Shown: positions 1-64,000 of the stretch, one piece after another
Layout of the letters: each line of letters starts with the position of its first letter
Numbering within the stretch: the first letter of the stretch is position 1
Assembly: GCA_022482625.1 (NCBI GenBank)
Contig: JAKVOU010000001.1
Span: 1,350,784 to 1,414,783, forward strand
Reading direction: 5' to 3'
Length of the DNA: 64,000 nucleotides
From: Spirochaetia bacterium
Lineage (GTDB): Bacteria > Spirochaetota > Spirochaetia > Sphaerochaetales > Sphaerochaetaceae
Program-made: the position numbers and the translations under genes
Notes under the pieces: generated by a model
What the model was told of the DNA's origin: nothing
The model's input: the letters and a program-made list of their open reading frames with translations, nothing else
Database searches by the model: none

Positions 1-397
1 CGATATGAGTGGCAAACATAAGGTTGAAGTTCTTCGGCTCAGTAAAGGAATTCTTGTTCCCGCAAACCGGACAGGGAGCATTGAGGTCAATCTGATCTGC
101 CCGGAACCTACTCTTGCAGACCTTGCAGTCTACCATCGGATCACTGAAGTTCGACACATGGCCTGATGCTTCCCAGACTTTTGAAGCCATAAGAATAGAT
201 GCATCCAACCCGACGATGTTGTCATGTAACTGGGTCATCTCCTTCCACCATAAATCACGGATATTGTTTTTTAGCTGTACCCCCAACGGACCGTAGTCAT
301 ACGCACCGTTCAAACCGCCGTAGATTTCACTTGACTGAAAGATAAAGCCACGCCTCTTGCACAGGGAGACGATCTTGTCCATTGTTACATCAACCAT
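1..397 (-). CDS. glyS: Glycyl-tRNA synthetase, N-terminal part (runs off window)
   Basis: Class II dimeric (alpha2-type) glycine-tRNA ligase, which charges tRNA-Gly in the cytoplasm. The visible N-terminus reads [18 protein letters not shown] and continues through [18 protein letters not shown], a hallmark of this family, to a CPVCG metal-binding knuckle. The rest lies beyond position 1. The ATG at 397 is one base from the gltX stop (399), so the two synthetase genes are co-transcribed. A second in-frame ATG at 382 is possible. The family call is confident; start choice is less so. Confidence 0.93.
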
Positions 398-398
398 A

Positions 399-1883
399 CT
401 ATCTAACCTCACTCTTGAGCTTTTCTATCGCTCTTTCAATTCTTTCACAGGTTCTGTCCTTGCCAAGCAATGCAATCATATCCTGCATCGGAAGAGTTAC
501 ATTGCTGCTGGCAAGAGCTACACGCAAAGGAGTAAATACCCCATTGGCTTTCAGTCCCTTTTCTTTTGCCATCTCATTGATTGCGGCCTCGCTTTCACTG
601 AAAGGACGGCCAGAAGCAAAACCTTCCTTGATAATCCTATAATCAGCCTCGAGGGCTTCCAGGGAAGACTTCAGATCCATTTTCTTTGCTATGAACAGTT
701 CAGTAGCGGCCAAAGGTACATCAGTAAAGAAGAAACGTGTCAGTTCAACGACATCAGAGAGAACTTTCATCCGAACCTTTACGGACGGAAGCATCTGCTG
801 GATTTTCTTGTCCTCTGCCTCAGTCGGCGGATCATTGATAAAACCAGCTTTCGCCAAGAATGGTATAAGAAGCAAACGCAACCGTTCATCATCACATTCC
901 CTGATATACTGACCATTGAACCAATCAAGTTTCTTATAGTCAAAGACTCCCGGAGCCTTGTTGATCTTGGCAATGTCAAACAGCTTTTCCAAGTCTTCCC
1001 TGGAAAAGAACTCACGTTGTCCATCATAGGACCAACCGACCAAACTGACATAGTTCAGCAAAGCTTCCGGCAAATAACCGGCCTGTCTGAAATCCCTCAC
1101 ACTGGTAGAACCATGACGCTTGGACAATTTCTGTCCATCTTTTCCCATCACCATCGGAAGATGGCAATAGACAGGAGGTTCCCAGCCAAAGGCCTTGTAC
1201 AGCAGGACATGCAAGGGACCGGAAGGAATCCACTCCTGGGCCCGCATAATATGGGTAATCCCCATAAGATGGTCATCGATGACATTTGCAAGATGATAGG
1301 TAGGATACCCATCACTCTTCAGAAGGATGGGATCCGGAGAAACATCACGGTTTCTCCTCGTGATGTCTCCCATCAATACATCATGAAAAGTCGTCTTGCC
1401 ATCAAGAGGCACTTTAAGCCGTATCACAGGCTTTATACCTCGGGCTTCATACATAGCCCTCTGCTCGGCCGTCAGGTTCCTGCAATGACGATCATATCCC
1501 TGTACAGGACTTTTCGAAGCAATCTGTTCTTTCCTGACTTCTTCAAGCCGTTCAGGAGTGCAATAACAATAATAGGCCTGTCCTTGCTCGATAAGCCAGT
1601 GTGCATATTTCTGATATATTGCGTATCGTTGGCTTTGTATGTATGGACCATATGGACCACCGACGACCGGACCTTCATCCCACTTGATTCCAAGCCATTC
1701 CAACGTATCGTATAAGTCCTGAAGGCTGTCGTCGCTGTAACGTTCCCTATCTGTATCTTCAACACGGAGGATAAACTTGCCGCCTTGGCTCTTGGCAAAA
1801 AAATAATTGAACAGTGCCGTCCTTACCCCACCGATATGCTGCAATCCCGTCGGAGACGGAGCATAACGTACTCTCACTTCCAT
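399..1883 (-). CDS. gltX: Glutamyl-tRNA synthetase
   Basis: Class I glutamate-tRNA ligase of about 494 residues, a normal length. The N-terminus carries [14 protein letters not shown] (the HIGH-type signature, HIGG being normal for GltX). A KLSKRHG sequence about 240 residues in is the KMSKS-type loop. The C-terminal half is the helical anticodon-binding region. A start at ATG 1883 gives [13 protein letters not shown] as in the family. An in-frame TTG at 1892 lies only 3 nt from an AAGGAG (1896-1901) and the ATG lies 12 nt from it, so the exact start is unsettled. It is followed directly by glyS. Confidence 0.95.
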
Positions 1884-2105
1884 GGAACTCAAAGACTCCT
1901 TGTAAAAATTACATATTGTATGTTGTACAGTAAATCAACAGGAATAGCAACCTGACAAAACAACAGCCTTGCAACAGCAGGCAATGCAGTATCTGCGAGA
2001 CAGTACATAAAAATGTCAGCTGACCGAGATCTTTCAAAACCTAACACAATAAGTCTGGAAACATACTTTTGTACAGAAGCATGAAACGTCCATACATCAG
2101 CCAAG

Positions 2106-2146
2106 GTAAAAAAGAACGCCTCCCCTGCCCAAGGAAAGACGTTCTT
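2106..2146 (-). terminator. Rho-independent terminator of the outer-membrane protein gene
   Basis: On the minus strand AAGAACG and CGTTCTT (2112-2118 and 2140-2146) pair, the stem continues inward with mostly G-U and G-C pairs, and a run of six T follows. It lies 20-60 bases downstream of the gene ending at 2168. The 1884-2105 stretch beside it holds no convincing gene. Confidence 0.8.
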
Positions 2147-2167
2147 CCATAATCAATCGAATGGAAT

Positions 2168-2755
2168 TCAGATCAGATTGAACAATACGGAAACTCCGAA
2201 TTTACCATTGTCCCATACTGGTTCCATCTTTGAAGCATCAAAATCATTGAAGCTCATGTCAGTCGGAACTGAATAGGAAATACCAGCCATTATGTTACCA
2301 AGCATGACATCAGCCGATGCACGGTAGGTAAGTGGTGCAGAAAGCAAAAAATCACCAAAATTATCTGGAGTTTCACCATTTGCACCATAGTAAGTCACTT
2401 CATCATCTACATAGCCAGTAGTAAAGGTAGGACCGATACCGACACCGACGCGTACCAGCTTGAGCACATCAAAGGAAACGCCAGCTGTCAACAACGTATC
2501 GAACAGATAATCACCATCATCTGAAGAACTCATCACCGCGGATCCCGTTACTTCCAGAATGGCAATTCTGACTCTGGCATCAGCTCCAAATTTGTAGTTA
2601 CTCAAATCACTGAAATCAGAATCAACAGCATCGCTTGGTTTTTCCTGGTACTGGGCAGTTGCACCAAGGCTGATATCAAAAGCATCATTTGCAAAAACCG
2701 TAGCCGGAGCCAGCAAACATGCCACCAAGGCAACCAATAACATTTTCTTTTTCAT
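2168..2755 (-). CDS. Outer-membrane beta-barrel-like protein
   Basis: A 195-residue exported protein starting with a clear signal peptide (MKKKMLLVALVACLLAPATV, cleavage probably after VFA). The remainder has alternating polar and hydrophobic stretches rich in Gly, Asp and Tyr, and ends in short strand-like segments (GKFGVSVLFNLI), as expected for a small beta-barrel. The start is ATG 2755, preceded by AAGGAGAAAGAA. It stands alone between a terminator and a divergent importer operon. I do not recognise a specific family; a porin-like or adhesin-like barrel is the likeliest reading. Confidence 0.75.
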   Translation of the reverse strand: MKKKMLLVALVACLLAPATVFANDAFDISLGATAQYQEKPSDAVDSDFSDLSNYKFGADARVRIAILEVTGSAVMSSSDDGDYLFDTLLTAGVSFDVLKLVRVGVGIGPTFTTGYVDDEVTYYGANGETPDNFGDFLLSAPLTYRASADVMLGNIMAGISYSVPTDMSFNDFDASKMEPVWDNGKFGVSVLFNLI

Positions 2756-3056
2756 TTCTTTCTCCTTATGCTTCATCCTAAATGGATGTTCCATCTACAT
2801 TCAAAAACAGTATGGTAAATTTTTCGTTACATTTGTTATATAAAACCACAAAACACAATCCAAGGAATGAAAGAGCCTATAAATGCGAGAAATATTCCTT
2901 GCCGATATTTGTACTCTATAGGTAAAGCTGGACATGGGTCAAGTGAATAAGTATCATAAAGCATACAATTGCTGAAGAATGTATCCTTCCTGTCAGGCAA
3001 AACAGACAAACATGAGGTCCCTTCCTCGGTGCTTTTCTGAAATAGGAGTCAAAACA
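2756..3056. other. Divergent intergenic region
   Basis: 301 bases between the outer-membrane protein gene (minus) and the metal-chelate importer (plus). It must hold both promoters, but no box pair stands out. The conserved B12-box core of cobalamin riboswitches was looked for and not seen. Confidence 0.5.
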
Positions 3057-3953
3057 ATGAGAAAATATATATTGTTGCCTGTTTTTCTCCTCTGCAGCTG
3101 CCTGCAGCTGGCTGCAATGGGAACTACGGAACATGCCGAAACAGGTAATAGTTTCACTGATTCATATGGACGGACTGTTACCATACCGGCAAATCCTCAG
3201 AAAATCGTCACCATAGGTCCGAACCTTACTGAAATACTCACCTTCCTTGGAATGGAAGATAAAATAGTAGGAGTCACGGACTATGACGATTGGCCGGCAA
3301 CCATTACCCATGTTACAAAAATCGGTTCAATTACTTCTCCGGACCTGGAGAAAATCATTGCATTGTCACCCGATCTAGTCCTTGCTTCCACACATTGCCC
3401 GCAAAAAGTCGTTGATGCTTTATCGCAAGCAGGTATTCCTGCCTTTGCCATTTACCACGAAGGGAATCTTGAAGCTACGTATCTGTCGATAGAAGATGTC
3501 GGTGCCATAACAGGCAAATCTCAGGAAGCAGAAAAAATTGTCCGCGACATGAAGGACAAGATAACAGCAGTCCAAGAAAAAGTTGCTGGCCTGGCCAAGC
3601 CAACGGTCTACTATATGATCAGCTACGGACAGTGGGGTGACTTTACTGCAGGAGGAAATACTTTTATCGGCAACATGCTGGATATCGCAGGAGGTTTGAA
3701 TATCGCACAGAGTGTATCGGGATGGAGTTACAGCCAAGAAAAACTCATAGAAGAAGATCCTGATATGGTGCTCTGCTCAAAGTCAGGAAATGTAGTACAA
3801 CAGTTCAGCAGTACTTTTCCATACAGTGATTTGAGTGCTGTGAAAAATCATAAGGTATATGCTGTCGATACCGACAGACTTGACCGCCAGACTCCCAGGA
3901 ATGCAGAAGCCGTGGAAGCATTGGCAAAGATCTTTCATCCCGATGCATTCTAG
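3057..3953 (+). CDS. Metal-chelate (cobalamin/siderophore-type) solute-binding protein
   Basis: Periplasmic binding protein of the BtuF/FecB class, 298 residues, feeding the permease and ATPase encoded next. A signal peptide (MRKYILLPVFLLCSCLQLAA) with an LCSC sequence suggests possible lipid attachment. The mature part opens with DSYGRTVTIPANPQKIVTIG and continues with a VTDYDDWPA stretch and the SPDLEKIIALSPDLVLAS stretch typical of class III binding proteins. The start is ATG 3057 after AGGAG. The last 11 bases overlap the permease gene. The ligand (cobalamin, haem or iron chelate) cannot be told from sequence. Confidence 0.88.
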   Translation: MRKYILLPVFLLCSCLQLAAMGTTEHAETGNSFTDSYGRTVTIPANPQKIVTIGPNLTEILTFLGMEDKIVGVTDYDDWPATITHVTKIGSITSPDLEKIIALSPDLVLASTHCPQKVVDALSQAGIPAFAIYHEGNLEATYLSIEDVGAITGKSQEAEKIVRDMKDKITAVQEKVAGLAKPTVYYMISYGQWGDFTAGGNTFIGNMLDIAGGLNIAQSVSGWSYSQEKLIEEDPDMVLCSKSGNVVQQFSSTFPYSDLSAVKNHKVYAVDTDRLDRQTPRNAEAVEALAKIFHPDAF

Positions 3954-4929
3954 AAGAAATCCATACCTGATCGCCACGATATTGTTGGCATGTCTTATAG
4001 TATGTTCGCTGTCAATCGGCAGTGCACAGTTCAGCTGGAAGGAAACAATGCTTTTCCTGTCAGGGAAAGACATCACAAAAACCCATGCCTACATACTGCT
4101 TAACCTACGTCTGCCACGAATCATAACATCCCTGATCATCGGTATGGCAATATCGGTTTCAGGCGTCATATTCCAATCCTTGTTCTGCAATCCCCTTGCA
4201 GATCCTTATATCCTTGGCATTTCATCAGGGGCAGCTCTTGGTATTGCAATAGCTTCGACTGCCGGCATTGCCTCTGCAATACTGTTGGACGGCTCGGCAT
4301 TTTTTGGTGCACTTGCTGCAAGTGTGGTAATTTATTTCATGGCAGGCAGAAGCAGAGCAGATTCAAATACATTGCTGCTAAGCGGCGTTGCTATGAATTT
4401 TCTCCTATCATCCGTATTGTCATTGCTGCTGTTCTTCCGTAGAGATAAATTGCAGGACATCATATTCTGGCAAATGGGTTCCTTCGGCTATTCCAGTTGG
4501 GACAAGATACTCCGTACAGGTCCCATCCTGTTGCTGTTGATTGCATTGGTTTTCCTGTTCCGCAAGGACCTGGACCTCCTGCTACTCCGGGAAAACTTAG
4601 CTCAGACCATAGGAATGGACACAAAAAGAAAACGCCCGATCCTCTTGGCCCTGGCGACCCTGCTGGCGGCTCTTTCTGTCGCTCTCTGCGGCATAATAGG
4701 TTTCATAGGCCTGGTAGTACCACACTTGTGCCGATTGCTTGTCGGACCTTCACACAGACGTCTGTTGCCGGCTACGCTCATTTTCGGCGCCATCTTCACC
4801 TTGGTCGCCGATACCATTGCAAGAGGCATAATCCCTGGTACTGAAATTCCTGTCGGTATCATCACCTCTCTCTGTGGGGCTCCGATTTTCCTGACATTGC
4901 TCAGGAAAAAAAGGAAAGGAGGCCTATGA
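3943..4929 (+). CDS. FecCD/BtuC-type ABC permease
   Basis: Inner-membrane permease of the FecCD family, 328 residues with about ten hydrophobic segments. Family landmarks are LRLPRIITSLIIGMAISVSG near the N-terminus, NPLADPYILGISSGAALG, and GIIGFIGLVVPHLCRLLVG before the coupling region. ATG 3943 overlaps the 3' end of the binding-protein gene by 11 bases, so translation is probably coupled. A more distal in-frame start at 3859 would add unrelated residues inside the upstream gene and is rejected. It works with the flanking genes as one importer. Confidence 0.92.
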   Translation: MHSRRNPYLIATILLACLIVCSLSIGSAQFSWKETMLFLSGKDITKTHAYILLNLRLPRIITSLIIGMAISVSGVIFQSLFCNPLADPYILGISSGAALGIAIASTAGIASAILLDGSAFFGALAASVVIYFMAGRSRADSNTLLLSGVAMNFLLSSVLSLLLFFRRDKLQDIIFWQMGSFGYSSWDKILRTGPILLLLIALVFLFRKDLDLLLLRENLAQTIGMDTKRKRPILLALATLLAALSVALCGIIGFIGLVVPHLCRLLVGPSHRRLLPATLIFGAIFTLVADTIARGIIPGTEIPVGIITSLCGAPIFLTLLRKKRKGGL

Positions 4930-5684
4930 TGGAACCTTTGCTTTCCTGCAAAGACGTCTGGTTTGGTTACCAAGAGGAAAAACCATTGCTGAAAGCAGTA
5001 AGCTTCCAGCTTGAAAGTGGCTGCCTGACTTCCATATTGGGACCGAATGGCGCAGGAAAATCCACTTTGTTTTCCCTGATGCTTGGATTGTGCAAACCCC
5101 AAAAAGGTATCATCGAACTCCAAACCAAGGATATAAGAACGCTCTCCAGAAAAGAAATCGCCCAAAATATTGCCTGGGTTCCCCAGAGAGAACAGATAAA
5201 CTTTGAATTTACCGTTGATGAAATGGTTTCAATGGGAAGCTATCTGGTCCAGCCAAATGTACAAGAACGCGAAAGCATTATGGAAAAGGTAGGTATCGCG
5301 GAACTCAGAGATAGATCCGTAACCAGCCTAAGCGGCGGCGAATATCAAAAAGTCATGATAGGCAGAGCTTTGATGCAACACCCCCGCCTGCTTCTTCTGG
5401 ATGAACCGACTACGTATCTCGACCCGCTGCAACAGCAGTATCTGATGGGATTGCTTGCCGACCTAGCTGCACAGGGATTATGCATCTGCTGCATCCTTCA
5501 TGAAGTCAACATTGCACTTTCATACAGTAGCCGGACCCTTCTGCTCAAGGAAGGGAAAACCCTTGCCTTCGGCCCTACGGACAAAGTACTCACAGAAACA
5601 AACCTGACCTCACTTTATGACGTCAGGACAACAATTGAAAACGGCACTAAGACAGGAAAGATTTACTGCAGTTTCACCCTTTGA
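4926..5684 (+). CDS. ABC transporter ATPase of the metal-chelate importer
   Basis: ATPase of the FecE/BtuD class, 252 residues. Walker A is GPNGAGKST (39-47), the Q-loop is WVPQREQ, the signature is LSGGEYQKV, Walker B is LLLLDEPT, and a switch His lies in LHEVN. The gene overlaps the permease stop; a strong AAAGGAGG is 3 nt from ATG 4926 and 6 nt from a second ATG at 4929, so the latter may be the true start. Its last 11 bases overlap the convergent hydrolase gene. All catalytic motifs are intact. Confidence 0.93.
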   Translation: MMEPLLSCKDVWFGYQEEKPLLKAVSFQLESGCLTSILGPNGAGKSTLFSLMLGLCKPQKGIIELQTKDIRTLSRKEIAQNIAWVPQREQINFEFTVDEMVSMGSYLVQPNVQERESIMEKVGIAELRDRSVTSLSGGEYQKVMIGRALMQHPRLLLLDEPTTYLDPLQQQYLMGLLADLAAQGLCICCILHEVNIALSYSSRTLLLKEGKTLAFGPTDKVLTETNLTSLYDVRTTIENGTKTGKIYCSFTL

Positions 5685-6516
5685 GCAACCAATCTACAGC
5701 GGCTTTGTTGCAAAGGTCCTGGGCATCCCTGTTCTTTTCATATTGGATGAGATGTCCAGCTGCAGGGATGAGCAGGCTACTGTTTTCTCCCGTACCTGTA
5801 GTCTCTATCAAATGGGCTACCTCAGGACTGACTGCAAGATCTTGTTCTCCACAGATAGTCAAGGTATCGGTAGCTATGGAAGGTAAAAGTCCTCTCGCCT
5901 CTTTGGCAAGTCTTCCTAATTCAAGCAACTGTCTGAAAGCATCATAAGACCAATATTCCCTGCCTAGATACGCATCATCATCAGGATCCCGTTCACAAGT
6001 CCCTTGAAAACCAGGATCTGACTGCCAAGGTTTGGAGCGAGTCAAAGCATGCCGGCCGGCTGTTTCCAGTTGTTTCTCATCATAGCCGGTCAACAGCAAT
6101 GCAGGAGCGAACAATACCATCTTCTTCACAGGGAAACGCGAGGCAAGGATCAAGGCAATAAGTCCACCCATTGAATGCCCGATCAAATAAATATCTTTGT
6201 ATTGCCTTGGAAGTTCCTTGGCAGCACATTCAGCAGTTCCAAGCCAATCCTGGCCCGTTGTTGCCAAAAAATCCTCCCTGCTGGTCCCATGCCCGGAATA
6301 CCGGGGACAAAAAACATCAAAACCCGCGGAAAAGAGATCTACTCCCGGTCTAGCCATTTCACCAGGATAGCCAGTATAACCATGACAACATAGTACAGCT
6401 ACGTCAGGCTTCTTATCATGGACCAATTTCCATGGGCGGGCGCATTTTCTCGGTTTCTTCACATCCCGATAACTTCCGGTATTCCAATCTGTAACATCAA
6501 ATGAAAATAAAGACAT
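5674..6516 (-). CDS. Alpha/beta hydrolase (esterase/monoacylglycerol-lipase type)
   Basis: Cytoplasmic serine hydrolase of 280 residues with no signal peptide. The nucleophile elbow is GHSMGG, an Asp follows in CGEQDLAV, and the His is in AAGHLIQYEK, giving a complete triad. An early VLCCHGYTGYPGE provides the oxyanion HG. This pattern fits carboxylesterase and monoacylglycerol lipase groups; the substrate is unknown. The gene converges with the importer ATPase, sharing 11 bases, and starts 57 bases downstream of the RloB-like gene on the same strand, so it may be read through from it. Confidence 0.8.
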   Translation of the reverse strand: MSLFSFDVTDWNTGSYRDVKKPRKCARPWKLVHDKKPDVAVLCCHGYTGYPGEMARPGVDLFSAGFDVFCPRYSGHGTSREDFLATTGQDWLGTAECAAKELPRQYKDIYLIGHSMGGLIALILASRFPVKKMVLFAPALLLTGYDEKQLETAGRHALTRSKPWQSDPGFQGTCERDPDDDAYLGREYWSYDAFRQLLELGRLAKEARGLLPSIATDTLTICGEQDLAVSPEVAHLIETTGTGENSSLLIPAAGHLIQYEKNRDAQDLCNKAAVDWLLKG

Positions 6517-6572
6517 ACATGTATCCTGATAAAAAAGAAAGAAAACTTTATTCTCCCCTATGTTTTGTCATG

Positions 6573-7217
6573 CTAGCGTTTCATACCTATCATTTTTTGG
6601 TTATGGGTTATGTCAGCCAGCCCGCAGTTGTCTGTTATTGCATTGAGCATATAGACAAGATTCGTCGCAGGAAGACTGGTTTTCGCCTCAGCCATCTGGT
6701 TGTACGAACGTGCATTTATGGCAGCCTTTGCCTTGTTCGGATACAAGGCAAGATGCAGATTCAACCCATCGGCCCCAAGCAGAAAGTCTTTTCCTGGAAA
6801 ATATCCAGGAATATAACGCGGCAATGCATCATCAATGGCAGCAGCTGTATCGACATAGCCCTTGGGAGCCATTATATGTAACATATACCAAAGCTGTATG
6901 CCTGGATTACACCATGCAAGCTTAACTTTTTTCTTTTCTGCAAACGATGTAATAGCTTTGACATCGACGGCAGTAATCCCCAATTCCTCAAATCCGAACA
7001 AAAGCCAGGCCTCATTGAATTTACCATGGCTTCGTTTCCTTGCAGTATAGAGAATAAGAGCTTCAAGTTCATCTTTTACTCCCTCAGCCCATTGTACCGT
7101 CAGGTTCGTATATCGACAATCCTTGCGCATCTGGGAAAAAAAGAGTGATTCCTCTTCACTTGCCGTAACAATCAGCATCGTCTTCTTGGGAGCGGTAGTA
7201 ATTCTTTTACGAGCCAT
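6573..7217 (-). CDS. RloB-like (AbiLii-type) protein lacking the family acidic residues
   Basis: A 214-residue protein that aligns by eye with the RloB family, TOPRIM-like partners of RloA ATPases in AbiL phage-defence modules. It starts ARKR...KKTMLIVT and has FNEAWLLF, VKLAWCNPGIQLWYMLHI and LPATNLVYML at the usual places. The family acidic positions are changed. The usual EGEKTE reads ASEEES (19-24), DRD(D/E)H reads GFEEL (75-79), and NPCFELW reads NPGIQLW (104-110). Nuclease activity is therefore doubtful. It begins 2 bases after the partner ATPase gene. The family call is from motif spacing, not a database search. Confidence 0.72.
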   Translation of the reverse strand: MARKRITTAPKKTMLIVTASEEESLFFSQMRKDCRYTNLTVQWAEGVKDELEALILYTARKRSHGKFNEAWLLFGFEELGITAVDVKAITSFAEKKKVKLAWCNPGIQLWYMLHIMAPKGYVDTAAAIDDALPRYIPGYFPGKDFLLGADGLNLHLALYPNKAKAAINARSYNQMAEAKTSLPATNLVYMLNAITDNCGLADITHNQKMIGMKR

Positions 7218-7219
7218 GG

Positions 7220-8470
7220 TTACTTATCCTCCTTTCCAGCATCCTGGAAGCTGAACTCACTGAGCAGTGGCAAAGCACCGAAAGCACCGTTCAGATACTG
7301 CTGACTGGTCAAATCCCTTCTGCGGGAATATTTGAATTGTGCCAAGCTGAAATAGACTGTGGAACTTTCCCAGTTTTTTTCGGCAAAATAGATACCGTCA
7401 CGTCTCATCAATCCCGGTCTCAGAAGAGTCGGATTACAATCAACTGCCAACAATTGTGAACCTGCCTTATCATTGCAGGCTTCAAAGATTTCTATGATAT
7501 GTGTAAGCACATCAGGATGGAGCAACATGCCGAAGTCATCGATGACGAGAGTCCGCTGCGCCACAAAGCTTTCAAAAAAGGCAATTCCGATCAGTGTCAG
7601 TCTTCGTAAAGACAGACTTTCCTGCATGAAATAGGAAGCATAGTGCATGGTCACGTTCGTATGAACAAATATCAGCCGGTCATTCTTTACCAAGATGTTC
7701 CTGATATCCGTTATATCGACAGACCAGAGAAAATTGATAAGCTGCTGTACCCATGCCGGATGTGCAGTAATCTGTTCGATGATATATTTCTCACTGAGAG
7801 ATGAAACTCCCATGGGAAGGATATTCAAACGGACCTTGAACCATTGCTGCACAGAGGAAGCGGTTTCTCCCCCCCGTTCGGCAGCTGCAGCCAAGAAGGT
7901 ATGCTTTTCATCAACCTTGTTCATCAACCGTCTCTTGTCACCCCTGTACATCTTGCCGAATCGGTATGCATACGTCTTTGGTGTATCATCTGTAGCAAAG
8001 GGATCTTCCTTCACCGTCCGCTCGAACATCAGCTTCTTGCTCCTGTCATAGATAAAATACAGGGATTCGCCCGTTATTTGCTTATAGGTAGAATGAAGCG
8101 TATAGACGGCTATAATCGATGGTTTGCCAGCCTCCGTATTGCCTTTGTCCAGCAATATCCGCAACTTGATAGTACAAGGTTCACCTTTTTCTTCCGAATA
8201 GGCGAATCCAGTGCCCGACAATACCTGGATGGGATTCTCGCTCTCAGCTGGAGCACAGACAATGCTTTTGATTGATTCAAGTGCCCTGACAAAGGAACTC
8301 TTGCCGGCACCATTTGGTCCGATTATGGCTGCGGTCTTGATAAGTCGCAGTTTGTCGTTGACCATTACGGTCTTGGAATCGGCAAACCTGTTGTCCCTGA
8401 CAGCCTCATAAGAAATGGTCTGAGGCTCTTTGACGGACTTGAAGTTCGCAATCGTCATATCCAACAACAT
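7220..8470 (-). CDS. RloA/AbiLi-like AAA/ABC ATPase with degenerate catalytic motifs
   Basis: A 416-residue P-loop protein of the AAA_15/AAA_21 type, the usual partner of RloB in AbiL defence modules. The N-terminus IANFKSVKEPQTIS and Walker A GPNGAGKSS (51-59) are normal, as is the C-terminal QQYLNGAFGALPLL. The signature, usually ES(D)GT, reads ESLSLRR (284-290). Walker B reads VIDDFG (309-314), with Asp for the catalytic Glu. The switch THN reads DCN (344-346). ATP binding looks possible while hydrolysis is questionable. ATG 8470 follows GGAGG. A weak promoter (-35 at 8558-8563, -10 TATACT at 8535-8540, minus strand) lies upstream. Confidence 0.75.
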   Translation of the reverse strand: MLLDMTIANFKSVKEPQTISYEAVRDNRFADSKTVMVNDKLRLIKTAAIIGPNGAGKSSFVRALESIKSIVCAPAESENPIQVLSGTGFAYSEEKGEPCTIKLRILLDKGNTEAGKPSIIAVYTLHSTYKQITGESLYFIYDRSKKLMFERTVKEDPFATDDTPKTYAYRFGKMYRGDKRRLMNKVDEKHTFLAAAAERGGETASSVQQWFKVRLNILPMGVSSLSEKYIIEQITAHPAWVQQLINFLWSVDITDIRNILVKNDRLIFVHTNVTMHYASYFMQESLSLRRLTLIGIAFFESFVAQRTLVIDDFGMLLHPDVLTHIIEIFEACNDKAGSQLLAVDCNPTLLRPGLMRRDGIYFAEKNWESSTVYFSLAQFKYSRRRDLTSQQYLNGAFGALPLLSEFSFQDAGKEDK

Positions 8471-8587
8471 ACGATAGTACCTCCAAAGTTACAATTAGGT
8501 AATCATCTGCACAAAAACTTTCAACTACTCAGAAAGTATATCCTCATTTATGAAAATATGGAAGAAAAAAACAAGTAAAGTTCAAAA

Positions 8588-8617
8588 ATGGGCTATTGTT
8601 TGCAAACAATAGCCCAT
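8588..8617 (-). terminator. Perfect 30-bp palindrome followed by T-run
   Basis: Two 15-base arms are exact inverted copies with no spacer (ATGGGCTATTGTTTG at 8588-8602 and its complement at 8603-8617). On the minus strand TTTTT follows, so it should end transcription of the small gene finishing at 8667, just upstream of the RloA promoter. The opposite strand lacks a good T-run. Confidence 0.8.
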
Positions 8618-8666
8618 ATTTGTCATTAAAAGATCAAGTTTTTGAGAATATAACAGCCTCAGGATG

Positions 8667-9023
8667 TCATTTGATTATTCTATCAGCTACCTTCTTCATT
8701 TTTTCACCGACTGTCGTTCCGCTGATAAACAAGTCAGGAAAATCATCCTTCGTTTTATGGTCAATAATCCAGTCAATAAACTTATCATGTTCAAGTTCCT
8801 TTGCACCATCCACTACGGCAATCTGTGCAAAAGCTCCGCTGGAAACCCATCGTTTCAGCTGTTCATATGCCTTGATGCCGTCTCCGGCAGCATAGCGCCT
8901 GCATGATGTATTTCCAGTGGCTGCACTTCCTGAAAAATCAATCACTGCCGTCTTCTTTCCTTCTTCAAGCATAGTCAGGACTTTCCCTGTGTCTGCACTT
9001 TCTACCATAATGACTTTTGCCAT
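8667..9023 (-). CDS. Unrecognised small protein
   Basis: A 118-residue soluble protein beginning MAKVIMVESADTGKV and ending KMKKVADRIIK; I do not recognise the family. It alternates short hydrophobic strands (KVIMVES, KTAVIDFSG, QIAVVDGAKEL, PDLFISG) with helices, which suggests a Rossmann-like or degenerate P-loop fold, but no Walker A is present. The start is ATG 9023 with AGGAG eight bases before it. It lies 10 bases downstream of the lipoprotein gene ending at 9034 and is probably co-transcribed with it, then stopped by the palindromic terminator at 8588-8617. Confidence 0.65.
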   Translation of the reverse strand: MAKVIMVESADTGKVLTMLEEGKKTAVIDFSGSAATGNTSCRRYAAGDGIKAYEQLKRWVSSGAFAQIAVVDGAKELEHDKFIDWIIDHKTKDDFPDLFISGTTVGEKMKKVADRIIK

Positions 9024-9033
9024 TGACTTGCTC

Positions 9034-10110
9034 CTATCTATCGGACAATTGTTCCTCTGCATCAGAATTGATGTTTTCGTAGAGTTTCATTCTGTTGATT
9101 GCCGCACGAACCTGGCTGTTACCGCTTTTTGCATAGATTTCCTGCAACAGGGATATTGCCTCTTTACGTTTTCCCATTGCCTCTTTGACAATAGCAGCAT
9201 TATACCCAGACGGTATATGACCATCCTTCTGCCATGCAGCAACAAATACATCATAGGCATCCTGCAGTTTCCCTCGCTTCACCAAATCATATCCTGAGGA
9301 AGCTACAGCATTCTTCGGCTTGTTATCCATCAGCGTCACGTTCGTATAGACAGTAGTCGGCACCAAATCAGACAACATGTTCTTTACATAGTTTCTTTCC
9401 AACCGCATGTATAGATTTTCCATAGATGGCAATTCAGTACCGTCATCATCAGGGTCTGCAGTAATGCTATGTCTGATTTTATCCGTGTAGGTATCACTGG
9501 TAATGAGAGAACCGTCATGGACATTTATCAGCTTATAAGTAATACCAAGCGTCGCCGTCTGGACAATTGTCACTTTTCTTTTGCCTGACGATATGTATTC
9601 TTTTCCTGAAGAACCCGATACATAGTCAGGGTTACGAAGCCAGATTTCATCACCGATATATACGCGCTCGCTTTCATCAAGGAAGGACACTTGGCTTACC
9701 AACAAGGCATCCATACCTTGGCTTGCAAGTTTTTCAAAGCTACGGGTCCCGTAGTTCGTAGCAAAAAGATAGGTTTCTGTCACAGATGGTTTCATGACAT
9801 TGAAATAACCGCTGGCAATCAGCTTGTCTGCAATATCGGAAGAGAAAGCAGAAGCCACTTCATCAGGAATCATCCGATTATACCCACTATATCGATATGC
9901 AGAAACATCGTCATATTCTATATCAACTTTTCTGTCATAGAACACAGGCACATTGCTTCCGACGGATGTCGGAGCAATTGCTATGTTCGTATATTTTTTC
10001 AAATCGTATTTAGCTCCTTTCAGATAGGACACAGTTACTGATGTTGAACAAGACATCAGCAGCAGGCAGGTGCCTGTAGCAAGCAGCAAGAACAATTTCT
10101 TTGCTTTCAT
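9034..10110 (-). CDS. Lipoprotein with C-terminal TPR-like helices
   Basis: A 358-residue lipoprotein with signal MKAKKLFLLLATGTCLL and lipobox LLMSC, so Cys about 21 would be acylated. The middle resembles periplasmic lipoproteins of the LpoB/CsgG-like fold (YTNIAIAPTSVGSN start, ITYKLINVHDGSLITSD strand pair, as in proteins that bind peptidoglycan synthases or assemble pores). The last 90 residues form two or three TPR-like helix pairs (KRGKLQDAYDVFVAAWQ, GKRKEAISLLQEIYAKSG). The start is ATG 10110 after AAAGGAG. It is the first gene of a two-gene unit. Function is unassigned. Confidence 0.78.
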   Translation of the reverse strand: MKAKKLFLLLATGTCLLLMSCSTSVTVSYLKGAKYDLKKYTNIAIAPTSVGSNVPVFYDRKVDIEYDDVSAYRYSGYNRMIPDEVASAFSSDIADKLIASGYFNVMKPSVTETYLFATNYGTRSFEKLASQGMDALLVSQVSFLDESERVYIGDEIWLRNPDYVSGSSGKEYISSGKRKVTIVQTATLGITYKLINVHDGSLITSDTYTDKIRHSITADPDDDGTELPSMENLYMRLERNYVKNMLSDLVPTTVYTNVTLMDNKPKNAVASSGYDLVKRGKLQDAYDVFVAAWQKDGHIPSGYNAAIVKEAMGKRKEAISLLQEIYAKSGNSQVRAAINRMKLYENINSDAEEQLSDR

Positions 10111-10232
10111 TTTTTCTCCTTTTGGATTCATCAAGGAAATGCAGTCAAATATATAATAGGGATACCCCTCCCAACTGTCAGCAACAATGCTAACAAAAAT
10201 ACGTATACCTGTCCAGAAAAACAAAATAATAA

Positions 10233-10261
10233 TTGACGTCCTCAGGCAATCAAATTATCAT
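10233..10261 (+). promoter_or_regulatory. Promoter of the acidic protein gene
   Basis: TTGACG (10233-10238), a 17-base spacer and TATCAT (10256-10261) stand about 32 bases before ATG 10293. It sits in the divergent gap with the lipoprotein gene. Confidence 0.6.
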
Positions 10262-10292
10262 GAGGCCAAGACAATTTCCCAGGAGTGTTGCA

Positions 10293-10643
10293 ATGGCACG
10301 TGAAACTGACGAAAAAAAACTTGATCAGGAAGAAGAACAATACTTCAACGACGCCGCATATGATGACAATGAATATGCTGACGATTTGGATTCTCCGCAG
10401 GTCATTGACTACGATGATGACGACTTCATGGAAGAAGAAGACGAAGACAATGATGACGAACTCATCAATGACAGTTTTCTTTTCGGTGATGATGAATCAT
10501 ACGAAGAAGATGAAGAAAAGGATGACCAAGACGAAGATCTGGAGGGAGATCTGGACAATTTTGAGGACGTCTACTTCGATGATGATGAAGATGACGACGA
10601 TTTCCCCGATGACGGCGGTCCGGATGAGGACATGGATTTCTGA
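10293..10643 (+). CDS. Highly acidic, low-complexity protein
   Basis: A 116-residue cytoplasmic protein, more than half Asp and Glu (runs such as DYDDDDF, EEEDEDNDDE, DDDEDDDDFPDDG). Only the first ten residues (MARETDEKKL) contain basic residues in any number. No fold or catalytic motif is visible. It resembles acidic tails or RNAP delta-like proteins in composition only. ATG 10293 is preceded by AGGAG seven bases away, and a promoter and a terminator flank it, so it is a real monocistronic gene. Function is unknown; it could be a nucleic-acid mimic, a metal buffer or a chaperone-like tail. Confidence 0.75.
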   Translation: MARETDEKKLDQEEEQYFNDAAYDDNEYADDLDSPQVIDYDDDDFMEEEDEDNDDELINDSFLFGDDESYEEDEEKDDQDEDLEGDLDNFEDVYFDDDEDDDDFPDDGGPDEDMDF

Positions 10644-10665
10644 TAATCACGGCAAACAAGAAAAA

Positions 10666-10701
10666 ACAGGCTGTTGTCACTTCACGACAGCTTGTTTTTT
10701 A
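10666..10701 (+). terminator. Rho-independent terminator
   Basis: A 12-base stem (ACAGGCTGTTGT with ACGACAGCTTGT), loop CACTTC and a T-run. It ends the acidic-protein transcript. Confidence 0.88.
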
Positions 10702-10770
10702 TATTTTGTATTTTTCCTTACGAAACCATCAGTGAATTGAAAATTTGATCATGTTTCTCTATAAAGATAC

Positions 10771-10799
10771 TTGACAGGTCATAGGTTTCTACATATAGT
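10771..10799 (+). promoter_or_regulatory. Promoter of the first TrpX-type binding protein
   Basis: TTGACA (10771-10776), an exact 17-base spacer and TATAGT (10794-10799), near consensus. ATG lies 50 bases further at 10849. Confidence 0.8.
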
Positions 10800-10848
10800 A
10801 ACATCATTACTATTGAAAGAAACAAAGTACACTGAAGGGAGAAACAAA

Positions 10849-11868
10849 ATGAAAAGAATCATAGCAATGGCATTAGCCATCATGACCATAAGCCAGATAG
10901 CCTTTGCACAAGGAAATCCAGAGTTATCAAGCAAAGTCCAGCAGAGCACTGCAAAACCTCTGAAGATCGGCATTTCCAAGTTGGTTTCGCATCCTGCATT
11001 GGACGCCATTGAAAAAGGTATACAGGATTATCTCAATGACAACGGTTATTCGGCAGATTTCGACCTGGAAAATGCAAACGGAGAAATTTCGACTGCAATC
11101 CAGATTGCCCAGACATTCAAGAACAAAGGTGAGGATATGGTAATCGGCATCGCTACCCCACCTGCCCAGGCTTTGGCTACTGTATATCAGGACAGCAAAG
11201 TGCCTGTCATCTATGCAGCAATTACAGATCCGGTGGCAGCAGGCCTGACCTTTCCTGCCGGTACAGATACAAATGTCTGTGGTGTTTCAGATCTCAACCC
11301 CATCGATCTCCAAATCAAGACTTTCGTTGAAGTCACGGGCCTGAAAAAGCTTGGCATGATTTATACCAGTGGGGAAGCCAACGGGGTCGCTATGGAAGAA
11401 AGAGCAGCAAAATACTGTAAAGAAAACGGCATCGAGTTCATAACTGCAGCAGTAGCGAACAGTGCCGAAGTAAAAACCGCTGCGCTCTCGATCATACACA
11501 GGGTTGATGGCATGTTCATAGCAAATGACAATACGGTTGTCAGCGCCCTTGCCAGTGTCGACCAAGTCTGCAAGGAAGCAGGAGTACCTCTTTTCAACAG
11601 TGATATCACAAGTAGCTATGGTACGGATTTCCTGATGAGCTGGGGCCTTGACTATTATAAGGTAGGATTGGTAAGCGGCCAAGTTGCAGCCAAAGTCATT
11701 GATGGAGAGAAACCAAGTGACATAGGAGCTATTTACCTTACAGACATCAAGCAATTCAAATTGATGCTCAACCTCGATAGGGCAAAGGAACTGGGAATTA
11801 CCTTCCCGAAGAATGTAAGGGAAGCTGCCAGCATCTTGGTAGAAAATGGCAAAGAAGTAGAACTATAG
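10849..11868 (+). CDS. ABC solute-binding protein, TrpX type (paralogue 1)
   Basis: Periplasmic binding protein of the ABC_sub_bind class (tryptophan/tyrosine-type), 339 residues. It has a signal peptide ending around AFAQG, then KIGISKLVSHPALDAIEKG and VYAAITDPVAAGL-like stretches. It is clearly paralogous to the protein at 22582-23589, sharing the HPALDA, NGE(I/V)STA, ITDP and SEANG blocks. It is an orphan here, with its own promoter, RBS (AAGGGAG) and terminator but no permease or ATPase alongside. It may therefore share the transporter encoded at 23671-25403. The substrate is inferred only from family. Confidence 0.88.
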   Translation: MKRIIAMALAIMTISQIAFAQGNPELSSKVQQSTAKPLKIGISKLVSHPALDAIEKGIQDYLNDNGYSADFDLENANGEISTAIQIAQTFKNKGEDMVIGIATPPAQALATVYQDSKVPVIYAAITDPVAAGLTFPAGTDTNVCGVSDLNPIDLQIKTFVEVTGLKKLGMIYTSGEANGVAMEERAAKYCKENGIEFITAAVANSAEVKTAALSIIHRVDGMFIANDNTVVSALASVDQVCKEAGVPLFNSDITSSYGTDFLMSWGLDYYKVGLVSGQVAAKVIDGEKPSDIGAIYLTDIKQFKLMLNLDRAKELGITFPKNVREAASILVENGKEVEL

Positions 11869-11894
11869 GAACAATCTCCTCCTTTTTGGCCTCT

Positions 11895-11922
11895 GATGCA
11901 GCCTTTTCAGGCTGCATCTTTC
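11895..11922 (+). terminator. Rho-independent terminator
   Basis: Perfect 9-bp stem GATGCAGCC / GGCTGCATC with loop TTTTCA, 26 bases after the binding-protein stop; the T-tail is short (TTTC). Confidence 0.75.
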
Positions 11923-12097
11923 GTATAGGGCGAATCACCATGTTTTTCCCATATTCAGCAGATAAGTTATGATTATATCGATGGACCGATCATTGACTGG
12001 CATTCCTACATACAGCAGAAGCACAAAACAGCTACTTGATAAGAAATTGTTCCTTGATAAACAGGATATGTCGGTTTACTATGGAAATGGAGGGACC

Positions 12098-12784
12098 ATG
12101 ATGGGAAAAAAGAAAATACTGCTTGCTGATGATGAGCAGAACATTACTGAAATCCTCAAGGCTTATCTTGAAAAAGAAGACTATGAGGTCTTTATTGCCG
12201 ACAATGGGCAACAGGCCCTTGATATATTTTCGGCAATGGTTCCTGATTTGCTTGTACTTGACTTGATGATGCCTGTCCTGACCGGTGAACAGGTCTGCAG
12301 ACAAATCCGACGACATTCAAGGGTTCCTATCATCATGCTGACGGCAAAAGGCAGTGAAGAGGACCTTGTGAAAGGCATAGAAATGGGAGCAGATGACTAC
12401 ATAGTCAAGCCATTCAGACCTCGCGAAGTCATTGCAAAGATCAAGGCAGTACTCAGACGTAGCGAAGCAGATGTCCTTGTTTCACATCCCCTAGCATTTG
12501 GGGACCTTACCATCGACTTCCAGAATGAAACAGTCAGACGGAATGCCATGCCCGTCAAGCTCACGCCGACAGAACGCAAGATCCTTATTACCATGGCCAG
12601 GAATCCAGGCAGGCCATATTCACGGGACCAATTGATTGAATTTGCACTTGACGGTGACTTTGATGGTTATGATAGAAGTATCGATACCTATATAAAGAGT
12701 CTGAGGAAAAAACTTGAACCCGACAGACATCATCCGGTTCATATCAAGACAATCCATGGACGAGGATATCAATTTGAAAGTTAG
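12098..12784 (+). CDS. OmpR/PhoB-family response regulator
   Basis: A 228-residue regulator. The receiver domain (about 1-120) has the acidic pocket in LLADDEQN, the phospho-acceptor Asp about 55 in LVLDLMMP, Thr in MLTAKG and Lys in IVKPFRPRE. The C-terminal winged helix is typical (LTPTERKILITMARNPGRPYS, then YIKSLRKKLEP and IKTIHGRGYQFE). Two adjacent ATGs occur (12098 and 12101) with GGAGG upstream; spacing favours the second slightly. The kinase gene overlaps its 3' end. The likely target is the downstream envelope cassette, inferred from position only. Confidence 0.93.
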   Translation: MMGKKKILLADDEQNITEILKAYLEKEDYEVFIADNGQQALDIFSAMVPDLLVLDLMMPVLTGEQVCRQIRRHSRVPIIMLTAKGSEEDLVKGIEMGADDYIVKPFRPREVIAKIKAVLRRSEADVLVSHPLAFGDLTIDFQNETVRRNAMPVKLTPTERKILITMARNPGRPYSRDQLIEFALDGDFDGYDRSIDTYIKSLRKKLEPDRHHPVHIKTIHGRGYQFES

Positions 12785-14102
12785 TTTTTCAGTTCGCTCC
12801 CATCTGGCCTTTGCCTTCGGCCTGCTTTCCCTCTGCGTCACCCTCTTGACAGGCCTTGCCATCAACTACTATGTAGATTATCAGTTTTCACGTTATGCAG
12901 AAGGCAGAGGAACTGAAGAATTGCAGACTTTTGCACAGCTGCTCAATGACAGTTCCGACAAGAACCTGATCATCAGCCAGGCCAATCAGCAGGGACTGGA
13001 AATATCAGCGGCAGGTAATCCGGCAAAAACAGGCCAGCCTTACCATGGAAATGCCATCCATTTGAATGACGGTACCATATTGCATCTGCGGAATGCCTCA
13101 AAACTGGGAACCTTGGAACAGCAGCTCAAGGATTCCATCAACAGGAGTATCCTGGTCATCGGAAGTATTTCCTTCATCATTGCATTGCTCATCGGTATCC
13201 TTCTGTCTCACAGGTTTTCTAGGCCAATCAGGAACATAACAGAAGCTACCAAGGAAATTGCAAAGGGAAACTATGGAATTGAGGCCCAAGAGCACTCTTC
13301 CATCTCGGAACTCCAGGACCTGGACACAGCAGTTTCAACCATGTCAAGACAGTTGAAACAAAACATGGAACATGACAAGCGGATGACCCAGGATATCCAG
13401 CATGAACTCAGGACACCCATCACGAACCTGCAAGCGCAGACAGAAGCAATGCTGGATGGAATCTGGGCAAAAGATGAGCAGCATCTGCAGCTTTGCCATA
13501 AGGAAATCGAAAGGCTGGCAGATATCGTCGGGCAGCTACAGGAACTGGGACAGATTGAAGATGGTATTGAAAAGGCTGAAAGACAACAGACAGACATGGC
13601 ATCATTGGTAACCACGTTGATTGATGAAGCACATCTCAGGCTTGAAGCACAAAGAATGAAAGCCCTGAATGATATTCCTAAAGGAACTAAGATTTTTTGT
13701 GACAGCAGAATGATCAATACGGCCTTGACAAACCTGTTGTCCAATGCCATACGGTACAGTGGCAAGGATACCACCGTAACCTTCAGCATAGATTACATCG
13801 ACAGCCCGATGAGTAGAGAGCAGCAGGAAACCTTTGAACGGCATGGTTTTTCAAAAAGTGCAACATTACAGGATTTCGCAATACTCAATGTTGCTGACAA
13901 CGGAATAGGTATCCCAAAAGAAAATCTCGCATACTTGACTGAACGTTTCTATAGGGTAGACAAATCACGGTCAAGACAGCTAGGTGGCAGCGGACTTGGC
14001 CTGTCTATAGTCGAGGCCATTGCTGTTTCCCACGGCGGGTTCTTGGACATTGCCAGCGAAACAGGAAAAGGGTCTCGTTTTTCACTATTCATCAGGTTAT
14101 AG
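12756..14102 (+). CDS. Sensor histidine kinase
   Basis: Membrane sensor of about 448 residues. Transmembrane segment 1 is near residues 15-35, followed by a short periplasmic domain, transmembrane segment 2 near 130-150, and HAMP (RFSRPIRNITEATKEIAKGN). The dimerisation helix has His about 216 in QHELRTPITN. The catalytic domain has N-box LTNLLSNAIRYSG, G1 VADNGIGIP and G2 GGSGLGLSIVEAI. All motifs are complete. The gene overlaps the regulator by 29 bases. Besides ATG 12756, an in-frame TTG at 12774 has a better spaced GAGG and may be the real start. Confidence 0.92.
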   Translation: MDEDINLKVSFSVRSHLAFAFGLLSLCVTLLTGLAINYYVDYQFSRYAEGRGTEELQTFAQLLNDSSDKNLIISQANQQGLEISAAGNPAKTGQPYHGNAIHLNDGTILHLRNASKLGTLEQQLKDSINRSILVIGSISFIIALLIGILLSHRFSRPIRNITEATKEIAKGNYGIEAQEHSSISELQDLDTAVSTMSRQLKQNMEHDKRMTQDIQHELRTPITNLQAQTEAMLDGIWAKDEQHLQLCHKEIERLADIVGQLQELGQIEDGIEKAERQQTDMASLVTTLIDEAHLRLEAQRMKALNDIPKGTKIFCDSRMINTALTNLLSNAIRYSGKDTTVTFSIDYIDSPMSREQQETFERHGFSKSATLQDFAILNVADNGIGIPKENLAYLTERFYRVDKSRSRQLGGSGLGLSIVEAIAVSHGGFLDIASETGKGSRFSLFIRL

Positions 14103-14306
14103 CCGACCAACATCCTAAAAAATCAATGGGATGTATTTTTCTTATCACAATATTTTTTTCTACACATTCAGTCCAAGAGCTATAATTTTTTACCTAATAA
14201 AGATAGCTTACTATTAATAAAGAATACTATACTACCATAATACCGGTTTATTTTTTATACAAAATACATAATTTGTATAAATTTTAGAAAAATTCACATC
14301 AAGTGC

Positions 14307-14335
14307 TTGAATTACACACTGTGTGAATTTATATT
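14307..14335 (+). promoter_or_regulatory. Promoter with a palindromic operator in its spacer
   Basis: TTGAAT (14307-14312), a 17-base spacer and TATATT (14330-14335). The spacer contains the odd palindrome CACACTGTGTG (14315-14325), and AATTCACA repeats at 14291-14298. The layout is that of a repressor site. The TetR gene at 19923-20561 is a candidate regulator. The rest of the 14103-14386 gap is AT-rich with nothing else recognised. Confidence 0.6.
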
Positions 14336-14386
14336 CTGCTTGTATTAGAAAAACAGAAGAACAGAAGACCGGAGGTACTAATAAAT

Positions 14387-17260
14387 ATGGTACGATCATC
14401 ACGAAAAGCTTGGCTGACCATCATAGTGACTGTCATCCTGACAGGCCTGATGGGGTATCAGATTCCAAGCATCATCATTGACAATGACATCAAGAATTAC
14501 CTTCCGCATACACTTCCGGATTACAAGACAATGGAAGATGCAGACAAGGTATATGGTAGCGAAATATTGATGGATGTTGCATTGCAGACAACAGGTAAAA
14601 CGATACTGACTGCCAGCAATGTCAAGGAAATCAGGTCGCTTTCAAAGGATATCAAGAACCTGGCACATGTTGATGATGTCCAATCATTGACAAACATTGA
14701 TTTTCTTACTGCTGTAGATGGCGGCATGGAAGCAAGATCACTTGTTCCTGATGATTTCACGGGTACTGCCGAAGAAGTCGAACAGCTCAAAAAGGATATC
14801 GTGGACTGGCAATCCATGTATGATAAGGTAATCATCTCAAAGGACAGAAAAGGAAGCCAGGTAGTAATTACCATAGACAAGGATATTACCCCCCATGAAA
14901 TGGATGTACTGTATGACCAGGTTGCAGAGATTGTCCAAAAATACAATACCGGTGACCTGAAAGTAACCATGGCAGGCGATCCTGTCTTGTCCCAAATGGC
15001 TCGCAGATATATGAATACTGACTTGGCCCATTTGATTCCATTGGTAACTCTTGTCGTCCTCATCTGCCTCTTGCTTTCGTTCAAGAAACTGGAAGGAATG
15101 TTATTGCCTGTCATCACCGTGTTGATCAGCACAATATGGACGGTAGGACTGATGGCCGTTACGGGGGTACATTTTACCGTTGTCTCAAGCTGCCTGCCGG
15201 TAGTATTGATAGCAGTAGGCTCCGCCTATGGTATTCATGTCCTTAATCACTACTATGAAATGATTGCCAAGGAACATGGAACGGTATCAAAGGAAAGGCA
15301 ATCCGAAATAGTCAGGGAATCCATGAAAAAGATCAAAGGACCGGTCATCTTGGCCGGCATCACGACTATCGCAGGTTTCATTTCAACAATCACCAGCCCC
15401 ATCATTCCTTTGAAAACCTTTGCCCTGTTCAGTGCAATCGGTGTTACCATTGCATTGCTCCTTTCCCTTTATTTCATACCTGCCTTACTTATAGTCAAGC
15501 CACTAGGTGCAGAAAACAGACGGATAAAGAGAAGACTTGAAGCAGCCAAGACCTTACAGGATGCAAAAGAAGGAAAAACAACCAACAACCGCAGGAACTT
15601 GGTTGCCGCTAAGTTGGCAACACGTTCTGATTCATGGCACAAGTCTTTTGTAGGCAGTTTCTACGGCTACTTGGCAGGTAACAGAAGCAGACTCATATTT
15701 TTCTTTGTCGTAATCATGGGTCTGTCTTTCTGGGGACTGTCCAGACTCAATGTCGAATCAGCAATCATAAATTATTTCCCGGCATCTTCTTCTATCCGTC
15801 AGGATGCAAAGATGATTGATGAAAACTTTGCAGGTTCAAATACCTTCAATTTCTCAATTGAAGGCACAAAGGCCGGTGATTTGACAAATCCTGAGATATT
15901 GCAGGACATGGATGACCTTTCTACTTATCTGACAGGAAAATATCCACAGATAGGGAAAATAATTTCCTTCTCCGATTTTATCAAGCGCATGAACCAGGTC
16001 ATGCATGTAGAGACGGAAGCATCTGCCGAAACCACGGAAGAAACTACAAATACCGGTGCTGCTCCTGACAGCTTCTTCAGCAGTGACACTTCATCCTCTG
16101 ATACGGGCTCCGCTCCTGACAGCTTCTTCAGCAGTGACACTTCATCCTCTGATACGGGCTCCGCTCCTGACAGCTTCTTTGGCAGTGACGCATCATCTTC
16201 TGATACGGGTTCCGCTCCTGACAGCTTCTTCAGCGATTCCGCTGACACAACAGGAACCTCCGAAGGCACTACAGCTTCTACTGAGGTCAAACCTTATGGT
16301 TCTTCACAGATGCTTTCACAGACAGTCACAGTTGATCAGATGATGGCCCTGCTTGCAAAATCATATGCAAGAGCTGGTGGTGGAAAAAATCTGACAGTTG
16401 ATGAATTCTATGAAGCGCTGGAAAAAGAATTGAACTACAATGGCGCGGCTTATGACGAAATCCCGACGGACATAACGAAATATCCTGTGGAAAACGAAGA
16501 GGGATTGAAGAATCTCATTTCACAGTACCTGCTGTTATATTCGGGTTCCTTGGACCAATTTTCCAATGATCCGTTGCAGCCTTCAATGGCAAGGATGCAG
16601 GTACAGCTTACTACTCATGAAACAAGGGTCGTCGCTGACATAATTGCTGATGCAAATGCCTACGTCGCTGCTCATTTCCCTGCAGGATACACCTTCAAGG
16701 CCTATGGAATAGCCGAACTGGAAAATGCATTGACGAACATGATTACTTCAAGCCAGGTTTCCAGCCTGATACTTGCAATTGCCATCGTATTCCTGATTCT
16801 GACACTCTATTTCCATTCCCCGATTGCAGGTTTGATCGGTGCCATACCTTTGATGCTGTCAATCCTGATCAACTTCGGCATCATGGGACTTGCACATATC
16901 AACCTGGACATGGTAACCAGTCTGATCGGTTCCATTGCCATAGGTATCGGCGTTGATTATACCATTCATTTTATGAGTGATTACCATAATGAATGGCTTG
17001 TCTACCACGATCCGGAAAAGGCAACTCTGAATACGCTTGCAGTATCCGGCAAAGCAATTGTCGTGAATGCCGTATCTGTTGGATTAGGTTTCTTAGTATT
17101 GGCACTCTCACAGTTCGTCGTCCTGCGATATATAGGTATCCTGGTCGCTATCGTCATGTTGACCAGTTCCCTCACAGCGATGACGATCCTTCCTGCGATG
17201 CTGAATGCTTTCCAGCCAAAGTTCCTAAACAGGCCTGTAGCAGGAAAGGCTGAAAAATAA
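14387..17260 (+). CDS. MMPL-type RND transporter
   Basis: A 957-residue inner-membrane exporter of the RND/MMPL superfamily, formed by two halves. Each half has a periplasmic domain and a six-helix block. The sterol-sensing-like blocks VLIAVGSAYGIHVLNHYYE and IGIGVDYTIHFMSDYHNEW carry the family GxxxDY-type helices. Between them, around residues 540-640, lies a Ser/Asp/Phe-rich linker made of 17-residue repeats (APDSFFSSDTSSSDTGS). GGAGG precedes ATG 14387. It leads a three-gene unit with a LolA-like protein and a beta-barrel protein, which suggests lipid or lipoprotein export across the envelope. The substrate is unknown. Confidence 0.9.
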   Translation: MVRSSRKAWLTIIVTVILTGLMGYQIPSIIIDNDIKNYLPHTLPDYKTMEDADKVYGSEILMDVALQTTGKTILTASNVKEIRSLSKDIKNLAHVDDVQSLTNIDFLTAVDGGMEARSLVPDDFTGTAEEVEQLKKDIVDWQSMYDKVIISKDRKGSQVVITIDKDITPHEMDVLYDQVAEIVQKYNTGDLKVTMAGDPVLSQMARRYMNTDLAHLIPLVTLVVLICLLLSFKKLEGMLLPVITVLISTIWTVGLMAVTGVHFTVVSSCLPVVLIAVGSAYGIHVLNHYYEMIAKEHGTVSKERQSEIVRESMKKIKGPVILAGITTIAGFISTITSPIIPLKTFALFSAIGVTIALLLSLYFIPALLIVKPLGAENRRIKRRLEAAKTLQDAKEGKTTNNRRNLVAAKLATRSDSWHKSFVGSFYGYLAGNRSRLIFFFVVIMGLSFWGLSRLNVESAIINYFPASSSIRQDAKMIDENFAGSNTFNFSIEGTKAGDLTNPEILQDMDDLSTYLTGKYPQIGKIISFSDFIKRMNQVMHVETEASAETTEETTNTGAAPDSFFSSDTSSSDTGSAPDSFFSSDTSSSDTGSAPDSFFGSDASSSDTGSAPDSFFSDSADTTGTSEGTTASTEVKPYGSSQMLSQTVTVDQMMALLAKSYARAGGGKNLTVDEFYEALEKELNYNGAAYDEIPTDITKYPVENEEGLKNLISQYLLLYSGSLDQFSNDPLQPSMARMQVQLTTHETRVVADIIADANAYVAAHFPAGYTFKAYGIAELENALTNMITSSQVSSLILAIAIVFLILTLYFHSPIAGLIGAIPLMLSILINFGIMGLAHINLDMVTSLIGSIAIGIGVDYTIHFMSDYHNEWLVYHDPEKATLNTLAVSGKAIVVNAVSVGLGFLVLALSQFVVLRYIGILVAIVMLTSSLTAMTILPAMLNAFQPKFLNRPVAGKAEK
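16061..16234 (+). repeat. 51-bp in-frame tandem repeat in the RND gene
   Basis: Three full units (16061-16111, 16112-16162, 16163-16213) and a partial fourth. Units 1 and 2 are identical, and unit 3 differs at a few positions. Each unit encodes APDSFFSSDTSSSDTGS or a close variant in the periplasmic part of the transporter. Unit number could vary by recombination. Confidence 0.95.
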
Positions 17261-17300
17261 AAAGATGATCTTTTGGGATCAAAAAGAAAACGACTCTTCA

Positions 17301-17321
17301 GTTGCAGCAAGAAGCTGCAAC
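17301..17321 (+). other. Intercistronic hairpin
   Basis: Perfect stem GTTGCAGC / GCTGCAAC with loop AAGAA, between the RND gene and the LolA-like gene and with no T-tail. It probably acts in mRNA processing or stability rather than termination. Confidence 0.55.
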
Positions 17322-17345
17322 GACGACATGACAAGGAGAAATGTT

Positions 17346-18137
17346 ATGCAGACAAAATTTAATCTTGGAAAAAAATTTTTAGGTATGCTTTCCATAGGAA
17401 TAATTACTTCGGCTTCTGTATTCGCCACCGTAACGGGTACAGATGTCATGCAAAAGGCTTATGATGTAAAGAAACCTAATTTTACCCATTCAGCAGTTGA
17501 AATGGACCTGATAAGCTCCAATGGCGATGTCCAAAAACGTCTGGTAGAAGAATGGAGCAGAGAAAAGAATGACCTGGCTTCAACTGTTATGATTTTCAGG
17601 AGCCCTTCCTCAGTGAAGGATACCCGCTTTCTACAGATAGAAAATGAATCAGGGCCAAATAGCAAATGGATCTATCTACCGGCCTTGAGAACTGTACGTC
17701 GTGTTTCTTCTGCAGAAGGTGACAAGTCCTTCATGGGAACAGATGCAACTTATGATGACATGGAAACTAGGAAAGTAGACGTAGATAACCATGAACTGCT
17801 TGGCTCAGAATCTTTCAATGGCTACGACTGCTACAAGGTCAAATCGACGGCAAAAGATCTTTCCTCTTCCCAATACGCTTATAGAATTTCTTGGGTAGAC
17901 AAGAATAGCTACGTACCGGTCAAGATTGAAATGTATGATAAACAGAATGCTCTGGAAAAGGTATTGACGGTTGACAAGCTTCAACAAGTGCAGGGGTACT
18001 GGATTCCTCTGATTGATACTATGAAAAATGTCCAGAGCGGACATTCCACAAAGATCGGCATACTGAAACTCGAACTTGATAAAGCAGTTTCAGATGGTAT
18101 GTTTACTTCTGCCTTCCTCAAGACAGGTCGTATTTGA
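17346..18137 (+). CDS. LolA-like outer-membrane lipoprotein-sorting protein
   Basis: A 263-residue periplasmic protein of the LolA_like type. It begins with a signal peptide (KKFLGMLSIGIITSASVFA) and then has alternating strands with DLISSNGDVQKR, SKWIYLPALRTVRRVSSAEGDKSFMGTDATYDDM and YRISWVDKNSYVPVKIEMYD, characteristic of the group encoded beside MMPL transporters. The fold is an open barrel that can carry acyl chains. ATG 17346 lies 8 bases from AAGGAG. It is the middle gene of the cassette and may shuttle a lipid between the RND pump and the outer-membrane protein (inference). Confidence 0.87.
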   Translation: MQTKFNLGKKFLGMLSIGIITSASVFATVTGTDVMQKAYDVKKPNFTHSAVEMDLISSNGDVQKRLVEEWSREKNDLASTVMIFRSPSSVKDTRFLQIENESGPNSKWIYLPALRTVRRVSSAEGDKSFMGTDATYDDMETRKVDVDNHELLGSESFNGYDCYKVKSTAKDLSSSQYAYRISWVDKNSYVPVKIEMYDKQNALEKVLTVDKLQQVQGYWIPLIDTMKNVQSGHSTKIGILKLELDKAVSDGMFTSAFLKTGRI

Positions 18138-18175
18138 CAAATGATAAATAAAATTTATTACAGAGGCATATATAG

Positions 18176-19793
18176 ATGAAAAAAACTACATTATTAACAC
18201 TTGCAGGAGCTTCTTTGCTGGTCTGTGCCCCTCTTTTTGCTGATGGCATGGATATGAGCGGATTCTCTGATTTCAGTGACGATGCAACAACAGCCATATC
18301 ATCAGACAGCACAGACTCTTCGGATAGTTTCGGATCCTTCTTCGGAGGTACTTCATCCTCTTCTGACAGTTCATCTTCCGTGCAGATTACGGGTAAAGCA
18401 AAGCTGCAGTCCAGGGCTTATCTGCAGGATAATGATACTGCAGGCTCAGATGCACTGGATACAGGTGTCCTTCCTTCACTGAAGCTGAACCTGAACTATT
18501 CAGGTGCAAATTCAGATCTGAGTGGTACAATCCTGCTTGATCCCACGACGCTTGAAACCTATCCTGAAGATATCATCAATGAGTTCAGCTACAGGGCTTA
18601 CCTGGGAAAGTTCGTATTTGAAGCCGGAAAAACAAAGATTGTATGGGGCAGAGGTGACAAGCTGCACGTTCTTGATCTGTTCAATGCAAATGACTACACC
18701 GATTTTGTCATTCCTGATTATATTGACCGAAGGATTGCAGAACCGGAAATAGATATGACATGGAACAGCGGCAACACCCACGACATCAGCATCCAGGCTG
18801 TATGGACGCCGGGAATGACCCCTGACCGTTACCCTACCAGCGGACGTTGGGAACCATCACAGATAAGCGATATCTATTCTACAATAGAAACCTATGCGGC
18901 AACACAAGCTGCAACAGCAAGTGCAACTGCATATGGAAATACATATGCTGAAGCTTATCAAACCTTTTATGAAACTACATACCAGGCTGCAATAGAAGCT
19001 GGGGCAACTACAACTGAGGCTACTGTTGCTGCAACTGCAAAAGTTGAATCCATTGCTACTGCCTCTGCTATCATCGCAGCAGCACAGGCTGACGAAACCT
19101 ATGGCTCCGAAAGCTACTACCTGGCTGATACCGATAGCCTGAAGTACAGCCAGTACGGCCTGAGGGTCACCGGTACGACAAATAATATCGATTGGGGTAC
19201 AGAATACTATCTGGGTCACTATAAGACGCCTTCCCTGTCTATCGATGCAACTACAAGCGAACCAAGCCTTGACTATGACCGCTTGCAGGTCTTCGGAGCA
19301 GATGCAGAAACAGTCAAGGGACCTTATACCCTCAGGGGCGAACTTGGTTACTATTTGACTGATGATATCGATGGAGATGATCCTTCCGTACATAACAACA
19401 GCATCCAATGGCTTGCAGGCTTTGACAGGGATCTGCCTTGGAACGAGATGAACATCAATGTACAGACCATCGGTTCTTTCATCCTCAACTATGATGATGT
19501 CAAGGATAATACCAGTGATGTAGACTACAACAGTGCAAAGGCCTGTACCAATGACAAGATTGCAGTCCAGTTCTCTGACAGCTTCATGCATGAAAATCTC
19601 AAGCCTTCAGTTACCGTAATGTGGGGGATTCGAGAGAGAAGATCTGTTGGTAATGCCAAAGGTAGAATACGTCGTCAAAGATGGCTTCTCTGTGACTGCA
19701 AAAGGCGTATTTATTGCAAGTGGGGATGACGGTGAATTCAATTCCTACAAAGACAATAGTTTCGTACAGTTAAGTGCAGACTATAGCTTCTGA
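18176..19793 (+). pseudogene. Outer-membrane beta-barrel protein, frameshifted near the 3' end
   Basis: A 538-residue barrel protein that is the third member of the cassette. It has a signal peptide (LLTLAGASLLVCAPLFADG), then a Ser/Asp-rich tract (TDSSDSFGSFFGG) resembling the RND linker. Barrel strands follow, with an Ala/Thr-rich insert near residues 240-300. One extra G in a run of five (19623-19627) shifts the frame; without it translation continues MWGFEREDLLVMPK and ends LSADYSF at 19793, a classic C-terminal beta-signal. With it, the protein ends in unrelated residues at 19729. Real mutation, slippage or read error are all possible. Confidence 0.8.
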
Positions 19794-19812
19794 CAAATAG
19801 TTGTTTTTCACT

Positions 19813-19847
19813 ACTCTGGAGGCTGCATAGCTTCCAGAGTTTTTTTA
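19813..19847 (+). terminator. Rho-independent terminator of the envelope cassette
   Basis: Stem ACTCTGGAGG / CTTCCAGAGT (one G-U pair), loop CTGCATAG and seven T. Confidence 0.9.
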
Positions 19848-19922
19848 TCGGGTAAGGAAAACATATAAGATAATTGGGAAATAGACCCGAACGCTCCATG
19901 CTAAGCTATAAGCAACCTGATC

Positions 19923-20561
19923 TTATTCGGTTGAAAGAAAATGATACATCGCCTTCAAGGATTCATTGATAAACTCAGTAGGATCTATGTGCAGAGCAAT
20001 ACGAAGCAAGTCATTGTCAGTATCGACACTCTGGATAAAGCTATGCATCATACTTATGAGAATGGTAGCAATTTTTGAGCTGTTTTCAAATTTCCTTATA
20101 CTCTTGTCATGCATCCCTTCAATAAGATATTGCTCCACAATCCCTGATATCTGTTGAACGGTCCTTTCACAGCTGATGACAGTCTCATCCTCTTTGCCAA
20201 GGGACTGCACGCAACTGGTAAAATTCGGTATGAATTGGAAACTGGCACTGTCCATAAGGAAAAGATCACGGTATTTCCCTGCAATCGTCATAACCTTATC
20301 CAAGCCACTGTCAGTCGGAGAAATTTCCTTTTTCACCTCATCTACCAACTTATGCAGGGTGTTGACGGCTATCGTCAAAAGTATTTCTTCCTTGTTATGA
20401 AAATACAGATACAGAGTTCTTCGGCTTAGATTGGACATATCAGCAATGTCATTCATCGTTGAATCACGGAATCCCTTGAGATTGAATATATCCCTTGCAC
20501 CATCAAGGATTTCCTTGATTCTCCTTTGTCGATCACGCCTTTTCCGCTCAATTATACCCAT
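19923..20561 (-). CDS. TetR/AcrR-family regulator
   Basis: A 212-residue repressor-type protein. The N-terminal HTH is clear (EILDGARDIFNLKGFRDSTMNDIADMSN then LSRRTLYLYFHNKEEIL), followed by an all-helical ligand-binding domain of no recognised subtype. The start is ATG 20561 with AAGGATAAG upstream. It lies convergent to the envelope cassette and only 35 bases from the left end of an insertion sequence, which must have altered or replaced its promoter. A role in controlling the RND cassette is inferred from position. Confidence 0.88.
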   Translation of the reverse strand: MGIIERKRRDRQRRIKEILDGARDIFNLKGFRDSTMNDIADMSNLSRRTLYLYFHNKEEILLTIAVNTLHKLVDEVKKEISPTDSGLDKVMTIAGKYRDLFLMDSASFQFIPNFTSCVQSLGKEDETVISCERTVQQISGIVEQYLIEGMHDKSIRKFENSSKIATILISMMHSFIQSVDTDNDLLRIALHIDPTEFINESLKAMYHFLSTE

Positions 20562-20596
20562 TCTTATCCTTTTCCTTATCCTTAGATGAATGATTT

Positions 20597-20610
20597 TGTA
20601 GTACTACATT
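20597..20610 (+). repeat. IS left inverted repeat
   Basis: TGTAGTACTACATT, matching the right end at 13 of 14 positions; also itself nearly palindromic. Confidence 0.75.
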
Positions 20611-20705
20611 CCAAATAGTTTGAATATTTTCTTTTGAATTATTGATATAGGTTGTAATGCGCTGTATATTATGTAGTGATATAAAAGACTACTTAAGAGG
20701 CGAAC

Positions 20706-22319
20706 ATGGCTTTTATCAAAACTCAGAAGACTTGTTGCGATGCCGCAGGCAATTTCATATCCGGTTCGGCTTCGATCAAGGACGTCGCATACGTCCGCGG
20801 AGCTAAATATCATTCCAGGCAGATTTCAAGGGAAGTGCTGGGGAAGATAATATTCCTTGATGCTGCAAAGAAAAGGGGGGTCTTCGTTTCTCCGACCAGG
20901 GGCCTTGTCTCCTATGATGTGGAAAAGGATGAGTTCAGTCCCGTTGATGACGATGACGGGAGGATCATGTCGCACGGGGAACTGAAGAAGGAGGTACACA
21001 CCGTCTTCGGGGATGCCTATCTCCTTTTGGAGTTCCTGAGGAAACAGGGGCTGGCAGGGCTCCTGGCGGACGTCTTTACGAAAAAAAAGGACCTCCAGAG
21101 GGTGTATGCCCATCTCCTGCATGGGATACTGAGGAACGGAAGTGCGATATCGTGTGACAGCTTCCTGGACAAGTCCTTTGCAGCCTGCCTCCTTGATGAC
21201 ATAGGGACAGCCTCGTTGCATTGTGATTCGGGCTTCTTCTCCCTGCTGGGGGATGACCGTGTGAAGATGGCATTCTTCAGGGGGTTCGTGTCCTTCATGA
21301 AGATGAAGGATCCTGGTTTCGGCAATGCGTGCTATGTGGATTCGACCCCCCTGCCGAACAGCATGGCGGACAATCCCTTCGATGCACTGTGCAGCCACGG
21401 GGTACATGGGAGCGCCTGCATGATGAGGCTTGTCCTGGTGCTGGACGCACGGCATTCCCTTCCGGTATGGTTCGACATCATCCCGGGGAACCTGCTTGAC
21501 GTGAGCACGGTGATGGGCATCGTGGAAGACGTGGAGTCAAGCCTGTGCATCAGCGTCGGTTCCCTCACCCTTGATGCCGGATATGCATCAAAGGAAATCA
21601 TAAGGGCGTTTTCTGACTGCGGGGACAAGTCCCTGATACTGAGGATGCCGGCAAGGAAGGGATATCCATACAAGGAACTGTACTGGAGGCACAAGGAGCA
21701 GATCCCAAAGGGCAGATATGCATTTGTCCGCAACAGGCATACTTATTTCGGGACCTGTGAGGAGGCCAGGCTCTTTGATGCGCATGTGTTCCTCTATCCG
21801 TTCGTCGACAAGGAAAATGCGCTCATGGGATTCCGTGACGGCATCCTGAGGGATGAGGATGCATACGGGAAGCTAAGTGCCAGGGACAAGGACTTCCTGA
21901 CAGTGAAATCCGGATATTTCGTACTCATTGCAAACTACCGGGCTGCTCCCAAGGACATCCTTTCCCGCTACTTTGACCGTGCCGACATAGAAGGAGCCTT
22001 CAAGACATCCAAGGCATATCTCAAGCTGCTTCCCCTTGCAAAGTGGACCGACTGCACGGTACGGGGCAAGATCCTTGCAGATATGATCTGCCTCATCATC
22101 ACGCTTCTGTTCAGGAAGGAAGCGAATGGGGACGGCCATCCGCTTGCGGAGATCATCGGCAGGACACAGTCCCTGATGTGCTTCAGGAAACAAGACGGAA
22201 CGGTCATAGTCGAAACTCCGAACAGGCAAGTAAAGGAATGCTACAGGGCTTTTGGGATTGATGTTCCCTCAAGTCTTGACTCAGGAAAGTTCAAGGAAGC
22301 ATTGGGGTTAAAAATGTAG
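20706..22319 (+). CDS. DDE transposase
   Basis: A 537-residue transposase of the IS4/IS1634 superfamily. Acidic residues are the Asp in CYVDSTPLPNS, the Asp in SLTLDAGYASKE and the Glu in RADIEGAFKTSK; the last fits the Y-(2)-R-(3)-E-(6)-K signature (preceded by SRYFD). Full length and uninterrupted, so probably active. Codon use (many GGG, AGG and CTG codons) differs from the neighbouring genes. The start is ATG 20706 with AGAGG upstream. Family assignment within the IS4-like group is approximate. Confidence 0.87.
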   Translation: MAFIKTQKTCCDAAGNFISGSASIKDVAYVRGAKYHSRQISREVLGKIIFLDAAKKRGVFVSPTRGLVSYDVEKDEFSPVDDDDGRIMSHGELKKEVHTVFGDAYLLLEFLRKQGLAGLLADVFTKKKDLQRVYAHLLHGILRNGSAISCDSFLDKSFAACLLDDIGTASLHCDSGFFSLLGDDRVKMAFFRGFVSFMKMKDPGFGNACYVDSTPLPNSMADNPFDALCSHGVHGSACMMRLVLVLDARHSLPVWFDIIPGNLLDVSTVMGIVEDVESSLCISVGSLTLDAGYASKEIIRAFSDCGDKSLILRMPARKGYPYKELYWRHKEQIPKGRYAFVRNRHTYFGTCEEARLFDAHVFLYPFVDKENALMGFRDGILRDEDAYGKLSARDKDFLTVKSGYFVLIANYRAAPKDILSRYFDRADIEGAFKTSKAYLKLLPLAKWTDCTVRGKILADMICLIITLLFRKEANGDGHPLAEIIGRTQSLMCFRKQDGTVIVETPNRQVKECYRAFGIDVPSSLDSGKFKEALGLKM

Positions 22320-22326
22320 TGCTACA
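22313..22326 (-). repeat. IS right inverted repeat
   Basis: AATGTAGTGCTACA, complement of the left end with one mismatch; contains the transposase stop codon TAG (22317-22319). Confidence 0.75.
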
Positions 22327-22525
22327 ATTTCGGGCATCTTGGGCTTATTAAAAGAGTATACTACATCATATAGGAGTTGATAAGTAAATTTTACCCATAT
22401 GGACAGGAAAAACGTCTATTTGCCATTGTTATTATCAAAATACAGCCAATCTCCCCCGACCAAGAACAGCACTACCATAACATGTATATTTTCTGCATAT
22501 TATTTCACATAATGTATAAAAAATA

Positions 22526-22554
22526 TTTACAAAGCCAACAATTATCGATATAGT
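22526..22554 (+). promoter_or_regulatory. Promoter of the second TrpX-type importer
   Basis: TTTACA (22526-22531), a 17-base spacer and TATAGT (22549-22554), 28 bases before ATG 22582. It lies outside the IS, so the importer keeps its own promoter. The remaining 22331-22525 shows nothing recognisable. Confidence 0.72.
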
Positions 22555-22581
22555 GACAAAAAACACTTAAAGAGGACAACA

Positions 22582-23589
22582 ATGAGAAAACAGTTCAAGT
22601 CTTTCCTGATGACAGCGACTCTGGCTGCTCTTGTCGTAGCTCCAGCCTTCTCCAACGGGACAACCGAACAGACGGCAAACGCCAGCACGACAAAGACGTA
22701 TAAAATTGGAGTTTCTAAGATCATTGCTCATCCTGCACTTGATGCAGATGAAAAAGGATTGCAGGATTATCTTGCAACCACGGGCCTGGATGTTACCTAT
22801 AATTTTCAGGTAGCGAACGGAGAAGTTTCTACCGCTGCAGCAATTGCACAGCAGTTCAAGGCTGAAGGCTGTGATATCACCGTTGGTATCGGTACACCAT
22901 CAGCACAAGCTCTTGCAAATGTTTTCCATGACAAACCTGTTGTATTCTCAGCCATCACGGACCCGAAGGGTGCAGGTCTGGTGGCAGACAACCTCTGCGG
23001 CGTTTCAGATGCAAACCCCGTTGAAGCTCAGATTTCATTGCTCGTCAAAGTAACAGGAGCAAAAACAATCGGAAACATCTACACCAGCAGTGAAGCCAAC
23101 GGCGTCGTCCTTAACCAGGAAGCTCAGGCAGCCTGCGATAAGTTAGGTCTAAAGCTCGTCAGTGCAGCAGTCACAAACAGCTCTGAAGCCATGATGGCTG
23201 CACAGTCCATCATGCCTAGGGTCGATGCAGTCTATATTGCAACTGACAATGCAGTTATCAGTGCATTGGCTAGTATTGCCGATGTCTGTACAAAGGCTGG
23301 TAAACCACTGTTCTCTGCTGATGCAAGTGGTATTGACGGCCTTGATTTCCTCATTGCATGGGGCTTCAACTACTACAATATCGGACGCAAGACCGGTGAA
23401 TTGATTGAAAAATGTATAAAGGGAGCAAAACCGGGAGACATTGGTAGCGTCATGTTGACCGATCCTGCGGATTTCAAACTTGTTCTAAACCTTGACAATG
23501 CAAAGACTCTCGGGATAACATTCCCCGACGATGTTCTGGCCTCTGCAGCTGTTACGGTTGAAAACGGGAAAATGATAGAAAAGAAATAG
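22582..23589 (+). CDS. ABC solute-binding protein, TrpX type (paralogue 2)
   Basis: A 335-residue periplasmic binding protein with a signal peptide (TATLAALVVAPAFSNG). It has the ABC_sub_bind blocks KIGVSKIIAHPALDADEKG, GIGTPSAQALANV, SAITDPKGAGL and TSSEANGVVLNQEAQ. It heads a complete importer (permease and ATPase follow). About half its residues match the orphan paralogue at 10849-11868. RBS AAGAGGA precedes ATG 22582. Substrate by family is an aromatic amino acid or similar solute, unproven here. Confidence 0.9.
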   Translation: MRKQFKSFLMTATLAALVVAPAFSNGTTEQTANASTTKTYKIGVSKIIAHPALDADEKGLQDYLATTGLDVTYNFQVANGEVSTAAAIAQQFKAEGCDITVGIGTPSAQALANVFHDKPVVFSAITDPKGAGLVADNLCGVSDANPVEAQISLLVKVTGAKTIGNIYTSSEANGVVLNQEAQAACDKLGLKLVSAAVTNSSEAMMAAQSIMPRVDAVYIATDNAVISALASIADVCTKAGKPLFSADASGIDGLDFLIAWGFNYYNIGRKTGELIEKCIKGAKPGDIGSVMLTDPADFKLVLNLDNAKTLGITFPDDVLASAAVTVENGKMIEKK

Positions 23590-23621
23590 TCTCATAGACA
23601 TCATCTTTTTCCCAATGTCAT

Positions 23622-23654
23622 CTACAGGATGCCCGGCTTCCGGACATCCTGTAG
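23622..23654 (+). other. Strong intercistronic hairpin after the binding-protein gene
   Basis: CTACAGGATG pairs with CATCCTGTAG, with an inner CCGG/CCGG stem. No T-run follows. Such hairpins commonly protect the upstream mRNA and let binding protein be made in excess over permease. Confidence 0.7.
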
Positions 23655-23670
23655 TCGTAAAGGGGTTATT

Positions 23671-24618
23671 ATGATTGAAGGCATTTTCGTTGATGGATTG
23701 ATATTTTCCATCATGGTAATCGGCGTACTCATCTCATTCAGGATTATGGATTTCGCAGATCTTACATGTGATGGATCATTTGCAACAGGTGCTGCTGTGG
23801 CGACCATGCATATCGTACATGGAGGTAGTATCTTCATCGCAGTGCTACTTGCATTCGGCGCAGGCCTGATAGCAGGTATGGTAACTGCAGCAATCCACAA
23901 CAAGTTCAAGATTCCTGGTCTGCTGGCTGGTATATTGACTATGACGATGCTTTATTCAATAAACCTTAGGATATTGGGAAACAAGGCAAACGTACCACTT
24001 CTTAAATTCCAGACTTACTATACAAAACTGCCAAGGGTTTTCTCTTTCTTACCCAGTGAATATGCAGCATTGCTCGGTACTTTGATCATCGTAATCATCG
24101 TCAAGGTCCTCATTGACTTGTTCTTCAGAACCGATCTTGGCCTTGCCATAGGTGCCATAGGCAGCAATGAGCAGATGGTAATAAGCCAAGGCATGGATCC
24201 AAAGGTCCTGAAGTTGATAGGCATCGGTGTCTCAAACGGCCTCATTGCCATGTCAGGAGGCATGTTGGCACAGTATCAGGGATTTGCAGATGCAAACTTA
24301 GGTACCGGAATGGTAGTCCAAGGCCTTGCGGCAATAATGCTTGGAGAATTTCTTTTTTCAACGAACCGTATTTCCCTGATTACCCTGCGTGCCGTATTTG
24401 GTGCGATAGCCTACAAAGCCCTTATGTTCTTTGGACGTCGTTACGGTTACCTTATCCACATTACCCCGAATGATTTCAAACTCCTTACCGGTATCCTTGT
24501 ATTACTCAGCCTGTACATCGCAAGCACAAGGTCCAAGGCAAGTGCACGCAGTGCACGCAAGCAGGCCATTCTCCGCAATCAACAGAAAATGGAAGAATCC
24601 AAGGAGGCGGCAGAATGA
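23671..24618 (+). CDS. ABC permease of the TrpX-type importer
   Basis: A 315-residue inner-membrane permease of the BPD_transp_2 type with about eight to nine hydrophobic segments. It has FRIMDFADLTCDGSFATGAAV near the N-terminus and GAIGSNEQMVISQGMDPK in the coupling region, both typical for the TrpY-like group. ATG 23671 follows AAAGGGG; an upstream extension to 23629 lacks support. The stop overlaps the ATPase start by 4 bases (ATGA). Confidence 0.9.
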   Translation: MIEGIFVDGLIFSIMVIGVLISFRIMDFADLTCDGSFATGAAVATMHIVHGGSIFIAVLLAFGAGLIAGMVTAAIHNKFKIPGLLAGILTMTMLYSINLRILGNKANVPLLKFQTYYTKLPRVFSFLPSEYAALLGTLIIVIIVKVLIDLFFRTDLGLAIGAIGSNEQMVISQGMDPKVLKLIGIGVSNGLIAMSGGMLAQYQGFADANLGTGMVVQGLAAIMLGEFLFSTNRISLITLRAVFGAIAYKALMFFGRRYGYLIHITPNDFKLLTGILVLLSLYIASTRSKASARSARKQAILRNQQKMEESKEAAE

Positions 24619-25403
24619 TCAAGATAGAAAATGTTACCAAGGTATTTTATCCTGGTACCGTAAATGAAAAAGTTGCAATTGAAAATATCAGCCTGACTAT
24701 CAACAACGGAGATGTCATCTGCATCGTCGGTTCAAACGGTTCAGGAAAGACGACATTGTTCAATCTTATAAGCGGAACCTATTCCCTGACCAACGGAAAG
24801 ATTTTCCATGACGAAAAAAACATTTCCAATGTACCTGAATATAAAAGAGCTGCTACGATCGGACGAATTTTTCAGGATCCAACAAAAGGCACAGCAGCCA
24901 GCATGAGCATCGAAGACAATATGATCTTAGCTTCTACAAAGGGAATGAAAGGACTCAAAATGAGTCTTAGCAATGAAAAAAGAGAAAAATTCAGAAACAT
25001 GCTCAAACCGATCGGGCTTGATGACAGGTTGAAGGATAATGTCGGCTTGCTTTCTGGAGGGCAACGTCAGGCTCTTACCTTGCTGATGACCGTCATGAGC
25101 AATCCTTCCTTGATTCTCCTTGATGAACATACAGCAGCCCTCGACCCCAGAAATGCAGATGTTGTCATGGAACTTACTGAGAATTATATTCGTGAGAAAC
25201 ACTTGACAGCTATGATGATTACCCATAACATGCAGTTTGCCATCAACTATGGTAATCGGCTTATCATGATGGATGAAGGGAAGATTATCATTGACGTGGC
25301 CGGTGAAGAAAAAAAGAAACTGACTGTCGAAAAGCTTGTAAGTATGTTCCGCAATATCAGGAACAAGGAATTTGCAAATGATGAAGGTCTACTGAATATG
25401 TAA
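24615..25403 (+). CDS. ABC ATPase of the TrpX-type importer
   Basis: A 262-residue ATPase. Walker A is GSNGSGKTT, the Q-loop lies in RIFQDPTKGTA, the signature is LSGGQRQAL, and Walker B is LILLDEHTAALDP (DEH instead of DEP, a usual variant in this transporter group); the switch is THN. All key residues are present. It is coupled to the permease by a 4-base overlap and ends before a terminator. It may also serve the orphan binding protein at 10849-11868. Confidence 0.92.
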   Translation: MIKIENVTKVFYPGTVNEKVAIENISLTINNGDVICIVGSNGSGKTTLFNLISGTYSLTNGKIFHDEKNISNVPEYKRAATIGRIFQDPTKGTAASMSIEDNMILASTKGMKGLKMSLSNEKREKFRNMLKPIGLDDRLKDNVGLLSGGQRQALTLLMTVMSNPSLILLDEHTAALDPRNADVVMELTENYIREKHLTAMMITHNMQFAINYGNRLIMMDEGKIIIDVAGEEKKKLTVEKLVSMFRNIRNKEFANDEGLLNM

Positions 25404-25434
25404 TTCGGTGACTGCCAGATTTTTCATGACAATG

Positions 25435-25466
25435 GGATACTGTATTTTCTACAGTATCCTTTATTT
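25435..25466 (+). terminator. Rho-independent terminator
   Basis: Perfect 10-bp stem GGATACTGTA / TACAGTATCC with loop TTTTC, followed by TTTATTT. It closes the importer operon. Confidence 0.9.
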
Positions 25467-25528
25467 CAAATTTCCTGGTTCGTTCTGGAAATACTCTATC
25501 ATGCCAGATGGCAATCGAAGGCAAGTAC

Positions 25529-26905
25529 ATGCTACCATCAATGCATCGGAAACGCAAAACAAAGCAATTGGGTCCTTTGCTTTTTGACAACTCTTATCTC
25601 ATAAAACTTATTGTCCCTTTGATGGGCGAACAGTTCCTTGCCGTAACCATAGGTATGGCAGACACAATCATGGTTTCATCCTGCGGGGAAGTTGCTATAA
25701 GCGGCGTTGCTTTGGTAGATACCTTGTCCACCTTATTCATACAGCTGTTTGCGGCATTTGCAACCGGTGGTGCAGCCGTCGTCAACCAATATCTGGGCAA
25801 AAAGGATATATCTGCTGCAAATCAAGCAGCGAGACAGCTGTTTTATATCTGCTTGCTGCTTGGCATCATCACTCCTGCAATCTGTCTGCCGCTGAAAGCT
25901 CCTTTGCTGAAATTGCTGTATGGCGATCTTAGCCCGGAACTTACAAAAGCCTGCCTTACTTATTTCGTTTTCATATTTGCTTATTTTCCCTTCCTAGGCA
26001 TTTTCAATGTAGGATCAGCAATATACCGTTCCCTTGGCAACAGCAGACTGACATTCAAGGTTTCCATACTGATGAATGCTACGAATATCCTTCTTAATGC
26101 CCTGTTCATATACCACTTCAATATGGGAGTTGCCGGAGCCGGACTTGCGACTTTCATATCGCGGGTAGTTGCTGCTGCCGTATTATTGGTATTGATCCAT
26201 ATACAGGATATTCCTCTACGTCTGACCGGCCTCATGCACGTCCAGCTTGATAAAAAGATGTGTCTCAGGATCTCTTCGATCAGTGTCCCGAATGCCATAG
26301 AGAACAGTGCATTCAATATCGGCAAACTGTTGGTCCAGGGCATCATTTCATCTCTGGGGGTCGTTGCAATAGCTTCAGGAGCTGTCCTGAACAACCTTGG
26401 CAGTTTGATTACCATCCCCGGTGTCGGTATCTCATTCGCCTCAACAACCATCATAGGGCAATGTGTCGGTGCTGGTGAAAAAGATATGGCAAGGTATTAT
26501 TGCAAGAAACTTCAGCTCTGGGGTATGGGTGCAATGACAATCATCGTCCTTTTCATCTATCCTTTGCTTCATATTTTCATAGGTTTCTACCACCTTGAGG
26601 CAGATGCAACAAATCTTACTTACGGCATTTTTTCAAAGACGCTGATTTTTTTTCCATTATTCTGGACCAGTTCCTTCTCCATGCCGAATTTCATACGTGC
26701 AGCAGGAGATGCAAAATTTACCATGGTCGTCTCTCTTGCCAGCATGATGATCGTACGGGTCGGCTGTGCATGGCTTTTCACCTTGGCATTCGGATGGGGT
26801 CTGCTGGGCGTCTGGCTTGCCATGTATTGTGACTGGATTGTAAGAAGCATCTTTTTCCTTCAGAGACTACATGGAAACAAATGGTTGGAAAAAAAGGTAA
26901 TATGA
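25529..26905 (+). CDS. MATE-family efflux transporter
   Basis: A 458-residue inner-membrane cation-coupled exporter with twelve hydrophobic segments in two similar halves. Family features include GMADTIMVSSCGEVAISGVALVD in helices 1-2 and VNQYLGKKDISAANQAARQ after helix 3. The second half repeats this as PGVGISFASTTIIGQCVGAGEK. ATG 25529 has GAAGG seven bases upstream; an earlier ATG at 25508 lacks a ribosome site. It stands alone. Substrate (drug, dye or metabolite) is not predictable. Confidence 0.9.
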   Translation: MLPSMHRKRKTKQLGPLLFDNSYLIKLIVPLMGEQFLAVTIGMADTIMVSSCGEVAISGVALVDTLSTLFIQLFAAFATGGAAVVNQYLGKKDISAANQAARQLFYICLLLGIITPAICLPLKAPLLKLLYGDLSPELTKACLTYFVFIFAYFPFLGIFNVGSAIYRSLGNSRLTFKVSILMNATNILLNALFIYHFNMGVAGAGLATFISRVVAAAVLLVLIHIQDIPLRLTGLMHVQLDKKMCLRISSISVPNAIENSAFNIGKLLVQGIISSLGVVAIASGAVLNNLGSLITIPGVGISFASTTIIGQCVGAGEKDMARYYCKKLQLWGMGAMTIIVLFIYPLLHIFIGFYHLEADATNLTYGIFSKTLIFFPLFWTSSFSMPNFIRAAGDAKFTMVVSLASMMIVRVGCAWLFTLAFGWGLLGVWLAMYCDWIVRSIFFLQRLHGNKWLEKKVI

Positions 26906-27059
26906 GCAGGCAGAACCGATAGACATCATCAAGATTTTCAGAGATATATATTTCCCCCATCAACAGAAAAGTCATACCAGAATCAAAAAGATTTCTGTTA
27001 TGGCTTCAGATAGTACAACAATATTACAGAAATTATTATTTCCTACAAATCATAGCTAA

Positions 27060-27500
27060 ATCGAGTAGGTCGGGTTCTCCGGAAAACCGGAGAACCTTTC
27101 CTCTCACACCACCGTACGTACCGGTCTGGTATACGGCGGTTCAATCAAATCCGAATCCCAGCGTTAGCTGGCGACTTTCACGTACACGTCTGTCTGTCTC
27201 CATTCTCCTGGCATGCGCCTGCCTGTAATAGGCTTCGATGTCAAGCAATCCGTACTCTCGGATTATCGCCGATTTCAGAATGAATGCATTGAGCACTGCC
27301 TTGCTGAAATACCAGTGCCTGTTGCTGGAATAGGCATGGAAGTCGTTCAGCTTCCACCTGTCCTGAGGCAGACAGTGCTTCTTCAGCATCTCCTCCCTCC
27401 TGCCAGGCTTCTTCCATTGCTTCCATAGGCATTGGCGGATTCTCCTGTATCGCAACCTGCAACGGACTTTCACCGTCTGGATAACACCCATGCTGGGCAA
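27060..27500 (-). mobile_element. 3' remnant of a group II intron (class C-like)
   Basis: Reading on the minus strand: the maturase C-terminus, then a domain V-like hairpin (CCGCCGTATACC pairing with CGGTACGTACGGTGG around 27105-27145), then a domain VI-like stem (GGTTCTCCGG / CCGGAGAACC, 27073-27096) and an end near CTCGAT at 27060. The 5' ribozyme part and most of the maturase are missing. It lies directly downstream of the tctC terminator, the usual target of class C introns. The flank 26906-27059 has no gene. Confidence 0.72.
27141..27500 (-). pseudogene. Group II intron reverse transcriptase/maturase, C-terminal fragment
   Basis: About 110 residues that match the maturase X domain: RYRRIRQCLWKQWKKPGRR, then SSNRHWYFSKAVLNAFILKSA and REYGLLDIEAYYRQ. 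The protein stops soon after, with no HNH endonuclease, as in class C intron proteins. The reverse transcriptase domain is absent, so the fragment cannot support splicing or mobility. The first residues before about 27470 upstream are likely fused non-intron sequence. Confidence 0.78.
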
Positions 27501-27503
27501 ACC

Positions 27504-27537
27504 GAAAACTAATCCGATCTTCAGCAGACCGGATTAG
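27504..27537 (-). terminator. Terminator of the tct/acid-sugar operon
   Basis: On the minus strand CTAATCCG pairs with CGGATTAG and TTTT follows. It ends the long operon just after tctC. Confidence 0.82.
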
Positions 27538-27554
27538 TACAAAGAGTATACTTG

Positions 27555-28541
27555 CTATTTCCCAAGAATCAGATTCTTATCAGCTTCAAATGCAGCCAAT
27601 GTATCATTAAGATACTTTATTGTAGCCTGTGTCCCCGCATAACCAGGTTCCACACAATAAGCTTTTTCAATATCCGATGCATAGTTCGGATTTTCTGATA
27701 CCTGTTTCATTGCATCCGCCATTTTTTTGATTATTATAGGATCTGTTCCCTTTGGGAATGCCAAGAAATAAGCTCTACTTCCGATTACATCATATCCCTG
27801 TTCCTTAGCAGTCGGAACATCCGGGAACAACTGACTTCTTTTTTCCGAAAAAACAGCCAAAGCTCTAAAATCACCACTATCAATATAAGGTTTCATAACA
27901 CCATAAGGATTGACATTGGTATCAATTTTCTCCGCCAATAGTGCAGCATTACGAGCAGAACCACCACCTGCATCAACCTTATTGAAAGAGACACCAGCAG
28001 CCTTTTCAAGGAGACAACCCAAATAATACGTATAACCACCGATAGATGACGCATACTTGAGCTGACCGGGGTTGGCTTTTGCAGCAGCAATCAAATCTCC
28101 AAGTGTCTTATATGGGCTTTTTGAATTGACAGCTAGAATATATGTATGGTCAAATACACCAATGCAACAAGGGTCAAGAGCTTCCTGAGCGAAATCGGTA
28201 ACTCCTACAACTTTATTCATCAGCATACTATCATGAAAAAAGAGTGCGGTATAACCGTCAGGATTTGCATCTCTGACTTGAATGGTACCTGCACTTCCAT
28301 TTGCCCCTGCAACATTCAAGATAGAAACAGGTTGACCCAATATATCCTTGAGATACTTTGCATAGGTTCGGGCATGGAAATCTGTATCACCTCCAGCATT
28401 GAACGGAACGACAATCTGAATGGATTTTGTCGGCCAATCTGTAGCAACATTTGCAGAAGTTTTTTCTTCTTGTTGTCCATTGGCAAACGCCATCGACAAT
28501 CCCATAAACAAAGCAACAAAAGAAACTACGAACTTTTTCAT
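27555..28541 (-). CDS. TctC-type solute-binding protein
   Basis: A 328-residue periplasmic receptor of the tripartite tricarboxylate transporter (Bug) family. The signal peptide is KKFVVSFVALFMGLSMAFA, followed by WPTKSIQIVVPFNAGGDTDFHAR and NVAGANGSAGTIQVRDANPDGYT, both standard in the family. ATG 28541 follows TAGGAGG. It is the last gene of the operon, giving the order B-A-C instead of the common C-B-A. The ligand is probably the sugar acid degraded by the upstream enzymes (inference from context). Confidence 0.92.
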   Translation of the reverse strand: MKKFVVSFVALFMGLSMAFANGQQEEKTSANVATDWPTKSIQIVVPFNAGGDTDFHARTYAKYLKDILGQPVSILNVAGANGSAGTIQVRDANPDGYTALFFHDSMLMNKVVGVTDFAQEALDPCCIGVFDHTYILAVNSKSPYKTLGDLIAAAKANPGQLKYASSIGGYTYYLGCLLEKAAGVSFNKVDAGGGSARNAALLAEKIDTNVNPYGVMKPYIDSGDFRALAVFSEKRSQLFPDVPTAKEQGYDVIGSRAYFLAFPKGTDPIIIKKMADAMKQVSENPNYASDIEKAYCVEPGYAGTQATIKYLNDTLAAFEADKNLILGK

Positions 28542-28554
28542 AAACACCTCCTAG

Positions 28555-30048
28555 TTAATTTCTTTTTGTTTTTAAATTCTTTGTAATTGCAAATACCAAA
28601 GACCCAACCGATGCAATCAAGAAAATGGCTGCAATCGGTGAAGTGACAAAAGGCACATAACTCCCCTGAGAAAACATCAAACCCCTTCTCAAATTTACCT
28701 CAACGATAGGCCCTATGATAAATCCAAGAATAAAAGGAGCCGAAGGGATTTCCAATTTATAAAACACATAGCCAAGAGCACCAAAAATCAGTACGGAAAC
28801 AACATCAAACAATTGATTGTTAACTCCATAGGCACCCACGACGCAGAAAATAAAAATAGCTGGCAACAATACGTTTTTGGGAACATTCAAAACCTGAGAA
28901 AAAATCCTTAGACCATAAAATTCAACAATAAGCATAAGAATTGCTGCAACAATCAATGCCACAAAAATGCCATAGACGACATCAACGTTCTGGGTAAACA
29001 TCAAGGGGCCTGGTGAAATACCATGTAAGGTCAAGCCTCCTAGCAACATAGCAGTTACGGTATCACCTGGAATGCCCAATGTAAGCAAAGGAACCAATGC
29101 ACCACCTATAGCTGCATTATTGGAAGCTTCTGATGCAACGACACCGTCAATAATTCCAGTTCCAAATTTTTCTGGATATTTTGACTTATTTTTTATTGCT
29201 GAATAAGCAATTACATTAGCAATTCCACCTCCGATTCCTGGAAGAATCCCAATACCTGTTCCAATTGATGAAGCATAAAAGAAGTTCTTTATTTGGGACC
29301 GAAACTCCTTCAAAGAGAATCCAAATCCCTTGATATCCTTGATATTTACATGGACTGGCAAGGACTTTACTGGATGTCTTGATTGTTCAGCTGCTTTTAG
29401 AATTTCAGAGACTGCAAACATACCAATCATAACCGGAAGAATATTAAAACCCATCTTCAACGATTGAATACCATAGGTAAAACGAGGTACAGCACTTATC
29501 TGATCCATGCCTACTGTAGCAAAAATACAACCAAACAATGCAGAAGCTACTCCTTTTATTACAGATTTTCCTGATAAACCGCTAATCATCGTCAAAGAAA
29601 AAACACCAAGAGCAAAGTATTCATAGGCACCAAATTTGATTGCAACTTTTGCCAGCACTGGAGACAAAAACATCAAGACAATACCACTGAAAACAGTACC
29701 TAAGAATGAAAAGACAATACCAACCCCAAGCGCTTTTGAACCAAGTCCTTTTTTTGTCAATGGCCAACCATCAAAACAAGTAGCTATAGAAGAAGGAGTA
29801 CCTGGTATGTGCGTCAGAATTGCCGAAATCAAACCACCGGAAATACCACCGACATATAGAGCAATCAGTAAGACGACTGATAATTGAGCCGATAATCCAT
29901 ATGTCACCGGCAAAAACAGTGCTATTGCCATTGTTGCACTTAATCCAGGAATTGCACCAAATATGATTCCAATGACAACCCCCATAATCATAAGTAACAG
30001 GGCAGGAGCATTCATGACAGTATGAAGACCAATAATAAAATTCCCCAT
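28555..30048 (-). CDS. TctA-type large membrane subunit
   Basis: A 497-residue inner-membrane protein with about eleven to twelve segments. Family signatures include GAIPGLSATMAIALFLPVTY near the N-terminus, HIPGTPSSIATCFDGWPL, and the second-half repeat GILPGIGGGIANVIAY with LLTLGIPGDTVTAMLLGGL. RBS ATAGGAGGAAGT precedes ATG 30048. Flanked by tctB and tctC in the same orientation. It forms the transport pathway, driven by an ion gradient. Confidence 0.94.
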   Translation of the reverse strand: MGNFIIGLHTVMNAPALLLMIMGVVIGIIFGAIPGLSATMAIALFLPVTYGLSAQLSVVLLIALYVGGISGGLISAILTHIPGTPSSIATCFDGWPLTKKGLGSKALGVGIVFSFLGTVFSGIVLMFLSPVLAKVAIKFGAYEYFALGVFSLTMISGLSGKSVIKGVASALFGCIFATVGMDQISAVPRFTYGIQSLKMGFNILPVMIGMFAVSEILKAAEQSRHPVKSLPVHVNIKDIKGFGFSLKEFRSQIKNFFYASSIGTGIGILPGIGGGIANVIAYSAIKNKSKYPEKFGTGIIDGVVASEASNNAAIGGALVPLLTLGIPGDTVTAMLLGGLTLHGISPGPLMFTQNVDVVYGIFVALIVAAILMLIVEFYGLRIFSQVLNVPKNVLLPAIFIFCVVGAYGVNNQLFDVVSVLIFGALGYVFYKLEIPSAPFILGFIIGPIVEVNLRRGLMFSQGSYVPFVTSPIAAIFLIASVGSLVFAITKNLKTKRN

Positions 30049-30056
30049 ACTTCCTC

Positions 30057-30581
30057 CTATAAAAGATAACCTGAAGGTAAATTGATGTTGAATAGATTAC
30101 GAAATAAGAAAAAAGCAAACAATGAAGCAATAACACCAATAAGAAGAAAAAGAACATATTTCCGTTTAATCCCGACAGGAGTAAGTATTACAGCCTGAAT
30201 AACAAAATAAAGGCTAGAAGAAACAATAAATCCTAACGGTTTCATTAATATAATGTAAAAAGAAATGGCAACAAAGGTATAAAGTATATTCAACTTATCT
30301 TCCTTGCCCAGTTTCTTATCATTCTGTGTTTTTTGTTGAGTAGCTTCTTTATTCCCTTCGGATATATTCCTCTCATTTGTTCCTTCTTTTTTCAAACTGA
30401 CAAAAACTTGTCCGATGCCAAGTGCTAGCATAAGAACCCCATAGATTCTGGGCATGAAATCTGATCCCAACGTTTTTAATAAAGACATCGTTGGAATAAA
30501 AGAAGAAGAAACTAAGTAGACTAAAGCAAAGATTGTAAAAATAATTCCACACACAATCTCTTTATTCAGTTTCTTACCCAT
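30057..30581 (-). CDS. TctB-type small membrane subunit
   Basis: A 174-residue membrane protein with four hydrophobic segments: near the N-terminus (IVCGIIFTIFALVYLVSSS), after FMPRIYGVLMLALGIGQVF, and two at the end. A charged cytoplasmic stretch (KKEGTNERNISEGNKEATQ) sits in the middle. ATG 30581 follows AAAGGAGG. The sequence is typical of TctB, which varies strongly between species. It starts the transporter part of the operon. Confidence 0.88.
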   Translation of the reverse strand: MGKKLNKEIVCGIIFTIFALVYLVSSSFIPTMSLLKTLGSDFMPRIYGVLMLALGIGQVFVSLKKEGTNERNISEGNKEATQQKTQNDKKLGKEDKLNILYTFVAISFYIILMKPLGFIVSSSLYFVIQAVILTPVGIKRKYVLFLLIGVIASLFAFFLFRNLFNINLPSGYLL

Positions 30582-30691
30582 TGAAATACCTCCTTTCCAA
30601 ATGTATACATACATGCATAAATTTTAAGAAAACAATCTTGTTTTAACCCTGCAAAATTATCACCTTCCAAAAGAATCGACAGATAATCATT

Positions 30692-31687
30692 CTACGTTCT
30701 TTCAGTTGTCCTTTTCTTCCAACCATCAGTCTCATAAACCTCAGGGTTACAAACATTCTTCCATCTCTCCCCAGCCAAGACTGCAAGCGTCCCTTCGACA
30801 GCCATGGTTACTGTCTTAGTGGTAGCCTCAACTGTCTGCGCAGCCATATGTGGAGAAACAATGAAATTGCTTAACTTCATAAGTGGAGAATTAATGTCCA
30901 TCGGCTCAGTATCCAATACATCGACACCGGCACCAGCTATCCAATGTTTTTCAAGAGCCATATACAATGCTTCTTCATCAACAATGTCACCTCTGGCACA
31001 GTTAATTAGGAATGCAGATTTCTTCATCACATTTAAAAATCTTGCATTAACCATTTTTTTCGTTTCTGGTAATGAGGGCATATGCAAAGTAACAAAATCA
31101 GCAATGGAAATAGCATCATCTATTGTAGTAGCATATTGGTAACCAAATTTCTCAATCTGTTCCTCCGTATAGAAGGGATCATACACAACTACTTTCATTC
31201 CAATTCCAAAAGCCATACGTGCAACATTTTGGCCAATATGCCCAAATCCTAAAATTGCAAGGACCTTACCTGAAACTTCCATAGCACAGTACTTACTCCT
31301 GATGGCAAAATTCCCTTTGAGCGTTTCCTCATAACTTTCAATTAGGTTCTTTGCACAGGCAAAAAGCAATGCAATGGTATGCTCCGCAACTGAAACAGCA
31401 TTGACTCCAGGGCAGATAACCACAGGAATACCATGTTTAGTTGCGCATTTGACATCGACATTGTCCACGCCAACTCCCGGTCTTGTGATTACCTTCAGTT
31501 TAGAACACTGTTCTATAGCTTTTGCATCAATTTTACCGATTCTAAGAATAAAAGCATCAGCATTCCTTAAATACTCAATGATATGGTCACTGTTTCCGTC
31601 ATTCGGAATCACAACTTCATTCCCACTTCGTGCCAATAAATCCATACCAGGCTTATATAACGGATGGGACAAGACTATCTTGCTCAT
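30692..31687 (-). CDS. D-2-hydroxyacid dehydrogenase (SerA/phosphoglycerate dehydrogenase-like)
   Basis: A 331-residue NAD-dependent oxidoreductase. The nucleotide site is LAILGFGHIGQNVARMA, the substrate Arg lies in INCARGDIVDEEAL, the Glu in DTEPMD, and the catalytic His in VSPHMAAQT. It lacks the C-terminal ACT regulatory domain of many SerA proteins, so a catabolic role on a sugar-acid intermediate fits better than serine synthesis. It lies between the aldolase and transporter genes of the operon. Exact substrate unknown. Confidence 0.88.
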   Translation of the reverse strand: MSKIVLSHPLYKPGMDLLARSGNEVVIPNDGNSDHIIEYLRNADAFILRIGKIDAKAIEQCSKLKVITRPGVGVDNVDVKCATKHGIPVVICPGVNAVSVAEHTIALLFACAKNLIESYEETLKGNFAIRSKYCAMEVSGKVLAILGFGHIGQNVARMAFGIGMKVVVYDPFYTEEQIEKFGYQYATTIDDAISIADFVTLHMPSLPETKKMVNARFLNVMKKSAFLINCARGDIVDEEALYMALEKHWIAGAGVDVLDTEPMDINSPLMKLSNFIVSPHMAAQTVEATTKTVTMAVEGTLAVLAGERWKNVCNPEVYETDGWKKRTTERT

Positions 31688-31742
31688 AAAAATTCTTACC
31701 TCTTGTCTTATAACCTCTGATTGTTATACGAGTAGTGCACTA

Positions 31743-32633
31743 CTACTCCATACCAATCTTCCTATAATTTTCCAACACTACTTCCAAGGCTTGCACACCT
31801 TTTTCAGATAAACCATTGAATGGTGCTCGGCAATCTCCTACTGGATATCCAAGCATCTGCGTAGCTTTCTTGATGATAGTATTTGGATTACCATATTTGA
31901 ACACAGCTCTGAGATCCTGAATGCGATACTGACATTCCTTTGCCTTCTGGATATCACCGGCAATGAAATTTTCGTAGATACCGACAATATCCTTCGGATA
32001 GACATTGGAACATCCTGCAATGCCGCCTTTTCCACCAGCCAGCAGACACCATAAAATCAGAGAATCATTGCCACTCAGAACAGAAAAATCCTTATCCTTA
32101 GTCAGTGCAATATATTGAAGCATATTGTTGAAATTGCCACTACTGTCCTTAGCACCGACAATCAAATCCACATCAGCCAAGGTAGCAATTGTTTCAGGAG
32201 CCATATTTACTCCTGTTCTCCCAGGAATATTGTACAGGACGATAGGTGTCTTGACCTGAGCTGCAACAGCCATATAATGAGCAATTAGTTCATCTTGACT
32301 GATTGCAGCAAACCAAGGAGTAATGATGGAAAGGACATCAGCACCGATGTCTTCTGCCATCTTACTCATCGCAATAGTTTCTTTTGTTCCGATACATCCA
32401 GTCCCTGCATAGACAGGTACCCTGTGAGCTACAGTCTCAACAGCGACTTCAAGTACTTTCTTTTTCTCCTCCGGAGTCAGGATATAGCTTTCCCCATTGG
32501 TCCCAAAGAAAAACAAACCATGCACACCAGCAACAATCAATCTGTTGATTTGGTTTTTAAGTTCTTCATAATTGATTGATTCATCCTCATACATTGGAGT
32601 AAGAATCGGAGTAATGATACCTTTAATTTCCAT
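31743..32633 (-). CDS. DapA-family aldolase/synthase
   Basis: A 296-residue TIM-barrel class I aldolase of the dihydrodipicolinate synthase/N-acetylneuraminate lyase family. The Schiff-base Lys is in IVGAKDSSGN, the Tyr in VLYNIPGRTG, and the N-terminal barrel begins GIITPILTPMYEDESIN with GTNGESYILTPEEK. Placement inside a sugar-acid operon suggests a 2-keto-3-deoxy acid aldolase or dehydratase rather than lysine synthesis. Its stop overlaps a 12-bp palindrome (GTAGTGCACTAC) of unknown meaning. Confidence 0.87.
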   Translation of the reverse strand: MEIKGIITPILTPMYEDESINYEELKNQINRLIVAGVHGLFFFGTNGESYILTPEEKKKVLEVAVETVAHRVPVYAGTGCIGTKETIAMSKMAEDIGADVLSIITPWFAAISQDELIAHYMAVAAQVKTPIVLYNIPGRTGVNMAPETIATLADVDLIVGAKDSSGNFNNMLQYIALTKDKDFSVLSGNDSLILWCLLAGGKGGIAGCSNVYPKDIVGIYENFIAGDIQKAKECQYRIQDLRAVFKYGNPNTIIKKATQMLGYPVGDCRAPFNGLSEKGVQALEVVLENYRKIGME

Positions 32634-32662
32634 TTGTTTTACTTCCTGTCTATTTTCTGCAA

Positions 32663-33700
32663 TTATCTGTTCCTTGCCATCAATGTTGCATATTGGATGG
32701 CATTGACCAGACTAGCTTCATTCTGCTTTTCCTGACCCAGCATGTCCGAAGGCAGTACCATGGTCCACCGATACCCTGACAATGGGGAAGGCCAAGAGTA
32801 ATGTTTACCCCACGTACGGCATCCCACTTTTCTTTTTCCTTATCATATACAAAACCGATAACCTTGAGAGGAATATGGCCCTGGTCATGGTACATTACCA
32901 CAACGATATCGAACCAGCCGCCTCTTGCCTTTGAAAATACAGTATCAGGAGGATAAGGCCCTGTAGCGTCTATGCCGCTTTTTTTAGCCAGCTCGATCGC
33001 CGGAATGATTTCCTCAATCTCTTCTGTACCGAAACAAACCATTTTCACCGGCATGGGGATTCAGTCCGGCAACGGCTACCTTTGGTCTTGCAATACCGAG
33101 TTTCCTGCAGGCTTCATCAGCCAACCTGATCACATCATAGACACGGTCTTTCTTGACTCGGTCGCAAGCTTCTCGTAGAGAAACATGGGTCGATACATGT
33201 GCTACCCGTAGATCACCATCAGCAAGCATCATGCAGTATTTATCGGTATGGGTATACTCAGCATAGATTTCCGTATGTCCGCTGTAATGATGCCCAGCCA
33301 AGTTGATCGCTTCCTTGTTCAGCGCATTGGTAACAGTCCCATCAATCTCACCTTTCATGGCAAGGTCAATGACCTTGATGACACACTGAAAAGCTGCCTC
33401 ACCACACATCTTGCTGACTTTGCCATAGGCAAACTTACCCATATCCACCAAATCCAGATGATAGACATCAATGGTTCCATACTCAAACTTGGCCTGTGAA
33501 ACAGCAGAAACCTTGTTAAGCCTAAAAACATCTTCCAGTTTCAGAATTCTCAATGAATCCTCAAACATCCTGATATCCCCTACCACCAGTGGCTTGCACT
33601 CTTCGTAGATTTCTTTTCTACTCAATGCCTTGATTGTAATCTCCGGGCCACAACCGGCAGGATCTCCCATTGTAATGCCCAAAATAGGTCTTTCAATCAT
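32663..33700 (-). pseudogene. pdxA2: PdxA2-type 4-phospho-sugar-acid dehydrogenase with three frameshifts
   Basis: Homologue of 4-hydroxythreonine-4-phosphate dehydrogenase. Its PdxA2 branch converts 4-phospho-D-threonate or erythronate to dihydroxyacetone phosphate and CO2. MGDPAGCGPEI, the metal-site His in AGHHYSGHTE and [16 protein letters not shown] are present. Three single extra bases break it: in TTT at 33032-33034, in CCCC at 32784-32787 and a T at 32735 (minus-strand letters). Removing them restores [32 protein letters not shown] and an end at 32663. It sits between the alcohol dehydrogenase and aldolase genes. Either a dead gene or poor sequence. Confidence 0.85.
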
Positions 33701-33715
33701 AAACAGACAACTCCT

Positions 33716-34870
33716 TCAGAGGACACTCTCATATATCTTTCTTATATCATCCAAATTCATTTTCTTTGGATTATTGACCAGCAACCGCTGCTGTTGCGAA
33801 CCTGCGGTAACCAAGAAATCCAAGTCCTCTTTCTGAACGCCGAATTTATCAAGGGTTACAGGAATTTCCGTATCCTTCACGATGGTCGCTATACGGTCAA
33901 CGACAAACAGACTTTTTGTTTCAGCAGACTTGCCATACATGCCAGGTTCAATTACATCGCAAAGTTCAGCCAACTGTTTGATACAGGCATTACGATTGAA
34001 TGCCATGACCTGTGCAAAAAGGATGGCATTTGAAACACCATGGGCAATGTGATACTTTCCTCCCAGAGGATAGGAAAGGGCATGGACTGCTGTCGTACCG
34101 CTGCCTGTGATGGCAACCCCGCCATAGAATGCACCCAACATCATATTCATCTTGGCATCAAGGTCATCAGGATTCCTATAAGACTGGACGAGATTACCGA
34201 AGATAAGCTTTGCGCCAGCCTTGGCATACAAGTTCGAAAGGGATGTAGCCTTATTGCTGGTATAGCATTCGACACAATGGGCAAGTGCATCTACACCTGT
34301 AGCAGCTACGATGCCTTTTGGGAGACGGGCAATCATATTGACATCAAGAATCACTTCATCGGGAATCATTGCACCATTGACAATTCCCTTCTTGGAACTC
34401 TCCTCAGGAATGGCAACGATAGCATTGCAAGTAGCTTCAGATCCAGTACCACAAGTCGTCGGAATCATTACTGTGGGTACCATTTTCCGTGCAATGGATG
34501 GATCATTGAGCAAATCATAGATAGTATATGGGGCACCGATAAGGACCGAAGCAAGCTTGGCCGTATCCATTGTAGAACCTCCACCGATGGCTACGAGCAA
34601 ATCGGAAGAATATTTTGCAGCCTGATCAATGACTTTCATGACATCGGCAACAGAAGGTTCAGCTACGACAGAATCAAATATCTGAACTTTTATGCCTTTC
34701 ATCCTGAGAATTTCCAAGGCTCTATCGCAAAGTCCAGCACCTTTGACACCCTTATCTGTAAAAAGTGCGGCAGAATGTGCACCGACACGATCAATTATTC
34801 CAGCAAGCTGTTCCGTACTATCTTTTCCGATATGCAAAAATGCTGGAATCTGAAGTGAAGCTATATTCAT
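33716..34870 (-). CDS. Iron-containing alcohol dehydrogenase
   Basis: A 384-residue group III alcohol dehydrogenase. The cofactor site is AIGGGSTMDTAKL, then IPTTCGTGSEATCNAIV, and the metal ligands lie in GVDALAHCVECY and the His-rich TTAVHALSYPLGGKYHIAHG. It overlaps the kinase gene by 4 bases, so translation is coupled. It probably oxidises or reduces a short-chain hydroxy compound made in the sugar-acid pathway (inference). Confidence 0.92.
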   Translation of the reverse strand: MNIASLQIPAFLHIGKDSTEQLAGIIDRVGAHSAALFTDKGVKGAGLCDRALEILRMKGIKVQIFDSVVAEPSVADVMKVIDQAAKYSSDLLVAIGGGSTMDTAKLASVLIGAPYTIYDLLNDPSIARKMVPTVMIPTTCGTGSEATCNAIVAIPEESSKKGIVNGAMIPDEVILDVNMIARLPKGIVAATGVDALAHCVECYTSNKATSLSNLYAKAGAKLIFGNLVQSYRNPDDLDAKMNMMLGAFYGGVAITGSGTTAVHALSYPLGGKYHIAHGVSNAILFAQVMAFNRNACIKQLAELCDVIEPGMYGKSAETKSLFVVDRIATIVKDTEIPVTLDKFGVQKEDLDFLVTAGSQQQRLLVNNPKKMNLDDIRKIYESVL

Positions 34871-36120
34871 TTTTCTCTCCTCAAATATTCAATGCAATCG
34901 ACAATTACAGATTCTTTTCCAAAACCACCACTCTTGGTAATCATTTCAATTCCATCGCCCTTGCCACCAACCAACGATACCAACGGAATGCCAGGAGCAA
35001 TCTCATTACGAGGAATCATGCCATAGGAAGCCAAAGCATTGACAATCTGCAAAGCTGTATCACCTCCTGTAGCTATGATAGAAAAGGGACCATGCCGTTC
35101 CAATATTTCAGCCGCAACACATCCCATACGCAATGCAAGCATACGTGCAACCGCTCCTTTATCATCTTTTTCAAGCTGAAAGGTATCGACATCATCGAAA
35201 ATACTTGAAACTGCTAAAAAAACTTCACGCCTGCCGGAAGCAAACTGGGCATCAGCTGCAGAAACAGTCTGCATAATTTCTGCGTCTCCACAAGTTTCAT
35301 GCACATTAAGCAAGCATAAGGATGTACCATAGTACTGCAGTGCATAGCGGATTTGTGTTTGAGTTACAGGATTACGGGTACCACAGACTACAAGAGTTTT
35401 CTCATTGGTAAGGCAAGTAGAAACAGGTACAGAGGGCAACCTGAAACTCGATACCTGCGGAACATACGGAGCAAATCCAGCACTTCCACAATAGACAACA
35501 TGAAGTTTTGTAGCCTGAGCTATTTTATTGATTGCAATGAAATGATTTTGACTGATGCTGTCAAATATAAACAGCCGGATTCCCTGATGAAAATTCTCTA
35601 CGATTTGCCGGGCAATCTGCTCAGCCGCCAGTTCAAGCATCTGTAATGTTATCAAAGATGACGCATAGCCTGTCTGATCGGTAAAGCTATGCAACAAGTC
35701 AACTTCTTTATTTGAAGATTGCAGTATGCCGTCTCTGACAATCCTACCGTTATCAGGATAGGCCGGTACAACGAAAGCAATATCAGCCCTAATAGCATCC
35801 ATTACGGCCTTCAGTTCATATCCGGGATTACCCCGTAACAAAGAATCAACTTTCTTATATATAGTATCATGCCTTACAGTAAAAAAGGCCTTCGCAGCTT
35901 CTTTGACAATACTGTAGGCCTTATCCCCTTCCATACCTCTGGAATTTGTATTGCAGGCCACTACTTGATAACCTTTGAAGTTATTCAGGTCTATCCCTGT
36001 TGTATATTGGGTCATGACTATCGCATCAAGTCCATGCTGTGTATATTGAATAGCGGTATCATTGGCACCGGTAAGGTCATCTGCAAGTATTGTCATGCCA
36101 GAATCCATAGCATTATTCAT
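34867..36120 (-). CDS. Four-carbon acid sugar kinase (DtnK/OtnK family)
   Basis: A 417-residue kinase of the DUF1537 group that phosphorylates D-threonate, erythronate or 3-oxo-tetronate at C4. The N-terminal domain begins TILADDLTGANDTAIQY and has YKKVDSLLRGNPGYEL. The C-terminal ATP-binding domain has FSIIATGGDTALQIVNAL and GIPLVSLVGGKGDGIEMITKSGGFG. It is the first gene of the operon. ATG 36120 is used here, but an in-frame ATG at 36096 starts nearer the family N-terminus and is likely if the candidate sigma-54 promoter at 36109-36125 is real. Confidence 0.9.
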   Translation of the reverse strand: MNNAMDSGMTILADDLTGANDTAIQYTQHGLDAIVMTQYTTGIDLNNFKGYQVVACNTNSRGMEGDKAYSIVKEAAKAFFTVRHDTIYKKVDSLLRGNPGYELKAVMDAIRADIAFVVPAYPDNGRIVRDGILQSSNKEVDLLHSFTDQTGYASSLITLQMLELAAEQIARQIVENFHQGIRLFIFDSISQNHFIAINKIAQATKLHVVYCGSAGFAPYVPQVSSFRLPSVPVSTCLTNEKTLVVCGTRNPVTQTQIRYALQYYGTSLCLLNVHETCGDAEIMQTVSAADAQFASGRREVFLAVSSIFDDVDTFQLEKDDKGAVARMLALRMGCVAAEILERHGPFSIIATGGDTALQIVNALASYGMIPRNEIAPGIPLVSLVGGKGDGIEMITKSGGFGKESVIVDCIEYLRREK

Positions 36121-36125
36121 GCCAA
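36109..36125 (-). promoter_or_regulatory. Candidate sigma-54 promoter (-24/-12)
   Basis: Minus strand TTGGCATGAATAATGCT. GG and GC are separated by exactly 10 bases and the -24 half is close to TTGGCA. It overlaps the first ATG of the kinase gene, implying a downstream start. The activator gene next door makes it plausible; the -12 half is imperfect. Confidence 0.45.
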
Positions 36126-36221
36126 TCCAGATTATTTGGAAAATAAAACTTTGATTATTACAGACAAATAAAGCAATTAATTATTTCATATTTACTAAAC
36201 ATAAATTTATACCAATTTCAG

Positions 36222-36276
36222 CATGTTTCAAAAATAATCAGTCATGTTTCAAATTATTACATAAGATTGTTTCATT
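36222..36276 (-). promoter_or_regulatory. Three TGAAACA repeats, candidate activator sites
   Basis: TGTTTCA (plus strand) occurs at 36224-36230, 36245-36251 and 36268-36274, spaced 21 and 23 bases, about two helical turns. The first two share the longer CATGTTTCAAA. They lie about 100-165 bases upstream of the candidate sigma-54 promoter, the normal place for enhancer sites. The third overlaps the regulator stop codon. Confidence 0.6.
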
Positions 36277-38191
36277 TTTCATCAACAGGTTTTTCAATCT
36301 TACGCCATAGTGTTGTTCTGCTGATTTTGAGTAACTTACAAGTCTGAGAAATAGATTTGTTGCAAGCCTCATAGACTTCTTCCATATAAGATGTTTCAAT
36401 TTCTTTAAGAGATCGGTAAGTTTTTTTCGATGCAGGAGGTAAAGCTTCTGAAAATGCTTTTACCGGAGAAATTGTATTTCCCTCTACAAACGATACATCA
36501 TTGATTCGTACCACATTTCCTTCTGCTAATATAACAGCCATTTCCACGATACCTCTCAGCTCCCTGACATTACCAGAATAATCCAAAGAGCAAAGATAAT
36601 TCATTGCATTCAAATCAAATCCCTTGAGATTTTTGGAATATTGCAGACAAAAGCGTTCAAGGAAAGAAGCAGCAAGCAACGGAATATCTTCACGACGGCT
36701 GCGAAGAGGCGGGATTGTAAAATGCAACGTATTGATCCTAAAATAAAGATCCCTTCTGAAATGACCATCTTCGACATCTTTTTCAAGATTGCAGTTGGTT
36801 GCACAGATCAAACGAACATCAAGAGGAATGACAGTATTGCCACCGATTCTGACAACTTCCTTTTCCTGGATTACCCTCAGCAGTCTACCCTGCATTTCCA
36901 GAGGCAACTCACCTACTTCATCCAGAAATAGAGTCCCTCTATGTGCCATTTCAAAAACACCTGCCTTGCCACCTTTTATGCCACCGGTAAAAGCACCATC
37001 AGCATATCCAAACAATTCACTTTCAATAAGGGAAGGAGTCAATGCCGCACAATTGACAGCAACAAAAGGATTAGATTTTCTTTTGCTGGCATTGTGCATG
37101 CCTTGGGCAAAAAGTTCCTTACCAACACCTGTTTCTCCTTGTATAAGGACGGGTGCATCATATTTGCTGAATTTCCCGGCAATCGTCATGCAAGACTCCA
37201 TTGCCTTGCTTTTGTACACAATTGCAGAAAAGGAATGACGGGCAACAAAACCCTTGCCGACCAGTTGTCTCCGGACCTTCTGTTCCAGACTCTGTAGCCG
37301 TACGACTTCTTGGAAGACAAGAATCATACCGCAATTTTCTTCATCAACGACCACCGGTAACTTGCTGAGAGACACCTTGACGCCGTTCATGCTGCAGACC
37401 TTTTCAACAAATGAAATACTGGCGACAAATTCATCGGCAAAAGTTCCGAATGAAACGATATCCTCAAGTCGGTTACCTACTATTTCATCAGCACGCAAGT
37501 CAAGAATATCCTGAGCCAGGCTATTAAGTATCATGATATGATGATGCTCATCCGTTGCAATGACTCCGTCATGGACATAATCGACTACATTATGGTAGCG
37601 ACTGAACAATTCCTGCTCTTTTTTTATTGCCTGCAGGATACTCAGACCGGTATCAAAGGCTGTTCGGATGGAATCATAGCTGCTTACCCACATAAAACAT
37701 CTGAGATGTCGTTTTTTGCAGATACCTGCCACGACAGCACCACCGGCAAATGCTTTTATCCCGTTCCTTTCACATTGGATGATCAACGCTTCGACATCAC
37801 TGTCATGGGTAATCTCTATTTTTTTGACATCCTTCGCAAAATCCAAAAGCAAATCAAAACCTGAAATAATATTCCGATAACCAATGATTGCCAACGGCTC
37901 ATTGAACTTCAGCAGTTGGGGATAACTGGACATAAGATCATAGGCACTGATCTTGATTTCCACCATAGGAACATCCAGGGCCTCTCGAAGCAAGGAAAAA
38001 GTTCCTCCCCTGCTGATGATTATCTTTGCACCTTTTACTACCTTGTCCTTGGCAATGGCAAGCCCTGCATCCAGATCTGCCTGTATTACTTCTATGCCGG
38101 CATATTTCGTATCCTTTGTCAGTTCTTTTGCTTTGTTGCAAAGGTCCTCATAAGGAGCAATAAGTACTATTTCCTTGGTCGTGTCATTCAT
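36272..38191 (-). CDS. PrpR-type sigma-54-dependent activator
   Basis: A 639-residue enhancer-binding protein. The N-terminal PrpR_N sensor (about 1-185) has IISRGGTFSLLREALDVPMV, then a PAS domain (about 200-310; HDGVIATDEHHHIMILNS). The AAA+ domain has Walker A GETGVGKE, ESELFGYADGAFTGG, Walker B GTLFLDEVGEL and the R-finger in RRDLYFRIN. A Fis-type HTH closes the protein (ISQTCKLLKISRTTLWRKI). The sigma-54 contact loop reads GAFTGG instead of GAFTGA. It is encoded directly upstream of the acid-sugar operon, which it most likely activates. Confidence 0.93.
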   Translation of the reverse strand: MNDTTKEIVLIAPYEDLCNKAKELTKDTKYAGIEVIQADLDAGLAIAKDKVVKGAKIIISRGGTFSLLREALDVPMVEIKISAYDLMSSYPQLLKFNEPLAIIGYRNIISGFDLLLDFAKDVKKIEITHDSDVEALIIQCERNGIKAFAGGAVVAGICKKRHLRCFMWVSSYDSIRTAFDTGLSILQAIKKEQELFSRYHNVVDYVHDGVIATDEHHHIMILNSLAQDILDLRADEIVGNRLEDIVSFGTFADEFVASISFVEKVCSMNGVKVSLSKLPVVVDEENCGMILVFQEVVRLQSLEQKVRRQLVGKGFVARHSFSAIVYKSKAMESCMTIAGKFSKYDAPVLIQGETGVGKELFAQGMHNASKRKSNPFVAVNCAALTPSLIESELFGYADGAFTGGIKGGKAGVFEMAHRGTLFLDEVGELPLEMQGRLLRVIQEKEVVRIGGNTVIPLDVRLICATNCNLEKDVEDGHFRRDLYFRINTLHFTIPPLRSRREDIPLLAASFLERFCLQYSKNLKGFDLNAMNYLCSLDYSGNVRELRGIVEMAVILAEGNVVRINDVSFVEGNTISPVKAFSEALPPASKKTYRSLKEIETSYMEEVYEACNKSISQTCKLLKISRTTLWRKIEKPVDEK

Positions 38192-38283
38192 GCTTCAAGC
38201 TTAACGAATAGCCAAGACTGAATCAACAAAAAGAAAACTTTGGGAAATACCAAGGCTTTCTCTTGGATACCGAAAAGCATTGC

Positions 38284-39276
38284 CTATGGTTCATCTACGG
38301 CAAACAATCCTTTCTGCAACTTTGCCATTGCAACCTGAAGCGCTTTCTGAGCTGCAACTTCCTGTGTAATCCCAGCTCCGCGGCCGCTGTCAGCATAAGA
38401 AAGCACCTGCGTGTCTCGGTCAGTCAAAGAGGCTTGGAGAGCATAGTTGCATAGATAGAAACCGGAAGAAGCCTTGTCGGAAAAAGATCCCTGGTAGGAA
38501 ATAGACAACAAGGCAGCAGCCCCTTTCCTTACCGTAAGACCTTCGTCAAGCAGAACCTGCCTTACAGCAGTATCAAGCTTCTGACTGACCTTGGAATCAG
38601 GGCCTTCCACCTTGAGATCGAGGATAAGCTGTGGTTTGATTGCGTTGACCATAGCCTCCACCTGAGAAACAGGAGAAACCGTTGTAGTCTGATCCAAGAC
38701 ACCAAGCATCAACACTTTAGGTTGAATCTTACTGGCCTGCAAAAGTGCAGAACGGAGTCCCCGATACGCATCGAACGGAGATGTTGCCGCCAATGCCTTG
38801 CTTTCCAGAGACAGGATATTCTTCTGGGCCTCGGATACCTGTGACCTGATGGCTGAAGCAGCCTGTTTTCTATCAAGTACTACACGAACCCAGAACGTTC
38901 CCGCAGCATCAGCAAAGAGATTGCTGACTTCAACGCCTTCAACACCTTCCAATGTACTTTCAATGGTACTCAATTCCATCAATGAAGATGTAGCAGCTAC
39001 AGTGTCATCATAATCCATTGCCTGCTGGGTAACGACGACATCAGAAGAAAAAGTCTGGGCCAAGGCATCCATGGCATGGTGCTGAGCCTGCTCCTTGGTC
39101 GTACCGGAACCAACTGCACAGACATAGTCCTTCTTGGGATAATGTCCGTCATAGGTATCGCTTACCCAAGAGGGCAGTTCCTTATGGTTCGAGTTCGAAA
39201 CGGAAGCACACCCTCCAAGCAAGACCAGACAAGAGAGCACCATGTCTAGCAGAAGAAGTCTTTTTTTACCCTTCAT
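38284..39276 (-). CDS. LPP20-family lipoprotein (array member 5)
   Basis: A 330-residue lipoprotein with signal KGKKRLLLLDMVLSCLVLL and lipobox LLGGC. The mature part opens LPSWVSDTYDGHYPKKDYVCAVGSGTTKEQAQHHAMDALAQ, the classic LPP20 fold start (exposed W, VGxG, then an amphipathic helix). A second domain of strands and helices follows. ATG 39276 or 39282 are both possible; neither has a good ribosome site, suggesting coupling to the gene ending 6-12 bases upstream. It is last in a five-gene array. Confidence 0.82.
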   Translation of the reverse strand: MKGKKRLLLLDMVLSCLVLLGGCASVSNSNHKELPSWVSDTYDGHYPKKDYVCAVGSGTTKEQAQHHAMDALAQTFSSDVVVTQQAMDYDDTVAATSSLMELSTIESTLEGVEGVEVSNLFADAAGTFWVRVVLDRKQAASAIRSQVSEAQKNILSLESKALAATSPFDAYRGLRSALLQASKIQPKVLMLGVLDQTTTVSPVSQVEAMVNAIKPQLILDLKVEGPDSKVSQKLDTAVRQVLLDEGLTVRKGAAALLSISYQGSFSDKASSGFYLCNYALQASLTDRDTQVLSYADSGRGAGITQEVAAQKALQVAMAKLQKGLFAVDEP

Positions 39277-39287
39277 AGTCATCGTAG

Positions 39288-39902
39288 TCAGAATTTATAG
39301 GCTGGTTGGGTGACTTGTTTCTTGATCGTATCCTCTCCAAGCCATACCTTTCTGCCACTTTCGATATCGACCAGTTCCAAGTCGACATAATATGTCCTTA
39401 CCTGCTTGCCGCCGACGCGGTCAAGATTGAACTTGACAGCTCCCTGCAACATATAGTCAGCTCCCTGCTCCTCTCCCAGTGCGGCTGCGGTATCAGGTGA
39501 AGCATTGTACTGCTGATCCATCTTCTCATCACGCACATCGTCACGCATCTCATAGTCGGCAACAGTATTCACCTTTCCACTGCCGACCAAAGCTATTTCA
39601 ATTTTCTTGCTGATGATAGTAGTATCGATATGTTCACTGGAACGGTTAAGAATCCTTCCGACAATAACCGTAGGAAGTTTTCCTTCATTCTTGATCCGAT
39701 AGGAAGTAATCCAATCGGATGACAGGCAATCTGCAATCAACGCATTGGCCACCTGGCGGATATCAGTATCATTCCAGTATCCGGAAAGATCAATATTTTC
39801 ATCAGGATTCAGACGTTCCACAGCACGGCTTGATGCACAACCGACAAACAGCAAACTCAAACACACGGCTGACATTACCGCATACAAACGAAATCTTTTC
39901 AT
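39288..39902 (-). CDS. LpoB-like lipoprotein (array member 4)
   Basis: A 204-residue lipoprotein, signal KRFRLYAVMSAVCLSLLFV and lipobox LFVGC. The body matches LpoB-type penicillin-binding-protein activators: DLSGYWNDTDIRQVANALIADCL, VIVGRILNRSSEHIDTTIISKKIEIALV and ADYMLQGAVKFNLD with YVDLELVDIESGRKVW. ATG 39902 follows GGAG. LpoB activates peptidoglycan polymerisation from the outer membrane in enterobacteria. Here an analogous envelope role is inferred from fold only. Confidence 0.85.
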   Translation of the reverse strand: MKRFRLYAVMSAVCLSLLFVGCASSRAVERLNPDENIDLSGYWNDTDIRQVANALIADCLSSDWITSYRIKNEGKLPTVIVGRILNRSSEHIDTTIISKKIEIALVGSGKVNTVADYEMRDDVRDEKMDQQYNASPDTAAALGEEQGADYMLQGAVKFNLDRVGGKQVRTYYVDLELVDIESGRKVWLGEDTIKKQVTQPAYKF

Positions 39903-39966
39903 ATACAACTCCATAGAATCTTACAACAATTGTCATCCATATCAGATGCCATTACTATAGTTGACT

Positions 39967-40722
39967 TCAGAATCCTTTGAAAGTCTGCTTGGATTCCTGT
40001 TGCAACTTATCATAGACTTTATCAAAAGAGGCATCCATTCCTGCCAAATCCAACAATCCCTGCTGGTCGCCTATTGTCTCATTCTCTACCTTGGCAGCAA
40101 GCTTTGCATCGATAATCTTTTCTTCGATAAGTTTCAGTTTATCGGAATCATCAGCACTGTCTTTCTTCATCTGCTCAAGCATAGCCAGTTTCAGTTGCAG
40201 GTCATTGGCAAGTTGCTGCTTTTGTTTTTCAAGTTTCAACAACAAATTTCTTGCCTCAAGTTCATAAGCTTCCTTAAGATTGCTTTTTTCATAAGAAGCA
40301 ATTACCCACAGTTTACCGGTCTTTGGATCTTGCCAATTGTTTTCAACAATGACATTACGAAGGGTAAGCGAAGCAACCTGAAGCGAAAAATCGTCAAAAA
40401 CAGCAGCACCTTTGGTCTGTTTGGCAATACCAGCTTCTGTAAAATAATTCAACAGGACATCATTGACCATGATCGATACCTGCTGGGCAATTTCATTCCT
40501 TGCCATAGCTGCTGCCCTCGTCTTGCTGTTTTCGATGGTTGATAAATTTCCTGAACCGACTCCATAAAAACGCTGTTTCGAAATAGGAGTCAGCACCGTC
40601 CAATAAGGTGCTCCATCAGCAGTATACTGCGGATGCTCAGTAATATAAGGAGACTTATGGGCACATCCTGAAAACAACAGCATCAACAATGGAAGCAGAT
40701 ATAACCATCCGCGTTTCTTCAT
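39967..40722 (-). CDS. LPP20-family lipoprotein (array member 3)
   Basis: A 251-residue lipoprotein, signal KKRGWLYLLPLLMLLFSG with lipobox LFSGC. It has QRFYGVGSGNLSTIENSKTRAAAMARNEIAQQVSIMV, the LPP20 core, then LQVASLTLRNVIVENNW and LWVIASYEKSNLKEAYEL. The C-terminal 90 residues are a long charged helix (LLLKLEKQKQQLANDLQLKL) predicted to form a coiled coil. GGAGG precedes ATG 40722. Function unknown. Confidence 0.85.
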   Translation of the reverse strand: MKKRGWLYLLPLLMLLFSGCAHKSPYITEHPQYTADGAPYWTVLTPISKQRFYGVGSGNLSTIENSKTRAAAMARNEIAQQVSIMVNDVLLNYFTEAGIAKQTKGAAVFDDFSLQVASLTLRNVIVENNWQDPKTGKLWVIASYEKSNLKEAYELEARNLLLKLEKQKQQLANDLQLKLAMLEQMKKDSADDSDKLKLIEEKIIDAKLAAKVENETIGDQQGLLDLAGMDASFDKVYDKLQQESKQTFKGF

Positions 40723-40756
40723 CAGCAATCCTCCATCCTGCAAAACAGACCCAACA

Positions 40757-41569
40757 TTATTTCCGGGGAATGACAGCAAGGCACCAAACGATATCATCTT
40801 TCCCATCATACCAGAAATCAAGTGCTTTGAAGCCTACGATATGTCCACCGCCGGATTGGGACAGTGCCTGCTTGAGTTGCCCCTGCAAACCGTTTACAGA
40901 TGCATATTCTTCGGTTCCGCCCACATTCAATTCTATGCCCGCAACCTGTACAAGCAAATCAGTCATCGCCCAGTATCTGGCAGATTCAAGGGCCTTGTTC
41001 ATCGTTGAAAACCTTTTCCCCTTTCCGATCCCCACCCAATACCCATCGATTACAGGTGTATGATTGATCCAATCAGGTTTTCCATCACTGTCATAGACTG
41101 TCACATGCAGAGGAACAGAAGAAGGCAGACTCTTATCTCTGGCCAAGACTACAGCTCCATCGTTTTTATTCAACCAGGTACCGACAATTTCCAGACTGTC
41201 GATGTTTTCATAAAAATGTGTATCATCATACCCATAGATATCGACGGACTGCAGGGCCTGTTCAGCATTCCGGCTTTCATAATATCCATACGTATCAGCA
41301 TTGATACCTGCACATATCAAGTCATATTTCAGGCAATCAAAAAGTGCGGCATGCTTCATTTTTTCCTGAGAGTCATAGATACCTGAGACACCGAGGAAAG
41401 TATTTACGCCATACCCACTCAAATCAACTTCCCTGAGCAATCCGGAACGGATGTCTTTCGTGCCTGCCGCTTCCGGCTCCACTGTAGGATGATGCCTGTT
41501 CATCAAGGCACAGCAAGCAAGCAAAGGGCAAAGCATGGCACAGAAGACAAAGGCTCCAAATCGTTTCAT
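40757..41569 (-). CDS. LPP20-like lipoprotein (array member 2)
   Basis: A 270-residue exported protein with signal KRFGAFVFCAMLCPLLA and lipobox LLACC. The N-terminal half is unusual for the array (VDLSGYGVNTFLGVSGIYDSQEK, with a Tyr/Asp-rich stretch). The C-terminal half has the LPP20 features PDWINHTPVIDGYWVGIGKGKRFSTMNKALESARYWAM. It is 3 bases from the preceding gene stop region and co-transcribed. Function unknown. Confidence 0.8.
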   Translation of the reverse strand: MKRFGAFVFCAMLCPLLACCALMNRHHPTVEPEAAGTKDIRSGLLREVDLSGYGVNTFLGVSGIYDSQEKMKHAALFDCLKYDLICAGINADTYGYYESRNAEQALQSVDIYGYDDTHFYENIDSLEIVGTWLNKNDGAVVLARDKSLPSSVPLHVTVYDSDGKPDWINHTPVIDGYWVGIGKGKRFSTMNKALESARYWAMTDLLVQVAGIELNVGGTEEYASVNGLQGQLKQALSQSGGGHIVGFKALDFWYDGKDDIVWCLAVIPRK

Positions 41570-41572
41570 AAC

Positions 41573-42163
41573 TTATAGGATACCAGCTTTTTCATATTCG
41601 GCAAATTTTGCTGCAGCGGCATCATTTGCCTTCTGGGCAGCATCATTGACCGTAAAGGTATTCACGACACTCTTTGCCTTTTCGATGATCTCAGCCATAT
41701 TTTCACGTGGAATTGAACAGAGTACATAGACAGTACCGTCCGTAGCTTTATAGACTTTGGTCCGCTGGACACCCCTCAACGTCACCTTTGAAATCTGTCT
41801 TGATACTTCATTCATAGAATCAATTGCCTGACGGTTGTCACCCTCTCCTGCATCATTGAGGAAATTATCCAAGATGTGGGTAACATCAGTGGAGACCTGC
41901 TGTGCAAAATTATCTTTTGCATTCATTTCAGCACGGGTCAGGGAATTCTGGAAATTCGCCATCTTTCCCATGCCTGCAGCATAGAAATATTCTTCATCGG
42001 GCCTCGGAGTAGCAAGGAACCAATCTGGCATATCCATCCCTTCTGTACCAGTAGTGGCTACCGGCGGTACTTCTTCCTTAGCCTTTGACGAAGATGTCGA
42101 TGCGCAGCTCATCAACGTAACGGCAAGCACTCCTACCAACGTCAGCAAAAGTATTTTTTTCAT
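41573..42163 (-). CDS. LPP20-family lipoprotein (array member 1)
   Basis: A 196-residue lipoprotein, signal KKILLLTLVGVLAVTLM and lipobox TLMSC. It has MPDWFLATPRPDEEYFYAAGMGKMANFQNSLTRAEMNAKDN and then VSRQISKVTLRGVQRTKVYK, the standard LPP20 pattern. It ends with an Ala-rich helix. ATG 42163 follows AGGAG. It is first in the five-gene array; the promoter must lie in 42164-42504. Confidence 0.86.
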   Translation of the reverse strand: MKKILLLTLVGVLAVTLMSCASTSSSKAKEEVPPVATTGTEGMDMPDWFLATPRPDEEYFYAAGMGKMANFQNSLTRAEMNAKDNFAQQVSTDVTHILDNFLNDAGEGDNRQAIDSMNEVSRQISKVTLRGVQRTKVYKATDGTVYVLCSIPRENMAEIIEKAKSVVNTFTVNDAAQKANDAAAAKFAEYEKAGIL

Positions 42164-42504
42164 TATATCTCTCCTGAATAAGTTTGTTTCAGTATAGAAC
42201 AAAAAACAATACACGGCAACAAAAGTTAACAGGCTATGGAAAGTATTTGACTAAGTATAATGACAAAAGGAAATATTATCTTTAGGAAATTATCCTGTAG
42301 ACAAAAATCAAGGAATAAAACTTAATCTGGAAAAATTATTACAGTCAGGAAGCAATATGATATTGCCAAAAAGAAAGAAAAAGACATCTATGGTAAGACA
42401 ACCATGACAAGGCTCAAATTATAAAGTATATTCTCATGCACAGTAACAATATATCTAATATTACATATCAAGATTTCCCTTAAATACCATGCAAGGTAAC
42501 AGTA
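42164..42504. other. Intergenic region upstream of the lipoprotein array
   Basis: About 340 AT-rich bases without a gene. It carries the array promoter on the minus strand, but no box pair is strong enough to name. No RNA gene recognised. Confidence 0.5.
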
Positions 42505-42543
42505 ATAAAAAAACTGCTGCAAGTAAGTGATTTCCTGCAGCAA
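42505..42543 (-). terminator. Terminator of the rsfS gene cluster
   Basis: Minus strand stem TTGCTGCA / TGCAGCAG-type arms around a 14-base loop, then seven T. Confidence 0.82.
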
Positions 42544-42567
42544 TTCAAAATTCATTCAGGATATATC

Positions 42568-42912
42568 CTATACGTCTTCTTCGGGATCTTTCCAAAGTTT
42601 TTCAAGCGTATAGAAATCTCTCAGCTCAGCACTCATCAGATGGATGACAATGTCTCCGCAGTCAATGAGTGTCCAGCCGTCCCCACTCGGTGTCTTATGC
42701 CGGTCATTGACTTCAAGTTCAAGCTCACGAAGCAATCCCCACAGCTCATGGGCAACACCTTTGAGATGTCCGACACTGTTTACGGTCGCAATCACAAGGC
42801 AATCCGCCCATGAACAACGGCCAGTCACATCAATGACATGTACATCCTTACATTTCTGTTCTTCCAAAAATGTAGCTATCCTGTCAACTTTCGCTTTTAA
42901 TTCCTCAGTCAT
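42568..42912 (-). CDS. rsfS: Ribosomal silencing factor RsfS
   Basis: A 114-residue protein of the Iojap/RsfS family, which binds ribosomal protein uL14 and blocks subunit joining during starvation. Hallmarks are VIDVTGRCSWADCLVIATVNS, then GWTLIDCGDIVIHLMSAELRDFYTLEKLW. ATG 42912 is preceded by AAGGTGG. It is the last gene of a cluster with nadD and yqeK, an arrangement common in bacteria. Confidence 0.94.
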   Translation of the reverse strand: MTEELKAKVDRIATFLEEQKCKDVHVIDVTGRCSWADCLVIATVNSVGHLKGVAHELWGLLRELELEVNDRHKTPSGDGWTLIDCGDIVIHLMSAELRDFYTLEKLWKDPEEDV

Positions 42913-42929
42913 TGCCACCTTCTTCTCCT

Positions 42930-43445
42930 CTATGGCAGTTTTTCTTCTGCCTGTTGCAGCCAAAGAGCAAGTCTCTGCCTTGCAACAGCGGCCTCCCCAC
43001 TCTTATACCCATCCAAAATCTGAGTCACATCGACCACAAGCAGAATGTAATTCTTTCTTTTCAACTTCACCAGCAGCTCATGGGCCGGCAAACCAAGGCT
43101 GTCAAGCCTTTTCTCTATATCACTTCCTAGGAACATACTAGCTTCATTACCGAGTATCCTCCCACGGTCAATCCTGTCCTTTGCTCCCAGCGTGTCCAAT
43201 ACAAATCTAAGATCTGAAAAATCAGATTCCTTTGCTGTCAGGCTTCTGACTTTTTCTTCTGAAAGTTCATCAAGTGAAAGACCTAGCCGTTGCAGGCTTG
43301 CTTTCCCTGCTTCCATAAGTACTGCACTATCGTCACCCTCCATAAGCAGATACGCATAGCTTTCAGTCGTTACCATTACGTCTTCACCCATGACAGGAAA
43401 AGCAGCAAGCATACTGAACAGTACCAATATAAAAGCCTTTCTCAC
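42930..43445 (-). CDS. Exported protein of unknown function
   Basis: A 171-residue protein with a signal peptide (KAFILVLFSMLAAFPVMG, cleavage near GED). The mature part is helical and charged, with no cysteine lipobox and no recognised domain. A short hydrophobic strand (KNYILLVVDVTQIL) lies near the C-terminus. Its start overlaps the yqeK stop by 4 bases. In some bacteria a LytR-type gene stands here; this protein is too short and lacks that domain. Function unknown. Confidence 0.7.
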   Translation of the reverse strand: MRKAFILVLFSMLAAFPVMGEDVMVTTESYAYLLMEGDDSAVLMEAGKASLQRLGLSLDELSEEKVRSLTAKESDFSDLRFVLDTLGAKDRIDRGRILGNEASMFLGSDIEKRLDSLGLPAHELLVKLKRKNYILLVVDVTQILDGYKSGEAAVARQRLALWLQQAEEKLP

Positions 43446-44026
43446 AATTTTCCGCCCTCACGGAGATAACAATGCAGCACAGTGGTAATGGCAGCTTCCT
43501 TCATTCCTTTTGTCTTGAAATGTTCAAGTTGGGCATCCAAGATCATCAGGCAGACAGCTTCAAGGGAATCTTGACGGAAATACCCCTGTCGCTGTTCATC
43601 CGTAAGGAAAGTCCTGTGTGGTTCCAGATAATCTGCAGCAAAGAGTATTGCTCCCAACGGTCCCATACTGATACTGCCAAGCGTATGGAATCTGATAGCT
43701 ATCTGCGATTCTTCAGGAAAACCCATCTGTCGGCTCAGATACCCACCCACAGGAGCATGCAGCAGTTTATAGTTGTCCCATTCTTCCTTTTCCACTTGTA
43801 TGCTGTGTGCAATAACATAATCCTTGAGCTTTTCTTTATTCCAGTCCCTTGCCAAGTCATGCAACAGACCTGTTGCCCGACAAAGCCGGTCATCAAAACC
43901 TGTTTCAAAAATCCCATTCAGCCGAAGACATGTCTCTGCTGTCGACAGACAATGCTGGAAACGTTTGGGAGAAACCTCTTTCATCAGGATATCTTCAATC
44001 TCGGTACAACTTATATCGCTCCACAT
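43442..44026 (-). CDS. yqeK: YqeK-type HD-domain hydrolase
   Basis: A 194-residue HD-superfamily phosphohydrolase of the YqeK family (diadenosine tetraphosphate hydrolysis). Metal-site residues are visible in RFQHCLSTAE, GLLHDLARDW, LLHAPVGGYL and LFAADYLEPHR. It overlaps nadD upstream by 32 bases and the next gene downstream by 4. ATG 44026 has AAGGG nine bases before it; an internal ATG at 43984 is less likely. Confidence 0.88.
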   Translation of the reverse strand: MWSDISCTEIEDILMKEVSPKRFQHCLSTAETCLRLNGIFETGFDDRLCRATGLLHDLARDWNKEKLKDYVIAHSIQVEKEEWDNYKLLHAPVGGYLSRQMGFPEESQIAIRFHTLGSISMGPLGAILFAADYLEPHRTFLTDEQRQGYFRQDSLEAVCLMILDAQLEHFKTKGMKEAAITTVLHCYLREGGKL

Positions 44027-44597
44027 ATTCCTTGACCCTTTTACTCAGATATCGTGCCGTATCCTCTCCCTCATGCAAGGCCCTGCGAATTTCCGTCGAA
44101 GAATCCTGGAAAGGGACATTATGAAGATAATGGACGGAAAAACCATCAGGAACCGCTGCAGGAATCTCGCTCCTACGGCAGACGACATATTCAACCAGAT
44201 TCCTGAGTCTTCCTGCCTGATACCAATCAGGCACACCTGCAAGCAAATCATCGCCGATCAACAGGCCGAATTTTCCTTCGACAACATTCGATTCCATAAG
44301 CTCGGTCACTGTATCATACGTATAGGAAATACCACCCCGTTCCAATTCTGCAGGACTCACGATCAATTCAAGGTCATCCTGGGGATACAAATCCTTATAA
44401 TCCTTGACTGCAAGTTCCAGCAAGGCCAACCGATCTTTTCCGCTTGCACCCGGGCAATGTCCCTGTTTGAAATTATTCACATAGGCAGGAACAAGAAAAA
44501 TCCTTCGATAATCCGTCTCAAGGCAGACCGTATGCAACAGATAGAGATGTCCTCTGTGGATAGGATCAAAGCTTCCGCCGAACATTGCAGCACGCAT
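43995..44597 (-). CDS. nadD: Nicotinate-nucleotide adenylyltransferase
   Basis: A 200-residue NAD-synthesis enzyme that adenylates nicotinate mononucleotide. The nucleotide site is MFGGSFDPIHRGHLYLL (GxFDPxHxGH type). Also GKFGLLIGDDLLAG and the C-terminal SSTEIRRALHEGEDTARYLSKRVKEYV (ISSTxIR motif). Length is normal. The start is 7 bases from the obgE stop. Confidence 0.94.
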   Translation of the reverse strand: MRAAMFGGSFDPIHRGHLYLLHTVCLETDYRRIFLVPAYVNNFKQGHCPGASGKDRLALLELAVKDYKDLYPQDDLELIVSPAELERGGISYTYDTVTELMESNVVEGKFGLLIGDDLLAGVPDWYQAGRLRNLVEYVVCRRSEIPAAVPDGFSVHYLHNVPFQDSSTEIRRALHEGEDTARYLSKRVKEYVERYKLYRD

Positions 44598-44603
44598 CAG
44601 CGC

Positions 44604-45686
44604 TCAATCCTTGTAGTCAGGCTCAGGATATTCAGCCGAGGTATCGAGCTGTGCCGTAAAACCTCCGGGAGCTGTTTCCTGAAGTTTTTCAAGCGTCTTT
44701 CCTTCCTCTTGGCTGACAAGCCGGATGAATGCCTGCTTGATTTCTTCGATTCCCTGGTCCAGATATACACAGATGCCAAGTATGGTTCTATCAGGATATT
44801 TTTCCCGTAGCAGAGCCAGATGCTCCGATGCGCCTTCCTCATCAAGATGCGTTGCAACAATGATATCAGGTTTTGTAGCAAGTTCCTTGCTGAAAGCAGC
44901 AAGCTCTTTCTTCAATACATCATAGGCATCCAGATAACGGTCATCAGAAAGATCAATCAAGAACGCAAGCCCAGAAGTCCTGCTGATATGGCGAAGGAAC
45001 TTGAATCCCATGCCATGTCCAGTGCTGGCTCCTTCGATAATTCCTGGAATATCTGCCAATACCAAATCCCTGTCACCGTAACGCATCATACCAAGCTGAG
45101 GTATCTTTGTCGTGAAAGGATATCCGGCAACTTTGCTACGGGCATTGGTCAGGACATTGAGCAAGGAAGATTTGCCTGCATTGGGAAAACCTACGAATCC
45201 GATGTCTGCAATGACCAGCAGTTCCACACCGACCCGCATCTGGGTTCCTTTTTCGCCCGGTTGTGCAAAACGAGGTGCCTGTCGTCTGGCTGTACGGAAA
45301 TGCCAGTTGCCCTGGCCTCCCCGGCCGCCTTTGAGGAATACCCACCGTCGCTCTCCGCTGAGATCCTTGATGATCTCACCGGTCTGGGCATCCTTGATCA
45401 CTGTACCAGGAGGAACAGGAATCTCTATGTCGTCACCATCGGCGCCATAGCACCGCTGGCTTGAGCCATTATGGCCGTTCTGGGCATGGAACGTCCTGAC
45501 TATCTTCAGATGTGCCAATGTCCTGAGGTTCTGCCTTATGACAAAGACCACATCTCCGCCCTTGCCGCCGTTTCCGCCGTCAGGGCCTCCTTTAGCGGCG
45601 AATTTTTCTCGCCTGAAGGAAACACAGCCGTTGCCACCGTTCCCGGAGGCAACGTCCAAATAGGTCTCGTCTGAAAATCCAAACAT
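44604..45686 (-). CDS. obgE: GTPase Obg/CgtA
   Basis: A 360-residue ribosome-associated GTPase. The glycine-rich Obg fold (YLDVASGNGGNGCVSFRREK, GPDGGNGGKGG) is followed by the G domain. G1 is GFPNAGKSSLL, G3 is DIPGIIEG, and G4 reads ATHLDE instead of the usual NKxD, an atypical form worth noting. An extension of about 25 residues follows. It lies between the L27 and nadD genes, the usual order (rplU-rpmA-obgE). Confidence 0.94.
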   Translation of the reverse strand: MFGFSDETYLDVASGNGGNGCVSFRREKFAAKGGPDGGNGGKGGDVVFVIRQNLRTLAHLKIVRTFHAQNGHNGSSQRCYGADGDDIEIPVPPGTVIKDAQTGEIIKDLSGERRWVFLKGGRGGQGNWHFRTARRQAPRFAQPGEKGTQMRVGVELLVIADIGFVGFPNAGKSSLLNVLTNARSKVAGYPFTTKIPQLGMMRYGDRDLVLADIPGIIEGASTGHGMGFKFLRHISRTSGLAFLIDLSDDRYLDAYDVLKKELAAFSKELATKPDIIVATHLDEEGASEHLALLREKYPDRTILGICVYLDQGIEEIKQAFIRLVSQEEGKTLEKLQETAPGGFTAQLDTSAEYPEPDYKD

Positions 45687-45711
45687 AGAAATCCTTTTGA
45701 GAAATTATACC

Positions 45712-46029
45712 TTATTCTGCAGCTTCCGCCGGAGCAATATACTTCCGGTTCGTAGCAGGACATACCTTTACCACACCTTCTGCAGGAATGATATTGGCAT
45801 ATTTGCGGTCTTTTCTCCGTGTATAGGAAACAGTGCCGCCGGCTTTTGCAAACAAGGTATAGTCATTACCACAACCGACATTCTGTCCGGGGTGGATTTT
45901 TGTGCCATGCTGGCGAACAAGAATCTCACCAGCAGATACGACCTGGCCGCCGAAGCGCTTTACGCCAAGTCTCTGTGAATTCGAATCGCGTCCGTTCTTG
46001 GAGGAGCCGCCGCCTTTCTTATGTGCCAT
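45712..46029 (-). CDS. rpmA: 50S ribosomal protein L27
   Basis: Starts [20 protein letters not shown], the mature bacterial form, so no N-terminal propeptide needs removing. Typical [18 protein letters not shown] follows. At 105 residues it is about 20 longer than most L27 proteins, the extra being a C-terminal tail ([16 protein letters not shown]). It is 12 bases from rplU with no prp protease gene between, consistent with no need for cleavage. Confidence 0.96.
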
Positions 46030-46041
46030 ATCTGTCTCTCC

Positions 46042-46356
46042 TTACTTTGCTATCTGATCGATCTTGATGAGGCTATATTTCTGACGATGGCCCTGGGTCC
46101 TTCGATAGCCTTTCCTTCGATGGAACTTGTAGACCTTGATCTTGTCGCCCTTCACCAGTTCGTCTGCAACAGTCGCAAGGACCTTTGCGCCGGAAACATA
46201 AGGAGCGCCAAACGTAGCGCCGTTCTCATCAACAATGGCAAGAACGGAATCGTACTCAAGCTTTGCACCATTTTCCTGATTGAGCAAATCAACCTGAATG
46301 GTATCGCCCTCAACGACTTTGTACTGCTTTCCTAAAATTTCAACAAGTGCGTACAT
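46042..46356 (-). CDS. rplU: 50S ribosomal protein L21
   Basis: A 104-residue protein, MYALVEILGKQYKVVEGDTI at the start and KVYKFHRRKGYRRTQGHRQ near the end, which is the family signature. ATG 46356 is used. An ATG at 46368 sits directly against the AAAGG ribosome site and is unlikely. First gene of the rplU-rpmA-obgE operon. Confidence 0.95.
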   Translation of the reverse strand: MYALVEILGKQYKVVEGDTIQVDLLNQENGAKLEYDSVLAIVDENGATFGAPYVSGAKVLATVADELVKGDKIKVYKFHRRKGYRRTQGHRQKYSLIKIDQIAK

Positions 46357-46464
46357 GTCAATATACATCCTTTATAGAGTTAATGCTCTACTCTTATACC
46401 GTACCTTGGGGGAAGCTTCAACCGGTAAAAAGACAAAAATAACAGCATATGGCAGGAACCACAC

Positions 46465-46493
46465 TTGAAAACCGACCGTTCGGTCGGTAAAAT
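46465..46493 (+). promoter_or_regulatory. Promoter with palindromic TetR operator filling the spacer
   Basis: TTGAAA (46465-46470), exactly 17 bases, then TAAAAT (46488-46493). The spacer is almost entirely the operator ACCGACCG-TT-CGGTCGGT (46471-46488), a perfect inverted repeat. Transcription would start near 46500, at or next to the ATG at 46501, so the mRNA may be leaderless. Confidence 0.8.
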
Positions 46494-46500
46494 AGCAAAT

Positions 46501-47100
46501 ATGGAACTCACTGACAACCAGAGACAGTTGCTTCTGGCCTTCATGGAAGAAAGCAGCGCAAAAGGCATGGACAAGGTATCCTTTTCAGACCTGGCAAAGA
46601 AAACAGGGAAAAGTAAGAGTACTATCTTTGCACATTTCAGCAGCAAGGAAGATTTGGTAGACAAGCTCTATGCCTACGGCAAGAGCCTGACAGATAAAGA
46701 CAATCTCAAGATAACTTTCAGTGGCCCTGCCCGGACAGTCATTGACAAGGCCGTGGACTACTGGCATAGGGTCTATGCCCAACAACCCCGTTGCTTTTTC
46801 CACAGGATAGTCGAAATGCAAAAATTTACGGACAAGCGTGCACTTGCCATTTCAAAATCCCTTGATGCAATGGTCTATTCACAGACCTTTGTCGTCATGG
46901 AAGCATTATCCGATACAGAAAGACTTGAAATCGATGAGCTGGACCTTGCAACTGAAACATTCGCAAGTACAATCCTTACCTACCTCAATGCAGAACTCCT
47001 GGATGATCATGCCGAAGACATGGCATGGAAAGAAGAACGTTTCATCACCCGGTTCTGCAGGCAGTATGAGCCTCATACAAAAAAAACAAACCGACAGTAG
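46501..47100 (+). CDS. TetR-family regulator, probably autoregulated
   Basis: A 199-residue protein with an N-terminal HTH (VSFSDLAKKTGKSKSTIFAHFSSKEDLVDKLYAYGK) and an all-helical ligand domain (VIDKAVDYWHRVYAQQPRCF onward). No subtype recognised. ATG 46501 has no ribosome site and coincides with the predicted transcript start. A longer reading from 46465 would translate through the promoter and operator and is rejected. No target gene lies beside it other than itself and the divergent ribosomal operon. Confidence 0.86.
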   Translation: MELTDNQRQLLLAFMEESSAKGMDKVSFSDLAKKTGKSKSTIFAHFSSKEDLVDKLYAYGKSLTDKDNLKITFSGPARTVIDKAVDYWHRVYAQQPRCFFHRIVEMQKFTDKRALAISKSLDAMVYSQTFVVMEALSDTERLEIDELDLATETFASTILTYLNAELLDDHAEDMAWKEERFITRFCRQYEPHTKKTNRQ

Positions 47101-47238
47101 ATATGTTCCGGAATAATAGGAACGTAACATAAAGCAAACAGGAAACAAAACCCTGACAAATCCCAGGATATCAAACAAAGATGGCATTCAAGAGCATGCC
47201 AAGTGCTCCCTGTCTGCTCAAAAACCTGCACGACATAT

Positions 47239-49002
47239 CTACATCGATTCCAAGAACGGTATGCCTACCAATGAATAGGCATTCCTCAGCACCTGGAGAA
47301 CCATACGTGCAAGGGTAATCCTTGCAATGACAAGCTGCTTGGATTCTGCCTTGAGAATCTTCGTATCATGATACCATCTGCTGAAACAGCGGGAAACATC
47401 ATAGAGGAAACTACAGACCTGAGAAGGATCATATGCCAAACCGGCCTTTTCAACCACTTCAGGGAACAAAGCAACATATTTTACCAGTTGGCGTTCATCT
47501 TCACTTTCAAGGAGGTTTCCATCAAAGGCTATTCCCTCATACTCTTTGCTTTCTACTGAAAACTTCCGTAGCATTGAGCTGATCCTTGCTCCCATATATT
47601 GCAGATATGGCCCCGTATTGCCATTGAAGGAAAGACTTTCCTCAGGATTGAAGACCATGTCCTTGGAAGGACTTACCTGAAGAAGATAGTAATTGAGAGC
47701 ACCCAAGGCAATGGACTTTGCCGTTTCGTCCAAGCCATGTACCTGAGTCTCCCTGTTCTTTTCTTCAATTTCCTTCTTCGCCATCGATGCAAGCCGGTCA
47801 AACAGCTCATCAGCATCGACTACGGTACCCTCCCTGCTCTTCATCTTGCCGTTAGGCAGGTTGACCATGCCATAGGAAAGGTGATGAAGATTGGAAGCCC
47901 ATGAAAAACCTAACTTCGAAAGTACATGGAACAATACCTTGAAATGGTATTGCTGTTCACTGGCAACGACATAGATCAAAGAATCAAACGGCCAATCCTT
48001 ATGACGGGAAATGGCAGTACCGATATCCTGGGTCATATAGAGAGATGTACCATCTTTCCTCAGCAGGACCTTTTTATCCAACTTTATATCTGCGAGATCT
48101 ATCCATACCGAACCATCTGCCTCACGGTAGAACACTCCATCGTGCAGGCCCTTGAGTACTTCATCCTTGCCAAGCTTGTAGGTATCGCTTTCATAGTAGT
48201 ATTTGTCAAAGGAAACACCGGTCTTGCGGTAAGTTGTTTCCAAACCCTGCAGTGTCCAGCCATTCATCTTCTTCCAAAGCGCCATGACCTGAGGATCACC
48301 ATCCTCCCACTTCTTCAACATGGCCTGAGCCTGGGTTTCAGCTGTAGGATCTTCCTTTTCCCACTGGGCAAACTTCACGTAGTAATTGCCGACCAGATGA
48401 TCACCTTTCAACCCTGTGGATTCAGGTGTTTCACCATTACCGAATTTCTGATAGGCAAGCATGCTCTTGCAGATATGCACACCCCTGTTGTTGATCAGAT
48501 TGACCTTGCGCACCTGTGCCCCGTTTGCCTTGAGCAGAGCACTTACGCTTTCGCCTAGGCTGTCATTCCTCATATGTCCCAAATGCAGCGGTTTATTGGT
48601 ATTCGGACAACTGAATTCAATCATGACCTTCTTACCGTCAAAACTATTCCCGTTGCCATAGCTTTCACCCAATGCCGACACAGTCTTTACCAGATTCTCA
48701 GCAAGTGAAGCAGTATCCACGCGAACATTGAGATAAGGCCCAGCTACAAGCAATTCACCTTCAGGCCGGTCAGAAGAAGCTTCAAGCTTCTCTTTCAGAT
48801 CCTGCGCAATTTTGTTCGGTGCCATCCGAAGGATCTTTGCATATGCGAACAGCGGGAAAGCAAGGTCTCCAAGCTCGGGCTTGGGAGGAACCTGTACCAC
48901 CAGTTCAGGCAAGTCGGCTCCGCTCACCTGCTTCTCTTCTGCCATTCCACGAAGCCCCGTTTCCAGAGCTTTTTTCCACGATGCACTTATCTTCTGTAAC
49001 AT
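47239..49002 (-). CDS. argS: Arginyl-tRNA synthetase
   Basis: A 587-residue class I arginine-tRNA ligase. It has the N-terminal additional domain, then IEFSCPNTNKPLHLGHMRND (HIGH motif as HLGH). In place of KMSKS it has GKMKSREG, and the C-terminal anticodon domain follows (PGPYLQYMGARIS-like NTGPYLQYMGARISSM). ATG 49002 follows AAGGA. It converges with the TetR gene; 47101-47238 between them has a weak hairpin only. Confidence 0.95.
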   Translation of the reverse strand: MLQKISASWKKALETGLRGMAEEKQVSGADLPELVVQVPPKPELGDLAFPLFAYAKILRMAPNKIAQDLKEKLEASSDRPEGELLVAGPYLNVRVDTASLAENLVKTVSALGESYGNGNSFDGKKVMIEFSCPNTNKPLHLGHMRNDSLGESVSALLKANGAQVRKVNLINNRGVHICKSMLAYQKFGNGETPESTGLKGDHLVGNYYVKFAQWEKEDPTAETQAQAMLKKWEDGDPQVMALWKKMNGWTLQGLETTYRKTGVSFDKYYYESDTYKLGKDEVLKGLHDGVFYREADGSVWIDLADIKLDKKVLLRKDGTSLYMTQDIGTAISRHKDWPFDSLIYVVASEQQYHFKVLFHVLSKLGFSWASNLHHLSYGMVNLPNGKMKSREGTVVDADELFDRLASMAKKEIEEKNRETQVHGLDETAKSIALGALNYYLLQVSPSKDMVFNPEESLSFNGNTGPYLQYMGARISSMLRKFSVESKEYEGIAFDGNLLESEDERQLVKYVALFPEVVEKAGLAYDPSQVCSFLYDVSRCFSRWYHDTKILKAESKQLVIARITLARMVLQVLRNAYSLVGIPFLESM

Positions 49003-49061
49003 ACTGAATTCCTTGTATATAAAAACGAAAGAATAATACAATTATATGGGGCAAGTATCAA

Positions 49062-49114
49062 GGGAAAAGAAAACCGACCCCATGCAGTCTTCCTGACGAC
49101 AGACAGGGTCGTTT
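49062..49114 (-). terminator. Terminator of birA
   Basis: Minus strand AAACGACCC pairs with GGGTCGGTTT across a 25-base loop, followed by TCTTTT. Confidence 0.68.
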
Positions 49115-49118
49115 CCTA

Positions 49119-50114
49119 TCAAACCATAGCATCCGCGGAAGCTGTATCAAACCTCAGGGAAACTTCTCCAGACCCTATTGAAATCTCACTGCCATCATCA
49201 AGCGTCACCAACAGATGGGCGTTCTCATCAATGCCGGTTGCAATTCCACTGTTCTTTTTTCCTTGATATGTCATGAAGATTTTCTTTCCGATAACATTCG
49301 AACAAGCCCTGTATTCATCAAGAAATGAACGGTCTGGAAGTGCATGCCATAAATCAAGCAATTCCTTCACGACACCGGCAACCAGTTCATTCCTTCCTAC
49401 ACCAGCAGGGGCTTCGGCCTCATCCTCGTAAAGGGACACGGCAACTTTTCTGACCTCAGGAGGGAAATCTTTCTGCGGAATAGCAAAGTTAATTCCGATT
49501 CCTGCGACGATAGCCGCCATTGAAGAATTTTCGAGGTCAAATACACCTTCACAGAGAATACCACAGATCTTTTTGCCGTGAAGATAGACATCATTGACCC
49601 ATTTGATGGCACATTGCTTGCCGCAGAGACGGGAAACGGTCCGCTCAACAGCAACAGCTGCCGCACTGGTCACAAGAAGACTGTCTTCTATGCCACAATG
49701 CGGGCGCAGCAGCAAACTGAAATACACGCCGCCTTCAGGGCTGGAAAAACTCCTGCCAAGCCTTCCTCTGCCTTGGGTCTGGAAAGTAGCCGCCACCACC
49801 GTACCTTCCGGTTTGCCCGCTGCAGCAAGCTGCTTGCACAGGCGGTTGGTAGAATCAATCGAAAGCAAGTAGTGGATTTCCTGTCCTGGCAACAATGCAG
49901 CAAGACCTTCTTGGCTAAGACGGGAACTGGTCCTGACCAACCGGTATCCCTTATTGGTCTTGGCTTCGATTACGGCACCATTTTCCCGCAATGCAGCGAT
50001 ACCCTTCCAGACATAGGCTCTGGTCCGTCCTATTCTTCCGGCAATTTCTTCCCCAGAAATAAATCCAGGACCTTGTGCAACAAGAAGCTTCATAATCTGA
50101 TCATACTTGTCCAT
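49119..50114 (-). CDS. birA: Bifunctional biotin-protein ligase / BirA repressor
   Basis: A 331-residue protein that makes biotinyl-AMP, attaches biotin to carboxylase carriers and represses biotin genes. The N-terminal winged helix is present (ISGEEIAGRIGRTRAYVWKGI), so it is the repressor type. The catalytic centre is QTQGRGRLGRSFSSPEGGVYFS with IKWVNDVYLHGKKICGIL. The C-terminal SH3-like cap is complete. ATG 50114 is weakly served (AGGGAC). It is divergent from bioY across the BirA operator. Confidence 0.94.
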   Translation of the reverse strand: MDKYDQIMKLLVAQGPGFISGEEIAGRIGRTRAYVWKGIAALRENGAVIEAKTNKGYRLVRTSSRLSQEGLAALLPGQEIHYLLSIDSTNRLCKQLAAAGKPEGTVVAATFQTQGRGRLGRSFSSPEGGVYFSLLLRPHCGIEDSLLVTSAAAVAVERTVSRLCGKQCAIKWVNDVYLHGKKICGILCEGVFDLENSSMAAIVAGIGINFAIPQKDFPPEVRKVAVSLYEDEAEAPAGVGRNELVAGVVKELLDLWHALPDRSFLDEYRACSNVIGKKIFMTYQGKKNSGIATGIDENAHLLVTLDDGSEISIGSGEVSLRFDTASADAMV

Positions 50115-50196
50115 GTCCCTGATACTATTGTTTTGCTTCTGTTCTGGCAAGTATAATAGCCAACAGGTTCGGTCTCCTTTTGAAATGGTTTCATGA

Positions 50197-50231
50197 ATTG
50201 TAAACAATATTTATAAAAAACTGTTTACAAT
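50197..50231. promoter_or_regulatory. BirA operator (BioO) shared by birA and bioY
   Basis: ATTGTAAACA and TGTTTACAAT are exact inverted copies separated by 15 bases, the BioO consensus (TTGTAAAC...GTTTACAA). Each half-site contains TACAAT in its outward direction, a good -10 for birA (minus) and bioY (plus), so binding would block both. Confidence 0.9.
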
Positions 50232-50259
50232 AGTGACAATCGGTGCTATTGTTCGGCAC

Positions 50260-50826
50260 ATGAATACACGAAAGACCTTATTGAGCGCTTTGTTTTCAGG
50301 ACTCCTCATCGTGGGAGCTTTCATCAGGATTCCCCTACCGCCGGTTCCTATCACCTTGCAGACACTTTTCATCCTGCTTGCAGGCATGTTGCTCGGCAGG
50401 AAACTTGCAGTGGGAGCTACCATCGTATACTTGTTCCTAGGAGCCGTAGGACTGCCGGTCTTTACAGGAGGAGGTGGCATTGCTGCCATGCTGGGACCTA
50501 CCGGTGGTTTTCTTTTCGGATTTCTCCTTGCATCATTTGCTGCTGGAACCATTGCAGACTTAGGTAGGAAAGAAAACGGAAAGATACAGCTGCCTTATCT
50601 GATCACAGCTGCCATCGTAGGAAGCCTTGCAGTCTATCTGATAGGTATCCCATGGCTCAAGTTCAACCTAGGACTGAGTTGGACAAAGGCTTTTGCTGCA
50701 GGTATGTTGCCTTTCATCCCCGGTGACCTCATCAAGTCAGCGGTAAGTGTCCTGCTTGGTATAGCCCTTGGACCAAGGACAGCTTCGATGCTTGCAGGAC
50801 CATCACCTGAAACGAATTGTCAATAG
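50260..50826 (+). CDS. bioY: Biotin transporter subunit BioY
   Basis: A 188-residue membrane S-component with six hydrophobic segments. The family landmarks are IPLPPVPITLQTLFILLAGMLLG and YLFLGAVGLPVFTGGGGIAAMLGPTGGFLFGF. ATG 50260 follows the operator by 29 bases and has no clear ribosome site. No ECF ATPase genes are nearby; it would use a shared energising module elsewhere or act alone. Regulated by BirA through the overlapping operator. Confidence 0.94.
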   Translation: MNTRKTLLSALFSGLLIVGAFIRIPLPPVPITLQTLFILLAGMLLGRKLAVGATIVYLFLGAVGLPVFTGGGGIAAMLGPTGGFLFGFLLASFAAGTIADLGRKENGKIQLPYLITAAIVGSLAVYLIGIPWLKFNLGLSWTKAFAAGMLPFIPGDLIKSAVSVLLGIALGPRTASMLAGPSPETNCQ

Positions 50827-50841
50827 TTTTTTATTCAAAAT

Positions 50842-50898
50842 ATAAAAGCCCTGCGGCGGCAAAGCATTTCTATCACAGAGCTTTATCTTTTTTATTGG
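50842..50898 (+). terminator. Possible terminator of bioY
   Basis: An imperfect stem (TAAAAGCCCTG with CAGAGCTTTA, bulged) followed by TCTTTTTT. Confidence 0.45.
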
Positions 50899-50962
50899 TA
50901 TAACCGTTCATTCGTACTCCATTATAGGAAATCCTGAAATCTCGCAAAATCATAACCAGGCC

Positions 50963-51415
50963 TTAAGATTCGAAGTGGAAGATGTCGAAGACCTTATGTT
51001 GAGCTTTCGTCTTCTCGGGATGAATCGGCCTGTAGGTGTCCTTGAACACAACTTCGGTATAGGATTCCAGCCGGTTAAAGACTTCAGGAACAGAATAGCG
51101 GGTAATCCAGGTCTTCGTATGTTCTTGCTCATCATCAATCAGAGTATCACGAAGTACTTTCCTTACATGCTCTGTGAGGATAAGCGAGAGGAACCTGAGG
51201 AATACAATGGATTCATTCGGTACCGATGGTTCTCAGCCGTTTTCCGTCGATCATATTCTTAAGTTTGTCAAACTGCTTCTCAACCTATCACGTTTCCTAT
51301 ACTGTCGGAGAGCTGTACGGGCATCAGCTTCGCAATTGGTCACCAAAGACCAGTATCCCACATATCGGTCACGGTAGGATTTGATCACATCATTCTTCCA
51401 GATTTTGTTCCTCAC
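50963..51415 (-). pseudogene. IS4/IS1634-type transposase, C-terminal remnant
   Basis: On the minus strand the sequence reads SYRDRYVGYWSLVTNCEADA, then RDRLRSSLTNL and KNMIDGKRLRTIG, then after a frame change SIVFLRFLSLILTEHVRKVL. This is the C-terminal pattern of large IS4-group transposases. At least two frame changes, a stop and the missing N-terminal catalytic part show it is dead. It is a different element from the one at 20597-22326. It borders the decayed mobile island to the right. Confidence 0.72.
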
Positions 51416-51491
51416 TTATGTTGTTCCTTAAAATATTTGGAATCACCTTTTTACTTATTACGTTAATAACTAATCCCTTTAGCTCAATCCC

Positions 51492-51914
51492 CTACGCTAG
51501 GAAAGTAATTTTCACATAGGCACCAGAAATTAGCACATTTTTGATATACAAGCAATCTGTATGATCAAACAAATATTTACCCTGAAACACTTCATCAGTA
51601 TCGTGCGGAAGGATTTTATCACCAACACTTTCCATTACTCGTTTTTGCTCCAAATAAGTATACGTCGGCACAGAAGATGCACGGCTTACTTTCCTCCTAA
51701 AGTCTGATAGGGAATAGTCATCGACTATCCAATCATCTCCATATTCTAACAGTTCCGAATCATAGTACATAGACGGATCATCTGTAAGAATACTAACATA
51801 CTCATAGCTTATTTTTTCCAGTACTTCATCAAAATCATCTGAGACCTCATACGCTTTTTCAAAGTCATCTTCTTCAGAAGAAGGAGTAATTGGAACTCGT
51901 AAATATTTTAACAC
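51492..51914 (-). CDS. Hypothetical protein
   Basis: A 140-residue acidic soluble protein starting at GTG 51914 (in-frame stop shortly upstream, no clear ribosome site). Rich in Asp, Tyr and Ser (SSEEDDFEKAYEVSDDFDE, PSMYYDSELLEYGDDW). The C-terminus has strand-like pieces (GKYLFDHTDCLYIKNVLISG). No family recognised. It may be truncated at its 5' end. It lies between a transposase remnant and a toxin-antitoxin locus, so it is probably part of the imported region. Confidence 0.5.
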   Translation of the reverse strand: MLKYLRVPITPSSEEDDFEKAYEVSDDFDEVLEKISYEYVSILTDDPSMYYDSELLEYGDDWIVDDYSLSDFRRKVSRASSVPTYTYLEQKRVMESVGDKILPHDTDEVFQGKYLFDHTDCLYIKNVLISGAYVKITFLA

Positions 51915-51937
51915 GCGCGATTTTCAAGATTTTCAGA

Positions 51938-51986
51938 TTGATATTGCAATGCAAACGGCATATAATATATATGCAATGGATTGCAA
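51938..51986 (+). promoter_or_regulatory. Promoter and palindromic operators of the RelB/YafQ locus
   Basis: TTGATA (51938-51943), a 17-base spacer and TATAAT (51961-51966), near perfect. Two palindromes flank the -10: TTGCAATGCAA in the spacer (51944-51954) and TGCAATGGATTGCA just downstream (51972-51985). These are expected sites for antitoxin autorepression. Confidence 0.8.
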
Positions 51987-52000
51987 AGGAGTTGATTACC

Positions 52001-52276
52001 GTGGCTAATACAACAAATTTCAGCGTCCGCATGGACAGAGATATTAAAAAACAGTGCGAAGCGCTTTATGGAGAGCTTGGCATGAATCTCACAACGGCTA
52101 TCAACGTGTTTTTGAGACAATCGCTTCGGTCTGGCGGTTTTCCGTTCGACGTAACGCTCAACACGCCGAATGCCGTTACCCTCGCCGCCATGCAAGAAGC
52201 GGAACGTCTTGCAAAAGACCCCAACGCGAAACGCTACAGTGATGTAGAGGAAGCGTTGAGGGAATTGAAAAGATGA
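52001..52276 (+). CDS. RelB/DinJ-family antitoxin
   Basis: A 91-residue antitoxin starting at GTG 52001 with AAAGGAG nine bases upstream. The N-terminal ribbon-helix-helix is clear (NFSVRMDRDIKKQCEALYGELGMNLTTAINVFLRQSLRSGGFPFDV). The C-terminal tail (AMQEAERLAKDPNAKRYSDVEEALRELKR) would wrap the toxin. Its stop overlaps the toxin start (ATGA), so the two are coupled. Protein style is that of gut Firmicutes, fitting transfer with the adjacent recombinase. Confidence 0.92.
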   Translation: MANTTNFSVRMDRDIKKQCEALYGELGMNLTTAINVFLRQSLRSGGFPFDVTLNTPNAVTLAAMQEAERLAKDPNAKRYSDVEEALRELKR

Positions 52277-52553
52277 AACTGGACATTGTTTGGACATCTC
52301 AGTTCAAGAAGGACTACAAGTTAGCGGTAAAGCGCGGGCTGAAAATGGATTTGCTGGACAATGTCATCCGTCAGCTTTCCAAATGTCAGCCTTTACCTGA
52401 AAAAAACACGACCACCGTTTGACCGGGAATTATGTGGATTACCGGAAACGTCATATCCAAAGTGACTGGCTGCTTGTATATCGAATTGAGAATGGCATTT
52501 TGGTTTTAACGTTGACCCGTACCGGCTCGCACAGTGATTTGTTTGGCAAATGA
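52273..52553 (+). pseudogene. YafQ/RelE-family mRNA interferase toxin with frameshift
   Basis: Frame 0 encodes KLDIVWTSQFKKDYKLAVKRG to LPEKN, then stops at 52420-52422. Reading one base back after the A7 run (52400-52406) continues HDHRLTGNYVDYRKRHIQSDWLLVYRIENG... to GSHSDLFGK at 52553, a complete YafQ-type toxin including the catalytic His/Asp region. The break lies on A_AAA_AAC (52401-52407), a -1 slippery heptamer, and the -1 product keeps family spacing. Simple loss of one A is the plainer explanation. The toxin is probably off or made at low level. Confidence 0.8.
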
Positions 52554-52654
52554 AATGCCCGTGCAGAATAGCCGGTGCCGGGATAGAAGGGGTGACGATT
52601 TGTCATCCTCATCGTACTATCACTCATATTTCTGCCCCGATCTCGAGACTTCTC

Positions 52655-52819
52655 CTACCGGGCAAGCTCGTCGGCAGTCTTGCGGATTTTCTCCACAACC
52701 TGCACATCCGGGTGCATGGCTTTCATCCGCTGATATAGGGCGCTGTGATGGGCAGTAAGACGCTCCGCTTCGGTCTGCCATGCCTTGGGCGTGAACTTTT
52801 CCCCACGGTCTTTCAAGCC
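52655..52819 (-). pseudogene. Relaxase (MobA/MobL-type) C-terminal fragment
   Basis: Minus-strand reading GLKDRGEKFTPKAWQTEAER, LTAHHSALYQRMKAMHPDVQ and VVEKIRKTADELAR then stop. This resembles the tail of relaxases in Firmicutes conjugative and mobilisable transposons. Nothing upstream continues it. The fragment supports an integrative-element origin for the island. Identification is from remembered sequence style and should be checked by a profile search. Confidence 0.55.
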
Positions 52820-52844
52820 CTAAGTTTTCAGGGACTTTGTATAA

Positions 52845-54057
<1,213 letters not shown>

Positions 54058-54216
54058 CTATTATGTAAAATGCTCCAAGTGTGCTCATCAACCATGACAA
54101 GAATCATGATAAACAAGCCTCTTGAATCATATAACACCAGGAACCTGATTGTTTTTCCTGTATTCCAATCTTGCCGATTTCCCTCTATTTAAGTATGGTA
54201 TGGGAAGGAGGAGCAC

Positions 54217-55125
54217 ATGACATACAAGGATTATCAGCAGGCATTCCTCAACAGCTTCGAAAGAATCGGGCAGGAAGGCATCAATTTCATCGGACTTAAA
54301 CCCCTACCCACCAGTTCCTGCGTAGAAAACTGCGCTGACCAGTTGCTTGAGCTGATGTTTCCCGGACGTTGCGACGGTAGCAACAGCCAGTCAATGCAGG
54401 ACATTGTCGTTCATCAGCTTGAACAGGTCAGATGGACCATGAATACCCTGGTCTTTCAATCATACAACCATGAGTGCAAATGTACTGACAACAATGAGGA
54501 AGAAAGCCGGGAGCTGACCGAAAAAGCCATGGCAGTGTTCCTTGAAGAACTTCCCGAAATACGGAGGAAGATCAAACTCGATGCCCACGCAGGATTTGAC
54601 AATGATCCGGCAGCAAAGGATATACATGAAGTCATCCTCGCCTATCCGTTCATCAAGGCACTCACCATCCACAGAGTAGCCCATTGTCTCTATCAGGTAG
54701 GGGTACCGCTCCTGCCAAGGTTGCTCAACGAATGGGCCCATTCCAGGACCGGCATAGACATCCACCCAGGAGCTTCAATCGGTACAAGCTTCTTCATCGA
54801 CCATGGTACCGGTGTAGTCATAGGAGAGACCACTGCCATCGGAGACAACGTCAAGATATACCAAGGCGTTACTCTCGGAGCCCTGAGTTTTCCAAAAGAT
54901 GCCTGCGGAACGCTGATAAGGGGAGCCAAACGGCATCCTACCATAGAAGACAACGTCACGATCTATGCAAATGCGACCCTACTGGGGGATATTACCATCG
55001 GACACGACTCCATCATCGGCTCTTCGGTCTGGCTCAAACACGATGTACCGCCTTTTACTTCTGTCTTACTGCAGCAGCCTGAGACAATCCATCGGGAAAT
55101 AAAAAGGTCCAGCAAGAAGGCCTGA
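54217..55125 (+). CDS. cysE: Serine O-acetyltransferase
   Basis: A 302-residue left-handed beta-helix acetyltransferase for cysteine synthesis. The N-terminal helical domain is followed by RTGIDIHPGASIGTSFFIDHGTG, VVIGETTAIGDNVKIYQGVT and hexapeptide repeats to GSSVWLKHDVPPFTSV. His and Asp of the active site are present. The long N-terminus resembles the EpsC/SATase-plant type more than short bacterial forms. RBS AAGGAGGAG. It stands between the decayed mobile island and a convergent GntR regulator. Confidence 0.93.
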   Translation: MTYKDYQQAFLNSFERIGQEGINFIGLKPLPTSSCVENCADQLLELMFPGRCDGSNSQSMQDIVVHQLEQVRWTMNTLVFQSYNHECKCTDNNEEESRELTEKAMAVFLEELPEIRRKIKLDAHAGFDNDPAAKDIHEVILAYPFIKALTIHRVAHCLYQVGVPLLPRLLNEWAHSRTGIDIHPGASIGTSFFIDHGTGVVIGETTAIGDNVKIYQGVTLGALSFPKDACGTLIRGAKRHPTIEDNVTIYANATLLGDITIGHDSIIGSSVWLKHDVPPFTSVLLQQPETIHREIKRSSKKA

Positions 55126-55141
55126 CGAAAAACCGGCAGTC

Positions 55142-55837
55142 TCAGGAAAAAGTGCCCTGCAAGGTGGCCAGCATATCTACCCATGTCTTGCCTGCCAGGA
55201 TGTACTGGTAGTTTCTCAGCGTATTTGTCAGATGAAGACGGATAGCCTGCTCGGCAACCGGCAGATCCATTTCTTCCAAAGCAGAAAGGATCTGGCCGTG
55301 TTCCCTCAGTATTGCGACACATCGGTCATGGGTCAGTACGGACAGGCAACGGAGACGTTCACCTTGCAGTTGCATTTGGGAAGCCACGTCAGTCATACGG
55401 ACATTACCTGCAAGTTCTACCAACTTGACGTGGAACTGTCCGTCCCTTTGAAAATAAGTAGCCAGATGCCGTGCAGCCAGACAGGCCTCCATATCGGAGG
55501 CAAACATCCTCAATTCCTGCAGGGAACGCTCCGGCGGGCCACCGCCTGCAATGATTGACCGTACAGCCATACATTCGATTGCTTCACGGGTCTGTAATAT
55601 TTCCCTTATATCTTCGATTTCAATCGGACAGACAACGAACCTGTTTTTTTCACGTTCAATGAGATGGCATTCCACCAGCTTGAAAATTGCTTCCCTGACA
55701 GGAGTCCTGCTCATATCAAGTTCCTGGGATATCGCCAAGTCTGAAACGGTACTGCCAGGCATCAGCTCGAACCTATTGATCTTCTCCCTGATTGTATTGA
55801 AGGCAATCTTGGATGAATCACTTTTCGGCCGCGCCAT
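55142..55837 (-). CDS. GntR-family (FCD) transcriptional regulator
   Basis: A 231-residue regulator. The winged helix (FELMPGSTVSDLAISQELDM, SRTPVREAIFKLVE) is followed by an all-helical FCD ligand domain with the metal-site pattern REAIECMAVR, then FHVKLVELAGN and RLHLTNTLRNYQYIL. GGGAGGGAGC precedes ATG 55837. Regulators of this class usually control organic-acid or amino-acid catabolism. The neighbours (HAD hydrolase, cysE) do not identify a target. Confidence 0.9.
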   Translation of the reverse strand: MARPKSDSSKIAFNTIREKINRFELMPGSTVSDLAISQELDMSRTPVREAIFKLVECHLIEREKNRFVVCPIEIEDIREILQTREAIECMAVRSIIAGGGPPERSLQELRMFASDMEACLAARHLATYFQRDGQFHVKLVELAGNVRMTDVASQMQLQGERLRCLSVLTHDRCVAILREHGQILSALEEMDLPVAEQAIRLHLTNTLRNYQYILAGKTWVDMLATLQGTFS

Positions 55838-55944
55838 TGCTCCCTCCCCTTTGTGTGTACTACGCTTTTCCTATCATCCTAAGGTACACCATGGCAGCCG
55901 TCAACTGTAAATTTTAGAGATTGTATCAACACACACCCAAGAGG

Positions 55945-56793
55945 TTATCGGACCAAGTCGAACTGTGCCTTGCTTTTTCGCTTCAAGTCATCTGTCATTG
56001 CAATGTTGCAGACCACATCATGCACGATCCGGTCAAGCTCACTGCCCTGTGAATAATCGGCTGGAGTTATGAAATCGACCCTGCCGTCCTTCAGCAGGAC
56101 TTCCACATTCTCCTTGCAATCCTGCCGATACACGGCAATCGAGCAACCACCGTTTACTTTGACCAACTTCATGCAAGGGACGTCAGTCATCCCATCCCCG
56201 ATATAAACCATGTTCCTGAAAGGTACCGGACGTTCGTCCTCAGGGGTATACTTGTTCAGGCTCATATCATCAGACAGGTCCAGCACTCCTTTGTTGATCC
56301 GAAAGAGAAACTGTGTCTTCGTCGTATAGTTGACGACATTCTTCGGCCAGCAGGCAATGTTGTTCTCATCATAGAGAAATTCACAGGCAAAGACTTCTTT
56401 GAATTGACGGAAGATATCAGAACCCTCAATGATCTCACGGAGGCCCGAAGAGATAATGTAATGCTCGACTTGTATGCCATTTTCCTGTCCTAGGCTATTG
56501 ATTCGTGCGAACCACTCCAGCACGCCAGGATAGAACTCCAGATCTTTCCCCAGTGCCACGAAGTCTTCGCGTTTGATGCTTTTCCTTGCAACATGTGCAC
56601 GTTCCAGCATCAGATGCATATACGCAAGGACTCTGTCCATCTTCTTCTCAGCGGCAAGTGAATTTGATTCCTCCCAGAACTGCTGAGGTGTCATTCCTAC
56701 ACCAGGAATGAAACTATACTCCTGCATTTCCTTCGTACACAGTGTCCTGTCAAAATCATACATCATTGCCAATGTAGGTTCCAAATCAGCCAT
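55945..56793 (-). CDS. HAD-family hydrolase
   Basis: A 282-residue phosphatase-like protein. The nucleophile motif is MMYDFDRTLCTKEM (DxD), motif II Ser in YIISSGLREIIEGS, and motif IV GDGMTDVPCMK. A helical cap lies between motifs. The sequence fits the haloacid dehalogenase subfamily close to phosphoserine-phosphatase-like proteins. Substrate unknown. Same orientation as mtaB upstream and the GntR gene downstream, with gaps of about 50 and 107 bases. Confidence 0.85.
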   Translation of the reverse strand: MADLEPTLAMMYDFDRTLCTKEMQEYSFIPGVGMTPQQFWEESNSLAAEKKMDRVLAYMHLMLERAHVARKSIKREDFVALGKDLEFYPGVLEWFARINSLGQENGIQVEHYIISSGLREIIEGSDIFRQFKEVFACEFLYDENNIACWPKNVVNYTTKTQFLFRINKGVLDLSDDMSLNKYTPEDERPVPFRNMVYIGDGMTDVPCMKLVKVNGGCSIAVYRQDCKENVEVLLKDGRVDFITPADYSQGSELDRIVHDVVCNIAMTDDLKRKSKAQFDLVR

Positions 56794-56840
56794 ATGCCTT
56801 ACCTCCCAACCGGGAATCGCACGGACGCATCAGACATAGT

Positions 56841-58143
56841 TCAGGGAAGCAGCTCTACATGCATGAAATCTTTCTCAATGGAAACAAACCGTGCCCGATG
56901 AAGTTCCCCGACTACACAGAAACTAGGATCCCCGTCCACAATTACATCAATATAGTTGCCGCTGACGCCTGTAAAATGTCCATGTTTACGTTCCTGCAAT
57001 ATTATCTCACAGTCCTTACCCAGCTGTCTTTCCAGATATGTCCTGTGAAGTGAAACAGACAGATCCCTTAGCTTTGCTGCGCGCTCATCACGCAGATACT
57101 CCGGCAACTTGTCAGGGGCACCGAAAAGCTCAGTATCAGGCCGAGGGGAATAGGGAAAGACATGGAGCTGTGCAAAATGATATTCCTTGAGAAAATCATA
57201 GGTTTCCTGGAAGTCTTCTTCCCGCTCCCCAGGTAGTCCTGCAATGATATCAGCAGCAATAAACGGATCCTGCTTGATCCTGCGCATCTGGGTAATGATA
57301 TAGATGAGATGCGCCTTGTCATACTTACGGTTGACACGTTTGAGTACATAATCACTTGCACTCTGTACCGGAATATGGAAATGGGGCTGCATCCGCTCAT
57401 CCCCCAATGCAGCAAGCAACCTGTCATCGACATGGTCGGCTTCCAGTGAAGAAAGCCTGAGCCTTATATCAGGCCCAAGGGCAGGCAAAAGCTTTTCCAA
57501 AAGGCCTCCCAAGCCAGCACCCTCATGGTCATACATGGTCAGGTTCACGCCTGTGAGCATAATTTCATGGTACCCCTCTGCCTCAAGTTCACGTGCCCTT
57601 TGGATGACAGTAGCTACATCAAGGCTCACGGCTTTGCCTCGTGCCTACATGGACCCTGCAATATGCACAGTCATTGTCACAGCCATCCTGAATCTTCAGA
57701 TAAGCCCGACTATGGTAAGAAAATGATGCAGCGTCATAATCAAACGGCGAAGCATCTTCATCTGTAAACGTCTGCAGGCAAGCCATCAGATCCAGACCGC
57801 TGCGAAGTCCTGCCTTGATATGGCCAGGAAGTTTGAGCAACAAGGGTTTCTTGCTCAGGGAAATCACGATGATCCCTTTCCCCAATGCAGCAATTTCCTT
57901 TCCGTTCATCTGGGCATAGCAGCCGGTAACAAGACAAATTCCCTCACGGGCAAATTTCCTGATCATACGTCGGGCCTTCTGCTCAGCCTTGCTGGTCACG
58001 GTACAGGTGTTGACGATATAGATATCGGCCCCATCTTCTTCCCTGACGATTTCAAAGCCCTCTTCTGAAAACGCATCTGCAATGCCTTCGCTTTCACATT
58101 GGTTAAGGCGACATCCGAGGGTATATACACAGACTCTCAGCAC
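56841..58143 (-). pseudogene. mtaB: tRNA t6A37 methylthiotransferase MtaB, single-base frameshift
   Basis: Radical-SAM/UPF0004 enzyme that thiomethylates t6A37 in tRNA. GTG 58143, after AAGGAG, starts LRVCVYTLGCRLNQCESEG. The FeS motif CDNDCAYCR and the TRAM end (GHFTGVSGNYIDVIV) are present. One extra base in GTAGGCACG (57644-57645) breaks the frame; GTAGCACG restores RVHVARGKAVSLDVA. Every other motif is intact and the gene is normally conserved, so a sequence error is quite possible. It overlaps nothing and follows tyrA at 2 bases. Confidence 0.88.
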
Positions 58144-58144
58144 T

Positions 58145-58877
58145 CTATTGCTCCTTCGATACCAATTCTGCCAGGACATAATCAAGTGCACCCTTGAGTC
58201 CCATCCTCATCTGCTTTGTATAAGGATTGTAATGCTGCAGATCATAGAAAAGCTGCAAAGGATCATTGCAGGTCTGTTCTACGATGCTCAGGAGGCGTTT
58301 GTAGCCAGTCGTAGCAAGTTCCGTAGGCTGCAGGTCAAGTTCGTCAAGGACTCTTCCGATAAAATGCGTGATACCCTGGGACCACGCAGCTTCCCTATCA
58401 TGTGCATCCGGTGTCATCTCAAGCATTTTCAGCTTCATATCAGCCATGGCATCATAGACAGCCTTATATTCTTCAACATTGCAATCCATATTGCAGATAA
58501 CAAAAGGAAGCCCAGCAATCCCATTCTTGCCGGAATCAGGGACCGAACATGGGATGGGTAGCAATACAATGTATACCATCAGACAATTCGGTTTTCATCC
58601 AACGTGACGGATAGACTTTGACCGAACAGGTATCCATCACCACAGTCCCAGGTGCAATAAGGGACGATGTCTGCTTCAGGACGGATTCAAAGGCACTGAT
58701 GGAAACGCAATAGAACACATATGGGCATGAAAGCACTTCTTGTTCACTTGCAAGGGTAACCTGCGGCAACACAGGTCTGCTGTGCCTGCTATAGCCAAGG
58801 ACCTGATGTCCGTGTGCTGCCAGCTGCGTTGCCCAAAACGACCCGAAACGTCCCAGGCCATAGATACCTATTTTCAT
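58145..58877 (-). pseudogene. tyrA: Prephenate/arogenate dehydrogenase TyrA, single-base frameshift
   Basis: NAD-dependent tyrosine-synthesis enzyme of about 244 residues in total. The nucleotide site is KIGIYGLGRFGSFWA, and HCIATHPMFGP is the substrate-binding stretch. Here an extra T (plus-strand A at 58538) creates a stop after FGP. Removing it continues DSGKNGIAGLPFVICNMDC to the stop at 58145. The C-terminal helical domain is otherwise intact. ATG 58877 follows AGGAGAAACG. No ACT domain. Error or recent mutation cannot be separated here. Confidence 0.86.
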
Positions 58878-58989
58878 CGTTTCTCCTACCTATCTTCCTT
58901 CAGTCCTCAAGTCATTGAATAGTAGAACACTTGGCTGATAGTGGCAAGATACCAAAAGAAGGCAAAAGTGTCGACTGCATGGAAATACA

Positions 58990-59022
58990 GGAAACCCCTG
59001 CCGTAAAGACGGTACAGGGGCT
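58990..59022 (-). terminator. Terminator of the small secreted protein gene
   Basis: Minus strand CCCCTG (with TA bulge) CCGT, loop CTTT, ACGG CAGGGG, then TTTCC. The rest of 58878-59044 has nothing else. Confidence 0.68.
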
Positions 59023-59044
59023 TCCTTTCCAGAACCTTGGACTG

Positions 59045-59482
59045 TTATTTGCCAATCAGATTTTCACATTCACTGCAGCTTCCGTTTGCATTCATAAAAC
59101 GGTGGGATGCAGTTCCTTCACTGCCAACCTGCCGGTGAGAACCGGAACCGGCATTCCTGCCTTCGCCGTTTCTTTCTCCATCTGATCGTCCGGACCCAGA
59201 ATGTCTGCTACCGTAGGATTCTCTACCTTCTGCAGGACCGGAGCCATCCATAAGATGCCTGCCATTCTGGTTACCTGAGTAATTCTCACCAGAATCACGT
59301 GTTGCATAGTGGAAACCGCTGCCATCAAGAGGCTGTTCACCTGACTGTCTGGCATATCCTGATGTTACTGCCCCATCGATTCCGGCAGAACGGGAAATCC
59401 CAGTCCTTCCGCTGGCAAAAATCGAAGCTCCGGCGATAAGTGCCGTCAATGTGATTGCAATGATTGTCTTTTTTGTATTCAT
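59045..59482 (-). CDS. Small secreted Gly/Ser/Arg-rich protein (paralogue A)
   Basis: A 145-residue exported protein with signal NTKKTIIAITLTALIAGASIFA. The mature part is low complexity, rich in Gly, Ser, Arg and His (SGRSDGERNGEGRNAGSGSH), with a final CSEC pair. No enzyme fold is visible. RBS AAGGAGACAGAC. It shares the N-terminal block, the phrase PLDGSG/SLDGSG and RBS context with the gene at 59604-59888, so the two arose by tandem duplication. Function unknown; metal binding by Cys/His is conceivable. Confidence 0.7.
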   Translation of the reverse strand: MNTKKTIIAITLTALIAGASIFASGRTGISRSAGIDGAVTSGYARQSGEQPLDGSGFHYATRDSGENYSGNQNGRHLMDGSGPAEGRESYGSRHSGSGRSDGERNGEGRNAGSGSHRQVGSEGTASHRFMNANGSCSECENLIGK

Positions 59483-59603
59483 GTCTGTCTCCTTGATGAA
59501 TTTCTTGGTATGATTGTCGGATTTTTAGAACCCGATATAGGAAGATCATAGTGTCAGGCACCAGTTTTTCCTTTTTGAATGCCTGCACTGCCAAAAGGAC
59601 CGG

Positions 59604-59888
59604 TTACTGCCTGCAGGAAATGCAAGTACAGTCTTCCCTTTCCATTGCCTGCCGGCCATAATCCTGCATACAGGAACCCACTGCTTTCCCCTGCACTTTG
59701 CCATATCCATCTGGCCATCTGGTCCACTGGGAACCCGATCCATCAAGACTCCTGTCACCGACTTGCCTCGTGTACGAAGAGGTGTTTCCTGTTGTCCCTG
59801 AAGCCTGATCCCCTCCTCTGGCAAAAAGTGCCGTACCAGCCAAAAGTGCTGCCGCCGTCAAAGCTATGAGTGTTTTCTTTGTGTTCAT
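59604..59888 (-). CDS. Small secreted protein (paralogue B)
   Basis: A 94-residue exported protein with signal NTKKTLIALTAAALLAGTALFA, then SSYTRQVGDRSLDGSGSQW, and ending in a Cys-containing tail (CTCISCRQ). It aligns with paralogue A over the signal and the (R)Q-G(D/E)-LDGSG region. The C-terminal half diverges, and a frameshift relative to A is possible. RBS AAGGAGACAGAA. Function unknown. The 59483-59603 gap between the two copies has no gene. Confidence 0.6.
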   Translation of the reverse strand: MNTKKTLIALTAAALLAGTALFARGGDQASGTTGNTSSYTRQVGDRSLDGSGSQWTRWPDGYGKVQGKAVGSCMQDYGRQAMEREDCTCISCRQ

Positions 59889-60101
59889 TTCTGTCTCCTT
59901 GTCACAGTTTTTTTTATTGCTTACATACCAGATACTACGGGCCGTATATGGGAAAATTATGGTGATATACCTTTTTTTTCATATGTCGAAAAAGGCAGCT
60001 GAAGTTCCCTTTTTAGGACAACTACGGACCTTTATCAATAAAAAACAATGTGGTATCATATATGACAGCCAATGAGTTTTGTGAAGGAGATAAATACTAT
60101 C

Positions 60102-61106
60102 ATGACATTTGCTGAAAAGATGAAAGGCAACGCAAAGGCTGCTGCCAAATCCTTGGTGTTGCCGGAAGGCACTGAACCCCGTACCCTCCAGGCTGCCAGA
60201 AAAATCCTGGATGAGCACATTGCAAAGAAAGTTACCCTGCTGGGCAAACAGGCAGAAATCGAAGCCAAGGCAAAAGAACTTGGTGTAGGACTGGAAGGCC
60301 TTTGTATCGTTGATCCTGAAACCAGTGAAAAGAGAAAAGACTTCGGACATGCATACTATGAACTTAGAAAGCACAAGGGTATGAGCGAAGAAGAAGCATA
60401 CGGAAAAATTGCAAATGAGCTTCGCTGGGGCGCCATGATGGTCCGCATGGGAGATGCAGATGCAATGGTCGGCGGTGCAAGGAACACGACCGGCGATGTA
60501 CTGGTAGCTTGTTTTACAATCATCAAATGCAAGCCGGGCATCAAATATGCCTCCAGCTGCTTCGTAATGGCCACAGACAAGACCGATCTGGGAGTTGACG
60601 GTTCCTTTATATTTGCTGACTGTTCGACAATTCCTAATCCGACGGCAGAACAGCTTGCCGAAATTGCTGCGGCATCCGCAGAAAGCTGCAAGACTTTCCT
60701 CGGCGCAGAACCACAGGTAGCCATGCTTTCCTACTCGACCAAGGGTTCCGCAAAAGGTGAACTGGTTGAAAAAGTCCAGCAGGCTACGGCCCTTGTTCAG
60801 GCAAAGTGCCCGGATCTTGCCGTCGACGGTGAACTTCAGCTTGATGCAGCCATCATCGGCAGTGTCGCTGCACAGAAGGCAAAAGATAGCAAGGTAGCAG
60901 GAAAAGCCAATACCTTGATTTTCCCTGACCTGCAGTCCGGAAATATCGGTTACAAGTTGGTACAGAGACTGGGCGGAGCCCAGGCTTATGGCCCGATTCT
61001 TCAGGGATTCAACCATCCTGTGTCAGACCTTTCCAGAGGCTGCAGCGTAGAAGACATTGTAGTTACCAGTGCCGTCACGCTGGCTCAGGCAGGCAGCATG
61101 AAATAA
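60102..61106 (+). CDS. pta: Phosphate acetyltransferase
   Basis: A 334-residue PTA-type enzyme that interconverts acetyl-CoA and acetyl-phosphate for substrate-level ATP formation. The core reads AMMVRMGDADAMVGGARNTTGDVL, then VDGSFIFADCSTIPNPTAEQLAEIA, and ends PDLQSGNIGYKLVQRLGGAQAYGPILQGF with RGCSVEDIV. Short form without the N-terminal DRTGG domain. ATG 60102 has AAGGAG 12 bases before it. Fits a fermentative anaerobe. No ackA neighbour is present in the window. Confidence 0.95.
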   Translation: MTFAEKMKGNAKAAAKSLVLPEGTEPRTLQAARKILDEHIAKKVTLLGKQAEIEAKAKELGVGLEGLCIVDPETSEKRKDFGHAYYELRKHKGMSEEEAYGKIANELRWGAMMVRMGDADAMVGGARNTTGDVLVACFTIIKCKPGIKYASSCFVMATDKTDLGVDGSFIFADCSTIPNPTAEQLAEIAAASAESCKTFLGAEPQVAMLSYSTKGSAKGELVEKVQQATALVQAKCPDLAVDGELQLDAAIIGSVAAQKAKDSKVAGKANTLIFPDLQSGNIGYKLVQRLGGAQAYGPILQGFNHPVSDLSRGCSVEDIVVTSAVTLAQAGSMK

Positions 61107-61130
61107 TTGCTGATATCTGGCCATATCAAG

Positions 61131-61171
61131 AAGGGTGTCTTTTCCTATAACATGGAAAGGCACCCTTTTCC
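61131..61171 (+). terminator. Terminator of pta
   Basis: AAGGGTGTCTTTTCC pairs with GGAAAGGCACCCTT (one bulge), followed by TTCC. Confidence 0.75.
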
Positions 61172-61506
61172 ATATCAAAGGCAATGGAATAAGAAATGGT
61201 TAGCCGGCGATGCATATGACTTTTCAAAGCCGGTCAGATATATACAACACTTAGAAAGGCCTCTCACAAGACAGCATCCTGCATAAGCCCCTGAAACCGC
61301 CTATCTGACAATCTCTGTATAAACCCATCAAGATAAACGACCTACCAGTAGTATCCAGTATTGCAAGAGGTTATTATAATATTATCAATGATATTAATAC
61401 TCCTATTAAGGAATGATATATAGTACAACAATAATTTACTTACCCTAATAGAGGTTCTTTTCACCAGATACTACAATCATTTTCAGTAGGAAAACATAAT
61501 CTTTGA
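61172..61506. other. Intergenic region without recognised feature
   Basis: 335 AT-rich bases between convergent pta and rsmA. It contains an imperfect palindrome around AATATTATCAATGATATT. No RNA gene or promoter could be supported. Confidence 0.5.
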
Positions 61507-62383
61507 CTAATGCACTCTTGTACCGATTATCCTTGCGAGCTCTACAATCTGTGCAATTTCAAGTTTCTCTGCTCGTTCAGAGTCCCTGATCCCTGCAGCC
61601 AAGAGACTGTCAAGCACAGCATCCCTGCCGACCATGGCTCCACTTTTACCAGAAAGCAGATTATTCCTTACCGTTTTTCTCCTCTGGTGAAAAAGATCTT
61701 TCACTACCAATAGAAAGAACTGATATTCTTCGGCAGGGAACCATGGGCTCCTTTTTCTTTTCAAGGACGGTAACGCTACTGACAACCTTAGGCACAGGAT
61801 AAAATGCTCCATTGCTGATGTCCATGGCAATTCTGCAGTCATAGTCAACCTGAGCAAGGATGGAAAGAGTCGACCAGTCCTTGTTCCCAGGATCAGCACA
61901 GAGCCGACACGCAACTTCTTTCTGCAATGTATAGACCATCCGTTCCGGCCGACAGCCTTTTTCAAGCAAATTTGCAATGCAAACAGAACCGACGTTGTAC
62001 GGAAGGTTACCACAGATGACATCAGGGGTACCGTGTCTTTTCCACTGCATTTCCCAAGATTTCAGTGCATCACCTTCGACAAGATGGAAGTTCGGCATAT
62101 CAAGAAAAGCCTGTCCGCTCAAGATCCTGCAGAAACCATGGTCAATTTCGAAACAGGTCACCTCGGCTTTGGAATCCAACAGCAAGGTAGTCAAAGCCCC
62201 GATACCGGGACCGATTTCCCAGACTTGTTTCGACTGGTCCAAATCCATCAGGCTGACAATCTTTTCCCTGACTGTTTCAGACAGCAGAAAATTCTGCCCG
62301 AATTTCTTTGACATGGCCAATCCATTGACCTCAAGAATATCCCGTATCGCCGTGGGGGATCCGTAGGGAAAGTTCCAGCTCAT
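61507..62383 (-). pseudogene. rsmA: 16S rRNA dimethyladenosine transferase RsmA/KsgA, single-base frameshift
   Basis: Methyltransferase that dimethylates A1518 and A1519 of 16S rRNA. SKKFGQNFLLSETV, the SAM site VWEIGPGIGALTTLL and NLPYNVGS are present. One extra base (CCC, plus-strand GGG 61745-61747) breaks the frame after KKKEP. Removing it gives WFPAEEYQFFLLVVKDLFHQ and a normal helical end at 61507. ATG 62383 is used; GTG 62389 is closer to CAGGAG and may be the real start. The 5' end overlaps comEC. rsmA is rarely lost, so an error is likely. Confidence 0.88.
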
Positions 62384-63822
62384 ATGCACGATATCTCCTG
62401 TTTCTCAAATACTTGCAAGCATACAGATACACTGCAAGTGAGGTCAAGAGTGTCAAGGCAAAGCATCGGTATCCCCATCGTCCGCTATAGCAGGCCGGTA
62501 TATACAGCTTGACCCTGACAGACCAAGAAAACAAAGACAGCAAGACATCCTGTACTTTTGCAAGCAAACGGAGACTCCTCAGGCATACCACAGGGAAAGG
62601 AAGACAAGACGACATGAGGCAGAACAATGCCAAGGCAAGGGCAAAGGTAATCAGCAATCCTCCCACAGGTGCCGAGACAAGGGCCGCCACCGTCCATTCC
62701 CCGCCTATGCATTCAGAAAGAGGATAGACAAGCAGCAGGGCAAAGAGCGTAGGCAGCAAGATACCGGACAATGGAGAAGGAGCCGGAAGCAACAGAGCCA
62801 TGCACAGCAAAGCCCCTACAGCTCCGTAGCTAAGCAAGGTCCCTGCCTGTCCGATGGCATACGGAAAGAGAAGCAGCTGCACCACGAACGAAAAACCAAA
62901 CACCTTTTCCCTGGCATAGCATTGCCACGGTCCGATGATTACTGCCAGGAAATTCATAAGCAAAGCCCTGACCAAACTGGGAAGAGGCCCTGCAACAATG
63001 GTAAAGCACAATGGAAAGACAAGTGACAGCCGTCGTCCCAGATAAGGACCGAACAGCAAGGTAGGTAAAAAAGAAAAGATAAGCGTCAGGACAGAAAGAT
63101 GCATGCCAGACAGAGCCAGCAGGTGTGCGCAACCACACTTCAAGGCAGCTTCCTTTATGGGAAAACCTTCCTGGTCGCATCGTCCCAACAGCAACAGACG
63201 GCCGAGTGTCACAGGAATCCTGCGCAGCAACTGATGCTGCACACCGGTACGGAACAGGTCCAGCCACCACTGCCAATCAGCAAGGCCCTTACGAAGTACC
63301 TGAATCTGCCCGGCCTTGAAACCGATATCTGTTACCTTCCCTTCAGCTGACAGCCTGTCACCGACCTGTACTTCGACAGGTTGTCCATAGAATATGCAGG
63401 CGGTACCTCGGCAAGAGAAAGTTCCTCCGTCCTTAGAGGCGACAAGGCTGGTCCTGACCTGCACGAACATGTTACCCCCGGAAGTTTCCTTTTCATCAGA
63501 AATAGCAACACCTTCGATTCCTGTAACCATCTGCAGTTCTGCATCCGGGAACAAATGATGATACATCTTCTCCCCTCATAGTCAGCAGCAACGCCAGAAA
63601 AGAGAAAACAGTCAACCGGAAACATACATTGATGCAGCTAGGGAAACAAACAACGGACAGGGACATAAAGACAAAGCACGCAACAAGGAAAAAAAGCGGA
63701 TAACGTAACACCGAAGCTCCCGTAAAGCCAAGAAAGGCAAGTACGGGACAAGACAGATAAGATACAGGCGCAATAAAATTCCTGAGAATCTTTCTTCCAT
63801 GCTTCTTTAGCACAGAAAACAC
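62331..63822 (-). pseudogene. comEC: ComEC/Rec2-type competence membrane protein, probable frameshift
   Basis: DNA-uptake channel-like membrane protein. ATG 63822 opens two N-terminal hydrophobic segments (FIAPVSYLSCPVLAFLGFTG and on). The frame then switches near 63566-63575, and MYHHLFPDAELQMVTGIEG leads into the OB-like domain and the ComEC core (CGCAHLLALSGMHLSVLTL, SLVRALLMNFLA). The reading frame is broken by what looks like one extra base in AGGGGAGAAG. No metallo-beta-lactamase domain follows, so this is a short ComEC form. Two separate genes are the alternative. Confidence 0.75.
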
Positions 63823-63836
63823 TGCTTTCGGTTGCT

Positions 63837-64000
63837 TCAGATACTCCTTATCAATGCATCAAGCGCTACCATCGAAGCAAGAAGTGACAAATCAATATGG
63901 CCTGCTCCTGCAAGGTGAAATAATCGTGAAGAAAGTTTTTCACTGCGTTTTTTTTCCCTTCTCAGGTCCAGGACCTTTTCCAATGCATCCTTGGTCTCTC
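63837..64000 (-). CDS. C-terminal fragment of an unidentified protein (runs off window)
   Basis: The last 54 residues are visible: ETKDALEKVLDLRREKKRSE and then SRLFHLAGAGHIDLSLLASM, ending ALIRSI at stop 63837. They are helical and charged. The gene lies 15 bases upstream of comEC in the same direction. A DNA polymerase III delta subunit end is conceivable from genome context in other bacteria but is not supported by a motif here. Confidence 0.5.
   Translation of the reverse strand, partial: ETKDALEKVLDLRREKKRSEKLSSRLFHLAGAGHIDLSLLASMVALDALIRSI

Follow-up and report, generated by a model that had tools for sequence, protein, structure and literature searches.

Loss of catalytic residues in an AbiL-type ABC ATPase/RloB-like gene pair of Sphaerochaetaceae: a candidate case of a silenced and domesticated defence module

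The RloA/RloB (AbiL) pairs combine an ABC-type ATPase with a Toprim-type partner, and in the canonical case the RloB-type effector is the toxin and the AAA protein the antitoxin, a Clostridium algidicarnis effector having been tested that way (PMC10440598). One question then is what such a pair might do when both partners have lost the catalytic residues of their families, as is the case for two genes in the window, by which we mean the whole stretch of 64,000 nucleotides analysed here from a spirochaete of the family Sphaerochaetaceae. An earlier note on this DNA had described two open, coupled frames with good ribosome sites and considered the pair to be either a binding-only or decoy version of a phage-defence module or a new function built on its scaffold. 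Both frames were recovered at the coordinates given in Table 1, separated by a 2-base gap (7218-7219) and each preceded by a GGAGG ribosome site in the sequence. The residues that the note had named are likewise all present, comprising ASEEES, GFE and IQLW in the RloB-like protein and, in the ATPase, Walker A, ESLSL, the Walker-B Asp (DDFG) and DCN. Across all loci with both genes the intergenic gap varies between -14 and +17 bases.

Table 1. Positions in the window of the gene pair, its sequence motifs and two conserved downstream neighbours
Feature	Position	Strand	Remark
RloA/AbiLi-like ABC ATPase, 416 aa	7220..8470	minus	Walker A intact; signature, Walker B and switch altered
GGAGG ribosome site, ATPase	8480..8484	minus	sequence
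Walker A GPNGAGKS (residues 51-58)	8297..8320	minus	clade-conserved
Signature ESLSL (284-288), replaces ESxGT	7607..7621	minus	
Walker B DDFG (311-314), catalytic Glu to Asp	7529..7540	minus	
Switch DCN (344-346), replaces THN	7433..7441	minus	
RloB/AbiLii-like protein, 214 aa	6573..7217	minus	lacks catalytic acid set
GGAGG ribosome site, RloB-like gene	7228..7232	minus	within the end of the ATPase gene; sequence
ASEEES (19-24), replaces EGxxTE	7146..7163	minus	E19 lost 94/94
GFE (75-77), replaces DxD	6987..6995	minus	first Asp kept 2/94
IQLW (107-110), replaces FExW	6888..6899	minus	Glu kept 36/94
C-terminal motif CGLADITHNQK (198-208), clade-specific	6594..6626	minus	absent from canonical copies aligned
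Alpha/beta hydrolase, downstream neighbour	5674..6516	minus	conserved in 59/65 loci
GltX (glutamate-tRNA ligase, named by reading), downstream neighbour	399..1892	minus	conserved in 58/63 loci

Membership of the two proteins in the RloB and RloA-type families, which the earlier note had proposed, is borne out by profile comparison. The RloB-like protein matches RloB (PF13707) with E=1.2e-8 and 35.9 bits (cut-off 31.5) and the ATPase matches AAA_21 with E=4e-11 and 44 bits (cut-off 27), while PADLOC names them AbiLii (E=4.7e-5) and AbiLi (E=8.9e-54), respectively. The AAA_21/AbiLi match, together with the position upstream of a RloB-like gene, places the ATPase by sequence with RloA/AbiLi. Within the group of relatives described below, hereafter the clade, PF13707 is matched by 69/69 RloB-like members (E of 0.01 or better), and a profile-profile comparison (hhalign) of these proteins with canonical RloB gives a probability of 99.9%. 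The AlphaFold2 models are of high confidence, with pLDDT values of 93 (RloB-like) and 86 (ATPase), the latter adopting the Rad50/SMC/PtuA head fold with Z up to 20.5. The RloB-like model is matched best by the OLD Toprim domain 6nk8 (Z 7.8, rmsd 4.6, 148 residues), in a tie with an unrelated chain, 2p62 (Z 7.1), and the match to the PARIS chain 8ux9 is weak (Z 5.7); Foldseek with this model returned no match at E of 1e-3 or better, and a sequence search of solved structures found no credible relative. The structural matches are consistent with a Toprim fold, without proving it, and RloB has been assigned to OLD_TOPRIM by HHpred, as reported in PMC10440598.

How far the catalytic losses extend beyond the window copy can be judged from the aligned relatives. 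In 12 canonical RloB proteins E19, G20, T22, E23, D75, D77, E108, W110 and H114 are invariant, and the canonical copies examined, drawn from the genomes and the class in which the clade occurs, have retained the acidic set, a single one departing at E108. The window protein carries A19, G75 and Q108. Of 94 clade RloB-like proteins, none retains E19, the first Toprim Glu (Ala in 77, Ser in 14), and G20 and D75, the latter opening the DxD motif, survive in 2 each. These three losses are common to the clade, which does not show the acid set (EGxTE, DxD, FExW) of the active RloB form. The earlier note's statement that every acidic landmark is changed is thus true of the window copy, but not of the clade, in which E23 of TE is retained in 79/94 proteins (84%), D77 in 48/94 (51%) and E108 of FE in 36/94 (38%). 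Since these other acids are kept in 38-84% of the clade, part of the motif set in that note is copy-specific: the clade consensus reads T[ST]ExEALYF and FGFxD, and the exact ASEEES and GFE are the window copy's own. Given the retention of E23 and D77, a weakened metal site may conceivably remain. Newly invariant in the clade are the polar residues D33, R31, K32, R35, C198 and N206, and its specific residue stretches are a SQMRKDCRYxN helix and a CGxADxxHNQK tail; H114 is kept in clade and canonical RloB alike.

The ATPase of the clade (n=87) keeps Walker A, with changes in the signature, Walker B and the switch. The signature is ESLS in 85/87 and ESLG in 2/87, the Walker-B Glu is Asp in 87/87, the acid next but one after that position is Gly in 86/87, and the switch His is absent throughout (Cys in 85, Val in 2). 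By comparison, every canonical ATPase examined has the Walker-B Glu and ESxGT, and all but two have the switch His. By motif, the clade departs from the hydrolysing RloA/AbiLi form (Walker-B Glu, ESxGT, switch His) and has the appearance of a degenerate ABC nucleotide-binding site, with a non-canonical Walker-B Glu and switch His and an intact Walker A. Substitution of Asp for this Glu lowers ABC hydrolysis, without necessarily abolishing it. Sites so marked are impaired and still bind ATP (PMC4046567). A clade conserving ASEEES, GFEEL, ESLSL and DCN was what the earlier note had envisaged as support for its claim. Such a clade exists as far as ESLSL/DDFG/DCN and the absence of E19 and D75 are concerned, and to that extent the claim is supported. 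Judged on sequence, the pair is a variant of the RloA/RloB (AbiL) kind standing outside its active members.

Among 61 related genomes searched, most of those belonging to the same family as the window carry adjacent relatives of both proteins. Identities are mostly 37-57% (RloB-like protein) and 46-72% (ATPase), and in G031 the RloB-like copy is incomplete. In a sample of 395 genomes of the class, a clade profile finds a match in 87 of the 92 that belong to Sphaerochaetaceae (E no higher than about 3e-45), and the family members without the gene are genomes of 1.2-1.7 Mb. Outside this family the clade occurs in two more, each represented by two genomes, f3 (G038, G084) and f4 (G039, G065), and the next profile matches, at E=6e-32 and weaker, are canonical RloB in the cases examined. 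When 84,980 GTDB species were scanned with a single pattern, 93 relatives were confirmed, all of the 80 listed being spirochaetes; members of the f3/f4 type would escape this pattern, and the scan does not prove the clade absent elsewhere. One further candidate, G597 (f36), the only non-f1 ATPase match below 1e-40 in the phylum sample, was rejected, its ESQGT, DELE, THS and CEGxKTE being canonical. When canonical copies are included in the trees, the clade separates from them with a support of 0.94 for the ATPase and only 0.63 for the RloB-like protein, and the split is deep. The members from f3 and f4 seem to be intermediate, since they lack E19, D75, the Walker-B Glu and the switch His but keep ESLG and E108, and for this reason the losses were probably stepwise.

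Both genes of the clade are under strong purifying selection. The dN/dS of the RloB-like gene has a median of 0.058 and a maximum of 0.12 (52 pairs), and that of the ATPase gene a median of 0.026 and a maximum of 0.07 (54 pairs), as estimated by NG86 from pairs with unsaturated dS, which overlap and are not independent; another estimate agrees. The opposite pattern, in which the relatives would be canonical and the window copy alone fast-evolving, had been named in the earlier note as telling against its claim; what is found instead is a clade-wide state with low dN/dS. The ATPase and RloB-like trees are free of conflict at a support of 0.95. When the two genes are joined, 13 well-supported splits recur in the tree of RpoB, a marker picked by BLAST that lies elsewhere in the genome, and 2 deep splits conflict with it; RpoB was used in place of GltX, the tree of which has 6 conflicting splits with that of the ATPase at the 0.9 level. 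Inheritance of the pair is mostly vertical. As a rule, defence and toxin modules are mobile and patchily distributed. Among 72,556 plasmids there is no match to the RloB-like protein, phage records contain only distant matches to the ATPase, and no copy of the pair was confirmed in IMG/VR.

The pair also occupies a characteristic place on the chromosome. In the usual order of the family a CsgG-like lipoprotein, a CobO-type protein and a CpsB/CapC-type PHP phosphatase precede the ATPase and the RloB-like gene, which are followed by a protein with a TM segment and a LuxR-type HTH, an alpha/beta hydrolase, GltX, GlyRS and TyrRS, the CsgG-like lipoprotein and the synthetases being named by reading their sequences. 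Of the 73 GTDB loci with enough flank, 71 have the TM and LuxR-type gene directly downstream of the pair and 46 the PHP phosphatase gene directly upstream; linkage to the LuxR-type gene is seen in the f3 relatives also, and that to the PHP gene in f3 and f4. Neither gene is present at this locus in the window's genome, a LuxR-type gene being represented elsewhere by distant HTH matches only and the PHP phosphatase by six paralogues. Since this genome keeps the pair without either neighbour at the locus, the two are not strictly needed. Where relatives carry an intact CobO/BtuR (PF02572), the window has a 131-aa protein (8667-9062, minus strand) that aligns weakly (21%) and has no P-loop, as is likewise true of the same-genus copy (G001), and PF02572 has no match in the window's genome; this protein is, by all appearances, a second degenerate enzyme adjoining the pair. 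Between its gene and that of the ATPase lies a terminator-like inverted repeat (8588-8617) with a 13-pair stem and a 4-base loop.

On this evidence the pair is probably (we would put it at about 0.6) an ancient RloA/RloB module that has been silenced and domesticated, leaving a complex that binds ATP but hydrolyses it poorly and in which the nuclease partner is dead. That the disarmed ATPase/nuclease pair has become a near-core regulatory or structural 'pseudo' AbiL/RloAB complex, mostly linked to a LuxR-type regulator and a CpsB-like phosphatase, we regard as an evenly balanced proposition. The silencing of an AbiL-type ABC ATPase and Toprim-fold module would have taken place in an ancestor from which Sphaerochaetaceae and two other, related lineages of spirochaetes descend. 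Its Walker A being intact, the ATPase has most likely retained ATP binding and assembles into a dimer of ABC heads, and the Walker-B Asp, the lost switch His and the altered signature would make it a poor hydrolase; since binding is likely kept and turnover poor, it would function as a clamp that ATP keeps locked for long periods. We envisage the RloB-like protein as binding this clamp without cutting nucleic acid by two-metal Toprim chemistry, new contacts being provided perhaps by the clade-specific helix and tail. The whole would constitute a constitutive ATP-gated module for binding or regulation, plausibly co-expressed with the membrane LuxR-type regulator and the CpsB-like phosphatase in most of the family.

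Comparison with known systems places these inferences in context. With canonical RloA/RloB (AbiLi and AbiLii) the clade pair shares the two-gene order, the coupling and the profiles, and differs in lacking the acid set, the Walker-B Glu, the switch His and ESxGT, in occupying a vertically inherited near-core locus where canonical pairs are patchy, and in its specific C-terminal motif. PARIS (AriA ATPase with the Toprim tRNase AriB) and OLD/Gabija similarly join an ABC ATPase to a Toprim-type partner, the fold match being weak, but are active nucleases, and AriB requires its Toprim Glu, the E26A mutant being inactive (PMC12409363); we infer that E26 corresponds to E19 of the RloB-like protein. 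The degenerate sites of the heterodimeric ABC exporters BmrCD and TM287/288 have the same Walker-B Glu to Asp change, a non-canonical switch and an intact Walker A (PMC4046567); in the exporters, however, one of two sites is degenerate, whereas here, with a single ATPase gene, a homodimer would be degenerate at both. Cran1, an archaeal OLD ATPase with a role in the cell cycle, is a precedent for the use of a defence-type ABC ATPase/Toprim scaffold outside antiviral defence (PMC12796447), although it is a catalytically active nickase and ATPase, whereas the clade pair lacks its catalytic residues.

Other readings of the same data have to be set against domestication. The pair could still serve phage defence by a changed chemistry, through another active site or by a route that involves no nuclease, the ATPase serving as sensor, a reading for which family membership in defence modules, the newly invariant polar residues and the shared H114 speak; the near-core, single, fixed locus, the mostly vertical descent, the absence of close copies from the plasmid, phage and viral collections searched and a dN/dS at housekeeping level, where defence genes are usually patchy, make it unlikely. 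Still in the sphere of defence, a silent pair might titrate phage inhibitors or restrain active pairs in the same cell. Canonical pairs do coexist with it, as in the window's own genome (L069, G000:C1:2846000-2856000), where one at G000:C1:2850683-2852531 with the full acidic set matches PF13707 at E=5.5e-32. A second RloB match, however, is found in only about a third of the family genomes carrying the silent pair, so that in many of them (395-genome class sample) the client is undetected, and the split from canonical copies is deep; such a guard or decoy is highly improbable. Domestication, as far as the sequences allow a choice, fits better than a phage decoy, and of the two alternatives offered by the earlier note it is the new function that has fared better, the binding-only or decoy version of phage defence being left unsupported by the fixed near-core locus, the mostly vertical descent, the absence from the mobile collections searched and the frequent lack of a second RloB.

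Alternatively, the complex might mainly serve the adjacent LuxR-type regulator and the CpsB-like phosphatase; it could, for instance, form an ATP-dependent signal relay to stress genes or to those for surface polysaccharide. The frequency with which these genes directly flank the pair would accord with such metabolic or envelope regulation, but adjacency is not interaction and the window's genome keeps the pair with both missing at the locus, so that we hold this to be quite doubtful. Ordinary decay, with pseudogenes in progress, would account for the lost catalytic residues and deserves practically no credence, given frames open across the family, clade-wide identical substitutions and dN/dS far below 1; the earlier note was right in that the losses do not look like random decay. 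A domesticated pair would be a natural case in which the ABC ATPase/Toprim scaffold can be studied apart from cutting and ATP turnover, and in which a weapon has become a housekeeping gene. It also implies that profile-based defence annotation, such as the PADLOC call, can label a silenced and probably non-defence gene AbiL. A limited search of open-access papers found no description of the silenced pair.

Two observations concern other parts of the genome. Outside the window (G000:C1:2640634-2649250), a distant AbiLi-like ATPase has four paralogues of the CpsB-like PHP phosphatase nearby. Within it, a large transporter-like ORF (14387-17260) contains a 51-base in-frame tandem repeat (16061-16234), with 3.4 copies and 93% matches.
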